In this document: one piece after another, positions 1-64,000 of the stretch | Position numbering within the stretch: the stretch's first letter is position 1 | How the letters are laid out: each line of letters starts with the position of its first letter | DNA from: Morchella semilibera | Taxonomy: Eukaryota > Ascomycota > Pezizomycetes > Pezizales > Morchellaceae | Direction of reading: 5' to 3' | Assembly (NCBI GenBank): GCA_009192285.1 | Contig: CM018606.1 | Coordinates: 1,044,081 to 1,108,080, forward strand | DNA length: 64,000 nucleotides | The notes under the pieces: generated by a model | What the model saw: the letters and a program-made list of their open reading frames with translations, nothing else | Told to the model about the DNA's origin: nothing | Database searches by the model: none | Translations under genes and position numbers: made by a program

Positions 1-1
1 A

Positions 2-1159
2 GGGAAGGACCACCCCAATACTCTGTCCACGGTCCACAACATGGCTGCAGTGTTCAGGAACCAGGGTGAAAATGACAAAGCACTGGAGTGGTTCGGGCGT
101 GCACTTGCTGGGAGGGAGAAATCCCTGGGGAAGGACCACCCCAATACTCTGACCACGGTCAACAACATAGCTTTAGTGTTCGAGAAAAAGGGTGAAAATG
201 ACAAAGCACTGGAGTGGTACGAGCGTGCACTTGCTGGGAGGGAGAAATCCCTAGGGAAGGACCACCCCAATACTCTGACCACGGTCAACAACATGGCCCT
301 AGTGTTCGAGAGCAAGGGTGAAAATGACAAAGCACTGGAGTGGTACGAGCGTGCACTTACTGGGTGTGAGGAATTCCTGGGGAAGGACCACCCCGATACT
401 CTGACCACGGTCAACAACATGGCCCTAGTGTTCAAGAAAAAGGGTGAAAATGACAAAGCACTGGAGTGGTTCGAGCGTGCACTTTCTGGGGGTGAGAAAT
501 CCCTGGGGAAGGACCACCCCAATACTCTGACCACGGTCAACAACATGGCCCTAGTGTTCGGGAGCAAGGGTGAAAATGACAAAGCACTGGAGTGGTTCGA
601 GCGTGCACTTGCTGGGAGGGAGAAATCCCTGGGGAAGGACCACCCCGATACTCTGGGCACGGTCAACAACATGGCTGCAGTGTTCAAGGACAAGGGTGAA
701 AACGACAAAGCACTGGAGTGGTTCGGGCGTGCACTTTCTGGGGGTGAGAAATCCCTGGGGAAGGACCACCCCGGTACTCTGACCGTGGTCAACAACATGG
801 CTTCAGTGTTCAGCAACGAGGGTGAAAATGAAAAAGCACTGGAGTGGTACGAGCGTGCACTTGCTGGGAGGGAGAAACGCTTGGGGAAGGACCACCCCGA
901 TACTCTGAACACGGTCCACAACATGGCTTTAGTGTTCAGCGATCAGGGTGAAAATGAAAAAGCACTGGAGTGGTACGAGCGTGCACTTGCTGGGAGGGAG
1001 AAACGCTTGGGGAAGGACCACCCCACTACTCTGAACACGGTCCACAACATGGCTTTAGTGTTCAGCAACCAGGGTGAAAATGAAAAAGCACTGGAGTGGC
1101 TCGAGCGTGCACTTGCTGGGAGGGAGAAACGCTTGGGGAAGGACCACCCCCATACTCTG
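2..1159 (+). repeat. 126-bp coding tandem repeat, nine full units plus a partial tenth
   Basis: The codon pair GGG AAG that opens each unit recurs exactly every 126 bp (2, 128, 254, 380, 506, 632, 758, 884, 1010, 1136). The units are close to identical at nucleotide level, including silent positions, which points to recent duplication or gene-conversion homogenisation. Confidence 0.95.
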
Positions 1160-1216
1160 CTGTCGTCTGTCGGGGTTGAGTATTTACGAAAGAAACTTTT
1201 GGTTACTTCAGAATGA
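2..1216 (+). CDS. Kinesin-light-chain-type TPR repeat protein, 3' end (partial)
   Basis: The reading frame is open from the window edge (first full codon at base 2) to the TGA at 1214-1216, so the gene starts upstream and only its C-terminal part is visible. It is nine complete 42-residue repeats plus a partial tenth. Each has the pattern GKDHPxTL..V.NMA.VF...GEN.KALEW..RAL.G.E..L, the TPR_12/TPR_10 (kinesin light chain) pair-of-helices signature. The protein ends in a short non-repeat cap (HTLLSSVGVEYLRKKLL). In fungi such arrays are usually the ligand-sensing C-terminus of NB-ARC/NACHT or nucleoside-phosphorylase-like proteins, but the N-terminal effector and NTPase parts are outside the window, so that link is inference. 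Repeats are almost identical in DNA. Differences concentrate after VF (for example EKK, ESK, KDK, SNQ) and around the G-x-E-x-x-L end of each unit. Confidence 0.9.
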   Translation, partial: GKDHPNTLSTVHNMAAVFRNQGENDKALEWFGRALAGREKSLGKDHPNTLTTVNNIALVFEKKGENDKALEWYERALAGREKSLGKDHPNTLTTVNNMALVFESKGENDKALEWYERALTGCEEFLGKDHPDTLTTVNNMALVFKKKGENDKALEWFERALSGGEKSLGKDHPNTLTTVNNMALVFGSKGENDKALEWFERALAGREKSLGKDHPDTLGTVNNMAAVFKDKGENDKALEWFGRALSGGEKSLGKDHPGTLTVVNNMASVFSNEGENEKALEWYERALAGREKRLGKDHPDTLNTVHNMALVFSDQGENEKALEWYERALAGREKRLGKDHPTTLNTVHNMALVFSNQGENEKALEWLERALAGREKRLGKDHPHTLLSSVGVEYLRKKLLVTSE

Positions 1217-2256
1217 TTACTGTTTATGATCTCTTATATATCATGTCACATCTGATTTCCTTTGCATTATCGTCCAGGAAAAAAAATCTACTTGTAAATA
1301 CCTATATACCTTAGTATCTCTGTACATATCATTGTCCATTTTTTTATCTCTTTCTTTTTATCTCTCTCTTATATATTTGGGAGGTAGTAGGGGCTGGTGG
1401 TATGGCTACATGTGCTTGCACTGGTCGGAGGTTCTGGGGGCGCACGAGGTATTCACCAATCCTAAGGCTGTTCGGCATGAACTTGAATATATAGCTAACA
1501 TCAGCTTTCATCTCTCAATGATATAGATTAGGCTCGAAACTTGCGAATCTATTGAATCGGCAAGATGGATCAGGGCGGGTCGGATGAGTCTAATTATATA
1601 TATGTAGGCCGCCAGTACGTTCTGCAGGACAAGGTTTATCCGTTAGGTAATGTCGTAAACCTTATATAGGATACTTGTTGGGCCCTGGAATAGACCTCAA
1701 GATGATGTGCGAACTTCCTAAAGTATCGAAGAAATTTTATGGGGGATACAACGATATCGGGGGTGGAAATGATCGTTATGTATGATTTTGGGACAGACTA
1801 CATCGCCCCGCATGAACTCATTGAAATCCAAATTACTCTCCAACGTACCAAGGGCGCTGTTGGTAGAAGAGATAAGTGTACACGCAATCGATCACTCGGG
1901 AATCGTTATAAGACCCACAGGTCTTTCATTGGCGGGGAACACAAACATTGTATATAAGTTAGCAAGACCGTGTTTCATGGGTACATGTAGCCAGATGCTA
2001 CCACTAGTACTTGTACTTGTGTACTCATGACAATCACGACTGTGTCAATTTTGTAGTACGGTCATTTCTGGGGCCGGGGCGAAACTACATTTTTTACATG
2101 TCAATTCCTTGACCAGATACTCCTCCCGGAAGGTCCACGCGGCCGTGCGGGACCACTGATAACGATAAGGCACCCCGCAACTCTGTCTACATGCAGCTCT
2201 CCCATACGACTGGTTCAATAACATCAACCCCACCAAATTCTTCAGGAATACCAAAG
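1217..2256. other. Intergenic spacer between TPR gene and ureG
   Basis: AT-rich stretch with only short, non-homologous ORFs on both strands. I see no RNA gene or transposon. It includes one copy of the octamer TACATGTA near 1982. The region just upstream of ureG contains an in-frame upstream ATG at 2191. Confidence 0.6.
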
Positions 2257-3361
2257 ATGTCTCACACCCACTCACATGATACGCTTGATGCCCACGGCCA
2301 CTCACACGAGATCCTCGACGGCCCCGGTTCATACCTTGCCCGCGAGGCCCCGATCTTCGATGATCGTGATTGGAAGGAGCGGGCCTTTACCGTTGGAATT
2401 GGAGGGTTAGGAATACTTTCCCTATGTCACTATCTATTTTTTCTTCCTTTGCTAATGAGTAGCATTGACGGAATAGGCCCGTGGGTTCCGGAAAGACAGC
2501 GTTGATGCTGGAATTGTGCAAGGCCTTGAGAGACAGGTTCTCTATCGCTGCGGTCACGAACGATATCTTCACAAAGTTAGTCAATTGATTAGTTTACGAC
2601 CCTAGAATTGCCCCCCGGTGACGTTACGTTGGCGGTTGATAGTAGCTATCTGAAACTAACTGCAACACAGGGAGGATCAAGAATTCCTTGTCCGCCACCA
2701 AGCCCTTCCCGCCGAAAGGATTAAGGCCATTGAGACTGGTGGTTGCCCTCATGCTGCAGGTAAATAGCACACCAACAACCCAACATCCCACTCAAGGCCA
2801 CTGACAAGACTTCAGTCCGAGAGGACATCAGTGCAAACCTCCAAGCTCTCGAAGACCTGCACCGCCAGTTTGACACCCAGCTTCTTCTGATCGAGAGCGG
2901 TGGAGACAACCTGGCCGCGAACTACTCCAGGGAATTGGCTGACTTCATCATCTATGTTGTACGAGAGAACCTACCCCTACCCCTCTCCGATCTTTGGCAT
3001 AGACTTTCTGCTCACCACTGCACCGCACTAGATTGATGTGTCTGGAGGCGACAAGATCCCCCGCAAGGGTGGCCCTGGGATTACACAGTCCGATCTCCTC
3101 GTTGTGAACAAGACCGACCTCGCAGAGATTGTGGGCGCAGACCTTAATGTTATGGACCGCGACGCGAGGAAGATGCGGTTAGTGCTCTCTTAACCCCCCC
3201 CCCCTATACCCTTCTGGGCGATCATTGACAGAACCACGTAAAACAGCGAGGGAGGCCCTACGATTTTCGCGCAGGTGAAGAACGGAAAGGGTGTAGACGA
3301 GATTGTTAGCTTAATCCTTTCATCTTGGAGAAACAGTGGTGCCTCGGGCCAGGCTCAGTAA
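2257..3361 (+). CDS. ureG: Urease accessory GTPase UreG, six exons
   Basis: Exons 2257-2405, 2477-2575, 2671-2759, 2816-2958, 3032-3177, 3247-3361; phases agree and give 246 residues. UreG is the SIMIBI-class GTPase that delivers nickel to apo-urease with UreD and UreF in the cytosol. Seen: a His-rich metal-binding N-terminus ([15 protein letters not shown]), the P-loop GPVGSGKT split by intron 1, then [10 protein letters not shown], the ETGGCPHAA nickel/CPH motif, [24 protein letters not shown] and the guanine-specificity motif NKTDL. I chose the ATG at 2257 because it directly precedes the His-rich tail. An in-frame ATG at 2191 would add 22 residues of no clear homology. No urease structural gene is nearby, as expected in fungi. 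Confidence 0.95.
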
Positions 3362-4618
3362 ATGTGATGCCGGAGACATCGATCTTGGGAGATGAGGATC
3401 CTAGGGGAAATGATCGTGCTTATTGAATACCAATTGCGCTTTGTGTGCGGGCTGGAAAGGTTAAGTGCCTGTGTGCATATTTATAGCGAAACAAGGCCAA
3501 AAAAAATCACTCCGTATATATATTTATGTATTATTTCTTAGTGATTCTATGGCGATATGCGCCCCCGTACTAAAGGTTAGTCCATTAAGCCGAACACACT
3601 TTTTTCTCCCTATTGGCTGGAAACTGGGGACTAGAAACAAAGCTCCAGAAGGGCCAGCGCACAGAGCGGAGAGCATGTACATGGCGCAGTGCAGATCTGC
3701 CATACATATATGTACCTGCTGTTTGTACTCCATACACGCGTGCAACCTGAAGGTTTACATATACCTACTACATGTATGTACCTACCACCTAGGAAGGATA
3801 CTCCCCCGTAGGATCGTGCGGTACAGTTTTCGCTAGCCGGGTAGACACATTCAGCCAGAAACCTACACAGCACAGATAAAGCTCCCCCCCCCCAACCAGC
3901 CAGTCGTCTACCTACAAACCTTACGCAATATCTGAGTTACTCTTTTTCTATTCCTGTCTCCATCCCCCCAATTCCTTTGTGCTTAGGGGGGAATAGGACG
4001 AGGCAGGGGTGTTTGCCATAGGGCGCAATCACCGGGTGGGTTAGATCACAAAAAATCACTCGCGCACTGCTGTGAACGTCACTAAACTAGAGTTTACAGG
4101 GCCTACATAGACGCCCCCCCCCCCCCCCCCCCCCCAACAACCAGGAGTCGCGCTCATAAAGGTACGACCACCCGCAGGCCTGGCTATCTATCTAGGAAGC
4201 TTGGTCTCTAGACTAGATAGTTGCAATGTGCAAGCCCGGAGAAACTTCTCATCTTCCGTGATTAGCCAGTGTGGTAATGGAACAACGGGGTGCCCTGTCA
4301 CGCCTTTTGCTCTGGGAGTGAGCAGACCGACCTGTGATGCGGGATCCCTCCTCATTATGGCGCGGTGGGAGTTACGGCACTGGCTATGGGTAGGGCGTGC
4401 TGAGCAGAGGGCTTTGCTTCTATCGGCCTATTTTTAAAGGGCATTTTCTCGCTGGGTTATGGGGTCGAATGCTCTTTTCGTTCATCCTTTAACCAATTCA
4501 CATAAAGATGGAAACACAAACTACATGCAATATCTACTATTTATTTACGGCTATGGTCATGAGAATCATACGCCGTCACTCGGCGTTCCCAGCAAGCACA
4601 CCAATATCTACATACAGC
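3362..4618. other. Intergenic spacer with 22-base poly-C
   Basis: No gene recognised. Small ORFs here have no protein-like character. It contains C-rich tracts near 3886 and an uninterrupted run of 22 C at 4114-4135, plus one TACATGTA near 3770. It lies between the 3' ends of convergent ureG and the EamA transporter, so promoter content is not expected. Confidence 0.6.
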
Positions 4619-6026
4619 CTACCTTCTTCCCAGAACCCCCTCCTCTTCCTCCTCAAACCTCCCCCCCACCAGCGGCACTGCCCCCTCCTCATCCACCACC
4701 GGCACCCTTCCCGCCTTCTTCCCCTCCCCCTTCCTCATCCCCACCCACACAACGCTCCCCAGGATGAGCACGCTTCCCACCACGCTCAGCACCCCCGGCG
4801 TAGTCCCCCACACCAGGCGCTCCCACACCACGGCAAACAGCATCTGCGCATAAACCATGCCTGTGGCCCTCCCCGCGGTCTCGACCTGCAGCCCCGCGGT
4901 CAGCAGGAACTGCATCACGAACCCGCTCACCCCGATACCGATCAGGAGCCCCCACTGCGCCGCGCCAGACGGCCACACGATCCCGCCGACGGAGGGCACG
5001 AGGATCAGGGCGAGCAGCGACACGAGCGCGCACCAGGTGCTGAAGTAGTTGACGGACAGCAGTGGGTGCGCGCGCTTGCCGATCCAGCGGATGGTGGTGA
5101 ATGCGGAGGCGGCGCCGAGGACGCCGAGGAGCGCAACGAGAACGGCGATGAGGCGCTGGTGGGGGGTTGCCGTGAGCGTGGGGGGGAGGTCGCGGCGGAT
5201 TGTGGGGGAGCTGGGGACGGTGTCATAGCCGGTGTCGGAGGAGCGGCCGAAGGTGAAGAGGGTGGTGGGACGGGCGATGAGGACTACGCCGAGCAGGGCG
5301 ACGAGGGAGGCGAGGAAGTGTGTGCGTGTGAAGGGTTCCCGGAGGGAGGGGATCAGACTGCAAGCGAAGGTTGCAACCATGGGCGAGAGGAAGGTAATGA
5401 CGGTGGCATCGGATAGGTCAAGATATGATAGTGAGTCTGCAGCATTCCCCTCTCTGTTAGCTCTCCTACTTCACTTCATACCACTACAGCCATAACTAAT
5501 ATACAGACACCAGGAAGGGGGGGATATAATATAATATAAACTCACAATAAAGTCCAAATACCCCCCAAAACCCGCCCATCCCCCTCGCAACCAGCAACAA
5601 CCTTACCCCCTTCGGCCCCCACGGAGCATCCGGCACTGCCCTCCACCACATCCACACCCACACCATCACGCATGTAATGCTCTGCCTTGCAAAAAGGATC
5701 TGCAGTGCATGGAAGCGCTGCTCCGGAAACGACGTCTCCAACATCCGTGTCGCAAGGTTCATCACCGACCCGAAGAACTGCGACAGCAGCACAAGCAGGA
5801 CCCCACGGTTCTTGTAGACGGTGGATTTGAAGCGGCGCCATGGGGTCGGCCTCTCGGGTCTGGGGAGGTCGGCAGAAGGGTCGGGAGGGAGGAGCGATTT
5901 GCTGGACTCAGTGGGGTCGTAGGGGTCGTAGGGAGGGGAGAGGGGCGTGAGGTCGAAGGAGGACGAGGACGAGGACGAGGTGGAGGAGAGATCGTGGGCG
6001 TCCCGGTATGGCTTTGGGGAGGCCAT
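4619..6026 (-). CDS. EamA/DMT-superfamily membrane transporter, two exons
   Basis: Complement of 5546-6026 joined to 4619-5436 (intron 5437-5545, GTGAGT...GCAG), 432 residues. An acidic/serine-rich cytosolic N-terminus of about 70 residues is followed by repeated hydrophobic helices. The first EamA unit begins near GVLLVLLSQFFGSVMNLATR; YLDLSDATVITFLSP and FLASLVALLGVVLIARP follow, and a second unit ends the protein (GTTPGVLSVVGSVLILGSVVWV). This is the fungal SLC35G1-like group (yeast YMR253C and YPL264C are relatives, from memory); substrate unknown. The ATG at 6026 is in a good context. The C-terminal tail is charged (EEEEE). The gene is GC-rich, unlike the genes at 25-50 kb. Confidence 0.88.
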
Positions 6027-7458
6027 GGTGCGGGTAGGTTTTTTTTATAGGACGATATTGACTTTTGCAAACAGGTGATATAGGCAGTATTTCAAACAAG
6101 TATAATACCCAGTAAATGGACTGGCTATATATACACAGCTACAGCACAGCACAACACAGCACAGGGTAGAACGGTAAGTAGAGTAGGTCGTGAAAGAAAT
6201 GGAAAATAGAAGTATATAGAGTAAATACCCCGGATCTCTAGGGTTATAAGGTTGTTAAGAGCAGAGTAAAGAAGCACGAGTTCAGCTCCTCCTCCTCTTT
6301 CACCTTCTCCACTAGCAAAATTACTCACCCCTCCCCTCCCCCGGTCCACAGCCCCCATGTCATGTCGTAGCTAGAGTTTTCCTCGGGCCGCGTACTGTGG
6401 CGTGAAAACAAAGAGTTGTTAGAGGTTTGGCGTTTTTTTTTTCTTCCCTGTTGGTGCAGTGCATTTTGCCTGGGGGGAGGGCGGCATCGGTTAGCCGAAG
6501 GTTATCGGAAAGCTGTGCAACCCACATCTCGCTTTTAAATAAACTGTCTGCAGTAGGGTAACAAGTGGGCACGCGGACCCTTTTATAGGGCGCGTCAACA
6601 ATCAGTACTACTGAATAACCGCGCTAGGCGATCTGTATGGGGCTTTACTAATCTGCTCTCTCGCGCTTCTGATCCGATCTCATCTAGAGTATGTACTTAT
6701 CTATATCTACCAACAAGTACATGTATTTATTCCTGGGCACGGGGGTCTAGCCCTGTATACAAGGAGCGTTAGCGACCGTCGATGCAGAAGCCTGTCTTGC
6801 TAACAGAGTAATACTTGTAGTAGGTACCACCACTTTACTTAGACGGCTAGCATTCTGGAGGGTTGCCACTTGCCAGGACTTATGAAAACTAGACTCTACG
6901 CACTTGTCGCTTGTTGCCTAAGCGCGTATATGATCCATATATAGAAAGATGTAAGGGCATATTCCCCGCCTACCTTTACATGTGATAAGACAAGATAATA
7001 GGGTGATGGGTATTATCTTTTCCGATCGCCTGCCTTACATAAGTGCAGTTAGATCAGGTGGCTAACTACAGCCAGCCTAGCCGAGGATGGACATTGGAGG
7101 GATGGGTGGCTGCGAGTGAGAAGTTGTGACGCTGTCGGGTGTTCGGGGGAATGGTTCCGCGGGTGGGTGTGGGGGGTGTAGGGTGTATTTGGTGCTGGGT
7201 CGGAGCTCTCGACTATGTACTGGGTGCATGTATGTAGTTGTAGTGTATCACAGGAGACGGGATAGAGTAGGTACATATAGTGCCTAATAGTGGTAATGGT
7301 GTGTAGGCGGATATTAAACAACCCCCTTTCCCCCCCTCCCACCCCATGGCATTGTAGCTTCGATTAACAAGCGAGAGGACCATCTAAATAGTACCTACCT
7401 ACCCGGTACTTTGCTACTACATAGTTAAACTACATACGTACACGTACATGTACATACT
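6027..7458. other. Intergenic spacer, upstream of EamA gene
   Basis: Probable promoter/5' region of the leftward EamA gene (6027-6400), then AT-rich DNA with no supported gene. Two TACATGTA octamers (near 6718 and 7444) occur. ORFs in this part are short and low-complexity. Confidence 0.6.
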
Positions 7459-9262
7459 CTACATAAACTCCTTGAGCCTCCTCAGCTTCTCCTTCGCGGC
7501 CTCAAGCACCTCATCATCCTTACACACGGCAAACCTTAGGTAGTTCTCGGCCTCCTTCTCGTTCTTTGCAGTGTAGAACTCCGTCGGCGGGATCGCCGCC
7601 ACACCAAGCTCCTTTATCAGGAACCACGCCAACTGGAAGTCCCGTGCACGCTCGGCCACATGTGGAGGGAAATGGTAGCCTGCGGGTAGCTTCACCTTGC
7701 TGAGGTTGACGAGGACAAAGTAGCCGCCTTCAGGGTCGGTGTACTAGGATGTGTTAGTCGGGTGTTTTGTTATAGTCGGGCTTGTATGAAGGGGGGAGGA
7801 GAGGAGAAAGAGGGATGGAGAAAACATACGGGGAGGCCGAGCTCGTCCCAGACTTCGTTGAACTTTGTCATCTTTGCCTTCATATCGGCCTTGCTCTGCT
7901 CCCAGAAGCCGACCTCGTCGGCCTGCTCGAAGCCAATGGCAGCAGCTTCCTGTAGCGGCGATACGGACGAGAAACAGATGCGGGTGTGGGCGGCGCCGCA
8001 GTACTTGATGAGCTCAGGCTTACCGATAAGCCACCCGACGCGCCAGCCAGTGCAGTAAAAGTTCTTTCCGGCGCTGCCAACGGTGATCGTCAGGTTTTTG
8101 ACGTCCTCAGAGAGCGTCGCGACACGGGTGAAGGGCGTGTAGTAGAGGCGGTCGTAAACCTGCATTGATGCATATAATCCTGTTAATACGCTCTCTCTCT
8201 CTCTCCGCCTGGAGGGGGAAGTTAGGCCAACTAACCTCGTCGCTCAAAATGAGGATGTTGTTCTTCACGCAGACTTCCGCGATGCCCTCCAGCTCCTCCC
8301 TCGAAAACACTTTCCCGATGGGATTATGCGGCGTGTTGATGACCACCATGCGAGTACGCTCCGTAACGGCCGCCTTGAACTCGTCAAGATCCAGCTTCCA
8401 CTCGCTGGCCGGGCATGTCTCCGTGTCTCCGTTCTTTGGCGGGTGCAAGGGTACGTACTTTATGACGCCACCGGCCATCTCGATGTTGGAGATGTACTGG
8501 TCGAAGAACGGCTCCATGACAATGACCTCGTCGCCGGGCTCGACGAACGCCATGAACGCCGAGAGCATACCCTCATTTGCTCCCGTTGTTATGACGATCT
8601 CAGAGGCGGGGTCGAGTGTGCGCCCGAAGTAGGGGGAGTAGGCTTTTGACAGCGCTTGTCGGAGGCGCAGGCGGCCCTGGGTCGGTGAGTATTGGTTGCA
8701 TTCGACACGGTCAAGAGCCTGCTTTGCGGCGTTGATAACAAACTCAGGAGGGTTGTAGCCGCTGCGGGGGGAAACGTTAGTAGTGATCACAGAGTTTGCG
8801 GTGGGGGGGGGGGGTACTTACAAGAACCCTTGGCCGAGGTTAATGACGTCTTTCCCCTCAGCTGCCGCCTCCGCTGCGGCCTCGTTTACGGTGGACCTGA
8901 GAATTGGCACGATTATAAGTGACAAGTCAATTTTCCCCCTCTTCCTAGTTTCTACCAAACGAAGAAGCAGAGTGGTAAATAGGGAATTCCTTCTCCCCAT
9001 AAATAATTATATAAAATACGTACCAAACATCCTTCCGCTGGCCAGTGACTCTCTGTGCCGGTTTGATGCCGCCACTCGCCATACTTCTCTTCTGCTGCAC
9101 AAACGAACAGGAATTGAATGGTGCTGATATAGCAGTCGCCCGGAGGAAGAGTTGACGGTGGTGAGGAACGTTTATATTTCGACTGCTGCTGCTGCTGCAC
9201 AAAACACTGCGCCTGAGGAAGTGAAGTGGAGTCAGAATCGTTGTAGTCGCTGAACTGCGCAT
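7459..9262 (-). CDS. BNA3: Kynurenine--oxoglutarate transaminase / cysteine-S-conjugate beta-lyase, five exons
   Basis: Complement of exons 9024-9262, 8822-8896, 8236-8761, 7830-8159, 7459-7743; phases consistent, 484 residues. PLP fold-type I aminotransferase converting kynurenine to kynurenic acid. Seen: LGQGFFGYNPPEFV, NQYSPTQGRLRLRQAL, TTGANEGMLSAFMAFVEPGDEVIVMEPFFDQY, NTPHNPIGKVF, ILSDEVYDRLYY, the PLP lysine in GSAGKNFYCTGWRVGW (about residue 312), and a C-terminal LRFAVCKDDE. The first 60 residues are Ser/Arg-rich with few acids, fitting a mitochondrial presequence. A second in-frame ATG at 9082 (MASGG) would give a 424-residue cytosolic form, so dual targeting from two starts is possible (inference). 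Confidence 0.93.
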
Positions 9263-10614
9263 TTTTTGTGGGGGAAGTGGGGAGAAATACTGAGATGAGT
9301 AGTAGAGTAGAGTACTGAACGGAATGGGGTGGTGGGGTAGATAGATGGGGGAGGATAGGAGAGGAAGGAGGTTACAAGTCACTAGGTAGAGAGAAGTAGT
9401 ATATGGAATACATGCACTGTATTGTTGGTATGTGCTGTATGTACAACAAGGGGGGGCAAGTCAGTTCAGCCCAGTCAGTTAGAGTAACCACATGTACCTA
9501 CTTCATCATGTATTGGTAGAGACACGATAAAATAAAAGTTGTTGCAACCACGACCACTGCTAAGACTACAGACTTACCCCTACCCCCGTAGTACCGGGTT
9601 TTTTGCCCCAGAATGGACGTTGTTAAGCGGGGTCTTGGCAAAATGGCGTAATTGGGACCCTAAGATTGCTTTGCTTTCTATCCGGGTGCCAGCCACGCTA
9701 CTGGACAAGTTGGACGGGCCGGGGTGAGGCCCCGATGTCGTGAACCTTCCGAGAACAACAACTTACACTCTAAAAATGCAACTACATGTTGCTATGTCTG
9801 TCTCTGGTCATTAACAGCCCAACCACCACCACAACCACCGCTTCAAACCTACCTGCTCGGGGATATGATTGGTAGTTTATATATAGCATAGTATGGGTTC
9901 GTCCCGAACCGCTGCAAGCAAGGTATGTAGGAAAATAAAGTTGTTTCAGCAGTATGGGGCCCCAGCTTATTATGTAGTTTTTAGAGTATCTCACATACGG
10001 GTAGGTACATGCGTATGATTCACTGTTAGCTCACATATGTACCCTCTAAACTTACTCTGCGCAATGTCTGACTTGACTCCAGAGATTAACTGGAGCAGAG
10101 TACCTAGGTCAATCCTCTGGTACTACTCACTGCAGCCGGTAGCATGTAAACATGCATATGTCTCAAACAATTCATGTATGTACACTAATGTTATATCAAC
10201 AGACAGGGACAGACGTCGGCTAAGCTAGTTCCCGGTTTAGAGATGGGTTCCAGGCGGGAATGGATCGAGTGATAAGAGGCGCTTTTGCCTTAGATAGCCA
10301 ATGGTATTGGGGACCAGGTTATTGCAGGGCTGAAGCCAAAGATCGAATTTATGATAGAGAAGTACTATAGAGAAATTTTGGGCTGCATTGAGAAGGCTCC
10401 GAGCTACATTACCAGATGGGCGGCCCCTAGATCCGGTGCCATACACAACCCTTTTTATTTCACTTTGATTTACAGGGAACTCGAAGGTCATCGTATGGGG
10501 TAATAATAGGAATTATCTATAAATCTAAGGCCATGACTAACTATGTGATAATAGAGTACTATACGATTGTATGCCCAGTAAAAAAAAAAAAAAAGGCTGC
10601 AGCTAGTGAAGTGA
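9263..10614. other. Intergenic spacer
   Basis: Upstream region of the aminotransferase (to about 9500), then DNA with no recognisable gene on either strand. It ends in a run of 15 A just past the stop of the next leftward gene (near 10580). Confidence 0.6.
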
Positions 10615-12186
10615 TTACTTATAGACTGTGGTGAAGGACTCCCAGAACTCCTCCTCGTCAGAGACGTCCATCAACCGGCAGACTTCGTCGACATTGGCGT
10701 CGAGTAGTGCCTGTGTGTTGTCGAGCTTGTGCTGCTCTGCGCTTGCGTAGGAGGCCGGAGAGTTGGTGGGGGGGTCAATGTCCATGGGCTCTGCACGGGC
10801 TCGTACTTCCCGTATCGTAGTCCCTTGCTGAGGACCAGTATCAGGGGGGGTAGGCACTGGGATGCTCTCCCAGGAAAAGTTGTTACTATTGGAGACATCA
10901 GAGACGGAGGTCGCTGCGGGTGTAGCCACAGAGCCCCGGCGGGATGATGAGGCCGGCGATGCAAGCCCTGTCTCAACATTCTGTGGCGTGGGAGGCAGGG
11001 TGCCATCTCCTGACACGTGTGGCTTACACGGGGTGTTTGGCGGCCAGGTGGGGGTGGGCTCGGAGTAGTGCAGGGATGGCGGGGAACGAGAGTGCTGCCC
11101 GCTCTGGAATGGCAATGGAGTGGTATATCTGGGAGTGCTGGGTGCAAGCCGCTGCTGAAGATGCTGGAGCGGCTTTCTGCGCTCCTCCTCGCGCATGCGG
11201 GAGCCCGGGGACGGAGGCAGCTCGTAAGGGGATTGCAGGGAGGGGTTGTCCAAGGCGTTGGTGTGCTGTAAATATAAATCTGTCAGTTACCTAGTCCAGG
11301 CCGATCCTGCTAGCTTATGTACTTAGCAAAGGGAGCGTACAAGTGAACCAATCCTAACCGTTCCCACGGTTTCCTTCAATGTTTCCCATGCTTCCTCGGC
11401 CCTTCTCCTCTTCTGTTCCCCGACCTTTATCCTCTCCACTGCCACAGCCTCCTGCACCTCCTTAGCGGAACGCCACTCCTTCAAATCTCTGAGAAGCATG
11501 TATGTCCACGCCGTTGGGTTCGAGCCCATGCCACGGAAGATATAAAGGCTCTCCCGAAATAGTCTCTGGAACATGGTCGCGTCCCGCTCAACCCAACCAT
11601 GGTTTTCAAAAGCTTCGAAGAAGGCCACGCATAACCTGCGCTTTAACTCCCACCATTGCTCTCCAACGGTTCTGTACTCCTCTGCAAGCTTCACAAGATC
11701 GAGGATCTCCACGAGAGCCGATCTACCGACGGTCTGCGGAGCAAAGATGTCTGATAGGGACTCCTCCCGCCAGCCATAATGCCTGGCGAACGCCCGCGTG
11801 CAGTTCTCAAAGGCAGCGATGAGGACAGGCTTGAGCGGTGTGGTAGCAGTGTCGGTGATTGCTCTGTAGAAGGCGGAGACGAGGTTGGGACTATGGATAT
11901 CCCATAGGGATGATTCGGTCTCGGTTTTTATTTTGGAGACGGTGGCAAGATTGTATGCCAATTCCATATATCCATCAAGACCCCATTTCTCAGTTTTATC
12001 GAGGCTAGAGTATAGCAGCTCCGGTGAAGTCAAGTCGATCACGTCTTGGGGCGTCGCTGGGGACGACGGCGACGAGACAGGCCTAGGTGTGGTCGGGGAG
12101 ACATGTAGATGACCCCCCGTATCACGCGCCAAGATGGGCGGTATGTGGTGGGCTGTTGCTACAGACTTTTCTGAGATGGATTCCAT
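10615..12186 (-). CDS. Unknown protein with SUMO-interaction-like motif, two exons
   Basis: Complement of 11359-12186 joined to 10615-11265 (intron 11266-11358, GTTAGG...ACAG), 492 residues. I do not recognise the family. The N-terminus (about residues 1-60) is Ser/Pro-rich and ends in VIDLTSPE, which matches a hydrophobic SUMO-interaction motif followed by acid. Residues about 60-275 form a helical, Trp-rich block (for example EQWWELKRRLCVAFFEAFE) ending in a charged coiled stretch. The C-terminal half is Pro/Ser-rich and disordered, with a short acidic end (DVSDEEEFWESF). The start is the first ATG; the frame is open further upstream without another ATG. It shares a 213-bp divergent promoter with the HAUS4-like gene. 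Confidence 0.7.
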
Positions 12187-12399
12187 ATCTCTTTGTCTTG
12201 AAATATTATTGATGGGATGAGGAGGAGTTGGGATGAGGCTACAATTGAGCTGGGGCTCTAGTGTTAAGCACAATATCTCACTCGCTCCAGGTTTGTGTAT
12301 ACCCTACCCTAACCCTTAGCTTCGCACGCACCCCTGGATCATACACCCTCAACCACAACCTCGAGGTATCATGGGTAGAGATACATGCGCCGTGGAAAA
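12187..12399. promoter_or_regulatory. Divergent promoter with telobox-like CCCTAACCC
   Basis: The 213 bp between two outward-facing start codons. It carries ACCCTACCCTAACCCTTA near 12301-12318, similar to the telomeric repeat complement and to telobox promoter elements. A regulatory role is inference. Confidence 0.4.
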
Positions 12400-13547
12400 A
12401 TGCTCCCTCCAGTCCCTGATGAGACGTTTAGTGCAAACCCACTTTTCAAGGCGCTATATGAGGACCTTACAACGAAGATCTTGAATCCGGAGGATCAGAC
12501 TACGAGGTCTACGGCAAGGAGCCATCATGCGCTTGACCAGGTGTGTGGGTACATGTAGCTATATAGCTATAGCTACATGTAGCTAGCTGCATAATCAGTT
12601 CACAGCACTGACAATTGCTTTGAACAGGAGCTTCGGACGCATCGCGCAGAGCTCGCCAAATCGCAGCTGTTACAGAGAGAATTGGAGACCGTGACCGCGG
12701 GTGCGGGGTCGTCGGGATTGCCAGACGAGGTACTGATATATATCTCATTAATTATGCTACCACGAAGGACCTCGATTGCTTACGCTAAAACAGCTCCAAG
12801 AGATAATAGACCTTGTTATCTCCCCACCACGCTCACTTGCAGACCTTACGCTTCTCTCTGCGTCCATTGACGACTTTCACGCCTCGCTGCCGCTGCTCGG
12901 AGATGCGGTCTCGAAATCACTCTCTACATCGGCGCTTGAGATTGCAAAGATTGCATATCCCGAAGGTACCTCTCCCCGCGCCCCCCATATCCTAACCGGA
13001 CGCTTCATAGCTAACTCCCGTAGACACGAATCCCCTCATTCTCGACTCCAAGGTTGACCTTCTCCCCGCCGACACCGCCCACCGACGCAAAACTCTTCTC
13101 CACACCGCAGAGGCCCTCGCGACTACCCGGGCTTCCATCACGGCACTGACGCTTCAACTACTCAGGGCCTATTCCACGCTTGCCTCGCTCGCGCTGGCCC
13201 ACACACACTCGGCCACACTACCGGCAGTGCAGAAAGCCGCACGGGCAAAGTCGGCACACTTATCGGTTGTGGCCAGCAGCATGGAGGGGAAACTAGGCGT
13301 CATGAAGTACGAGGCGCTGCAGGCAATCTATGATCCCGAGGCGGCAGATGCACTGGAAAATTACCGGATGCATCTGCATGACACGAACTCACGGCTGCTG
13401 GCAAGACAGCGGACGGTCGAGGAGGAGCTTAAGAGATATGAGAAGGCGGGAAGTGATATGAAGGGGTTGGTGGAGAGATACGGCGCTATCGTGCGGAGTA
13501 TCGAGTCGGTTACAAGGGATATTAGAAAACTTGGTGGAAAGGTCTGA
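12400..13547 (+). CDS. HAUS augmin-like complex subunit 4 homologue, four exons
   Basis: Exons 12400-12540, 12628-12729, 12794-12965, 13024-13547; phases consistent, 312 residues. HAUS4 belongs to the augmin complex, which recruits gamma-tubulin to existing microtubules in the spindle. The N-terminal NPLFKALYEDLTTKIL resembles the conserved first helix of HAUS4. The C-terminal half, EGKLGVMKYEALQAIYDPE then YRMHLHDTNSRLL...LKRYEKAGSDMKGLVERYGAIV, follows the spacing of human HAUS4 (from memory). The protein is helical and coiled-coil throughout. An in-frame ATG at 12385 would add five residues; 12400 has the better context (A at -3). A different coiled-coil family cannot be excluded by eye. 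Confidence 0.65.
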
Positions 13548-14750
13548 TCACCCAATTACAATTACTTTTAGGATAGTTACACGACCAACCCTCACAGTTT
13601 CCCAATCACAATTTGTCACTCGACCTTCTCTATACTCAGTCGCGTTAGTGAAGCAGGGTTTCTGCTTATTGCCCTTGCGTTATACTCGACATTTAATATA
13701 ATGCATACCTACCGTATTAAAAAAAAAAAAAATTTGACGGCCAACCGATTGTTGGGGGGAGCACGTGATTATGTCGCGGTCTAGAACTTAACCTGAACCC
13801 CACTACCACTCGAGGTGGGTGCTCCAATTTTTACATGTTTGGCCCTGAGGCGGAGGGAGGGCCGTTCCAATGGATTGATAACAGGTTTTATTTATTTATT
13901 TATTTTTTTTCCGAAAGTTTGAGAGGAGTTCGATCGTGTGATCCCCCCCCCCTCACCCTCCAGTACCTGTTTGATGTCTGAGATCAGGAGGGAGGGAGGG
14001 TAGAAATCCACCCGGGTGGTTTCTGTCTATCTGCGTGAATTTCCCCTCGCTATGACAGCCCTGTGAATTAAGATAGGAAGCTGGGGCGCCCCTCCCCCTC
14101 GATCCTCTCCCCCTCCCCCTCCCCCCTTTCCCCCCCCGGGTGAATTTAAGGCATCCATACTAGGTATCTACACGTAATAGTGCAAATACTTGTCACAGCT
14201 GGCATGTGGCTTCGTTTTATGTATGTATGTATATAGCAATAATATTGGTTTTATACAGACGGTGTTGGCTGTAGAAGGCTCCGGTCTCTTCCTTTAAAGG
14301 GTCCGTATAGACTGAGGTTTTGCAATATGCAACCCGATTAATCAACACTGGCGGGTATGCAAATGCAGACAAGGGAGGGAGGGAATTCCCGCCTGAGACG
14401 ACGTGCTTCTGATACAGCATGAGCTACCAACTCTCCTATCCCCACGCACACGCATGCACGCACACTCCCTCTCTCCCTCTCCCTCCCCCCCCCAGCCTAA
14501 CCAAGTCAGAAGACCGGGGAGATCAGTAGAGATCGGGGTACGGGTCAACCGGCCATAGTCGATTCCAGACAATCTTAGATTAGTATTTTTTTTTCTTTCA
14601 CAAAATATAACCATTACCAATTCCCCACCCACAAAACCCGCAAACCCACAACCCACAACCCACAATCATCACATCACATCTACTGTTTATTTCCCCACAA
14701 TAGCGAAAAAAAAAAAGAAAAAAGAAAAAAAAAAAAGAAAAAGACTTATC
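13548..14750. other. Intergenic spacer with low-complexity tracts
   Basis: No gene recognised. It contains a 13-base A run near 13719, a TTTA repeat near 13890, C-rich blocks near 13940 and 14090-14135, and an A-rich stretch at 14705-14743 directly before the next ATG, typical of a fungal 5' leader. Confidence 0.6.
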
Positions 14751-15675
14751 ATGTCCCCTCTCCCGCCACAACCGGCCCGCACTGGCAGCAGTGGCTCAAG
14801 ACGTACTCCCAGGCCGTCGTCCACAGGCAGTGACTCGTTACACATAGACGTGTACACCATCAGTAGATTCAAGGCACGGATGGAGGAGAAGAGCACGAAG
14901 CTGTCAAAGGAGGAGAAGGCCGCCAAGGCCAAAGCCAAGGCCGAGAAAGCCCTAAAGGTAAAGCTCGAGGAGGAGAGGGACGAGGAGCAGCAGCAGCGAC
15001 AGCAGCTCAAGGACGGAATAGAGGATGCACCGCCGTCGCCAAAGCCCAAACCGAGGAAGCGGGCCGCGAAGAAAAGTCAGCCAGTGTCGTATGAGTTTTG
15101 GAAGGTGTACTGGGAGGACGGATGTGCGGAGTTTCTTGAAAGAGGTATGCTCTCGACTGAGAATGCTGGTGTTCTTCCTTTGTGTAACTCATGGTTTTAG
15201 ACAGAATAGAGATAATGCAGCGGTTATTGTTGGAAAGCGCGTACCATGCGAACCTCCATGCAAACTACTATGCCGAGCAGAATCTCCTGGCGAGCCAGGG
15301 CTACTGCCACCAGCCTTATTGCCATGAGCCCGAAGTGAAAACCGAGCTGTTCAGTGAGTCTCCTTCCTTCTGGTAAACGGTGCTAGGGTTAGCTAACATG
15401 AAGAAGAAACAGAAGTATCAGCATGCGACACTTACATGATGCTAGACAGCATAAACTACTACAACGGGGACATGATGGCCACGCCGCCACCACCACCACC
15501 ACCACCACCACCACCACCACCAACACCAGACTACGGCCAGAACCCGCTCAATGTATTGTATAATGCCGATGAACAGACGTGGGGCGGTTTCGACTGCCAG
15601 TGGGGTTATGATTCATACTCATGGCCCGTCCGGCAGGAAGACAGAACGGGGTTTTATCAAGGAGTCTACTCCTAA
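14751..15675 (+). CDS. Unknown protein with charged helix and polyproline run, three exons
   Basis: Exons 14751-15144, 15201-15353, 15446-15675; phases consistent, 258 residues. Not recognised. Ser/Pro/Arg-rich start, then a long charged helix (residues about 45-85, Lys/Ala/Glu repeats), a basic patch (KPKPRKRAAKKSQ), and a compact segment SYEFWKVYWEDGCAEFLER-DRIEIMQRLLLES spanning the first intron that looks like a small helical domain. The third exon holds a run of about 15 prolines from a CCA microsatellite, then Tyr/Trp-rich residues (WGGFDCQWGYDSYSW). The basic patch suggests a nuclear protein; that is inference. The start ATG follows an A-rich leader. Confidence 0.7.
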
Positions 15676-16088
15676 CAAAAAAAAAGTTCATTGGAAAACA
15701 GAGTGTAGACGCCTTAGTAATATATATACTACTTGTAACCCATGTGCTCTTTATTTAATACGTCCTGGACATAACATATATCAGCTGGGCTTGGGGGGAG
15801 GGGGGAGGAGGAGGATATCGGGATGTATACATACATACATATATACTTTATGTACACAAGCTTTTCTTTTTCATAATAAATACCGTCTTGTTTCTTTCGT
15901 ATGCATTAAAAGAGAGAGAGAGAGAGAGAGAGGCGAAGTGTGTGGTCCACGAAGCTGTTCGAGGGGAGGTTTTCATATTCATGCAGACCGCTCATATTCG
16001 GTCTCTCGTGGATTAATATCACTGATAATACATGTCTAACCACGCACCAGTAACTATAGCAAGAGGAAGAAGGAGAGGCAGAAGAAGA

Positions 16089-16122
<34 letters not shown>

Positions 16123-16211
16123 ATAGTAGTAGTAGTAGTAGTAGAGGAAGAAGAAGAGAAGAGAAGAGAAGAGAACCCGAACCTAAACAAATATCTACAA
16201 CCCCCCCCCTC
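15676..16211. repeat. Intergenic spacer with AG and AGT microsatellites
   Basis: Holds an (AG)n tract at about 15910-15932 and an (AGT)n/(AAG)n tract at about 16080-16143, plus AGAAG repeats to 16172. No gene is seen. It separates the 3' ends of two convergent genes. Confidence 0.8.
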
Positions 16212-17928
16212 CTAATCCTCCCTCTTCACCCTCTCCTCCTCCCCCATCTCCTCATCCTCCACCTCCAACTCCGGGTCGACCCTATCCCCCAAATGCCCAT
16301 CCTCCAAGAACCTGACGCCCCTCAGGCCCTCAGGCATATACTCCTGCTTGACCCTCCCGTCCACATAGTCGGGGTTATACTTATACCCCACCCCGCACCC
16401 AACACCCCTCATCAGGTCCGTAACCCCATTCCTCAAATGCAAAGGCACCGGCTCCCCCCTCGCCGCGCCCTCAACAGCATCCATGGCCCTCCCCAGCGCG
16501 CGATACACCCTAACACTCTTCGGCGCCTCGGCGAGGGCCACCGCGCAGTGCGCCAAGTTGATTCGGGCCTCCGGGAGGCCCACAGCCTGGACTGCAGCAA
16601 CGGTAGCCGTCGCCAGCGGCAGCATGGCGTTATCGGCCAGGCCCACGTCCTCGGACGCAATGACGACCATTCGGCGGGCGATGTAGAGCGGGTCCTCGCC
16701 TGCGGCGAGCATGCGGGCGAGCCAGAAGAGGGCGGCGTCGGGCGCGGAGCCGCGCACGCTCTTGTGGAAGGCGCTGATGGCGTCGTAGTGGGCGTCGCCG
16801 GCGCGGTCGTACGGGTGCGTCACGGCCGTGTGGGAGAGCGCTGTTTGGAGGGTGTCGGCGGTGGCGTGGGGGCGGGCGGCGAGCGCGAGCGCCGACTCGA
16901 GGAGGTTGAGGGCGTTGCGGGCGTCGCCGGAGGAGGCGGTGGCAATGTGTGTTAGGAGCGTGGGGGTGATGAGGGGTGGGGCGGGCGTGGGGAGGGTGCT
17001 TAGGGCGCGGGTGAGGATTGTGGTGATGGCCGAGGGGGTCAGCGGGGTGAAGGTGAAGGTGCGTAGGCGGGAGAGCAGCGCGGATTGGATCCTGAAGGAG
17101 GGGTTTCTACAGGGTGCGTACAGGTTAGCTTGTTGGGGGCGCGGGGGGGAGGGCGAGGGCGTACTCTGTCGTTGCGCCGATCCTGTAAGAGACCCCAGAT
17201 GTCAATGATCACAATCCATGATTTCCGTACGGGGACGAAAAGAGAACTCACAACACAATATGGCCACTCTCCACCGCCGGCAAAAACACATCCTGCTGCG
17301 TCTTCGAGAACCTACCCCACATCAGCACTCCACTCCACAGTCACCCCCCAACAACCACCCACCTATGCAGCTCATCACAGAACAGCACCGTCCTCCTCCC
17401 AGTAAGCGCCAGCTCACTCCTCGCCTCAGCCAACACCTTCTTAACCTCCGCGACGCCCGCCGTCGCCGCCGACATCTCCACGAATCGCCCGCGCGCCACA
17501 CGCGCAGCCAGGACCCTCGCCACGGTCGTCTTCCCGCACCCGGGCCCGCCCCACAGCAACATACTCGGGAGCGCGTCGACGGCAGCGTCGACGACGGCGC
17601 GCAGCGCCCCCGCCGGGCCCAGCAGCTGCGGCTGCCCGGCGACGTCGTCCAGGCTGGTGGGCCGCATGCGTTCCGCCAGGGGCACATGTGTGTGTTTTGG
17701 GCGCTTTGGGGGCGGCGGCGAGTGCGGCGGCGGCGGCGGCGACGGGCGCCTGGCGGCCCGGGGGAGGCTGAACGAGGACTTGCGCTGGAAGATTAGTGCC
17801 ACGGGCTTTGTGGTGGTGGGCGTGGTGGGCGGCGGGGGCGTGGGGTGCCCGGTGGTGCAGTTTGAGTCGAGGTGCGTGTTGATGGAGGACATGGGGATCT
17901 CCTTTGTGCAGACGGGGCATTGCACCAT
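16212..17928 (-). CDS. MGS1: AAA+ ATPase Mgs1/WRNIP1, four exons including an 18-nt exon
   Basis: Complement of 17363-17928, 17252-17311, 17165-17182, 16212-17106; phases consistent, 512 residues. Mgs1/WRNIP1 acts at stalled replication forks and binds ubiquitinated PCNA. Seen: an N-terminal UBZ4 zinc finger (CPVC...H...C, residues about 4-25), a Pro-rich linker, Walker A GGPGCGKTT, Walker B LFCDELHRF, sensor 1 IGATTENPSF, arginine-finger region SALLSRLRTFTF, then the MgsA C-terminal domain (DAISAFHKSVRGSAPDAALFWLARML, EDPLYIARRMVVIASEDVGLAD, NLAHCAVALAEAPKS) and an acidic tail. The ATG at 17928 sits just before the zinc finger in a strong context. The IGATTE part of sensor 1 lies on a tiny exon, 17165-17182. 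Confidence 0.93.
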
Positions 17929-18632
17929 GGCTGGCGCTGCAGGTGCGTGTGGGGCACAGGACGGGTATGCAGGCAAGGATCTTCAGGACGCGTCTGGGTG
18001 GGTGGCCCCACGCGTGACTGAAACAATGGGCATGGTCAGTTTGACTGATCGGCGTGTGCGCGGGCAGCTTGGGTACTCACCTCCGGGTCTGGCTGTGTGT
18101 GTACGGTAATGGTGGTGGTGATGGTGGTGATGTGCTGCTGTTGGTGTTTATGTTTGGAGAGGGAAGGGAGGGGGGAAGGGAGAAGGGGGGGGTATATGCA
18201 GCCACAGCTATAGTTGTAGCTATAAGTAGCTCTGCTATGATAACGCCCGCACAGCTAAGAAAGTATATATGTAATTAACTTGGCGCCCCGATCATTGACA
18301 TGCGGTCGGGGGAATGTCCACGGGCCGGGTAATTGAATTCCTGCTCTGGCCACCGGCAAGCGAAACGGGAACGGGGTCAGGGCAAGGGGTTTGGTTTGGT
18401 TTGGTGGGCAGGGAGCTAGTGCGGATTGGGAGGTAATTAGTAGCAGCGGTAATTAGTAGCCTGTGGGTGGTGGAATAAATATTAGTAGAAAGCACATGTA
18501 TTATAGGCTGGCAGAAATAAATCTAGACGTCAATCTGAACTAAAACTCAAGACATTACTACTATTCACTATCTACGTCTCCCTAATCATACAAAAAAAAA
18601 AAAGAAAAATAATAGTAAACAAAATAGAAATC
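17929..18632. other. Intergenic spacer upstream of MGS1
   Basis: GC-rich near MGS1 with GGT/TGG-type low complexity (18105-18145), then AT-rich. No gene or RNA recognised. Confidence 0.6.
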
Positions 18633-19976
18633 CTATGCCTCAATCTCCATTGGCACGACCCCCACCCCCTCCCCGGCCCCCACCTCCTGCACCATCACCC
18701 CCTGCGGCCTAAATACCCTCCCCACAGGCCCCTCCAACCAGCTCTCGGGCACGCCCACGCGAACGCCGTCCTTATCGCTCACCCATCTGACCATCTTTGG
18801 CGGTGGGGGCGCCTCGGCCGCTGCGTCGCCTCCAGGGCCCGCCGCTGTTGCCGCCTCGTTCGGCGTGGCATCGCCCGTCTGGCGTCCCTGAGACTTGCGC
18901 ATCTTTGGCGTCTGCTTCTTGAGTAGCTTGTTGATGGTGTCCATCTTCTCCTCCTCGAGCCGCTGGTCCGTCAGGTTCTTGCGGCGCCGCGCCATCTCGG
19001 CGCGTTTGAGGGCTTGCTCGTCGGCCGTGAGCGGGATGGCTTTGGCGGCGCTGGGGCGCTCTGTGTGTGTGTTAGTGGGCAAGGGAGAGGAAGAAGAGGA
19101 GGAGGAAGGAAAGACATACCGATGCCTGCCGGCAGCTCCAGGAGGTCCGCGCTGTATACCTCGTCCAGCTTACTCTTCTGCCTCTTTGTCAACCTACTCA
19201 TATCCGGTGTTCCCCCCCTACTCCCATACTCTGGCGACCCGTCCTCATCGTCCTCGTCGCCCATTTCCTCATCGTCCGTCTCGCCCTCGGCATCCTCATC
19301 ATTCAGTCCGTCGTCCTCCTCCTCCTCCTCCTCCTCCTCCTCCTCCACCTCCACCTCCTCGCCCTCCGCGTCCTCATCCTCAACCTCGACCTCCTCGCCC
19401 TCGGCGTCAACCTCGTCGTCGTCCTCCCCCTCCGCGTCGACATCCTCGTCGCTGCTGGCCGGCGACAGTGCAGCCTTCCCCGCCAACCTTCAACGTCAGC
19501 TTTATGCCGCCGTTGTTGCTGCTGGAGGCCTTCCCCTTCCCCTTGCCGCGCACGGTGATGGTGTCCTCGACGGGCGGCGCGTTGGAAACCTTTGACAGGC
19601 CGCTCTTGCGCGTAACCTTCCGTCCGCGCGCAGCGGCGGGGGTGGGCGCCGAGTCCGAGTCCTCGTATATATAACTGTGTCCCCATCAGCTCACCTCTCC
19701 CCTATACTATGGGAGAAACAAACCTGTCCTCCCGTTCCTCTGGACTCTCCTCGCTCTCCTCCTCCTCCTCGTCTTCATCCTCGTCTTCATCATCCTCGTC
19801 GTCCTCGTCGTCCTCGTCGTCGGCGTTGGGCTGCGTCATGCTCTCCTCCTCGAGGTCGCTGAGCTCGCTTTCGCTGGTCTCGTCGGAGGAGGGGGTGGAG
19901 CGGCGGGTGCGTTTCGTTGAGGGGCGGGGCGAGGGGGGGGGTCTGAGGAGCGTTTTTTTGTTGCGCGGGAGGCCAT
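18633..19976 (-). CDS. IES2: INO80 complex subunit Ies2 (PAPA-1 domain), frame broken by two homopolymer indels
   Basis: Complement of 19724-19976, 19120-19674, 18633-19060. Ies2 is a subunit of the INO80 chromatin remodeller. The PAPA-1-like segment is clear (LTADEQALKRAEMARRRKNL, then LEEEKMDTINKLLKKQ), and the C-terminal region has KMVRWVSDKDGVRVGVPESW. Upstream are SGLSKVSNAPPVEDTITVRG, GGIKLTLKV and a long Asp/Glu-rich region. Two single-base problems interrupt the frame. The C run in exon 1 (plus-strand G run 19933-19941) needs one more base. The G run in exon 2 (plus-strand C run 19478-19481) needs one fewer. With both adjustments all phases close on 411 codons. Sequence error is likelier than decay because everything else is preserved. 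Confidence 0.8.
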
Positions 19977-20483
19977 TGCTGGTTTTGGTTGTGGGTGGGG
20001 GTTTTGTTGTGGGGTGAGGGTTTCAATGGAGGGAGGGAGAGTTGTTGTAAGTAGTGTAAATAGTTGTATGTAAGTAGAGGCACCGCCACAGACAGTGGCT
20101 GGTGAGCAGACACCGCCACGCTCTGCTGGCAGAAGGAGAAAGAGGAGCCGAGAGATGCAATTGGCTGTGGGAGAGAGAAGACAACCAGAGAGCCACAGAG
20201 AGAGAGTGAGAGAGACCACAGACAGAGACTCAGACTGAGAGACCACACAGCCAGGCCACAGAGCAGAGACAGCCACAGAGAAAAGACACACACACTGTAG
20301 TAGTACTCTACTGTGCTCTATTGTACTCGCTCTATTGTACTCTCCTCCCCAACCCGTGAAAGAAGTTGCCGAGGCTGTCCCGGTATCACGTTTACACAAC
20401 AACAACCTTTTAGCTACCGTCTACACAACACAACTAAACCACAACCACAACCACAACCACAACTACAACTATCATCCACCACA
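19977..20483. promoter_or_regulatory. Divergent intergenic region between IES2 and PEX33-like
   Basis: The two start codons face away from each other across 507 bp. It contains AGAGA/CACAGA-rich low complexity (20140-20290) and CAACCA/ACAACC repeats just before the PEX33 start (20400-20480). No further gene. Confidence 0.55.
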
Positions 20484-21852
20484 ATGCCCTCCGACAGCTC
20501 CACCCCCCACCACACACCCCCCCCGAGCTCCCCGCCGGCCTGGCAATCGTCCACTCCAGCCCCCCCGGCACCCCAAAGGCCAGGGAACCACCCTCCCCCG
20601 CCCCAATGACCCGCGCCGAGCTGCTCGACAGCGCCGAAAAGTTCCTCCGCAGCGCCCCAATCATGAATGCCCCGCTGAAGGAGAAGCTGGACTTTCTGCA
20701 CACAAAGGGGCTGACGCGCGAGGAGATTGAGGCGCTGATGGAGAAGCTGGCCGAGGGCACCATGGTCCTGCGGGAGACGGGTAAGGGGAAGAAGAAGGAG
20801 GAGGGTGGGAAGAAGAGGGAGGATGAAGGCGGAAGGAAGAAGGGGGAGGATAAGGGGAAGGGGAAGGAGGTAGGTTTTGTTGATTGATTGGTTGATTGTG
20901 TGGTGGTGGGAGTATGTAGTGGGTGGTACGGATAGGAGCTAACATTCCATACCACAGCTTGTCAAGGCCGGCCCCAGCACCACCTCCACCGCCCTCGTCC
21001 CCTCCAAGCCCGCCCCCCCTTCCTCATCCGCCAGCAACAGCACCACAACCACCCCCGCCCCCGTCGCCCCAATCGTCACCTACCCCGAGTTCCTCACCCC
21101 CGCCCCACCCGCCCCCCCAGCACCCCTAACCTTCAAAACCCTCGGCAAATCACTCTACTTCGCCACCGGCGCCGCGGCGACCATCTACGGCGCCAACAAG
21201 TTCGTCCTCTCCCCCATGTACGACGCCCTCACCGCCGCACGCCTCGACCTCGCCTCCACAGCACTCACCAACCTCACCACGCTCAACACCCGCCTCACGG
21301 AGCTCCTCCCCGCCGGCGCAACGCCCAAAGCGCGCACCGCCGCCGACGACAGCGACAGCGACACCAGCGACCCCGGCGAACTCTTCCACGTGGACGCGAG
21401 CACGCAGACGAGCGCAGACCTGGCCGCAGACCTCGGCGGCGACAGCGCCGAGCTGTCCCCCGACGGGAAGCTGGAGCGGCTGGGCGCACAGCTGCAGACG
21501 CTTGTCGAGAGCCACAGCGACGGCACCGACAACGAGCTCACGTTCGCGCTCGAGGACCTCACAAGCTACCTCGAGACGCTGACGTACGAGTGGCCCGGCG
21601 CAAACATATACACCAGCCCGTACGGCGGCTATGGCGGCGGCGCGGGCGGCGCCGGCGTCGGCGGAAAGGACAAGGACAAGGACGACCCCGTGGCAAAGGT
21701 CAAGGCCGAGATCAGGAGCGTCAAGGGCGTGCTGTTGAATAGGTATGTGGCTGTTCTCTCCGAGGGGTTGTGGGACGGGCGCAGGGGGCGTGCATGAGCT
21801 GGTGGCTGATTCGGGGGGTGGGTGTAGTAAGAATTTCCCGGCGAGCAGATAG
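20484..21852 (+). CDS. PEX33: Pex14/Pex17-like peroxisomal docking peroxin (Pex33-type), three exons
   Basis: Exons 20484-20869, 20958-21742, 21828-21852. Component of the peroxisomal matrix-protein docking complex. Seen: a Pex14-type N-terminal domain (RAELLDSAEKFLRSAP, PLKEKLDFLHTKGLTREEI), a Lys/Glu linker, then the Pex17/Pex33-type block: TYPEFLTPAPP, a membrane segment SLYFATGAAATIYGANKF, LSPMYDALTAARLDLASTAL and the terminal KNFPASR. The first ATG (20484) is in another frame. One extra C in the run at 20517-20524 would join it to the Pex14 domain (HHTPPPELPAGLAIVHSSPP), giving a continuous model. Without it, translation could only start at the ATG at 20606. The remaining phases are consistent. 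Confidence 0.82.
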
Positions 21853-22801
21853 GTGCGGCGAGGGTTGAGGTGTGCAGGTGGGGTTTGTTGGTAGGGGGTG
21901 GGGGTTTGTTGGTAAGGGGGGGAGGGGGGTGTATGATAGATTTCTTGCTCTCTCGTGCGTTTATTTTATATTTTTTATATATCTTTTTTTTATAGTAACG
22001 GAATGACATGTTTTTTAACAAATAAATTGTTGGGGGCGCGGGGGATGTCTAATCTTCATGTAGTGATTTCTCTAATTTCAATCTCTCTTTTTTGCATTAT
22101 TGCATCGCGACTGAAGCCATCTGTTCTGTCCCCACACCACAACACACCACACCCATGAGAAGCACCTTGATAGATAATGGGTAGTCCGCGTAGAAGATGA
22201 ATGGCACTGTTTCTCACCCCCCTGGCTAGCTTTACCTCTACCTCTGAGGGGAGGGCGGGGCGGGGGTGTATTTAAAGAGCGACAGACTCGGGGCCATAAC
22301 TACGTACTCAAGATTATGTACATGGACTCACCACACCCGCAGCTGCAAACTACATAACACATATACCACCGCCCATTCCGCAGACCATGCGGGTGACGTT
22401 GGCGATCATTGGCCCTGCATGCCGGTGTGTCCTCCCCCGGCCGGCCACCACACCACCGGATGCGTACTCTACCACTAGCTGGCAGGTATAACGACATATC
22501 TATTGTCAAGGCTACATGTAGTTAATTGTAATGTTACATACTTGTCACTCCCGACCTTGTGCCTCAAAGCCTCACGAACGTGCACACCGGCAGGACCAAT
22601 GATCGCCAACGCCCGAGTGATATTCCCTGAACCAGACCAGAGCAGACTAACAATCCTTGGCACTCACGTGCCCCCAGCAACATTAGCAAGGTAAAGAAAA
22701 AAAAAAAAAAGTCTCCAACCCCCCCCCCGGGCGGGCCCCACTACTCGCCCCCCCAAACCCTCACCTCTCCGTCAAAAAAAAAAACACCCCTCACACGACA
22801 A
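21853..22801. other. Intergenic spacer with an inverted duplication
   Basis: No gene. About 35 bp at 22395-22430 and 22581-22612 are inverted copies (core GTTGGCGATCATTGG). Poly-A and poly-C tracts precede the RRG9 start. Confidence 0.6.
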
Positions 22802-24493
22802 ATGGCCTGCCTCAATTGCACGAGCCGTGTCCTGCGAATCTTCCTCCACACCGGTCCGCTACGGCCGGCCCAGCGACGGCTGCTGCTGCTGCCATCATTG
22901 CTGGCGGTGCCCGGGCCCGCGGCCCTCAGGCAGAGGCCATTCTACGCGCGCCTCGCCACACACTTGACTGCTGCCCGGGAACAGGCCACGCTTGCCACGC
23001 TCGCCGGGGAGCTCACGGACGATGACTATGTGCCCTTCGACTATCACCTTGCGGGCGCAATCCCCGCTGCCATAGGCGCTGATGTTCAGTCCGGGTGGCC
23101 TCCGCCGGTGCCGGAGGCTGCCCATATGGAGGGCGAGCCGGATATACAGCTCACATCGCCCCATGAAGGAGAGGAGGCAGTGTGGTGGGACGGTGCGGAG
23201 GAGAAGACTGTGGCGCCGGTGGCGGCGGAGGAGAAGAAGAAGGAGGTGGTTTTCTTGAAGCGGGAGGGGTATTGGACTTTGGACGGCGGTGAGCAGACTT
23301 ACAGTCTCACGCCGAAAAAGAATAAGGGGAAGAGAAAACGGGAGAGAGAAGAGAGGGAGAGGTTGGCGGCAGCGGCAGCGGCCCTGGCCCCTTCAGAAGA
23401 GAAGGAAATTCACCCTGCGGTACCGCCGCCCCCGGAAGAGAAAAAAGCTGAGGCCCCGGTGCCGGCCCCCGCGGAGGAGGAAACAGTCGACACAGCAGAG
23501 AGTATCGCTGTAAAGGAGCACCAAGAGGCAGGTATCATTACTGATACTATAAAACCAGATCTCGAGGGGGGCACAGGGACACTGTCAGAGAAAGCCTCCA
23601 AGAAAGCCGCGAGAAAAGCTGCGAGAAAAGCCTGGGAGGAGAAGAAAGCCGAAAGAGAGGCCAAGATTGCACTGAAGGAGGCCAAGAAACAGCTACGAAC
23701 GGAGCGGAGGGCGACGACTGAAAGCGAGGCTGCCAGCACTACCGATGGAGCTACAGGGAAATCCTCAGGAGCTCATAGGTACGATCAATTCTTCTCGGAT
23801 TCGCCAAAAGCCACCAAAGGTGCCCCGCGAGACCCCCGAGAAAGCAAGAAAAAACGCCCAAGGGACCGCAAATCATCCGCCGAGCTGCCCAGGGTGCCCG
23901 AAATACTTACTCTACAGAAAGAGAGGCGTCTTGGGGCTGTGCGCGATGTGCCTGAGGGTTTCGATGCCCCCAGGGTCACCAACAACACTTGGAATCTTAA
24001 AATCCCAGATCTCAGTCCCGAGCCCACCCGCCTCCAGAAATTCCTTGCCACCGCCCCCCGGAGCAGGATCCAGCCTTGGATGACCTACAAGGCACGACTG
24101 CAGGAAAAGTTCAAGGGGCAGGCCTGGGAGCCCCCCAAGAAGCTCTCGCCGGATGCACAGGAGGCTATCCGGGTACTACGAAAGAACCACCCCGAGTTCA
24201 CCACCACGATGCTGGCCGAAAAGTTTGAGGTGAGCGGAGAGGCGATCAGAAGGATCCTCAGGAGCAAGTGGAGGGAGCGGGAGAAGACGCCAGAGGTGGC
24301 GCAAGAGTGGGCCGAGAAGTGGGCAAAGAGGGGCCAGAAGGTGTGGCAGAGGTGGGAGGAGGCCGGGGTTGTACATACGAAGAAGACGAAGAGGGAGAGG
24401 GGTTTACGGAAGGCGAAGGCAATTGAGGAAAGGGTAAATATTGTCAAGGTATCGGTGGTGGACCGGGGTGATTTGTCGGATAGACTTCTGTAA
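22802..24493 (+). CDS. RRG9: Rrg9-like mitochondrial protein (neugrin domain), single exon
   Basis: One 563-residue frame without introns. Rrg9 is needed for respiratory growth and mitochondrial genome maintenance in yeast. The C-terminal third carries the signature: IQPWMTYKARLQEKFKGQAW, KKLSPDAQEAIRVLRKNHPE, then a helix-turn-helix-like TTMLAEKFEVSGEAIRRIL and SKWREREKTPE. The N-terminus (MACLNCTSRVLRIFLHTGPLRPAQRR...) has Arg, Leu and Ser but almost no acids, fitting a presequence. The middle is a low-complexity Glu/Lys/Ala/Pro-rich linker of about 280 residues, so the protein is much longer than yeast Rrg9. No frame problems. Confidence 0.88.
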   Translation: MACLNCTSRVLRIFLHTGPLRPAQRRLLLLPSLLAVPGPAALRQRPFYARLATHLTAAREQATLATLAGELTDDDYVPFDYHLAGAIPAAIGADVQSGWPPPVPEAAHMEGEPDIQLTSPHEGEEAVWWDGAEEKTVAPVAAEEKKKEVVFLKREGYWTLDGGEQTYSLTPKKNKGKRKREREERERLAAAAAALAPSEEKEIHPAVPPPPEEKKAEAPVPAPAEEETVDTAESIAVKEHQEAGIITDTIKPDLEGGTGTLSEKASKKAARKAARKAWEEKKAEREAKIALKEAKKQLRTERRATTESEAASTTDGATGKSSGAHRYDQFFSDSPKATKGAPRDPRESKKKRPRDRKSSAELPRVPEILTLQKERRLGAVRDVPEGFDAPRVTNNTWNLKIPDLSPEPTRLQKFLATAPRSRIQPWMTYKARLQEKFKGQAWEPPKKLSPDAQEAIRVLRKNHPEFTTTMLAEKFEVSGEAIRRILRSKWREREKTPEVAQEWAEKWAKRGQKVWQRWEEAGVVHTKKTKRERGLRKAKAIEERVNIVKVSVVDRGDLSDRLL

Positions 24494-25190
24494 ATATGTA
24501 CCTACATTTGTTTACTGTACTTGTCTTGTTTCTTCTTCTTCTTCTTATTCTTCTCTTTTTATTGTATCGTACGGAGTTGGATATATGGATTTGTTTGTGT
24601 TCTTACCGCTCAATTGTATCAACATCAGTACATGTATGTTTGTATCACCAAAGTATTAAACCAAGTATACATTTCTCTGAGAACATAAACGATGCATTGT
24701 AGGGTGGTAAAAGGGTAGGTCATGAACCAACTATAACTTGACCACAAGAGATATAAAGAAGATATTAGTATTATTAGAGAGCTCAGAGTTGATAGTATCT
24801 AGGCTGAAGTCCCTATTACTGGCTTTTCGGCTTAGACTTATAGGAAGCTTCTGCTGGTTGCTATGCAGAAATCACGAGAGCTTTTGTCACCCTTCTAGTA
24901 AAGCAGACAGTGGGTACATGTATATATTCCTCAGCTACGAATCCACACCCTTTTTTTTGATACTGTAGTATTTTCGGTTGTGCCTTGAAATAACCAACGC
25001 CCCCCAAACTACAAAACCCACATTCAACCCTGATAACTTTGAAATCTGAAGAATAAGAAGAAAGAGAAAAAAAAAAGAAAAAAAGAAATACCCAACGCCC
25101 CCCCCCCAAATTTCAAACCCACCTCCAACCCCCCCCCCCCTAGCTGCACAGCAGGCACCACTACAGTGTTTTACAGTGTTTGCCGTGGCC
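24494..25190. other. Intergenic spacer between convergent genes
   Basis: AT-rich with A-rich and C-rich runs (25060-25140). Two TACATGTA octamers (near 24630 and 24915). No gene recognised. Confidence 0.6.
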
Positions 25191-25898
25191 TCAGTAGTGA
25201 AAAGCGATAGGCATCTCCCTGCCTTGTGACCAGTAATCGTCCGGCCACTGGTTGAGCTCCCACATATTATCGTTCAACAAATCCGCAAAGCTCATGCCAT
25301 CAAACAGCCCGGGGCTGGCGACCGGGGGACTACACTCTCCCCCGAGAGTTTCCGACAGCTTCCCAGGCGGTTGCCATTCGTTCTTCACAAAGCAGAAGAC
25401 CCACTTCCCATCACGCCCCTGGTCCCGCTCGATCCTCAGGGTCTCTGAGCGCCCCTCACAGTCGAAACGATCGTAAAAAACGCACACCGTCTCAATCACG
25501 GTGCTGAAGTTGTCCATCAGGATCTTGAACTGGTCGTTGCCGTCCGCAGAGAACGGTGCTGCTCGGGTGGCAAAGTGTTCAAGAAAGGCAACCATCTGCA
25601 GCAGGGCCTGGTTGAAGAAGCAGTTGTATGCTCGGGTCGATGTTGAGGTGGATGCGTCCATAAGGGTCGATACGACTTGCTGATGCTCTTTGGCCATGTC
25701 CCGCCACAGAGCACGGTATTCCAATTGACGGAGCTTATACGCTGCTGTCGAGATATCACACGGCCTGGGCAGCTCCTTGATTCGTTTACTGAGCCATTGA
25801 GGGCCTTTGTCGTGATTTAGAGGACGTAGAGAGTCATTGAGTGTCAGGTTTTTAATCTCTTTGTAAATGTCCCAAATAGAGATGTAATAGCGAGCCAT
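25191..25898 (-). CDS. Unknown 235-residue protein
   Basis: Single-exon frame from ATG 25898 to TGA 25191. Not recognised. It looks protein-like throughout: helical, with several Trp and aromatic residues (ARYYISIWDIYKEI, YRALWRDMAKEHQQV, LLQMVAFLEHFATR, MWELNQWPDDYW), Cys residues and few low-complexity stretches. No signal peptide, membrane segment or catalytic motif visible. It could be a lineage-specific soluble protein. Codon use is balanced. It is separated from the D-lactate dehydrogenase by 0.5 kb and shares its direction. Confidence 0.6.
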   Translation of the reverse strand: MARYYISIWDIYKEIKNLTLNDSLRPLNHDKGPQWLSKRIKELPRPCDISTAAYKLRQLEYRALWRDMAKEHQQVVSTLMDASTSTSTRAYNCFFNQALLQMVAFLEHFATRAAPFSADGNDQFKILMDNFSTVIETVCVFYDRFDCEGRSETLRIERDQGRDGKWVFCFVKNEWQPPGKLSETLGGECSPPVASPGLFDGMSFADLLNDNMWELNQWPDDYWSQGREMPIAFHY

Positions 25899-26404
25899 GT
25901 TTCATATGAGACGGTCGTGATAGTGGGATTCGGACTAAGGTGTTGAACGAATTGTTAGAGCAGTATACTGGCGTAGCTGCTGTCTATATATATGTACCTA
26001 CTTATTCAGCTCTGGCGCACAGACATCTCACGAAACCAAGGATATGCACGTGGTTGCAGAGTACTAGTACAACTTATAATTACTGTCATAGCATATGTAT
26101 GTACTATGTAATCAATAAAACGATTGCTTCTTTTGATTCAAATCGCCTTTTATCTATTTCACTGGCCCCGATCCTTGATTTACCAACGCATATATACTCT
26201 ACATAGAGTTCATGTATGCATACTCTAAGAGAAAGTGGTTCTTTCTAGCTGGAAGATGGTTTGGCGGGTATGCACCAAGACGGAAAAAGAAAATAATGAA
26301 TGCTTCGAGTTGCAAATAAGTACTAGCCTTTGAGTGAATGCTGTTACAGTTCATGACTTGTTAATTCAGGACACTATGTGTGCTCTAAACCTCACATGGC
26401 GATC
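25899..26404. other. Intergenic spacer
   Basis: AT-rich, no recognisable gene. It covers the probable promoter of the 25191-25898 gene and the 3' flank of the D-lactate dehydrogenase. Confidence 0.55.
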
Positions 26405-28951
26405 TTATAACTGGTTATGAGCAGCGAGATCAATAATCTTCCCAGGGTTCATGAGCCATCTGACTGTTCTTAGCATTATATGTAATCAAAAGGCGACTTA
26501 AAAGTAGATACTCACAAAGGGTCCAATGCCAACTTGATCCTTTTCATGACAGATAAGGTATCAAGTCCAAGTTCCTTAACCAAAAAATCCTGATACGTCA
26601 TGTGATTAGCTCCATGATCGTCCTGTTTCGGTCAAATATCAACCTACCTTTTTCCCTAAACCTACACCGTGTTCCCCTGTACATGTCCCTTCCATGTCTA
26701 AAGCTCGATCAACCATATCATGAACGCACTTTTCGATGCGTTTTACATCGTCTGGGTTGCTTTTATCGTACATAATGCTCTCATGGAAGTTACCATCGCC
26801 AATATGACCGAGGATACTCGCGAACATTCCAAGGTCATCCATTTCCTTTTTTGATATCTCTATGATTTGATTAGCTAGATTCCTGCATTTCAATGTAGAC
26901 TGTGCCGGTCTCTATGAGAGAATATGATGCGGGGAAGGCTAACTTGCCTATGATGTCTGCCAATCGCGATAACGGAACGGCTACATCTGTCGACCAAACT
27001 TCTTGCCCAGTTTTCCTCAAAGAAAGCATACTCCAAAGTGACTCCTTTCTAGCAGACCACAGAATTTTCTGTTCCTCGGGGGTCTGAGCAAATTCGAATT
27101 TTCCTCCTTGATGCGCTTTTGCAATCTTCTTTACTGAGTTGATATTATCAACAACCTGTGTCACCATATTAGGACAAAAACAATTCGCAGGCATCGGTCT
27201 TACTCACTCCTGCCTTAGTCCCCGAAAACCTGATTATTCGAGCCTGGTAAGTAATCACACTTTCTGTAGAATCTATTGAAATCTTCACAAATTCTCTCAA
27301 AATAGAGAGGGATTAACCTACTTGAAAAACAATGTTGGAGCCTCTTTCCAGGTCTTTCCAGTTGAGCCTGCTTTATTTACTACCATCATTTGTACATCAT
27401 CCATTATCTCCATGGCAGCAACTGGGATACCAGAACGCATAACATCGGATGCAGCAGCTGCGGCAGCTCTGATACTTGGAAATGTCACTACGGCCACGCT
27501 TGTCTCTTGAGGGATTACCGCAAGTTTTAAGGTGATTTCTGTCACAATTCCTAGAGTACCCTCAGATCCAACAAAGAGATGATTTAGGTTATATCCCGCT
27601 GAGGATTTTCTGCTTATCTATTAGTAAAATGAGGCGTAAGTTGATTATGTTTAGGTTGATAGACAATTGGTTGATCAACCAGCATGCATACCTAGGACGT
27701 CGGCGTGTCTTGATAACAGTGCCGTCAGCAAGCACTACTGTCAAATTGATTACCCAGTCCTTCATAGTACCGTAACGAACAGCGTTTGTTCCACTGAAAT
27801 ACCAATGGGTCTTTTGGTTAGTAATTCATAAGGGGTCTAGATGAATCATGTACTACTACGGAATTATCTTATTGGTTAATAAAGTTCGGAGTCTGTACCT
27901 GCAATTGGTTCCCACCATACCCCCAATTCTCGCCTAGTTGGAACCACCGTTCGTTAGTACATGTATGTATGATCTGCCGGGAGATAGCGGGGGGACAGGT
28001 GTGTACGAACTGATGGGCCCGGATCAACAGGGAAGAAAAGCCCAGAGTCCTTAATTTTGTCGTTCAATTCCATCCAAGAAACCGCCGGTTGGACAACAAT
28101 ATCCATACTGTTCAAGGTCAGTCTCATTCAGCGAGCACCTCGCCCTTGAATTTGTCCTAAAAACTCGAACAAGGTTCAAGCGCGATTCTAACATACTCTT
28201 CAGGATGGAACGCGATAGTTTTATCCATATGAGCGAAGTCGATGCTTATCCCGCCAAATGGTGCCGAGAAGTTTCCCTCAAGGCTAGATCCACCAGAAAA
28301 CGGTACTACGTCCAGGGAAATGACAATTAATACCATAGTTCACAAAGTAGATATAATGCTACCTAGGTATGCGAAAGCCTCACTCATTGGGACCCTATGT
28401 TCGTGACAGATCTTGACGATCTTAGATACTTCGACTGTACTCTTTGGATACACAACCGCGATTGGAAGACGTTCGACGTTTGAGGTAGACCACGCCGAAT
28501 AACCATGAAGTAGAAGGACTTCGTCATCGGTGCTAATAGAATCATCGCCCAATGCCTCACGTATTTTTGAAGTGGCCTGTAAAGTTTGGTAATACCATCA
28601 GCAGTGGTCTTGCATCTCAACTAGCTTGTATTAACCGCATTCACGTACGTTCTCCATATCCTTTAGGCTTCCATATGCAGGCATTGTTTTGGGCAATGCG
28701 ATAGATGATGATGCAGTAGCTCCATTATCATTGTTCCACACGGAAAATAAATACACAGAGGCCCCAGACATAGCGGATAACGTTAATGCACGAGTAGTTG
28801 TCCAACCAGAGGCGCGGTTTTGAAGTCTTTTAGCGTTTGATGCTACAGAGTTGAATCTTTTCGGAATCATTGAACATGGCGTCCTTGAAGAGAAACTCGC
28901 CTGAGCAGATCGGCGAAATAAGGAGGCCGATGAACGTATGGCTGATAACAT
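26405..28951 (-). CDS. DLD1: Mitochondrial D-lactate dehydrogenase (cytochrome), twelve exons
   Basis: Complement of 28649-28951, 28384-28576, 28197-28305, 28011-28107, 27899-27933, 27692-27793, 27322-27609, 27208-27229, 26948-27155, 26648-26859, 26516-26589, 26405-26459; phases close on 565 residues. FAD enzyme that oxidises D-lactate and passes electrons to cytochrome c. Seen: an Arg/Ser-rich presequence, a membrane-like segment ([16 protein letters not shown]), FAD-binding motifs [11 protein letters not shown] and [36 protein letters not shown], and the C-terminal domain with [19 protein letters not shown] and [11 protein letters not shown], ending [11 protein letters not shown]. Very intron-dense: one exon is 22 nt, and the intron 26860-26947 has a GC donor (ATAG/GCAAGT). 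No internal stops. Confidence 0.93.
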
Positions 28952-29646
28952 TTGTCTTAGTAGATATGTTAATCTAAGTAATTGGGATGAAGTAGGTGAG
29001 GGGAAATAGGTACAACGAGGAGAGAAATAACGCAACAGGTATTATTCGATATTCAGTGTTAAGTACTCGAATGCGTATGACCAGAATCCTGGAAAGATGA
29101 TTGGTCCAGTGGTATTCTCATAGGCTATGTTTCGCAGAAAACAAATGCTGCTCAATCCAAAGGTTACATGTACCTACATGTAGTTAGGTGGATGTCCATA
29201 CATGTATCTTTTCCCCACAAATTCGCCCAATGTGCTACATGTTTAACTCCACCCCCATGTGCCACATGCGTACATGTACCATACCGTACATTTACGGGTA
29301 TTCATGATACATGGGGTAGGGTACGTATGGCCATGTGAGTTTACCCATTTGTATGTAGTAGGTACCGGTACATTCCTCAATGCCGGGTATCCGTTGCGAA
29401 CCCCGCAATTCGTCCCAAACTTCTAGAAGGCGGTTCAAAGGGTTTCGATCGAAATGGTGCGTAATGCATAAATACATGAAATTTCCAACGTCTCTAGAAT
29501 GATGCAGGAATTAAATAAGTGGATACTTAGCTACTATGAATGAAATCTAATTCTTATGGGAGCAAAAGATATAATCTTGGTGTAAGTGGTACAATATAAA
29601 GGCATAATCATGTACCTACATACATATGGCTTAAGTACAGTACTTA

Positions 29647-29677
29647 GGGCCTGTTTGGAAACAGGCCAAACGGGCCC
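29647..29677. repeat. Short GGGCC-ended hairpin flanked by TTA
   Basis: GGGCCTGTTTGG and CCAAACGGGCCC are near-perfect inverted copies around a 7-base centre, with TTA directly on both sides, as if left by a small transposon-like insertion with a 3-bp target duplication. Confidence 0.5.
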
Positions 29678-30380
29678 TTACTAATTTATGTACTCTACTT
29701 GCGGTATTTTACCACCGGCGGTGAAAATGATACCAGCATTTATACCTTAAAATGGATAAGAGCACAGACCTTTGGCCAAAAGGAGCTATATAATGCCAAT
29801 ATATGAGTTCTGTTGTCCACCGGTGGGAAACATTCACTAATGAAGTATATATAGCACAGCATAAAGACCGATATTCAGTGTTTATACTGGCACAGGCAGG
29901 GGATAAAACCGTCTTCGAAAATGCTGTAGGACTAGAGTCTTTTTGCCATCGGCGGGCGGGGGGTTGTCTGTTCCCAAGACTTTCAAGTAAGATGTGATAA
30001 TATTTTCGACAGAGGCTAACGCATGCGGCATTGTCTCGTTGCCTTTCGCACCTGTGGCTAAAGGTCTCTACTGTGGTACTAGTACTGGTGTACCCAGGGT
30101 GTCAGAAAGTGATGCACATTCGGTGGTTTCATAGCCACACGGGAATCAATTTCCGCACTAGGCTATTTCAAGGTAAATATAAGTGTGCAGACACTCTTCA
30201 TCAAGTACATGTATATGCTTAGTACTTAGGTATGGTAGAGAGGTTCTGTACGATTTTGTTGTATTGTGTAAGGTGCATCACTTTCCAATACTTTGTTAAT
30301 TAGAACTCGGAGATCAGTACTTACATGTATTCACTTACTTACGTTCGTATAACTACATGTATATGTACATGTAGACCCAT

Positions 30381-30460
30381 TATGGTATGCCGAACATGTT
30401 CAACGTCGAGATTGAGTGTACTTTAATTCGACATTCCCCCATGTTCGGCATACCCCCATA
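30381..30460. mobile_element. 80-bp inverted-repeat element
   Basis: The ends share GTATGCCGAACATG in inverted orientation (30385 on; complement near 30440-30453). TA lies at both outer borders. Too short to code; possible MITE or its excision-prone remnant. Confidence 0.5.
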
Positions 30461-30682
30461 AGTGAGTCTATTGAAAGTGGTGCAACGAGCTCAATACTGG
30501 TGTCGCGACTATTATCGAGGCTAGACCTACAAGTACTCTACATGTAGTTAACGTTTTCTATTTCCAGGTACTATATAGCTCTGTCTGATGCAACTCGATC
30601 TATATGAATCATACAGATCTCCAACCTTTGGGCACGGTGGCCAGTCGCTGCGAAATTGTCGCCGTTGCACCCCGAGTAGGTA

Positions 30683-30835
30683 CAGTCGCAACTCGATATT
30701 CCGGATCTCAATACTCCGGATCCCTTGCTGTCCCGTACGAAATCCTCCGCGGAATCAATTTGCTATCCCGGATTTTTTGCTATTCTGTACGAAATCCTTA
30801 TAATCTTGGCAATCCGGCATATCGAGTTGCGACTG
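30683..30835. mobile_element. 153-bp MITE with 24-bp terminal inverted repeats
   Basis: The left end starts CAGTCGCAACTCGATATTCC and the right end is its complement, with about 23 of 24 positions matching. The left flank is TA and the right flank TT (a decayed TA duplication would fit). The CAGT...CTCGATAT end is typical of pogo/Fot1-like Tc1-mariner elements (from memory). Inside are two related copies of TGT(A/C)CGAAATCC-like sequence. Non-coding. Confidence 0.75.
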
Positions 30836-31611
30836 TTGACCTGGTACATGAGGTACAACAGTTCCTTTGATCACCTAATTAACCACATCAGGAAGGTATG
30901 ATGAGAGAAACTCTCTAGATAGATACATGTACATACATGTAGTTCTTATGAACTGCACGCGGTATAGTACATGTAAACATCTCTACATCCCTACTTACAT
31001 GTACATGTATGCTCTAATAGCCTACATACAAAGTACATGTACCGTAGATACTCGCTAGCGCCGTTTGCACAAAAAGTACATGTACATGTATGTACATACA
31101 TGTACTCAACAACGCTAGCGAATTAATCGTGGCCAGGCGATACAACACACTTTCCATCACAACACACTTTCACTGTGTAGAGTATGCATCAATAAGTGGC
31201 GACGACACCGGATACCTTAAGACCAAAATCTTTACTTTTCCGATCTGAGACAATGAAGGAACTTACTTCTGCTATTCTGCAAGTTATTTCCTCTCCATAT
31301 GCTATATCGCTAAAGGTCTGAGTTGTTGAGAGTATTGGAGTCACATACAATCCCACCGTCTTACTGACAAGAGCTTTTCAGAACCTGGACTCGGTTATTC
31401 GATCTACCTCAAAAATAAATCTTTACAGATGGGCCGATTCGAACCCATGTCAAATTTCCGCACTTGCTGGTGCTATTATCAGCGCACTTGAGTTTTGTCC
31501 ATATGCGCTCCACGTAGTCGAAGAATTTGGTAGTGCCCTATTGAAAGTTTATTGCACCTAGACACAGGTAACTAAAAACCTCTAGGGCGCATTACTGCCG
31601 TGCGGGACGCA

Positions 31612-34600
31612 ATGTTAAGGGAGAAGGCAACACTACTTGATGGGTTACTGCGAAGCGCAAAACAGAATGAGAATAGCTTTGAAAAGGTACGTAACTCACT
31701 CGCTAAATTTACCTGCTTTACCAAAGAACAGGTTCTTACAGCAAAGCAGTACTCCCCAGCATGTCTGTCACTTTTATCAAGCCCTCTTCCTTTAGAATTT
31801 GGCCCTCCAGCATTGTTGGTGCAGTTCTTTCTCCGCATTGTTGAGATTGCAACCAAAAAGCCCAACAAAAGCTCCGTGAAATCGATTTACACCCTTGCGT
31901 CCAATGGTTATGATCACCTGACGGAACTTCTGACTTTGGCACAAAAGATACAACTTCGGGACCGCATGGCTGCATTTATTAACACCGCGGACAGAGGCGT
32001 TATTCTTTTGGCTTTGGCTACACTGGCCTGCATAGGCAATGTTCTGGATAAGGATGACGATGATGTCTCTACATCAATTTCACCAGAAGATCACCGCCAT
32101 ACACGAGGAAATAAGGATTTCTTCCACGGCAAAAAAGCAATAAAATTATTGCAACTCACAACAAATATTGTCATAGATCTAGCGTCGAAAGACTCTGGTG
32201 ACTGTGAAGATATTCTGGAAGAGCTTAGACTAGCGACAGTTATTGTTTCTACTGTGGGGAATGAGGTCAAAGAATCTTTGGCCACATGCAACGACACACT
32301 TAATACTCCAAAGCTTTTGGAAAAATTTAGAAGGCCTGGCATGAGCGAGGTAGTGCTCGGGGAGGTGCGTAAAATGAAGATTTTCTTTTTAATGGCGTAC
32401 TAATAGTTACCAGCTTCTTGTTTTTTCAACAGCGCTGTTTCCACAAAAATCCCCTATGCCTGGCCTAGCAGATTTTCTGAAATCCTTATCCCACAGGCCC
32501 GTTCAAGATCGAAAATACCAGAGCCCAACATTTCTTCCGCTGGCAATGACCAAAATAATAAGCGTATGCATTGGTGCTCTCTATGTAACCTCATTTTCTG
32601 ACATATGACAGTCTAATACGCTACCCTCTCAAGAGCAAATATCTGATATTGTACTTACTTCTTTAAACATGGCCTCCTCTCCTCCACTTATGAACTATCG
32701 GCCGCTCACTAACCTCAAAGACCTTACCAACTTCATCGGACCACTTTCGGGTCTTATTCCTCAATCACAACAGCTTCAGAATGATATTCTCTCTAGCCTG
32801 GTTACTGATGAAGTTTCACGACTGATGCCTGCTTTTCTATCGGCCCACAAGGATAAGCCGTCCTATACATGCTCAGATTATGAAGTCTGCCCGACAAGAG
32901 TCCTAGACTTGCAAAAAGAGTTATCTTTAGGACTTTGCATGCTTTTTCTCCGGGCAGGGGTATATACACGATATCGCGAGTGTGTAGGCCTAGACCCAGA
33001 ACTAGCCAGTGCGTTATTGGAAAAACAACTACAGCTTTCGGCCAAGGAGAAACCGTGCTCTGCACAATATTTCTTGCAGTCCGAATCGAAACCACGAAAC
33101 ATCATAACTTTATTTGAAGCTTCATCAACCCCCGAAAACCGGGCCAATAGTCATAACTGGAGGCATCGGCTGTACAGCACTCTCCAAGGAGATGCAAACC
33201 GACAGCATGAATCAATAATTGCAGTCATGGGAGAAATATGCCGTGATCTGGAAACGCGTTGTGAAGGCGTTGAACAGCCACTTTATGAAGAGGTGGAGCG
33301 ATCAAAAGGGCTGAGACGAGAAATTGAGCAATTAAGGGCCAGATTGGACCACGAAGTTCAGGAAAGGTTATCCGTGGTAGAAGCATACGAATCACTTGGA
33401 CAAGAAAAAGACGACCTTGAGGGAAAATTCGAAGAAGCGGTAGCAGAGGCACAGAAATCCCTCAGTGAGTCCATTAAAAATGCGCAAAGCTTCGAGGCAA
33501 GAGTGCAAGAACTGGAAAACCTGCTTCGCCTTTCTCAGGAAGAGACACAGGGAATCCGCAGAGAGAGTCTGGAATTGATTGATAAGTTGAATATTGCGCA
33601 TCAGTCAGAACTTCATGCAGCCAAGATCGCAGCCGATAAGTTGGCGGTTGATCACATTGCAACTTTGAATGGGCAACAAGAGACTATTGAAGTACTCGAA
33701 GGAAAGAACAAAATATTAGAGCAAGAGTGCAGGAACCTTCGAGAACAGCATGAGAGTCTTAGAAAAGAGCAATCTGCGGCAAATGAAAGAATCCAACTCC
33801 TGGATAAGGAAATTGCCGAATTGACTGCAGAGCTGGAAGTCCAGAGATCTGCTATTTTTCGTAAAAACGGAGAAATTGAAACATTGGAGATATCGTTAGA
33901 AGAGGCGGATGAGGAAGAGAAGGAGCTCAATAAGAAAATTTCCAGTCTAGAGACCAAGCTCGAGACAATGGAGTCTCTGGTACGCCGACTAGAGAATAAG
34001 ATCGATCAAGTAACAGAAAAGAGCCTCCAAGACTGCCGGAAGCTTGAAGCAGACCATAGTTCTTCGGTGAGTCATATTAAATTTTTTAAATTAAGCAAGT
34101 CGAAGCTAAACCTCTTAGGTTATTCGACTAAAACTGGCGCATGAGAAGGAGGTCCAGGGGCTCCATGCTCAAATTCAAAAAACTAAAGATGACAGGGATA
34201 AAGAACGAGCTACTCATTTTACAGAAAAAAGAAATTTGATGGGGAGGGTACTTTTGAATCTACCCAAGTCTCTAGGAAATCCGCTGACTGTGACCGAACA
34301 AAAGATCGATGGGCTTCGGGCGCACCAAGAGCAAAAGGCTAAGGAGGCAGAAAAATTAGCCCGGCAACTTCTTGGCGCAATGACCAAACCGGGTGATTTT
34401 TCAGGGTTTTTCGATGGTGTTACCAGTGAAACAGCACAAGCAGAGGGAACACCAAAAGAACAGACAGTGCCCGTCTCAAGCATAGCGACAACACAACCGA
34501 TTATGTCAACTGGGAGAAGGCGTTCTAGCCCTACAGATGATTTAGGGTCCCCATCAAGCTCACCCACACGAAATGGATCAACTCCTAAGAGGCCTAAGAT

Positions 34601-34913
34601 GAGGACAACCTCTAAGAGTCCCAATCAGATGCACCACAGGATAAACTATGAACAAGCCAGAAGTATTCCTGGTCGGGGGAAGACAACAGGCGTGGCAAAT
34701 AAAGAAGATTACACAGCAGTTGGTGACTTTATTAGAGAGACGCCAACAGAGATAGACGCAGGGTTAAACCAAGACCAGACTCTAGAATCGAATTACGGCG
34801 GAACTGCCTTGTTTACAAGCACACCAAAACTAGGAAGTGGTGCCTGTGGGCTTGTGGGGACAATCGGGTCGGAATATGATGGTGATGATACTACCATGGA
34901 CTATTCGTTATAA
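31612..34913 (+). CDS. Large unknown coiled-coil protein, four exons
   Basis: Exons 31612-32364, 32414-32563, 32612-34066, 34119-34913; phases consistent, 1050 residues from the chosen ATG. Residues 1-250 are helical and Leu-rich with an armadillo/HEAT-like look (PPALLVQFFLRIVEIATKKP, LLALATLACIGNVLD). Residues about 300-450 form another helical part. About 450-770 is a long coiled coil (ERSKGLRREIEQLRARLDHE and similar). The tail is Ser/Pro/Lys-rich with a basic cluster (TPKRPKMRTTSKSP), perhaps nuclear. I do not recognise the family. The start is uncertain: the frame is open before 31612 and may be joined to an upstream exon. The part from ATG 32669 could also be a separate gene. Confidence 0.65.
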
Positions 34914-35486
34914 GTTTTTGTAGGGAATTTTCAGTGCCCATTCTATATTAGATGCGGTAATATAGGTATGAGGTGTGGGGTTTTGGTTTTCTTCTTCGAT
35001 CTTCTGTCACTCCAAAGGCACCCCCGGAATGGTAATAATGTTGGATGCCTGAACGGGGGGCCTAAACTCGTGAGTACGTAGGAGTTTTCAGGCCCGACAT
35101 ATAACATGCCACCTGCAAAGAAACCTACTACGTGTTGACTCTTTCCAGTCATTTTAGGACATAAATTATTTCAATCTAATACTGAGATCTGTTATTAACA
35201 TGACCAGTAGTAGCAACATCAAGGAGTGGTTTGATAGCGGGTTGGCACACGAACATTAAGTGGTACATGTATCTAGCTAGATAGATATAAGACGTTGCCC
35301 CTACTCAATCTTTCCTCTTCCTTACCCTCAACCTTCCACTCTTCTTACAAGCTATCATACTAAACCCAGACCACACGTCAAATCTTGCTTGCGAACCGGA
35401 CCAACTAGCCCTAGCAACGCGTCATTCACGTGACCTCGGGCGTTAAAAAGCACTACCTCGCGTCAAGATCAACCGCCAGGATTAAA
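34914..35486. promoter_or_regulatory. Intergenic region upstream of RdRP
   Basis: 0.57 kb between the coiled-coil gene and the RdRP. CT-rich leader near 35298-35345, a common feature of fungal promoters. One TACATGTA near 35262. No gene seen. Confidence 0.5.
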
Positions 35487-38400
35487 ATGAGGACCCATGC
35501 GCGCAACCCAACCGCACTTAAGGCAAGCCACGATTTTAGCTACTCATCCGGAAATCCCACGCCAAGTAGTGAGGTAGAAGGACATCGTGGGAACTCTTTG
35601 CCCGTGCTATCCCAAACCTCCCCTAGCCCACCTCCCCCTCCCCCTCCCCCTCCCCCTCCGCTTCCCCTTCCTTCAAATCACTATCACCAGGAACCCATGC
35701 TAGATCGGAGTTGCGGTCCCGCAAGCAGTGGGAGTTATCCAGGGATGGGCCGTCCTGGACCCAGATCTTATGAACACAACCAACAACCTCAAATCGATCC
35801 TACTAGTAGACGGAATGAAGTTGGGACCATTATTCCAAACCCCCCGGCACCAATACTTTTATCTCTGAAGACGAGGGAAGAACGCCTCGCCCTTGAGAGA
35901 GCGCAATATCAGGAGCGTCTTGAAAACGCTCGGGCTAAACGTCAAATGGCTAAAGAAAGAAGACAACGGTCGTTCTTTAACATTAACACAATTAACAGCT
36001 CTGTTGATGGAGGTAATGATCAACCCACGAATCTCGCCGGCGATACAACAAACTTATCCAGCTCTCCTGATGGCGGCAGCAGCAGCAGCGGCAGCGGCAG
36101 CACCTATCAAAGTAGCCGACACTCCCCCCCCCCATCACAAGAAACGCCCCCACCGCTGCCACCCACAATGCAAGCATATGAACCCATGCTTCGGAATAGT
36201 TGGAGATCTCGTCCAGAAATCAATATACAGCTAAGAAACTTACCTGTGGGTTATACAACTTTACATGTATATGAGCGGTTCCAGGAGTTTGGAGTAATAG
36301 AAGTGATCAAGCTTTTTGAGAACACACATGGTACCAGGGATGGGGGAGGAGAAGTCAGGTTCAGGTACAATATCAATTTCTATAGTCCCAGTATTGAGTC
36401 CCTACTTACATTATGTAGTGATATCACTTACCCGTTCTGGTATGAACCTATCAAATACCTGTGGAAAGGTAAAATAGAAGAAATTACGGCAAATCTTCTT
36501 CCTCTCCCCCGGCACAAGTTCAGAGTGGCCAGCGAAGTAAATAAGGGCATTGACTATCCCGACAGATTTGTTAGATTACCCACCTCCCCCACTGTTGATT
36601 TTCTGTATTTCTGACTATTGTTACACAGATCTTTAAACCTAAAGAGTTGGACTTTGGCCTCATGGTTGAAGAAACTGTTTTTATGCCAATGCATACGACA
36701 CAAAACAGATCAGATGATATCGTCTTTGAAGTTAACCTGTTCCGCAAGCAAATTGATGTCAAGTTCAAAATCTACCATACCAAAGAAGACGCCCCTGCTC
36801 CCCCAGGCACTCCCGTAGAGCCTAGTGAGTCGCTCGACAACGAGGGCAAGGAGTCATTAGAGCCAGCCAGGGAAAGATGGGAGAGTTATCGCTTCCAGAT
36901 CCCATTTTCCCAGCTCAGCCAAATCTTGGAATTTGGCCCTATGATTTCTAAAGCAAAAAGGGTTTTACTTATTTCTCTTCCATCACCACCACTATTCTGG
37001 AGGGAACTATTTAACGTTGCACTGTCGCATGATCCTAGAGCAAACTATTGGAGTAGCTTTGATAAATGGTTTCGGCAAACGGGTATCGCTTTCGATCAAG
37101 TTGATAGATCAACATCTCCAGTTTGTTTAAGGCAAAAGGACCCGATTATTGATACTGGTTTGTATTTCCAATTGATTAATAGTTGCGTGCCCAGTATAGC
37201 TAACAAACCTAGGTCGATGGACGACATACCGCTTTCAATTCGAACTGGAGAAAGATCAAATTCCTCGCTTTACAGAAATGCTATCGGCTCTGAGGGATTT
37301 TAATATCAAAACTGGGGTGCTTGACGACCTCAGGGTTAGCACAGAGAAGAATACCCCTATTTGGGACGCTATCGATGCGAGGCCTGCCAGCTCTTACTCT
37401 GACGGTCTCCTTGCAACACTAAGACCACTTCTCCCGTACCCAACGCGTTACCAATTAGAAGTCTGCATTTCTCGTAACTTTTTGAACGAGTACAATATCA
37501 CAACTGAGTTTGTAGACCGTCTATTGGATATGAACCCCGATAAGGCAGTACGGTTACTAGAGCATGTTGCGGAAAACGAAAAGCGACGTTTTTATGATCC
37601 CATGGACATTTTCGATCTTACCGTTAAGGGTGGCACAGCAGCCCTTCTCGAGAAGCTTAAGGGCGATTATCAGCGGGTGAGAAAAGCAAGTATCACACCA
37701 TCCACGGTCTATTACGCCACGCCTACTGTGGAAACCACCAATAGGGTCATAAGACACTACCGCCATTACTCTGACAAGTTTTTGAGGGTACAGTTTGTTG
37801 ACGAGTTTAAGGTATTTATTAGAAGCTCTACCTTTTTGATGAATTATTTTAATTTGAATAAAGGCTCGGATAAATTCAACCGATAGAAATTCTATGAACG
37901 AAGTGTTCACACGAATCATGACCGCTTTGGTACATGGAATCACTATTGGAGGAGAACACTTTGAGTTTCTTGCTTTTGGGAACTCGCAAATTCGTGAGCA
38001 TGGGGCGTATTTTTTTGCCTCAAACAAACATGTCTCGGTTAAAGATATTCGTGAGTGGATGGGGAAGTTTACGTCAATTAGGGTTGTTGCCAAGCATGCT
38101 GCTAGACTTGGACAATGTTTTTGTGAGTTCTGGCTGTTTTACACCCCTTTTCCATAGGAGAGAGCACACGATGGACCAAGCAGGAAGTCCCCGCACGTCT
38201 CTGGGACAATGAAAATTTGTGACGACGAGCCTATAAAATGACTGAGGAAATGGTCATTGGCTGTAATACCCTTCTCACGTTCTCATAACCCCGTCAAGCG
38301 GCTATAGCACCAATGGATATCAAGGAACCTGCACGGCCATAACCCTATTGATCATTCTAAGAACTACACACGCAGTTCTTAGGTCTATCTATAGTGGTGT

Positions 38401-40917
38401 CCAATCAGCCGTCCATGCTCAGTTCGTTGTGTGCTCTCTCCACGGGAAAAGCTACTCTAATTAATTTTATTTTTTAGCTGCGCTAACTATCATAGCTACC
38501 ACTCGTGCTATTCGTGGTGTCCAGGTTGATGTTGTGGGTATCCCTGACATCGTGTACCCCGATAACGAATATAATTTTTCAGACGGTGTTGGTAAAATTT
38601 CAGAGTTTCTAGCAACCCTCATTTCCATGGAACTCAAGTTAAAAGAACAACCTCCACCATCCTGCTTTCAATTTCGGCTTGGCGGCTGCAAAGGTGTTTT
38701 AACTGTGTGGCCTGATGCTAAACAAAGAGAGGTCTGTATCCGCCCTAGCCAGGAGAAGTTCAAAGCCAAACACAAAATCCTCGAGGTAATTCGTTGGTCA
38801 GCCCCCGCAACCGCATGCCTTAATAGACAACTTATCATAGTCCTATCATCACTTGGGGCGGAAGACCACGTGTTTAGAGCTAAACTAGAGGATACATTGA
38901 ATAAATATGCGGATGCTATGGTTAAGCCCGCAGCTGCGAGTTACCTGCTTCACAGAGCTATTGATGCAAACCAATTCACCTTGGATCTTGCAGCCATGGT
39001 CCGCAACGGCTTCATGGAAATCCGAGAACCTTTTGTGGTTTCTCTTCTTAGCCTCTGGCGGTCTTGGTCAATTAAATATCTCAAGGAAAAGGCAAGGATA
39101 ATGATTGAGAACGGGGCTTTTGTTCTTGGTGTGGTTGACGAAACAGGGATTCTAGAAGGGCACTACGATGAAGAGGAGGGGGAGGATGAGGAGGAAGAGG
39201 AAGAGGGGAAAGGGGAGAAGAGTGAAGGGGAGAAGGGGAGGAAGAGGGATGAGGGCGAGAAAGATGGAGGTCATGGCGGCGATCGTGAAAGGAGAAAAGA
39301 ACCAACCCCTCCTGTTATGCCAGAGATATTTCTACAAGTCAGCGATCCGGAAACGGGCCAGTTTAGGGTGATCGAAGGCTTATGTCTTGTTGCGCGTAAC
39401 CCTTCTCTTCACCCTGGCGATATTCGGACTGTACGCGCTGTTGATGTTCCGGAACTGCGGCACCTCCGCAACGTTGTTGTATTTCCTAGCAAAGGGGATC
39501 GTGACCTTGCGAGCATGTTATCTGGTGGTGATTTGGATGGAGATGACTATATAGTTATCTGGGATAAAGATTTGACGAGAGGGATCACAAATTACCCACC
39601 AATGGACTACTTACCAATGGAACCTAGGGAACTGTCTCGTGACGTCGAAATAAACGATATCACGAAGTTTTTTGTTAATTATATGAAGAACGACAAGCTT
39701 GGAGCTATCGCAAATTCTCATCTGGCCTGGGCAGACTACCTTGACGAAGGAGTAAAATCCTCTAATTGTAGGTCTATTATGCCCCGTTTATTCTTTGAGC
39801 TAGTGCGTGTTAACATTGAATAGGCCTGGCTCTTGCTGCCCTGCACTCCGATGCTGTGGACTATGTTAAGACTGGAGTACCGGCAGAAATGCCTCGTAGT
39901 CTAAGAATCAGAAAGTATCCTCATTTTATGGAAAAGGAAAGGGAGAAGAGCTATACTTCTCATAAAATTCTTGGACAGCTCTACGACATGGTGGAGAGGA
40001 TAGACTTTATACCATCTTACGAGCTCCCATTCGATGAGCGCATACTCAATGCTTATACTCTCGATGAGGATGATCTATCAGCAGCAAGGGAGTTGAAAAG
40101 CGATTACGATGCGGCATTGCATAGTATTATGGCCCAGCATGAAATATATACAGAGTTTGAAGTAATTTCGACCTTTGTCATGCACCATTCTCAGGCTGCG
40201 GGGGACTACAAATTCCACGAGGAAATTGGGAGTATTCGTGGTGGCCTAAGGGAAATCTGGCAAAAGGCTGTTATACACCGAGTCGGTAGTAGCGACGAAT
40301 TGGAGCTGGGACCATTTGTTGTGGCTATGTACACAGTGGCCAAACAGGAATTGGATGCGGGATTGGAGAGCCTAAAAGCAAAAAAGGCCAAAGGAAAGAA
40401 ACGTGAACGCCCTGTTGAAGGGGAGCCTCTAAAGTTCACCCCCGAGGACGTGAAAGCGATGCCGCTCATCTCTTTCCCATGGCTGTTTCCGGAAATTTTA
40501 GGAAAAATTGCCAACCGCGAATATCCTTTTAATATTAATTCACCTGATGAAAGTCTGGGGCAAGTCGGACGTTACCCTGTCTCGGAAATTGAACGCTACA
40601 CGCCCAGCACACACGAGGGCACCTCCAACCAACTTAATACAGCTGCAGACAATCTTGCCGGTTATGAAATAGTGCCGGTGCAGGAGGGTCTAGAAAACAG
40701 CAGCGCCTACACATACTTCGACTACAATGCACAATCCGACGAGGGCGAAACCAACGGATATGACGCCAATACCAAGGATCATAGCAACGGCCATACTTCC
40801 GATAGTGACGGGAGTGATTCCTCTGGTATTTTCCAAAGGTTCAATGATATCGACGGTCCCGACGGTATTGATAGCGAGACCTTTGAAAATATATCCCTCG
40901 ACGAGCTGCCTTTCTAA
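35487..40917 (+). CDS. Eukaryotic RNA-dependent RNA polymerase (RNA silencing), six exons
   Basis: Exons 35487-36569, 36629-37157, 37213-37811, 37864-38122, 38496-39767, 39824-40917; phases close on 1611 residues. It makes double-stranded RNA from aberrant single-stranded transcripts for Dicer. Seen: a disordered Pro-rich N-terminus (proline run near 35635), an RRM-like segment (INIQLRNLPVGYTTLHVYER), then RdRP blocks DTGRWTTYRFQFE, FEFLAFGNSQIREHG, IREWMGKFTSIRVVAKHAAR, GQCFSTTRAIRG, DGVGKIS and the catalytic loop GGDLDGDDYIVIWD (metal-binding Asp about residues 1169-1173). An acidic/basic low-complexity insert (about 39165-39305) interrupts the core. The RRM-like N-terminus suggests the Rdp1/SAD-1 side of the family more than QDE-1, not certain. 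Intron 4 is 373 nt and contains an inverted-repeat element. Confidence 0.93.
38147..38451. mobile_element. Inverted-repeat element (about 305 bp) inside RdRP intron 4
   Basis: GGAGAGAGCACAC at 38157-38169 has a perfect inverted copy at 38429-38441. The match extends outward with CTTTTCC / GGAAAAG (about 20 of 23 positions). TA lies a few bases outside each end. An internal perfect 9-bp hairpin (CTAAGAACT...AGTTCTTAG) lies near 38357. Non-coding, so a non-autonomous element. Confidence 0.7.
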
Positions 40918-41530
40918 TTATCTCCTAAAGGGTTTTTTGAGGGTATCAATGGCTATGACTAGGTTTCGTGGGGTTTCTTTCTCTCTTTCTTTCTTTCTTT
41001 CTTCCTTTCTTTCTCCTCTTCTTTCTCCCTTTCCTTACTTCCTCTCCTTTGGCTCATAGCCCACATTATACGCTTTCGCGTTACTTTCATTTCCTCATAT
41101 TTCACGCGCTTAACTTTACAATCATTCTTCTATTGGGCAGTCTTTTTATAGCTTGTTATAGCTCTTACTTCGTTTCTCAGGCTTTTATCTCAATTCGTGC
41201 TTACATCCATGTAGCTAGCGTGTTCCACATTATGTTTGTTTTTCATTACTTGGGGGACAGAGAATGGTATCACGATCACTCTTTTTTAAGAAATTTAAGA
41301 AACCTTGACAATTCATGCGCTTATCGTATGTCCTTTGATAAATGATTGACAATAATAAGCTCGGCAATCACTAAATTCTACTGAACCACACAGACAAGAT
41401 GAATGTAGTCGATATCTAGTCAATAGATGATCGACTTCAAGCTTCTATTTTTTCGTATCACTACCTTCGACCTAGGTCGTATTAACAGCCCAGAGTTTAC
41501 CTCCTAAAGTTAAAATACTTGAGGTACACT
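40918..41530. other. Intergenic spacer with CTTT repeat
   Basis: Between convergent RdRP and peroxiredoxin 3' ends. A (CTTT)n-type pyrimidine tract runs at about 40976-41035. No gene recognised. Confidence 0.65.
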
Positions 41531-42614
41531 TTAACCATGAACCTTGGTGAAATATTCCTTCGAATCTTTCGGATTGGCTTTGATTGTCTCGGAACCAGTA
41601 TTCCAGTTGGCAGGGCATACCTCACCGTACTTTGTAACTTCATCAGTCTTTTGATTTAAATTTAGTAGCTGATGAAACATACCTTCTCTGTAAATTGGAA
41701 AGCATCGACTAAACGGATCGTCTCATCAACTGAGCGGCCAACGGGGAGATCATTAATAGTAATCTAGCGAAAATGGTAAAATGTAAATAAAAGCTCAATC
41801 GATACCCATCCGAACTTCTCATGTCGGGATATCTGTACCTGGCGGATAGTTCCTTTGGGATCAATGATAAAAAGACCACGAAGAGCAACACCCTCCTCTT
41901 CAATCAAAACACCATAATCCTTTGCTAGTTTATGGTTCTTGTCGCTGTAAAGAGGAATATTAACACTTCCTAAACCCCCATCCTTGCGAGCTGTTGAGGC
42001 CCACGAGAGAAGACTACAGCACTTATCATCAGTAACCTAATTATGATTGCACAGAGATCTCCGACAACAGTACCTATATTCAGAATCCACTGAAGCAAAG
42101 ACAACGGAGGCCCCCCGTTCAGCGAATTGCTTCGCGGCGTCTGAGAATGCGATTATCTATTGTGGATGTGTCAGTTCGGCGAATAGTGTGTAGTCTTGAT
42201 CTGAATTGATCAAGTAGATCAGTAAAGTGGAAATGGGATTGGTCAACCTCAGTAGGGCTGCATGTTAAGGCGGCCACAAGTCAGTTTGGTTCGGTAAATG
42301 CTTTTTTCAAGGCGGGAATGTAACAGCTGAGGTCTTACCAAACAAATGTCCATGCCATGGGGATAAAGGCTAGAACGAGCCATTTGCCCTTGTAATCATC
42401 AAGCGAGATTTCTAGACCCCATAGATAATATTTAGTATACACCTGCTTGAGCTGAAAAGAGCATGAAGGTAATAATAAAGTGCTGTTTAAGATAGGGCTA
42501 GCGAAAGGGTGCTTAAGCTCCTTAGATGTAGATGATTGGCTGACCTTCGAATGTTCCGTTGACAACGGCAGTTCCTTTGAAAGAAGGTGCAGGATGCTGG
42601 ACGCGGGCAACCAT
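41531..42614 (-). CDS. TSA1: Typical 2-Cys peroxiredoxin (Tsa1-like), seven exons including a 10-nt exon
   Basis: Complement of 42545-42614, 42339-42411, 42248-42257, 42074-42156, 41839-42013, 41683-41763, 41531-41629; phases close on 196 residues, the normal length. Reduces peroxides with thioredoxin. Seen: [42 protein letters not shown] with peroxidatic Cys48, [41 protein letters not shown], and EVCPANW with resolving Cys169. The Cys48 codon TG/C is split by an intron. Its last base plus Pro-Thr-Glu form a separate exon of only ten bases. For the last intron I used the AAG acceptor that gives 53 nt; the alternative leaves 35 nt. Confidence 0.92.
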
Positions 42615-43820
42615 ATTGAAAGATTGTAGATTAATATTCAGTTTTTAATGTTTGGCACTGATAAAATGAAGTCGAGAGAGAGCGGGTAAGGAAGATGTAG
42701 GCAAGGCAAAGTTTAAAGGCACGTCAGGGGAGCGGAGGGCATGGGCTGATATAAGTACTTGACACGATTGCATTTATCTTCATATAACCAACTAACGCCT
42801 GTGCGCTGACGACTACGCATAAAGTCCAGGAAGAGGGAAGAAAATTTCGCGTACCTACATACGCGTACTTAAAATGAGCTTATAGGGCAATCATCAGGGC
42901 CAAAAAAATAACCATCACTCAGCAACAACGTCGAATTTCAATTCTAGGCTCTCCACTAATCTGGATTCTGAAAACCTGAGATAATCATGTTTCGAATTAT
43001 CTGGAACAAGTTTATGGCTATTCTACGCGTTTAGCGAGCGCGCTATTGAGAACCAAAGTCTCTTGAGGTTTAGGCCCGGATCAATTGCCGATGAGCCCAT
43101 GTTTCGTCCCGCAAGCCGTTTTTGCGTGTCTTTTCCGGTTACACCTTGACACCTTGTATGATACAGTTCATGGGGCAAAAGACCCCTACATATCTCCGGG
43201 ACAAAGACCTTATTACTGTAGCCCTCCAAAAGAAGCGACTCTGTCTAGCCCTTCAAAGTATTGGTCCGAGAGTACTTGTATGTACAGTAAAGCTTAAGAA
43301 CAAGACCTGGAGGTATCTATAGATGTAGGTAGATACATGTACCTGCTCTACTGGCACTTTACGCGTGCCTGCATACAGCACCTGTGCAACGACGAACGGG
43401 CATCAGCCAAGAAACTTCAAACCTAACCCCCAGTTGGACCGGAACTCATCCCCGGAAGAATGTATGACCTAGTGCGACAAGAGCTGAACACAAATCAGTA
43501 GCTAAATTCAATTACATGGGGCTCCAAGTATAAATACTATAAAGGTGCCCTTTATGAGAAAATTCCCCTTTGCTGTAGTTTCCGGAAACTACATGTATTG
43601 CTGGTTTTTAATCCTTGTGGAATCGAATGTTGGTACAACTACAGCAGAACGATTGACATTCTCAATCAGCAGCAAAGGGAGATAGGCGGAGATAAGAACA
43701 CCTTCTGCTGCGGGACACGGCAATGCCCCGCTAGACACAAAGTACTTAAATACATATCTCTTTCTTCCAAAGGCTCACATTATTATCCCCTTTCGCCAGA
43801 ATACCGCCATTGCATACGCC
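42615..43820. promoter_or_regulatory. Divergent intergenic region, peroxiredoxin / DCAF11
   Basis: 1.2 kb between two divergent start codons, AT-rich, two TACATGTA octamers (near 43334 and 43590). No stress-response element was identified with confidence. Small ORFs here have no protein character. Confidence 0.5.
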
Positions 43821-44245
43821 ATGAATAACTCACTTGCGGTTCATCTCAATGAAACAGGTCCGGATGATGGTGATATGGATTATGAGACATCCAATGATCA
43901 TGAAGACGGTGACGAAGGTATGGATTTGCCACGTTTCTTTCCAGAGATATCTAGGCGTACAGTAAAAGCTCGTGAACCAGGTAGCCTGAAGAGGTATCAA
44001 GGTTATTCAATATGTACCAGCCTTAAGGCCTTGTGGACCAACTCCTGTGCTTTTGGTTATCACTAAGTTATGAGTGGGGATTTGTCCTCCACCGAGCTGG
44101 CAACGTTTTACTGAATGCTTAAGTATCTCGGGAGTCTATCCATTTAATAACAAATTGCGACCTAGATGTTGAATTTGAAGACCATGACGACGACGAAGAT
44201 GGAGAGGAGGAGGAGGAGGAGGAGGAGGAGGAGGAGGAGGAGCAT

Positions 44246-44279
<34 letters not shown>

Positions 44280-46323
44280 AAATCGATACAAGTACTCGAA
44301 CACTGCAAATTGCACACTTACTTCAAGGGCGGATTCCACTCAGAAACATGATATTTAGGCTTAGTAGCGGGAATAGCGCGGCTATGGAAATTGATAGATA
44401 CTACCGCCGCCCGCTCCCCCCTCACAATGGTGAAGTCGACCCAGTTCCAAGTGCGGCTGGTCAGGAGCTTATGAGATCAGGAGACTTTGGAGCTGTCGGT
44501 GCACCTATGATAACAAGGACTGAGTAGAAGCATAAGAAGTTATTCTGACGAATTACAGAATGAGTTACAGACTTATGGGGCTGGTGGCGCTTCAAAACCA
44601 ACTAAAGGGTTTACTCTATCCCGACGATTACTGGAAAGAGAGATCGGGAGTTATGTCGGTGAGCGAGGAAGAATTTTAAACCAACTAATGGCACAAGTGG
44701 GTTTCAATTCTTCGATATACTCGGCAATCAGATGGCATATTACTTATAACAGTTATAGTCAATGCTTCCAAGCAGTGAAGCAGACTTGATCATCCATTAC
44801 GATAATCGCTCGTACTCTGGTCAGTTTTCCGAGGATGGGAATTTTTTCTACAGCTGTTCTCAAGATTTCCAAGTGCGGATGTACGATACCTCAAATCCGT
44901 ATGAATGGAAGTACTACAAGTCTGTGTATTATATTGGCGGAAGATGGACCATTACCGACGCGACTCTTTCCCCCGATAATAACCACTTAGCCTATAGTAG
45001 CATTACAAGCTGCGTCTTCATGGCAAATACAAACCCTGGTAATGACGAAATTATTCCTTTGGAGTTAAGCAGCGGAGAACGTGGGAATAGAAATAGAATG
45101 GATCCACATTACGGTGTAATTCCTCTTTTTAGAAAAGTTTTGAGAACACAAGCTAATTTTGAATGTCCTTGGTAGGTATGGTCTGTTCGATTCTCTGGTG
45201 ATGGTCGTGAAATTGTAGCTGGAGCAAGCGATAGTTGTCTCTACGTATATGACATTGAGACTCGTACGCCGATACTCAAGCTTCAAGGCCACGAGGAAGA
45301 CGTCAATGCCGTCTGTTATGGAGATCAAAACTCCCCTCACATTCTCTACTCCGGGTCTGACGACACTACAATTAAAGTATGGGATCGACGAAGTATGGCG
45401 GATGGGCGTGAGGTGGGTGTGTTTGCTGGACACACAGAAGGCTTAACATATGTGGATACTAAGGGAGATGGAAGATATGTCCTCTCTAACGCGAAAGATC
45501 AGACTATGAAGCTATGGGATATAAGGCTAGTGCTCCCTGAGTCAAATGACCTAAATTCATAGCTAATAACCGGACAGGAAAATGATGAGTCCTAGAGAAT
45601 TTGATATTTTGCCTGATTTTAATTACTCGAGTGGGTTTGACTACCGCTCGCATACGTAGGTTTAGACTCTCCCTATGTATACAGCCACCCCAGAAAGCAA
45701 CCCTGCTAACATACTGGGTATGTAGCTACGAGAGAGGGCCTATAAAACTACCACATGATTCTTCGCTAGTTACGTATCGCGGGCATAGTGTCCATAAAAC
45801 TCTGATTCGATGTCATTTTTCACCTCCTACTTCGACTGGGTCTCGATATGTCTATACAGGCTCTGCGGATGGGAAAGTCAAAATTTACAACCTTGATGCA
45901 ACTGTTGCTGGCACGATAGATGTTAATTCTGCCACCATGAATACTAGACCAATAGATGAAAAGCTGAATAATAGAAGGTATCGCGATTTTTGGGATGATA
46001 GATCAAGCTCGAGGGCATGGAAGACGTGTGTAAGGGATGTCAGCTGGCACCCCAGCGCTCCTGTATTAGCAGGTTTGTTATTCAATTCCTGTTTCATGTC
46101 GCTTTATTTTATAAGTAAGTTTCTAATAAAGAACTTAGCTACCTGTTGGAACGGGTATGGACTTGCCACAGGAACCGTGAGCTTACACACTTGGAACGGT
46201 GGAAAATCGAGGTCGTCCAACGAGGGTGGTAAAGTGAACGCGAGGAGGTACGATGCTGAAATGAGACCCAAGTTTCAGGAAACCTTAAGGGATGAGAATG
46301 ATGATATTATTGACGGAATATAG
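43821..46323 (+). CDS. DCAF11: DCAF11/WDR23-like WD40 protein (CUL4 substrate receptor), eight exons
   Basis: Exons 43821-43980, 44166-44494, 44559-44696, 44759-45115, 45176-45525, 45578-45655, 45726-46072, 46139-46323; 647 residues. DCAF11 family proteins present substrates to the DDB1-CUL4 ubiquitin ligase. Seen: acidic N-terminus with a 13-Glu microsatellite run and Asp run, LSRRLLEREIG, then LPSSEADLIIHYDNRSYSGQFSEDGNFF, DFQVRMYDTSNPYEWKYYK, WTITDATLSPDNNHLAYSS, WSVRFSGDGREIVAGASD, DDTTIKVWDRRSM, DQTMKLWDIR-KMMSPREFD, LVTYRGHSVHKTLIRCHFSP, VRDVSWHPSAPVLAATCWNG. The intron 45526-45577 has a GC donor (AAG/GCTAGT), required to reach KMMSPRE in frame. The first donor is uncertain (43981 or 44002, same phase). 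Confidence 0.85.
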
Positions 46324-47913
46324 TCCTTTTTTCTTTTCTTTTTTCTTATTGGTTGAATTGGTTAAATACGGTGTTTAGGTTTTAATCTTTTTCCTCGTTG
46401 CAAACTGTTCTCTAGTTAGCGAATTGCGAGCTCAATCTAACCTAGCTTACCTGAGTTTAAATCAAAATGTGTAACCCCCCGCGCCATACCGGAATTCAAA
46501 TCCCGGTAGATATTCAAATTTAGTTATATACTTGGGTATATACTTGGGTATATATTGGTGCTGTTATATACTAGATTTATATGCTAGAGTAAAATATTGC
46601 ATAATCCCTATGGGAGGAGATTCAAGCAGTAGTTCAAGAAGGAGCAAATATAACTGAAAGTCCTAACCATGAAAACCACCTAGTATATCTCTTTCTTATT
46701 CCAAACCAGTATATATCTAATGGTATATATCTAACTCAGGACCATCTATCTGCCCAGGATTTAAGCCGAAATACACTTATTTTCATAAACCAAGCCAGAG
46801 CCATTAACTAAAGATAATTCAAACGAAAGTATTTGGAAGAAACTAGTGATCATGGTATAGTAGATGTATAGAGCAGTAAATGTGTTAAAAGTAATTTTAT
46901 CATCGGTATAGATACAAATCTAACCTATACTAAGTAACTACTTATGGAGCCAGCTTCATTTTCCGGTAACCTGATTGATGTCGGTCCCATAGCCTGCCAA
47001 TCAGATAATCGGAATATAGAGCTGACTCCATTCGCGCAAAGTCTCTATTAGGTTATATACCATTTTTGACAAAGTTACAAGGTCACCTAGTGTTATGTTA
47101 GTATGCTATGTAGTACATGTATTTAGATACCTTACCTCCTAGCCCTGTCTAATATTGCACTTACCGGATTCTTTGATCCTGCAACCATCTGGATGCGGGT
47201 TCAGCCATGTGCTAAACCAGAGGATGGAGTGGTCAAGAGCACGCGCATCCTGAATGGTGTCCGTAGCTACATCTAGTTAGGTATTGTAAAAGATGCAGGG
47301 AATTTATGGTATGTGCGGCGTGGTTGGGTTCGCACTGTCAGTTATATCCCAATTTTGTGCTTACTGAGTGAAGGTATGTACTTATTGCATTATTATTCGT
47401 CTGCTATAAATGGGTTTCGCTAGCCAACGCGGTAGAGCACTATATGTACATGTATATACATGTACATACGTATTGACTCCAGATCCAGCCCCCATATAGC
47501 CCACCATAGGCTGGTTTTTCTGGAGACATTTGCAGGTATGTGAGTTACCATACCCAGTTATTCTCACTGATTTGTGGAATCCATCACTTACTAGACAGTT
47601 AGTTATCTAAAATATACATGTCAGTGTAAGGTTTGATATATGACAATAGCTGTCGAGGGTGGTTTTAAACTATGGGAATATTATGTAAGCTGCCGCCGTG
47701 CTTAGTAAGCTGAGCTAGCTCTCACGTGCTGTTATCGGTAGCCTTATATGTAGTAATAAAATCGATAACAGAATCGTTTGGCGAGCATTCACGTCGCACT
47801 AAAATATCGGGTTTATTTTTTTGAACTCATATTCGTACCTACAGTGGACTGGAAAGCTTATTTTCCGTTTACCGTGACGTAAAGCCTGCGCTCATACGCG
47901 ATCACCGAGCCTC
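46324..47913. other. AT-rich spacer with tRNA-like and inverted-repeat fragments
   Basis: No protein gene. It contains short tandem TATACTTGGG repeats (46525-46552), an imperfect 86-bp inverted-repeat element (listed separately) and several pieces resembling tRNA promoter boxes (for example TAGCCAACGCGGTAGAGCA near 47418). These could be decayed SINEs; none folds as a full tRNA. Confidence 0.5.
46945..47030. mobile_element. 86-bp imperfect inverted-repeat element
   Basis: TGGAGCCAGCT at the left end and AGCTGACTCCA at the right end are inverted copies. The arms continue imperfectly for about 33 bp (roughly three quarters matching). The left flank is TA and the right flank TT. Confidence 0.5.
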
Positions 47914-49753
47914 ATGCCTGTAGTACCACTCCCGAACATCATCAAGAATACTACACAGGCCGCAGCAGAAATGATTGGACACCTTGGGCCCCGCCAGACT
48001 TCTTCAAACGGAGTTGGAGGAGCTGGAACTATTGGAACCGGAGCCGGAGCCGGAGCCGGAGCTGCAGGGGGAGCTGGAGTACCTTTGAACGGAGCTCAAG
48101 CTTCATCTCCAGCGAATCTGGCTCCTCCAGCCCAACGTACCAACTTTCTCAGAGGTGATCGGGAGGGAAGTAGACGCGGCCAAGCCCCTACAGCCCCTCA
48201 GGCACCGGTGGAGGAGAGGTATGTCGTTTATATACGACTACCGTTCGAAAGGAACGGATTCGTAGACCCGCCGCAGGTGGGTATTGTTATTTATATGCTT
48301 AGAGAAGATTGGCGCAATGAATTAATTGGCAAAATAGGTTGATTGGAATGACTCAAAGGAGAGGTACTTGTGGAAGGTCCTTTCTAGCGCTGGTAGAAGC
48401 ATGGATCTTGATTGTACTGTTTTCCCCTCGTCAACTCTAGCGGGATATCTTTAGGGCTAATGTGTGAATATAGGGAATGGATTGTGAGTTCACTGATGTA
48501 GATTTCAACGAAACAGAGACTAACCTTTTAGAGCAACCGAACTTCAAGTCTCTCGAGAATTCTTGCTTCAGCAGGCAGCCTGGCTCTACGAACGGGAACT
48601 CTCGCAAATTCAAGCTCAAATGAGAAGAGCAGGGACATCTACCCTGAATACCAATATCGCCAATATTTCCAGTAGTTCCCCATACTCACGACCCCAATCT
48701 CCGGCTGTGATGGGTGGGGCCCCGATGGCTAGAACTGGTACAGCGGGTACAGGTGAGTTTATATCACTTTCCAATATTTGTCTGAGTCATCTCGAGATGG
48801 CCATTTATAGGGGACCTTATCTATAGACCCCAAGATTCACTAATCTCTTTCAGTGCGTTCTACTCCAATTGTTACCCCCCGGCTCACACCCGGCCTTCCA
48901 GCGACCCCAACAAATACAACTAAGCGTAAGGATTCTAGTCAATGCTCTAGGAACCAAAGTACTAAAGTTTTGTAGCTTCTGCACAACCAATGTCACGAAC
49001 CGGCTCTTCTACCACCACTCGTGGAGGTCCCCAGCCTTCATTTGTCAATAATCGGCCCTCAAACCATGCCCCCGCCGATCCATCACCTAGTCGCTCCCCA
49101 GAGCGTCCCTCATCTGCATCTGAAGATTATACAGAGTCTTCTACGGCATCGGCATCATCAGACGATGATGATGACGGCGGAAACAGACTTGTTCGGAGGC
49201 TTCCATCCTTCCTCAACAAAAAGGGCTCTCGTGAAAGTTCTGATGAGGATGATGGAGATGAAGAACCGGCCTTTTTGCCATTTTCACATGGCGACAAGTC
49301 TGCCGGGGGCACCGACGACCAAATGACAGGTACTGTGACACTGCGACGGCGGACCTCTGGCACTGGTACAATAAAAGGAAAGGACACTGCTCGACCTAGC
49401 TCCCGAACTGGCGTTGAACCATCACTGGAATCGCATGGTACAGTAAGAGCTAGAAGGTCGAGAGTTCATCAACCCTTAGCGCCCATGGGAAGCCCTAGGC
49501 GATTGCCGGTGGATAGTACAGGTCTATCTACTGGGCCTAACTCGCCGAGTATGGGAAGTAGTTTCAGTGATTTATCTGGTACGTACGCTAAACATTGGAT
49601 AATCCTTCTCGGTCCTGATTGATATTAGATACAAGTGTTACTCAATCGGCAATGGAGGAAGCCTATTTAAGCACCATGCAAGCTGGCAACATGGCAAGCA
49701 GGATGTCCAGTCTCAGTCAGGCGGTGAGGAGTCGCTACTTCCATCCCAGCTGA
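47914..49753 (+). CDS. ATG29: Autophagy protein Atg29, seven exons including a 10-nt exon
   Basis: Exons 47914-48276, 48338-48413, 48474-48483, 48532-48752, 48854-48925, 48976-49578, 49629-49753; phases close on 489 residues. Atg29 works with Atg17 and Atg31 as the scaffold at the phagophore assembly site. Seen: the conserved N-terminal domain VVYIRLPFERNGFVDPPQVDWN, KERYLWKVLSSAG, DLDWNGLATELQVSREFLL and QQAAWLYERELSQIQAQMR; then a long Ser/Pro/acidic disordered tail typical of filamentous fungi; and the conserved end SVTQSAMEEAYLSTMQAGNMASRMSS. The WNGL part of the signature lies on an exon of ten bases. A Gly/Ala-rich segment (GTGAGAGAGAAGGAG) precedes the domain. Confidence 0.9.
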
Positions 49754-50721
49754 ATTTTCTACATTTATCTTCCTATCCTCTTGGGGCCCACGCGTGCGAT
49801 GTATACTTTTTTGTGTTTTGTGTTTTAGTCCCCCCTCCCCCCCTCTTTTTTCTTTCTTCCCTCTCTTTCTCTCTTTTGGCGTTATGACCTATTATTAATG
49901 GGTCTCAATACCTGATCTTGGTTTTCGTTTGCTTGTTTATTTGAAATTTTAATGATTATACTCGCCTTGTTTAGTTTTATATGTTTACAGGCACGACGAG
50001 ATATCAATTTATTTGACTTTTTAGAAAAGATAAAATAAGATATTAAAACCGCGTGCATTTTTGCTACATATTGGAATTTTTTCAAATAACAAATATCACG
50101 ACTCGGCAAATGCTAATGAAGAGGGGGGGGGGGGGGAAGCAGGGAAGCACATCCCCGCAAGATCTGGGTGAACCCCTCTTTGATCCTGAAAACACTCTCC
50201 AACCGAGAAGGGAAAACGACCAACAGGCAGTGCCAGGCAGCCCAGATGGCTCTATCCTATTCTTCTCGTGCCACACAGAGTTTGGGGATCCTAAGGAATC
50301 TCGGGAACCGGGAGAACGTTCGTGAACGGGGGCCATGTAGGGGAAAGAAAGTAAAATAACAGGACGGAAGGTAGAAGGGCGTTCATTACTGGAGGTGCAT
50401 GTTCCAAAAAACAAAAATTGTATTAAAGATAGACTACTTGCTGTTTAATCTGTAGAAAAGCACAAATAAATAATATGTAGTTGGCCTGGCCTAAACTAAC
50501 AGTTGCGCTTAGCATCGCACGTTCACTGTTGAGCACTCGCTCACGAAAACCCACTCGTTGTGCCGTGTCACTTTCCATGATCCAACACAGATAACGAGTG
50601 ATGCCACATGACCCCCCACTTCACTTTTGTAGAAATACCGCATTCCGTAACCACTCGAAAGAGGGAGAACAAGAAAAGGGGAAAAAAAAGAAAAAGAGTA
50701 AAAAGGGTCAAAGATTGCAGA

Positions 50722-50805
50722 TGCGCCGTAAGGGACTCGAACCCTTCCCAGTTGCTGTCATTTGTGTAATGGAAGGCAACTATGATACCCCTTCACCAAC
50801 GGTGC
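50722..50805 (-). tRNA. tRNA-Gly(UCC) with 13-nt intron
   Basis: Reading the minus strand from 50805, an acceptor stem GCACCGT pairs with ACGGCGC (one A-C mismatch at pair 3), followed by a glycine-type D arm (TGGTGAAGGGGTATCA), anticodon stem GTTGC/GCAAC, loop C-T-TCC-A and a T arm AAGGG-TTCGAGT-CCCTT. Anticodon TCC is at 50771-50773. The sequence TTACACAAATGAC (50757-50769), one base 3' of the anticodon, is the canonical intron position; without it the tRNA is 71 nt. CCA is not encoded. Confidence 0.88.
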
Positions 50806-50883
50806 TGATGTAATAAGGCCACAAATTTATGATTACAAGTAATAATATATATTAATAACCGTGCATCCACCACAATTAGATAC

Positions 50884-50989
50884 TAGGCCCTTTACGCAAA
50901 GACCCCATACTTGTATGATTGGTTGATGGGATAGGCACCAATAAGGCTACCGAAAAAAAGACTCTGGAGTCTTTTGCGCAAAGGGCCTA
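50884..50989. mobile_element. MITE, about 102 bp, TA-flanked, next to tRNA-Gly
   Basis: GGCCCTTTACGCAAAGA at the left and the inverted TCTTTTGCGCAAAGGGCC at the right differ at about two positions. Both ends are directly flanked by TA, the Tc1/mariner-type target. It contains no reading frame and lies 80 bp from the tRNA gene. Confidence 0.7.
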
Positions 50990-51542
50990 CTGCCGACCGC
51001 AGCAAATCGCAGTGAGGATTAATAATAGTGATGTTAAGAAACAGAGTATATACTACATTGATAATAAAGCCACAGCACCGGCGTGGTCGGCCATCGAACG
51101 AAGGAAAGATAAGCGACTGAAGGGCCGGCCCTAAGCCCCATCTCAAACTACAGATATGCAGCTCCCTCTCTCCATACGCGGATACTCCATGGTCTCTATT
51201 ACCGCCGAGAAACCACGAGGCGTATAAAGAAAATATTATCTGCCCTACCCGCCTAAAAATTGACAGGAAAAACATAATAAGCAAAAACAAAATACCGCGC
51301 CCCAATACACCCCGAAAGCCTTATAGTTGAGCCTGAACCACAATACCCAGCCTAGAGACAAAACAATGATAATAATAGTAAGGAAATGGGGGCAAAGTAA
51401 ACGTGATAAGAAGTGAAGATTACAGAGTTATAACGCCTACGGTAGATACAAGACAGTGCAGTTGGCAGTGGCAAAAGAGAAAGAAAAAAAGGATAGGAAT
51501 AGCGTCAAGATGATACAGATTGATGACGGTACACCAGGCCCC

Positions 51543-54500
51543 TCAGAGATAATCGTCGCAGTTGATGCCCATATGTTGTAGAGTTCGCACCTGGGTTAGG
51601 CTGATTGTAACATCTTCAAAGTTGGGAGGCAGTTTCTTTTTCGCTCTGATTATATATATAGCGTTAGTGATTATATTGCGATATAGATAATTGCTGTGGG
51701 GAAGGGATTGACCTTAGGTAGTCGTATTTGATGTTTCTCGCCTTGTCCTTGAGCTGGATGTTCGAGCGGCCGCTAAATTCGGGATAGTTCATCTATAACG
51801 CGTACAGGTTAGCTTGTTGTCGCTTCCTAGCTCGCCGGTAGCCTACATCTCTAATCTCGGCCCATTTGCAACCGTACTCCCCAATTACTCGGATTAATAG
51901 TGCTGTTTGCTTCCTTCCCCAAGCTTGTCGTGTCTTCAATACCTGTTGTGGCTTCCCCTTCTTCACAGGGTTCTTCTCTACCATCTTCTGAACCCTACGG
52001 TTGAGTTCAGCGCGCCTCGCGTTGTTATCCTCGTCCTCACTCTCGTCGGCTCCGTCCTCGCCCTCGTCCTCCTCCTCTTCATCGTGTTCCGCATCGTCGG
52101 TGTCAGACTCGCTTACACCTGATACGCCGGAGGCCGATAGCTTCCTAGATGCATCAGTGCCACCCGAAGCTCTTGAGCCCTTGGAGCTCCTAGGAGCCCT
52201 CGTTGGTGCGATCCTACGCGGCTTGGAGCCGTTCTGTTCCCCGGTCTTTGAAGAGGGGGCCGATGCTCTCGGAGCCGCCGAAGCGGTAGCTGAAGAAGTG
52301 GAGGTTCCAGCAGCATTTGAAGGGCCGATATCTGGCAAGCCCTTTCTGCTCTTTTTCAACCTCTCCTTGTCTTCTTCCCTCGGGTCCACCTCATACATCT
52401 CTGCATCTTCTGCATCTTCTGCCTCGTCTTGATCCTCAGTCTCAAGCGCGGGCCTACTTTCTTCCACCTCTTCAATGATGACCTCCTTCTCCTTCCCTTT
52501 CTGCAGCTGCTGCCGCTTCGCCGGCAACCCACGGGTACCATCATCGATCTGTGAAATGCGTCTCGCTCCCTCCTGGGGGTCAATGAACCTCTTACGCTTC
52601 AATGGGTGACCTGGCTGTGGCGGAGGGATTGTTGCAGCTAGTGATTCATTATTCTCTTTATTTTTTATTATACCCGAGACAGTGAGCGTGGTCTTCCATA
52701 ACTCGGCCATAGCTGTTGACTCTGGCGCTTTATCCTCGCCCTCATCATCTTCCATCGATCCAGAGACCTCTACTTGTCCAGGGGCTTCCATATTCGCAGA
52801 ATCTTCTACTTGCGCAGGAGCTTTCGCGGGTGCGGAGTCTTCTGCTGCTTGTGTAGGGACCACAGACTTCTTGGGAGCCTCAGGCTCTTTGGGAGGCCCC
52901 GTTTGGTTAAGAGCTTCCGAATGTCGGTCCTTCAGGCACTTCAAGAATCTCATTTCAGCAATAGTTATTTCCGCATCTTTGGAGCCCAATGAGGTTGCTA
53001 CTCTCGGCGTGCCTCTCGCAACAGGTATTGTTTCGGGAGCGGGCATGGTCTTTCGTCTTTTCAGGTCTTTCATCTGTGCTGTAGTGAGGTAGACCGACGT
53101 TGAGCCCAACGCCTCACGGCCTTGCTGCTCTATCATGTGTTTAAGCCTTGACAATTCAGAGCTCACGGCGCTTTAAGAAGGAGTTGGTTGTTAGCATTTA
53201 ATTGAAATTAGAGGGGGAGGAAGGGGTGCAGAAATAATGAATGCAAGTATCACACTTACAGCAACCCTTCATCCTTCTTAGTTGTAGCAGATTCCCCTAC
53301 TGCTACAGGCGCAGCCACTGTTTCAGGGTCTGGCAGCTGCTGGGAAAGTCGTACGCGAGGTTTAACAGGAGTGGGCTCCTCTTGTACCGTCTCCGGAATC
53401 TCACGATCGTCCAAGAGGTCTATTACCCTAGCATCCTCCAGAATTTGCGGTTTCCTTACCTTCTCAACCAGGTCCTCGGCGCTTTTGTAGTCCCGTAATT
53501 TTTCAATCTCAAAAAACCTGGTTTTAACGTAGCCCGAGATCCGTTTGACAAACCCGTCCCACGGGAACAGATCGACCAACGTGGGAATATCCACTGGCTC
53601 ACGGGGGTCCTTGGCAAAGGTGCCTCTGATCTCTTCAACTCTTTGGATAACTCGCGTCCTCCAGTTATGGACACCTTCCACTCCTGGCCAGGGCTTGAGT
53701 TCCGGGCCATTGCCCTCGAAGAAGGCCATCTTTAGCCACATATCAGGGTCGAAGTCACCCGTGTCCTGCTGGTTGACCAATGCCAACACTAGGTACTGGG
53801 TCCTAAGATCCAAGGCAGCCTGGAAGTTCGCGCTCCGGACCACATCGCCAAATTGCACGGGGAAATCCCTCTCAATCGGCTTTAGTTTCTCAAAGGTACT
53901 AGCGCTAGACCCTTGGCTGGTGTATGCAACATTTGCAAGGATGGACAGGTTTGATACATGAAGGAGCGGACGGAAGCTCTCATCACCGCCCAGGGCATTC
54001 TCAACCTGGCGCACAGAGATGTATTCAGACGTGCCGTAGGCCATCTTAGACGCGGCAAAGTTCTGCTCGTATGCCCGGAGACGCTTAGACACGGTTGAGG
54101 CTGGGACGAGGAGAAGCCGCCGCAGGTCTCTGGTGAGGGGTTTCAGGATGAGGAGGTCTAGTATCTTCCTACCGTGCGCGTCCAGGTGTGGGAACATCTC
54201 GAGCATGAGCTCCACATCGAGCTCCTCAATGTCTATCTGAGTGTTTGATAGATCTGGCTCGGGTGTTGAGAAGAATTCCGATGCCGAGGTCAAGGAGACG
54301 GAGTCGTCATTAGGGAGGAGGTTTGGGGGCGGTTCATATCTTGATATGTTTGGGGGCGATGATTCGGGTACCTCTTCTAATTCTCGCCGACTCCCCTGCT
54401 GCTTTCTTGTCGCTTCTTCATGGTCATGATCATCATCATCATCATTGGGGACGAGTGAGAGAGCTGATGAAGAGGGAGGGAGGGAGGTTAGCCAGCTGTA

Positions 54501-54545
54501 TTCACGATGTACTTTCCCTTCGGGTTCCGCAGGCGATTGTGACAT
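51543..54545 (-). CDS. Telobox Myb-domain protein (TRF/Taz1-like telomere binder), four exons
   Basis: Complement of 53260-54545, 51847-53170, 51713-51792, 51543-51645; phases close on 930 residues. The C-terminal Myb domain reads RQAWGRKQTALLIRVIGEYG, CKWAEIRD, then RSNIQLKDKARNIKYDYLRA. The LKDKARN core is the telobox motif of TTAGGG-binding proteins, followed by KLPPNFEDVT. Residues about 110-350 form a helical block (ELDVELMLEMFPHLDAHGRK, LKPLTRDLRRLLLVPAS, LVNQQDTGDF, WRTRVIQRVEEIRG) that could be the TRFH-type dimerisation region. The middle is Ser/Glu/Asp-rich and disordered. By family the protein would bind telomeric or telobox promoter DNA; assignment to TRF/Taz1 versus Tbf1-like factors is inference. 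E2 begins at an AAG acceptor. Confidence 0.75.
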
Positions 54546-54868
54546 TTTTCAGGAGCGATGGTGGGTGGATAGTACATGTGGGAGAATTATATATATATGC
54601 AGCAAACTTTGGTGAGGCAACATGCATGAGCAAAGGGGTTGGAAGGGGGGGGGGGGGGGGGAGGGGAGGAGAGGAGAGGGGAGAGGGGGAGAGGGGGATG
54701 CATCATGTAGTATATAATAGTAATATAGTGCAAGCAGAACAAGACGACGTGGGATTGGACCCACGATACAATGTATATATGCACTCGAGGGAGCAATTGA
54801 GGAATTTGGGGCAAAGCTATGACCATGTATAGAGCAACCGGCCAGCACAAAGCTTAATCCAGTACATA
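54546..54868. other. Short intergenic region with 17-base G run
   Basis: Upstream of the telobox gene and downstream of the acidic-protein gene. G run at about 54645-54661 followed by GGGGAGAG repeats. No gene. Confidence 0.6.
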
Positions 54869-55331
54869 TTACATGCACGCACACACCCCCTCCGCCGATA
54901 CCACCCGCCCCATCGGCGAAGGGGGGAAAAACAACAATTGGGGCACCTTACACATTCTTCCACGCTGCTCCTTCACCCCTCCGATCACTCTTCCCCGCAA
55001 GACCACAGTCTCCCCCTCCTCCTCCTCCTCCTCAGATTCGTCCTCCTCCTCCTCCTCAGATTCGTCCTCCTCCTCCTCCTCAGATTCGTCCTGCTCCTGC
55101 TCCCTCTGGCTCCCCCCGCCGGAGGCCCATCCCCGCGGACCTCTTCAGCACCCGCCCTGTCGGCCGCCTGCTGCTGCTGCACAGGCCGCACAGGCGTCGG
55201 CCGGTCACTGCGGAACTGTGTTTTTTCGCGCCGGCGCCGCCGCGCGGGGTCACGCGCGGGAGTGCCTCTGCTGCTGCTGCTGCTGTGCGGGCCGTGGCGG
55301 CGCGCCGCGGCTTCATAGTCGGTTTGGCCAT
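54869..55331 (-). CDS. Unknown small acidic-repeat protein, frame broken by two homopolymer indels
   Basis: From ATG 55331 the frame gives MAKPTMKPRRAATARTAAAA. Protein-like sequence then continues in a second frame (TQFRSDRPTPVRPVQQQQ) and a third (SQREQEQDESEEEEE repeated three times, then GETVVLRGRVIGG), ending at the stop 54869-54871. One extra A in the run at 55221-55226 and one extra G in the run at 55112-55117 (plus-strand T and C runs) join all three. The total then divides exactly by three (154 residues). Not recognised: basic N-terminus, glutamine run, three near-identical 24-bp DESEEEEE units, so possibly a chromatin-associated protein. It could also be non-coding. Confidence 0.5.
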
Positions 55332-56418
55332 GGGGCGTTTGTGTAGTGGGGGGGGGGGGGCTGCGTGGCGTGGCGTGTGGTGTCTGTGTGTTGTGTTGTG
55401 TGTAGTTAGATGTTGGGGTGCTGGGGGGGGGTGTGGTGCGAGTGATGGGTGATGCACCGTTGTTGTTGTTTGCTTGCTTCTTGTGTGACGGGAGGGGGGG
55501 GGGGGGGCTGGGGTTGGTTGGTAGGCAAGTAAGTAAGTTAGTATGTATGTATGGTAGGTTGGTAGGTTTGTTGGCCTAGCTGGGCTGGTATTGGTATTTG
55601 TATGGGGCAAGTAAGGATGGGTGGGTCTATAGGAGCAGGGTCGTGATGTTTTCAATGGGAGGTAAAAGAGAGGTAAAGAGTAGATAGGCCAAAGCAATTG
55701 CAAGCAGATGATGGTGTGCCTGAAAAGGTGCAGAAGAGAGTCGCGAGTTGTGTTGGGTGAAGAAGGGCAGAACTGGCTCTCTGGTCAAACAACGCGCGGA
55801 ACAGTAACCCTAGGGTTAGTTAGGGTTAGTTAGGGGTTGGTTCGTTGTTGTTATAACCCTAGGGTTAGGGGTGTCTGTGTGGTTGGGAGGAGGGGTGCAA
55901 CAAACACAGCAATGACGCCGGAACCGTTCTGTTTGAGGTGCGCGCGGTTGGAGAATGCTGTTTGTAGGGGCGAGAGTTGAAGGTGGGGAGGGGAGGAAGG
56001 AAGAGTCATGAGGTATCACTCAGGTTCAGGCTGACGCGCTAGACTGGATACGGTGGGGCGTGTTTTTGGGGTTTTGAGATGGGGAAATGATTGTTTGGCG
56101 GGAATAGGAGGGGGGCTGTTTGATTGGGAGGTTTTTTTTTTGTGAGCGCATGGGTGATGGTTACTAGAAACTGTTCACTCATAATCGGGCCGTGAAGTGG
56201 TGTACCCCCATCCAATCTAATCCAGGACCCCCAACCACAGAGTCTGGTCGCAAAACTGCCATTGTTTTTCTTTTAATAATCTACAAAAAACCCGTAATAA
56301 GTTAAAAAAGAAAAAAAAGAAAAAAAAGCCAGAGAGAGAAAATGTCAATTCCCGCAAACCCCCACAAGCAAAAAACGCCTGGTACGCCAGAAAGTCCCCT
56401 GCCCCCCACCCACCCCGA
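55332..56418. other. Intergenic region with interstitial telomere-like repeats
   Basis: 1.1 kb, GT-rich and G-run-rich (55340-55510). At 55805-55870 there are several TTAGGG/CCCTAA units in both orientations. A-rich tract near 56300. No supported gene. Confidence 0.6.
55805..55870. repeat. Interstitial telomeric-type repeats (TTAGGG/CCCTAA)
   Basis: AACCCTAGGGTTAG occurs twice (near 55806 and 55854), with GTTAGGG units and GGGGTTGG between them. The unit equals the common fungal telomere repeat TTAGGG. Confidence 0.8.
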
Positions 56419-57545
56419 TTAGCAGCTCTCGTCGATCCATATCCGGACCGTCTTGTCCAACCCGCAGCTCGCGACTATGTTTTCCGTGGGGTGGGCGGCG
56501 ACACCGAGGACGACGTCGTCGTGTCCGATGAGGATCTGGACTACCTCTTTGGTTTGGACGTCCCAGAGGTAGACGTCCGAGTCCTCTGAGCCCGCAATCC
56601 TGTCTTTGGTCAGCACCTAGATAGAGAAACCCCACCCGCAAGGTTTGGGGGAGAGGGGGAAGAGTCAACATACACAAAGCTCCCACCACTCGCGCCACTG
56701 ACCACGAATCCGGGCGTGATGCTATACTTCTCATTCCTGTGTCCCATATACGTCTTTAGGCACTTTCCCCTGTGGTAATCCCACAAGCGCACACAGCTAT
56801 CCAGGGTCCCCGCCACCAAGTACTTCCCATTGGGGCTAAACCTCACGCCCATGACAGCGGCATTATCCTCCTCCACGATGGTCCTCAGGCACTGGCCCGT
56901 GCTCACGTCCCACACGCGGATCAGGCCGTCGTGCGAGCAGCTGGCGATCAGCGTGCCGTCGCGGTTAAAGTGCACGCCCGAGACGGGATCACTGTGCGCC
57001 GGCAGCGTCTTCATGCACCGCCCGCTGCGGATGTCCCAGAGGCGCACGGCCTCGTCGTACGACCCGCTGGCGACGATGTTGCCCCGCGGGGAGAAGGAGA
57101 CGCTGTAGATTGCGTTGTGGTGGCCGCGCAGCTGCTTGATGGATTTGCAGGCCTGCACGTCCCAGAGCCGGATGGTCTTGTCGTCGCTGCCAGAGACGAG
57201 CGTGAGCGAGTCCGGGGACCAGTCGACGTCCGAGATGCCGGCAAGGTGCCCGACGAAGGTTTGTTCGTATTTGCCGGTTTTGGCGTGCCAGATTTTGAGC
57301 GTTTTATCGGCGGCTGGAGAAGGGGTGGAGGGGGTTAGTAGGGGTGTAGAAGGGGTAGGGGAAGGGTGAGGGGACGTACAACTGCTGGCGAGCCATTTGC
57401 CGTCGGGGGAGAACTTGATGGCAGAGACGCCGAGGGTGTGGCCTGTGAGTGTGTAGCGCGCTTCGTATTCTGGGCGACGGGCACGAGGGGGAGAATCGGT
57501 ACGTTCTGGACGGGAGGTAGGGAAGTGGGCACTGTCAATGTCCAT
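56419..57545 (-). CDS. SWD3: WDR5/Swd3 WD40 protein, COMPASS subunit, three exons
   Basis: Complement of 57380-57545, 56676-57313, 56419-56616; phases close on 333 residues, the usual WDR5 length. Core scaffold of the Set1/COMPASS histone H3K4 methyltransferase. Seen: a short disordered N-terminus, then seven WD repeats starting [20 protein letters not shown], with [77 protein letters not shown] and [10 protein letters not shown]. The residues lining the arginine-binding pore ([26 protein letters not shown]) are kept. The gene is GC-rich with no frame problem. An alternative call would be another WD40 protein, but repeat spacing matches WDR5 throughout. Confidence 0.92.
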
Positions 57546-58334
57546 GATTTAGGTGATGGGTGGTGGTGGTGGTGGTGGTGGTCTCGGTGGTGGTGGTGAG
57601 GATGGGAACTGAGAATTGAGAAATTGAATATTGGAATTTGGGTCACTCTGGTCTGTGTTAATAATAATGCCAAGGGAATGCTTATGCAGGCCAAGGGGTG
57701 AGGCTCTCTTACATCCATACTTAAGTAGCTCTGGGAGGTGAATTCCGAGACAGGGGCTAGAGGAGCTATTCTTGGGAGGAAGGAAGAGGGGGGGGGGGGG
57801 AAGAGGGAGGGGGAGTAGAAGTGGGTGTAGATGTAAATAGACGGATGTGAGGTTTTTAATTTGAATCTGAATCTGAATTGTTGTAATTGTTGTAAAAGTT
57901 GTTGTATTGTAGAGAGTTGTATGTATTTGTATGTTGTAGCTCTTGGCCTGATTCAGATGTTTGTTTACCTCAGCTGCTCGTGTCCCTTCCCCGGTCGGTC
58001 ATCATTGGACGGAAGGTGAATGTTAGTCTGTCTGTCTCTCTCCTTCCCCTCCCCCCCATCATCATCTACATCTACACCACCACCACCACCACATGTTATA
58101 GGTATTGTATGTAAGAAGTATATATATACAGCTACATACACTCAAGCCTCGTCACTTCGCCTTTCTACTACCACTTCTACTGCACAGTTATATTTAGCTA
58201 TCTACTCCACGATCCTCACTTCACCTCACCTCAGCTTAACTACCACTACTGCTACTACAACTACCTAGGTCTCACTCGATATACAGAAATACTACACATC
58301 TCACACATCTACGACACATACACATATTCACGCA
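57546..58334. promoter_or_regulatory. Divergent promoter region, SWD3 / ISC1
   Basis: 0.79 kb between divergent start codons, with GGT repeats (57556-57600), a G run (57790-57801) and a CT-rich/CACCAC leader near 58020-58090. No gene recognised. Confidence 0.5.
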
Positions 58335-59934
58335 ATGGCACAAGCAACAGACGACACTGTCCGAGTCTTCTCCATGAACTGCTGGGGAGTAAGCATTCCC
58401 ATCTCCCTCCCTCCCCCCACGTCATGCACCACTGACACTCGCAGCTCAAATACATTGCCAAGCACCGCACAGCTCGCCTCCACGAGGTTGCCCTCCGCAT
58501 CGCCCGTGCTGCCCCCACTCATGACATTGTAGCCCTCCAAGAGTTCTGGGTGCACTCCGACTATCTCAATCTTCGCGCCCAAACTTCGAATCTCCTCCCC
58601 TATGGCAAATTCTACTTCTCTGGCGCCCTCGGAGGTGGCCTTGTTATCCTCTCAAAGTTCCCCATCGAGTCCAGCTCCATGCACGCCTACCCGCTCAATG
58701 GCCGCCCCACGGCCTTCTGGCGCGGCGACTGGTACGTCGGTAAGGGTGTCGCCTGTGCCACCATCCGCCACCCCTCGGGCCGCCTCATTGAGGTCTTCAA
58801 CACGCACCTTCACGCCCCATATGAGGTCAACGACACCTACCTGTGCCATCGGACCGCGCAGGCCTGGGAGATCGCAAAGCTCATGCGCGGCGCCGTGCTC
58901 CGCGGGTCCATTGTAATCGGCGCCGGCGACTTCAATATGATCCCCTCGTCGCTCGCCCACCGTCTCATCACCACCCATGGCCTCGTCGCCGACTCCTGGC
59001 TCTCAATGTACCCCGACACGCCGGCGGTATCGCCGCCAGGCTCAACCGCAAAGGCAAACATCGAGAACCTGGGCATCACCTGCGACTCGGTCCTCAACAC
59101 ATGGCGCATGCCCGGCCCTGTCCTCCCGTCGCCAGAGACTTACGATCCCCCACGCGAAGCGCCTCGACTACGTCTTCCACAGCCCGGCTTCCTCCAGCGT
59201 CCGCGACGTCACCGTCGGAATGACAGAGCCCATGAGCATGCCCTCGCAGACGGGCGGCAAGGGCGGCGCCGGTGGCTACGCCAGTCTCTCCGACCACTTC
59301 TCCGTCGAGGTGCACCTCTCGCTGACGCCGAATCCGTCACAGCAAGCGGCACTCGCGGCCGCCCGCTCCCCCGCGAAGGTACCCGAGGCGATGCTGGTGG
59401 ACGTTGCGGGGGAGGCCCGCGCGGGAGAGGCCCAGCTGGTGGGGCAGGTGGGCGAGGTCGAGTATGAACGGTATCTGCCGGTGGGGATCATCGACGAGAT
59501 CCAGACGCTGATCGCGACGTACACGCGGCGGCAGGAGGGCGAGTACTGGTGGCGGATTGCGCACTTTTGGGCAACTCTGCCGGTGCTAGTTGGGTGCCAT
59601 GTCGCCGTGTGGTGGAGTCCGCACAATGGTGTGGCATTTGCGTTGATGCTTTTGGCATGGGTGGTGGCAGTGACGGGGGTGTTGGACGGGTTGATTGGGT
59701 TTTTGTTTATGGGGAGTGGTGAGTTTTTACGTTCATTTCTAGTTTTAGGGGGAGGGGGAGTGTGTGGAATAGTTGGCTAACTGGGTTTCATTCACAGAAT
59801 TGAGAGCGCTGAAGGAGTTTGAGGAGGAGATGAGGATGTACCGGCAACTTTCGATCGCGGACGCGGATGCGGCGAAGGGGTACGGGAATGATGCCGGTGT
59901 CGGTGGTGCTCCCACGGGTCAGTTGCTCCTCTGA
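58335..59934 (+). CDS. ISC1: Inositol phosphosphingolipid phospholipase C (Isc1), three exons, one homopolymer frameshift
   Basis: Exons 58335-58388, 58445-59718, 59798-59934. Membrane neutral sphingomyelinase-type enzyme that releases ceramide. Seen: RVFSMNCWGLKYIAKHRTAR, IVALQEFWVHSDY, GGGLVILSKFPI, FNTHLHAPY, the metal/nucleophile motif GAGDFNMIPSS, CDSVLNTWRM, RLDYVFHSP, SLSDHFSVEV (catalytic His), then two C-terminal membrane helices (RIAHFWATLPVLVGCHVAVWW, ALMLLAWVVAVTGVLDGLIG) and a short coil. The C run at 59147-59151 has one base too many for the frame: with four C the sequence YDPHAKRLDYVF is continuous and phases close on 487 residues. All catalytic motifs are intact, so a consensus error is more likely than a pseudogene. 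Confidence 0.88.
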
Positions 59935-60918
59935 TCGCTTCTGGGGATGATGGGGTTTTGTTTTGTTTTGGTTTTTTGGTTAGTATTTTTGTGTGTGGAA
60001 GCTGATAATTTTTTGTGGAACCGTTTTTTTTGGTCCTGGTTTATAGAGTGAAATGATTTTTATCTCCTCTCTGTTCTCTCCCGTCCCTTTTTTTCTGTAG
60101 GGTTCAGGCCGATGTGGGGTGTGGGGTGTGGGGTAGTAGCTAGGTGGAGTGGGTTATTTTATTTTATTTTGTATGGGTTTAATAAATGCAGGCTTTTCTT
60201 CTGGTTTCCATTTTTGTTGTTTAGTTTTACAGGCAGGGCACTGCGTGCGTACATGTAGTATGGTGTGCATGTATTTACATGTAGTTGAGATGGATGGGGC
60301 AGACGGATACTTTTTACCTCCAAACAATCATTGGCATTGCACTCCTCTCTACCGCCCCAATCAAACCTTCTAGAACAAATATTCACCGATACCCCCGCTC
60401 CCAGGTACCGGGGCCCCCAATTACTATTCTTGATGTACCAATACCTACATGTATGTACCCAAACACTTGCGTACTAGGAACAAGACAAGGATGCGCCCCC
60501 GGTCAAACAGAAAGGGGAGAGGAGGGGGGTAGGGGAGAGAGAAGGGGGGCTGTGAAATAGTAATCTGCGAGTGACAATGCATGATCAAACGCTAATTCAG
60601 GGGCTGCTGTTCTGGTTTCTCCGGCGAGCGGCTCAAATCCCAGTCTGGGAGTATTGCGTTACACCTGATGTGATTTGCTTTCCTTCCTGTCTGTCTGACG
60701 TCTCTGAAACTAAACCTCCTCAACATCGACAGACGAGCCCCTATCTATCTATCCGTCTGTCTGTCTGTCTGTCTATCTGTCTATCTCTATCATAGGCTTT
60801 TACTCTCTGTAGATCTCTCTCTCCTCTTTTCGTTTCTTTTCTTCCAACTACATACATAATCTAACCTTCACCCCTCACCAGCACACACACACACTACATA
60901 CATACATCATCGCAAAGT
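59935..60918. other. Intergenic spacer with TCTG microsatellite
   Basis: No gene. TACATGTA octamers near 60249, 60266 and 60440. (TCTG)n/(TCTA)n tract at about 60745-60790 and a CT-rich, CATA-rich leader before GDT1. Confidence 0.6.
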
Positions 60919-62380
60919 ATGCACCCTAAAACGCTCCTCCTGCTCCTAGCAGCAGGCACCGCCGCGCTCGCCACGGCCGTCCCCCCACCAACATCTGGAA
61001 CCACAGACGCGCCCGTCGACGGCCTCGACGGCAAGCCCCACAGCGGACCCGGCCTCTACCCCGAACACGCAGACAAGAAGGGCACCGGCGAGGTGGGCGT
61101 CAGTGGCGGCGGCAGCAGCGTAGATATAAGGAAACCGCCGCCACACACGGGCGAGCATGAGATTGTCGACATTGAGGATCTGGGCGAGGGCGATGAGAGC
61201 TCGGTTAGTAGTTGATTCTCTGTTCTCCGTTATGAGGGAGGATGAAGATGGTGGTGGTGGTGGCTAATTGGGGTAGAAGCAGCTGTCGCTCAAGAAGGGG
61301 AAGAAGAAGGGGGGCGACGAAGACGAAGACGATGACGACGACGAGCAGTCAGCGCCGGTATCCAGCTCGGGCCATAAGGAGTACCAGAGCCAGACCGACA
61401 CCCTCGCAGACCCGCCCGCGGCCGCGCAGCCCCACCTCTCCCCGATCGACGACGACGACGACGACAATGTCCCCGGCGGTATCTCGCAGCCCTTCCACTC
61501 CTTCACCCTGTCGTTCGTCATGATCATCTTCTCCGAGATTGGCGACAAGACGTTCCTGATCGCCGCGCTGATGGCCATGAAGCACCCCCGGCTGCTCGTC
61601 TTCTCCGCCGCCCTGAGCTCCCTGATCGTCATGAGCATCCTGTCCGCGCTCCTTGGCCACGCCGTCCCCACGCTCCTCCCAAAGAACTTTACAAACTTCC
61701 TCGCCGCGGGCCTGTTCCTCGTCTTTGGCGTGCGCATGGTCCTCGAGGGGCTGCGCATGGAGAAGGGCACCGCAAACGTCCAGGAGGAGATGAAGGAGGT
61801 TGAGCAGGAGCTCGAGGAGAAGGCATCCCACGGCATGACCCCACGCGGCCTCGAGGGCGGCCTCATTGCCTCCCCGCGCGGCCCCCACATCCGCCGCTCC
61901 ACCTCCTCGCCCTCGCTCTCCGACTCGGACGAGGACGACTATGCGCGTGCGCGCGGCCGCGGCGGCAGCGGCGGAAAGGCGCAAAACACAAGGGTCACCA
62001 GCTTGGAGGGCATCCAGAACCTGGCGGGCCTGCTGCTGAGCCCCGCGTGGGTGCAGACGTTTGTGATGACGTTTCTGGGCGAGTGGGGGGATCGCTCGCA
62101 GATTGCGACCATCGCCATGGCCGCCGGGCAGGATTATTGGTACGTGACGGTGGGCGCCATCTCGGGACATGCCATCTGTACGGGGATCGCGGTGGTGGGA
62201 GGGCGCATGTTGGCGAGTAGGATCAGTGTGAGGAATGGTGAGTTTTTCATTTTTAGCTCTTTATGGGTGAGATTGATGGGTTGTGACTGACGGTGAATAG
62301 TGACTCTTGGTGGTGCTGCGGCATTTTTGGCGTTCGGGGTTATATACCTCGCGGAGGCATTGTGGTACGGGTCCTCGTAG
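60919..62380 (+). CDS. GDT1: Gdt1-family (UPF0016/TMEM165) cation transporter, three exons
   Basis: Exons 60919-61203, 61283-62237, 62301-62380; phases close on 439 residues. Golgi Mn2+/Ca2+-proton transporter needed for glycosylation. Seen: a signal peptide (MHPKTLLLLLAAGTAALATA), a long acidic luminal or cytosolic linker, then the first signature E-x-G-D-K-T (FSEIGDKTFLIAALMAMKHP), SALLGHAVPTLLP, a central coil/charged loop, and the second signature E-x-G-D-R-S (FLGEWGDRSQIATIAMAA), SGHAICTGIAVVGG, ending in FLAFGVIYLAEALWYG. The central loop is long but within the fungal range. The ATG is directly in front of the signal peptide. GC-rich, no frame problem. Confidence 0.93.
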
Positions 62381-64000
62381 ATGGGGGCCTGCATGGTTGG
62401 GCGTTTCTTCCCCCTTCTTCTCCTTCCTCTTCGTGGTGGGCAGGCGGGTTAGGTAGGGGAGCGGGCATAATATCAATGCCCGCACACCTGCTATCCCCCG
62501 CTCATCACTTCAAATGAACCATACCTAAAAGAGAAAAAAAAAACACTCTTGTCTCTTACTACTACTTTTTTTTTTATTATTTATATAACTATACATAGTC
62601 TGTTCTGCCCTTCCCATCTGTTCTTCCTCCTTATAACGTGTGTAGTATGTTATGTAGTCACTTTTTAAATCTGTGCTTTTTTCTTTCGTTCTTCTGCTTG
62701 GGATTGGCTGTGCTGTGCTGGGCTGTGCTGTGTGCAGTGGGCGGGTGTTATATGCGGAGATGGGATGCGAAGGTGTAGAACGTGGGGATTCAAGGGAGAT
62801 ATTGGGGGGGTATGTTATGAATACTTTAAAATCTAAATATTGTAGTCGGTATACATACATATACACTGGGCTTCTGTTGGTTTGGCCGTAGAGCTAGGGG
62901 AAACAATAAATAAAACAATATATATAAAAGGGCTCCCGGGGGGGTGTCTTTCTGCGGGTTAGGGTTAGTGGCTAGCGTACAAACCCACATTACACGCCCC
63001 CGTCCATCTCAGCCAGCTGCCCACCCGTCTTGTATAGCGAGATGTATGCACCCGCCCCCACCCACAACAGGCAGGCCAGGGTCTGTGCTGGCTTGGGTGT
63101 TCCGCGCGGCCGGGTGGAGGGGGGCGGGAGGATGCGAGTGATGGGTTGTGAACCGCGCGCAAGATGGCGTCTAGCCGGGGGGATTAAGGTCTGTGGTGTG
63201 TGGGGTGCTCGCACGCTGGTGGTTGGTTGGTGGCCGGCCCGGGTGCAATATGCAAACACCGGGTGCAATATGCAAATACCGGGTTGGGGTGGGCGGATAT
63301 ATGTGATCACGGCTCGGTCCGGCCCTCCTCCACATGCTTCTGACAGACGGGGTGGGATTGGGTGGATGGGGGATCCTCCTCAGGCATCCCACACGTAATT
63401 CTCCTCCTCCTCTCAGTCCAGCCTGTGCACATGCATACATGGTAAGCATATCCGCCTCGCGCGCGCGCTCTCCAGCACATTCTCCTTTCTTTTCTTTAGT
63501 CCTGGGCTGGTGGTAGAGTTACATGTATGTATGTACCCGGGGCAGGTAAAAAGTACCGGACAATAAAGGCTTTTTGGTTCGCCAATGGGTGCGCGTACTA
63601 GGCGAGAACTGCTGCAAAAGAAGCCCAGAGACAACACTTGCATTGTCTGGTACTATTTACCTGCCCCGAGTGTATATATGTATGTGTGTATGTAATGTAG
63701 GTATGTACTTCATGTACTCTACGAAACACACACACACACACATACACATGGCACACACACACAGCACACCGCACATACATGACCACGAGGGGGTGTGAAG
63801 GAGTATGTAGTGCTTTTACAAGTGGCTTTTTGGTTTGAGGATGCCTTATAACATACACACAGTATGAAAAAGAAAAAAAAAACGGGGTGAAAATTTCACC
63901 CATAGGACTATCGGCATTTAGTGACGAATACGAATTGGAGGAGGAGGGGAGTAAGAGTACTGCACCAATGTCGTATTCTAGCTTAGTGATCCCACCACCA
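62381..64000. other. Non-coding end of window
   Basis: No gene recognised. It holds a TTAGGG-like GGGTTAGGGTTAG (near 62956), a 20-bp direct repeat (GGGTGCAATATGCAAA at about 63239 and 63260), an inverted-repeat element (listed separately) and a CA repeat (about 63727-63744). Confidence 0.6.
63535..63671. mobile_element. 137-bp MITE with 30-bp terminal inverted repeats
   Basis: The left arm (CCCGGGGCAGGTAAA...) and right arm match as inverted copies at about 27 of 30 positions (63535-63564 versus 63642-63671). Outer flanks are TATG-rich and may extend the similarity. No reading frame. Confidence 0.65.

Follow-up and report, generated by a model that had tools for sequence, protein, structure and literature searches.

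A ten-base exon predicted to complete the peroxidatic cysteine motif of a Tsa1-type peroxiredoxin gene in Morchella semilibera

The peroxiredoxin gene and its surroundings

The window analyzed here is a 64,000-nucleotide stretch of Morchella semilibera contig CM018606.1. A seven-exon gene lies on its minus strand at positions 42614 to 41531, and the joined frame encodes 196 residues followed by a stop codon. All six introns are GT-AG, with matching phases and lengths of 53 to 133 nt. Exon 1 (42545..42614, 70 nt) extends from the start codon through TTC GAA G and is separated by intron 1 (42412..42544, 133 nt, GTCAGC...TCTAG) from exon 2 (42339..42411, 73 nt), whose 3' end reads TTT GTT TG, the terminal TG beginning the Cys48 codon. 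Intron 2 (42258..42338, 81 nt), with the donor TTG/GTAAGA and the acceptor GCAG, leads to exon 3, a microexon of only 10 nt (CCCTACTGAG, 42248..42257) that comprises the last base of Cys48 and the codons of Pro49, Thr50, and Glu51. It is followed by intron 3 (42157..42247, 91 nt; donor GAG/GTTGAC, acceptor ATAG) and by exon 4 (42074..42156, 83 nt), which contains AFSDAAKQF. The remainder of the gene consists of intron 4 (42014..42073, 60 nt), exon 5 (41839..42013, 175 nt) with the GGLG motif, intron 5 (41764..41838, 75 nt), exon 6 (41683..41763, 81 nt), intron 6 (41630..41682, 53 nt), and exon 7 (41531..41629, 99 nt including the stop codon), which contains Cys169 and the YF motif. Exons 1 to 6 were obtained both by exon joining and by spliced alignment; in exon 7, the spliced alignment stops at 41549.

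Part of an RNA-dependent RNA polymerase (RdRP) gene is found downstream of the peroxiredoxin gene, on the plus strand at 38465-40917, so that the two genes converge. Two adjoining frames match Pfam RdRP (437 and 58 bits), and among the proteins of known structure, RDR2 is a relative, as is, with a weaker match, QDE-1. Elsewhere in the window, many short ACATGTA/TACATGT words were seen by eye at 29000-31200, and stop-to-stop frames that reach 180 aa are absent between 25901 and 31576.

The predicted product of the seven-exon gene is a typical 2-Cys peroxiredoxin of the AhpC/Prx1 family and of the Tsa1 kind. Pfam and solved-structure searches, for which the protein query had one Glu missing, returned AhpC-TSA at 129 bits and 1-cysPrx_C at 44.6 bits, both above the curated cutoffs, and yeast Tsa1 (PDB 3sbc) as the best solved relative, with an E value of 1.3e-86 and with Tsa2 in second place. 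These two yeast proteins (PDB 3sbc and 6utl) are the closest solved relatives across almost the entire protein. When the frame is read through the microexon, the peroxidatic cysteine fits the pattern PxxxTxxCP (P41, T45, C48, and P49), while the resolving cysteine is Cys169 in EVCPANW, the C-terminal VCP. GGLG at residue 91 and YF at residue 190 are both intact; together, these motifs are the mark of the eukaryotic, peroxide-sensitive form. Unlike the gene described here, with its six introns, the yeast Tsa1 and Tsa2 genes are intronless.

No second Tsa1-type gene was found in genome searches that proceeded exon by exon and in which only the best candidates were scored. Eight matches were obtained, six of which are the peroxiredoxin gene itself, while the other two fall in other peroxiredoxin loci (32% and 43% identity). 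The other AhpC-TSA loci found in the genome number three in all. Matches on contigs C9/C10 and C12/C13 recur at near-equal coordinates and with equal scores, as if two chromosomes were present twice in the assembly; the window's own contig, C4, has no doubled partner among the matches seen. The 56.8-Mb genome size, the intron style, and the way beta-tubulin is divided into exons point to a fungus, probably a filamentous ascomycete; an ITS2/5.8S pattern of ascomycetes was unmatched at up to 3 mismatches.

Evidence for the ten-base exon

An earlier note on this DNA had proposed that a 10-nt exon, with AG before it and GT after it, provides the only in-frame route to the invariant CPTE motif and that the Cys48 codon is split TG/C over the preceding intron. 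We found the junctions (42339 to 42257 and 42248 to 42156) and the split codon to be exactly as proposed. To examine the route itself, all chains between an anchor in exon 2 and AFSDAAKQF in exon 4 were listed, with up to three introns of at least 35 nt, GT or GC donors, and AG acceptors. This gave 105 chains, all of them with zero to two introns; no three-intron chain fits. Only two are open, and the proposed chain is the one that encodes CPTE. Among the 50 chains with a single intron, one is open, and its intron is the 187-nt segment 42343-42157 (GTTTGG...ATAG). The further description of the exon as the carrier of the peroxidatic cysteine region applies to Pro-Thr-Glu and the last base of the cysteine codon, but the TG is supplied by exon 2. 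With a length of 10 nt, an internal position, and AG and GT on its two sides, the exon lies within the limits for a microexon (at most 30 nt, internal, with splice sites on both sides).

Spliced alignment is a separate method, in which the aligner is given nothing but the GT-AG rule and BLOSUM62. With yeast Tsa2 as the guide, it recovered these seven exons under each of four intron penalties. When the microexon splice sites were broken, the best local alignment score dropped from 198 to 158, by way of the 187-nt-intron route. Of the 182 nt between exons 2 and 4, the inner 149 were shuffled, and a score of 198 was reached in none of 1500 dinucleotide shuffles (best, 193) and in none of 6000 mononucleotide shuffles (best, 190). 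The pattern AG-C-CCN-ACN-GAR-GT, which is expected 0.04 times per 64 kb on both strands, was found once, at the microexon, and is present in 4 of 100 shuffles.

Conservation of the motif was assessed with the 58-aa exon 5 as the query against genome contigs, which gave at least 596 pattern matches and at least 357 relatives, the best 80 of which were kept. When each match was extended upstream in its own frame, the site proved to be CPTEI in 80/80 of these best relatives, a narrow sample with bacterial titles, nearly all of them Bacillota. A stricter pattern located the site in 57 of the 80, and it is CPTEI in all 57. The same exon 5 query against viral contigs produced 81 pattern matches and no relative. 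From this protein conservation, we infer that the microexon is included in the mRNA.

These results bear on two ways of dismissing the exon. The ten bases might be a chance match within one longer intron, the protein then lacking CPTE, and the 187-nt intron does stay open. However, the plain 182-nt join yields TGA rather than an open frame, the protein would lose a catalytic motif that all 80 relatives retain, the alignment score falls once the microexon splice sites are broken, and the pattern itself is rarely expected, all of which makes a chance match extremely improbable. It is equally hard to believe that the gene is a decaying pseudogene in which the arrangement is unused. Some of its donors are weak, as decay might suggest, but all 196 codons are open, the six GT-AG introns agree in phase, both catalytic cysteines, GGLG, and YF are intact, and no other Tsa1-type copy was found in the genome.

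Short internal exons are also present elsewhere in the same genome. Of the 46 internal exons of 14 conserved genes, 7 are convincing short exons of 16 to 33 nt, namely, those of calmodulin (16 nt), actin (17 and 31 nt), beta-tubulin (24 and 26 nt), a Rho1-type gene (28 nt), and a Cdc42-type gene (33 nt). These genes were modeled on protein templates, and the set comprises 14 of 39 distinct models, the other 25 having been excluded at less than 55% identity to the template; the proteasome loci L086-L115 lie outside the aligned set. In all, the aligner called nine internal exons no longer than 36 nt, and two of them, of 5 nt (L133) and 9 nt (L135), were dropped for weak support. The 16-nt exon of calmodulin apparently carries DKDGDG of the first EF-hand loop, and the 17-nt exon of actin apparently carries LVIDNG. 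In 488 of 1500 shuffles, the aligner inserts a middle exon no longer than 25 nt, which leaves less certainty about short exons in the other genes than about the peroxiredoxin microexon. The score margins of the actin and calmodulin exons (21 to 22) have counterparts in 203 of 6000 shuffles; since such margins and tiny exons recur in shuffles, these two exons rest also on 6/6 identical residues.

Splicing of the microexon and its possible errors

Both introns that flank the microexon are short, and each contains a branch-like CTGAC motif, which starts 27 nt before the end of intron 2 and 18 nt before the end of intron 3. Donor strength was ranked against 48 introns of conserved genes from the same genome, 11 of 59 introns having been dropped for weak local identity. 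The ranking is rough, because the reference retains a few doubtful introns (e.g., the 346-nt intron of L133 next to the exon that was dropped). On it, the donor of intron 2 outscores 37 of the 48 reference donors, while that of intron 3 is weak and outscores only 2. Its weakness could mean inefficient splicing. Because the donors of introns 4 and 5 likewise outscore only 2/48 (introns 3 to 5 occupy window 42247-41764 on the minus strand), a weak donor is not special to the microexon.

Very probably, the locus holds a Tsa1-type gene, the sole copy found, in which a constitutive 10-nt exon between short introns completes CPTE and is spliced by intron definition with sequential intron removal. 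The microexon is most likely constitutive. Under intron definition, the splice sites would be paired across each short intron, so that the exon would need no recognition of its own. Since splicing complexes cannot occupy both sides of a 10-nt exon simultaneously, the two introns would have to be removed sequentially, with intron 2 and its strong donor probably going first and intron 3 and its weak donor second. The special spliceosome handling that the earlier note had expected may amount to nothing beyond this sequential removal of two introns. Sequential intron removal has been proposed for a single-nucleotide exon of Arabidopsis (PMC4674806), and in Trichoderma reesei, intron 1 beside a microexon is reported to be retained in some transcripts (PMC11121469).

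The consequences of mis-splicing can be read from the gene model. A direct join of exon 2 to exon 4 combines TG with ATA and creates TGA at codon 48. If intron 2 is kept, the frame continues with Trp and then TAA; if intron 3 is kept, CPTE is present and is followed by 42 further residues and a stop. A GT that lies 5 bases before the normal donor, at 42343, is predicted, together with the acceptor of intron 3, to define a possible alternative intron (42157..42343, minus strand, 187 nt) that would remove VCPTE in frame and leave an open 191-aa protein. The expectation that skipping shifts the frame and eliminates the catalytic site thus holds for the plain exon 2-4 join, but not in full for the 187-nt in-frame skip, which stays open. 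Skipping is in any case doubtful as a failure mode. Both introns are of a length (81 and 91 nt) that suits intron definition, so retention of the downstream intron, rather than skipping, is expected, and given the short introns and the weak intron 3 donor, intron 3 retention seems the likelier error. Errors at this locus would accordingly be expected to consist mostly of intron 3 retention, which would give a truncated product or mRNA decay.

It is unlikely that the arrangement is a regulated switch, in which conditional intron 3 retention or exon skipping sets the enzyme dose or the share of dead subunits. Ten nucleotides are not a multiple of three, and the frame is lost on a plain skip or when either intron is kept; the donor at 42343 would offer an in-frame protein without VCPTE, and the donor of intron 3 is weak. 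The 1 kb upstream of the gene contains three AGGGG/CCCCT stress-element-like words, which are short enough to occur by chance, and a precedent exists in the glucose-dependent 20-nt microexon reported for Xlr2 of Trichoderma (PMC11121469). Against such a switch, short internal exons are also found in housekeeping genes of this genome, introns 4 and 5 share the weak donors, and AP-1-like and heat-shock patterns are unmatched in the same 1 kb, although the last point is weak evidence. The earlier suggestion that enzyme dose follows directly from splicing efficiency is speculative and has a low prior probability. Quite improbable, too, is the proposal that the sole Tsa1-type gene found serves as a splicing sensor, either because removal of intron 3, with its weak donor, is limiting or because the 187-nt intron yields dead subunits. 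If this were true, stress that alters spliceosome capacity would, by way of intron retention, determine how much active enzyme is made; by the 187-nt intron, catalytically dead subunits lacking VCPTE would be mixed into the decamer.

Annotation and comparison with known microexons

At this locus, annotation of the active site depends entirely on ten bases. A gene predictor that misses the microexon would output either a disrupted gene or a protein that is in frame but lacks CPTE, and no second Tsa1-type copy was found in the genome search. That microexons are often missed in annotation, as had been claimed for exons of this size, finds support in two published studies (PMC12940212 and PMC8831610). 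The locus also constitutes a compact natural test of the fungal spliceosome on two introns that lie 10 nt apart. Among the papers listed in literature searches, judged on titles and the openings of abstracts, no description of a peroxiredoxin microexon was found, and, judged by title, nothing useful was found on the gene structure of fungal thioredoxin peroxidases. Tiny fungal exons are already known, and the peroxiredoxin microexon is a new example of them.

The cgs2 gene of Schizosaccharomyces pombe likewise has a microexon under intron definition. Romfo et al., in 2000, are said to have tested its splicing experimentally, and the exon reportedly could not be made to skip, the downstream intron being retained instead. 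The cgs2 case comes from experiment, whereas the peroxiredoxin case comes from sequence only.

Filamentous fungi provide further parallels. The CYP621A P450 genes of Fusarium are reported to contain a 1-nt exon (PMC12940212). As in the peroxiredoxin gene, this is a tiny internal exon of a filamentous fungus that completes a conserved motif and was found through frame and homology; it differs in its length (1 versus 10 nt), in the protein family, and in the 20 orthologues and SRA reads given for it in that account. Trichoderma Xlr2 offers another filamentous-fungus microexon that completes a functional domain, but that exon is 20 nt long and is reported to vary with glucose (PMC11121469), while the peroxiredoxin exon is probably constitutive. 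Small exons, the shortest of 6 bp, occur together with small introns in the P450 genes of Phanerochaete chrysosporium (PMC1184071), much as in the gene described here. Those P450s, however, form a multigene family of a basidiomycete, in contrast to a peroxiredoxin gene that, as far as the genome search extended, stands as a single Tsa1-type copy.
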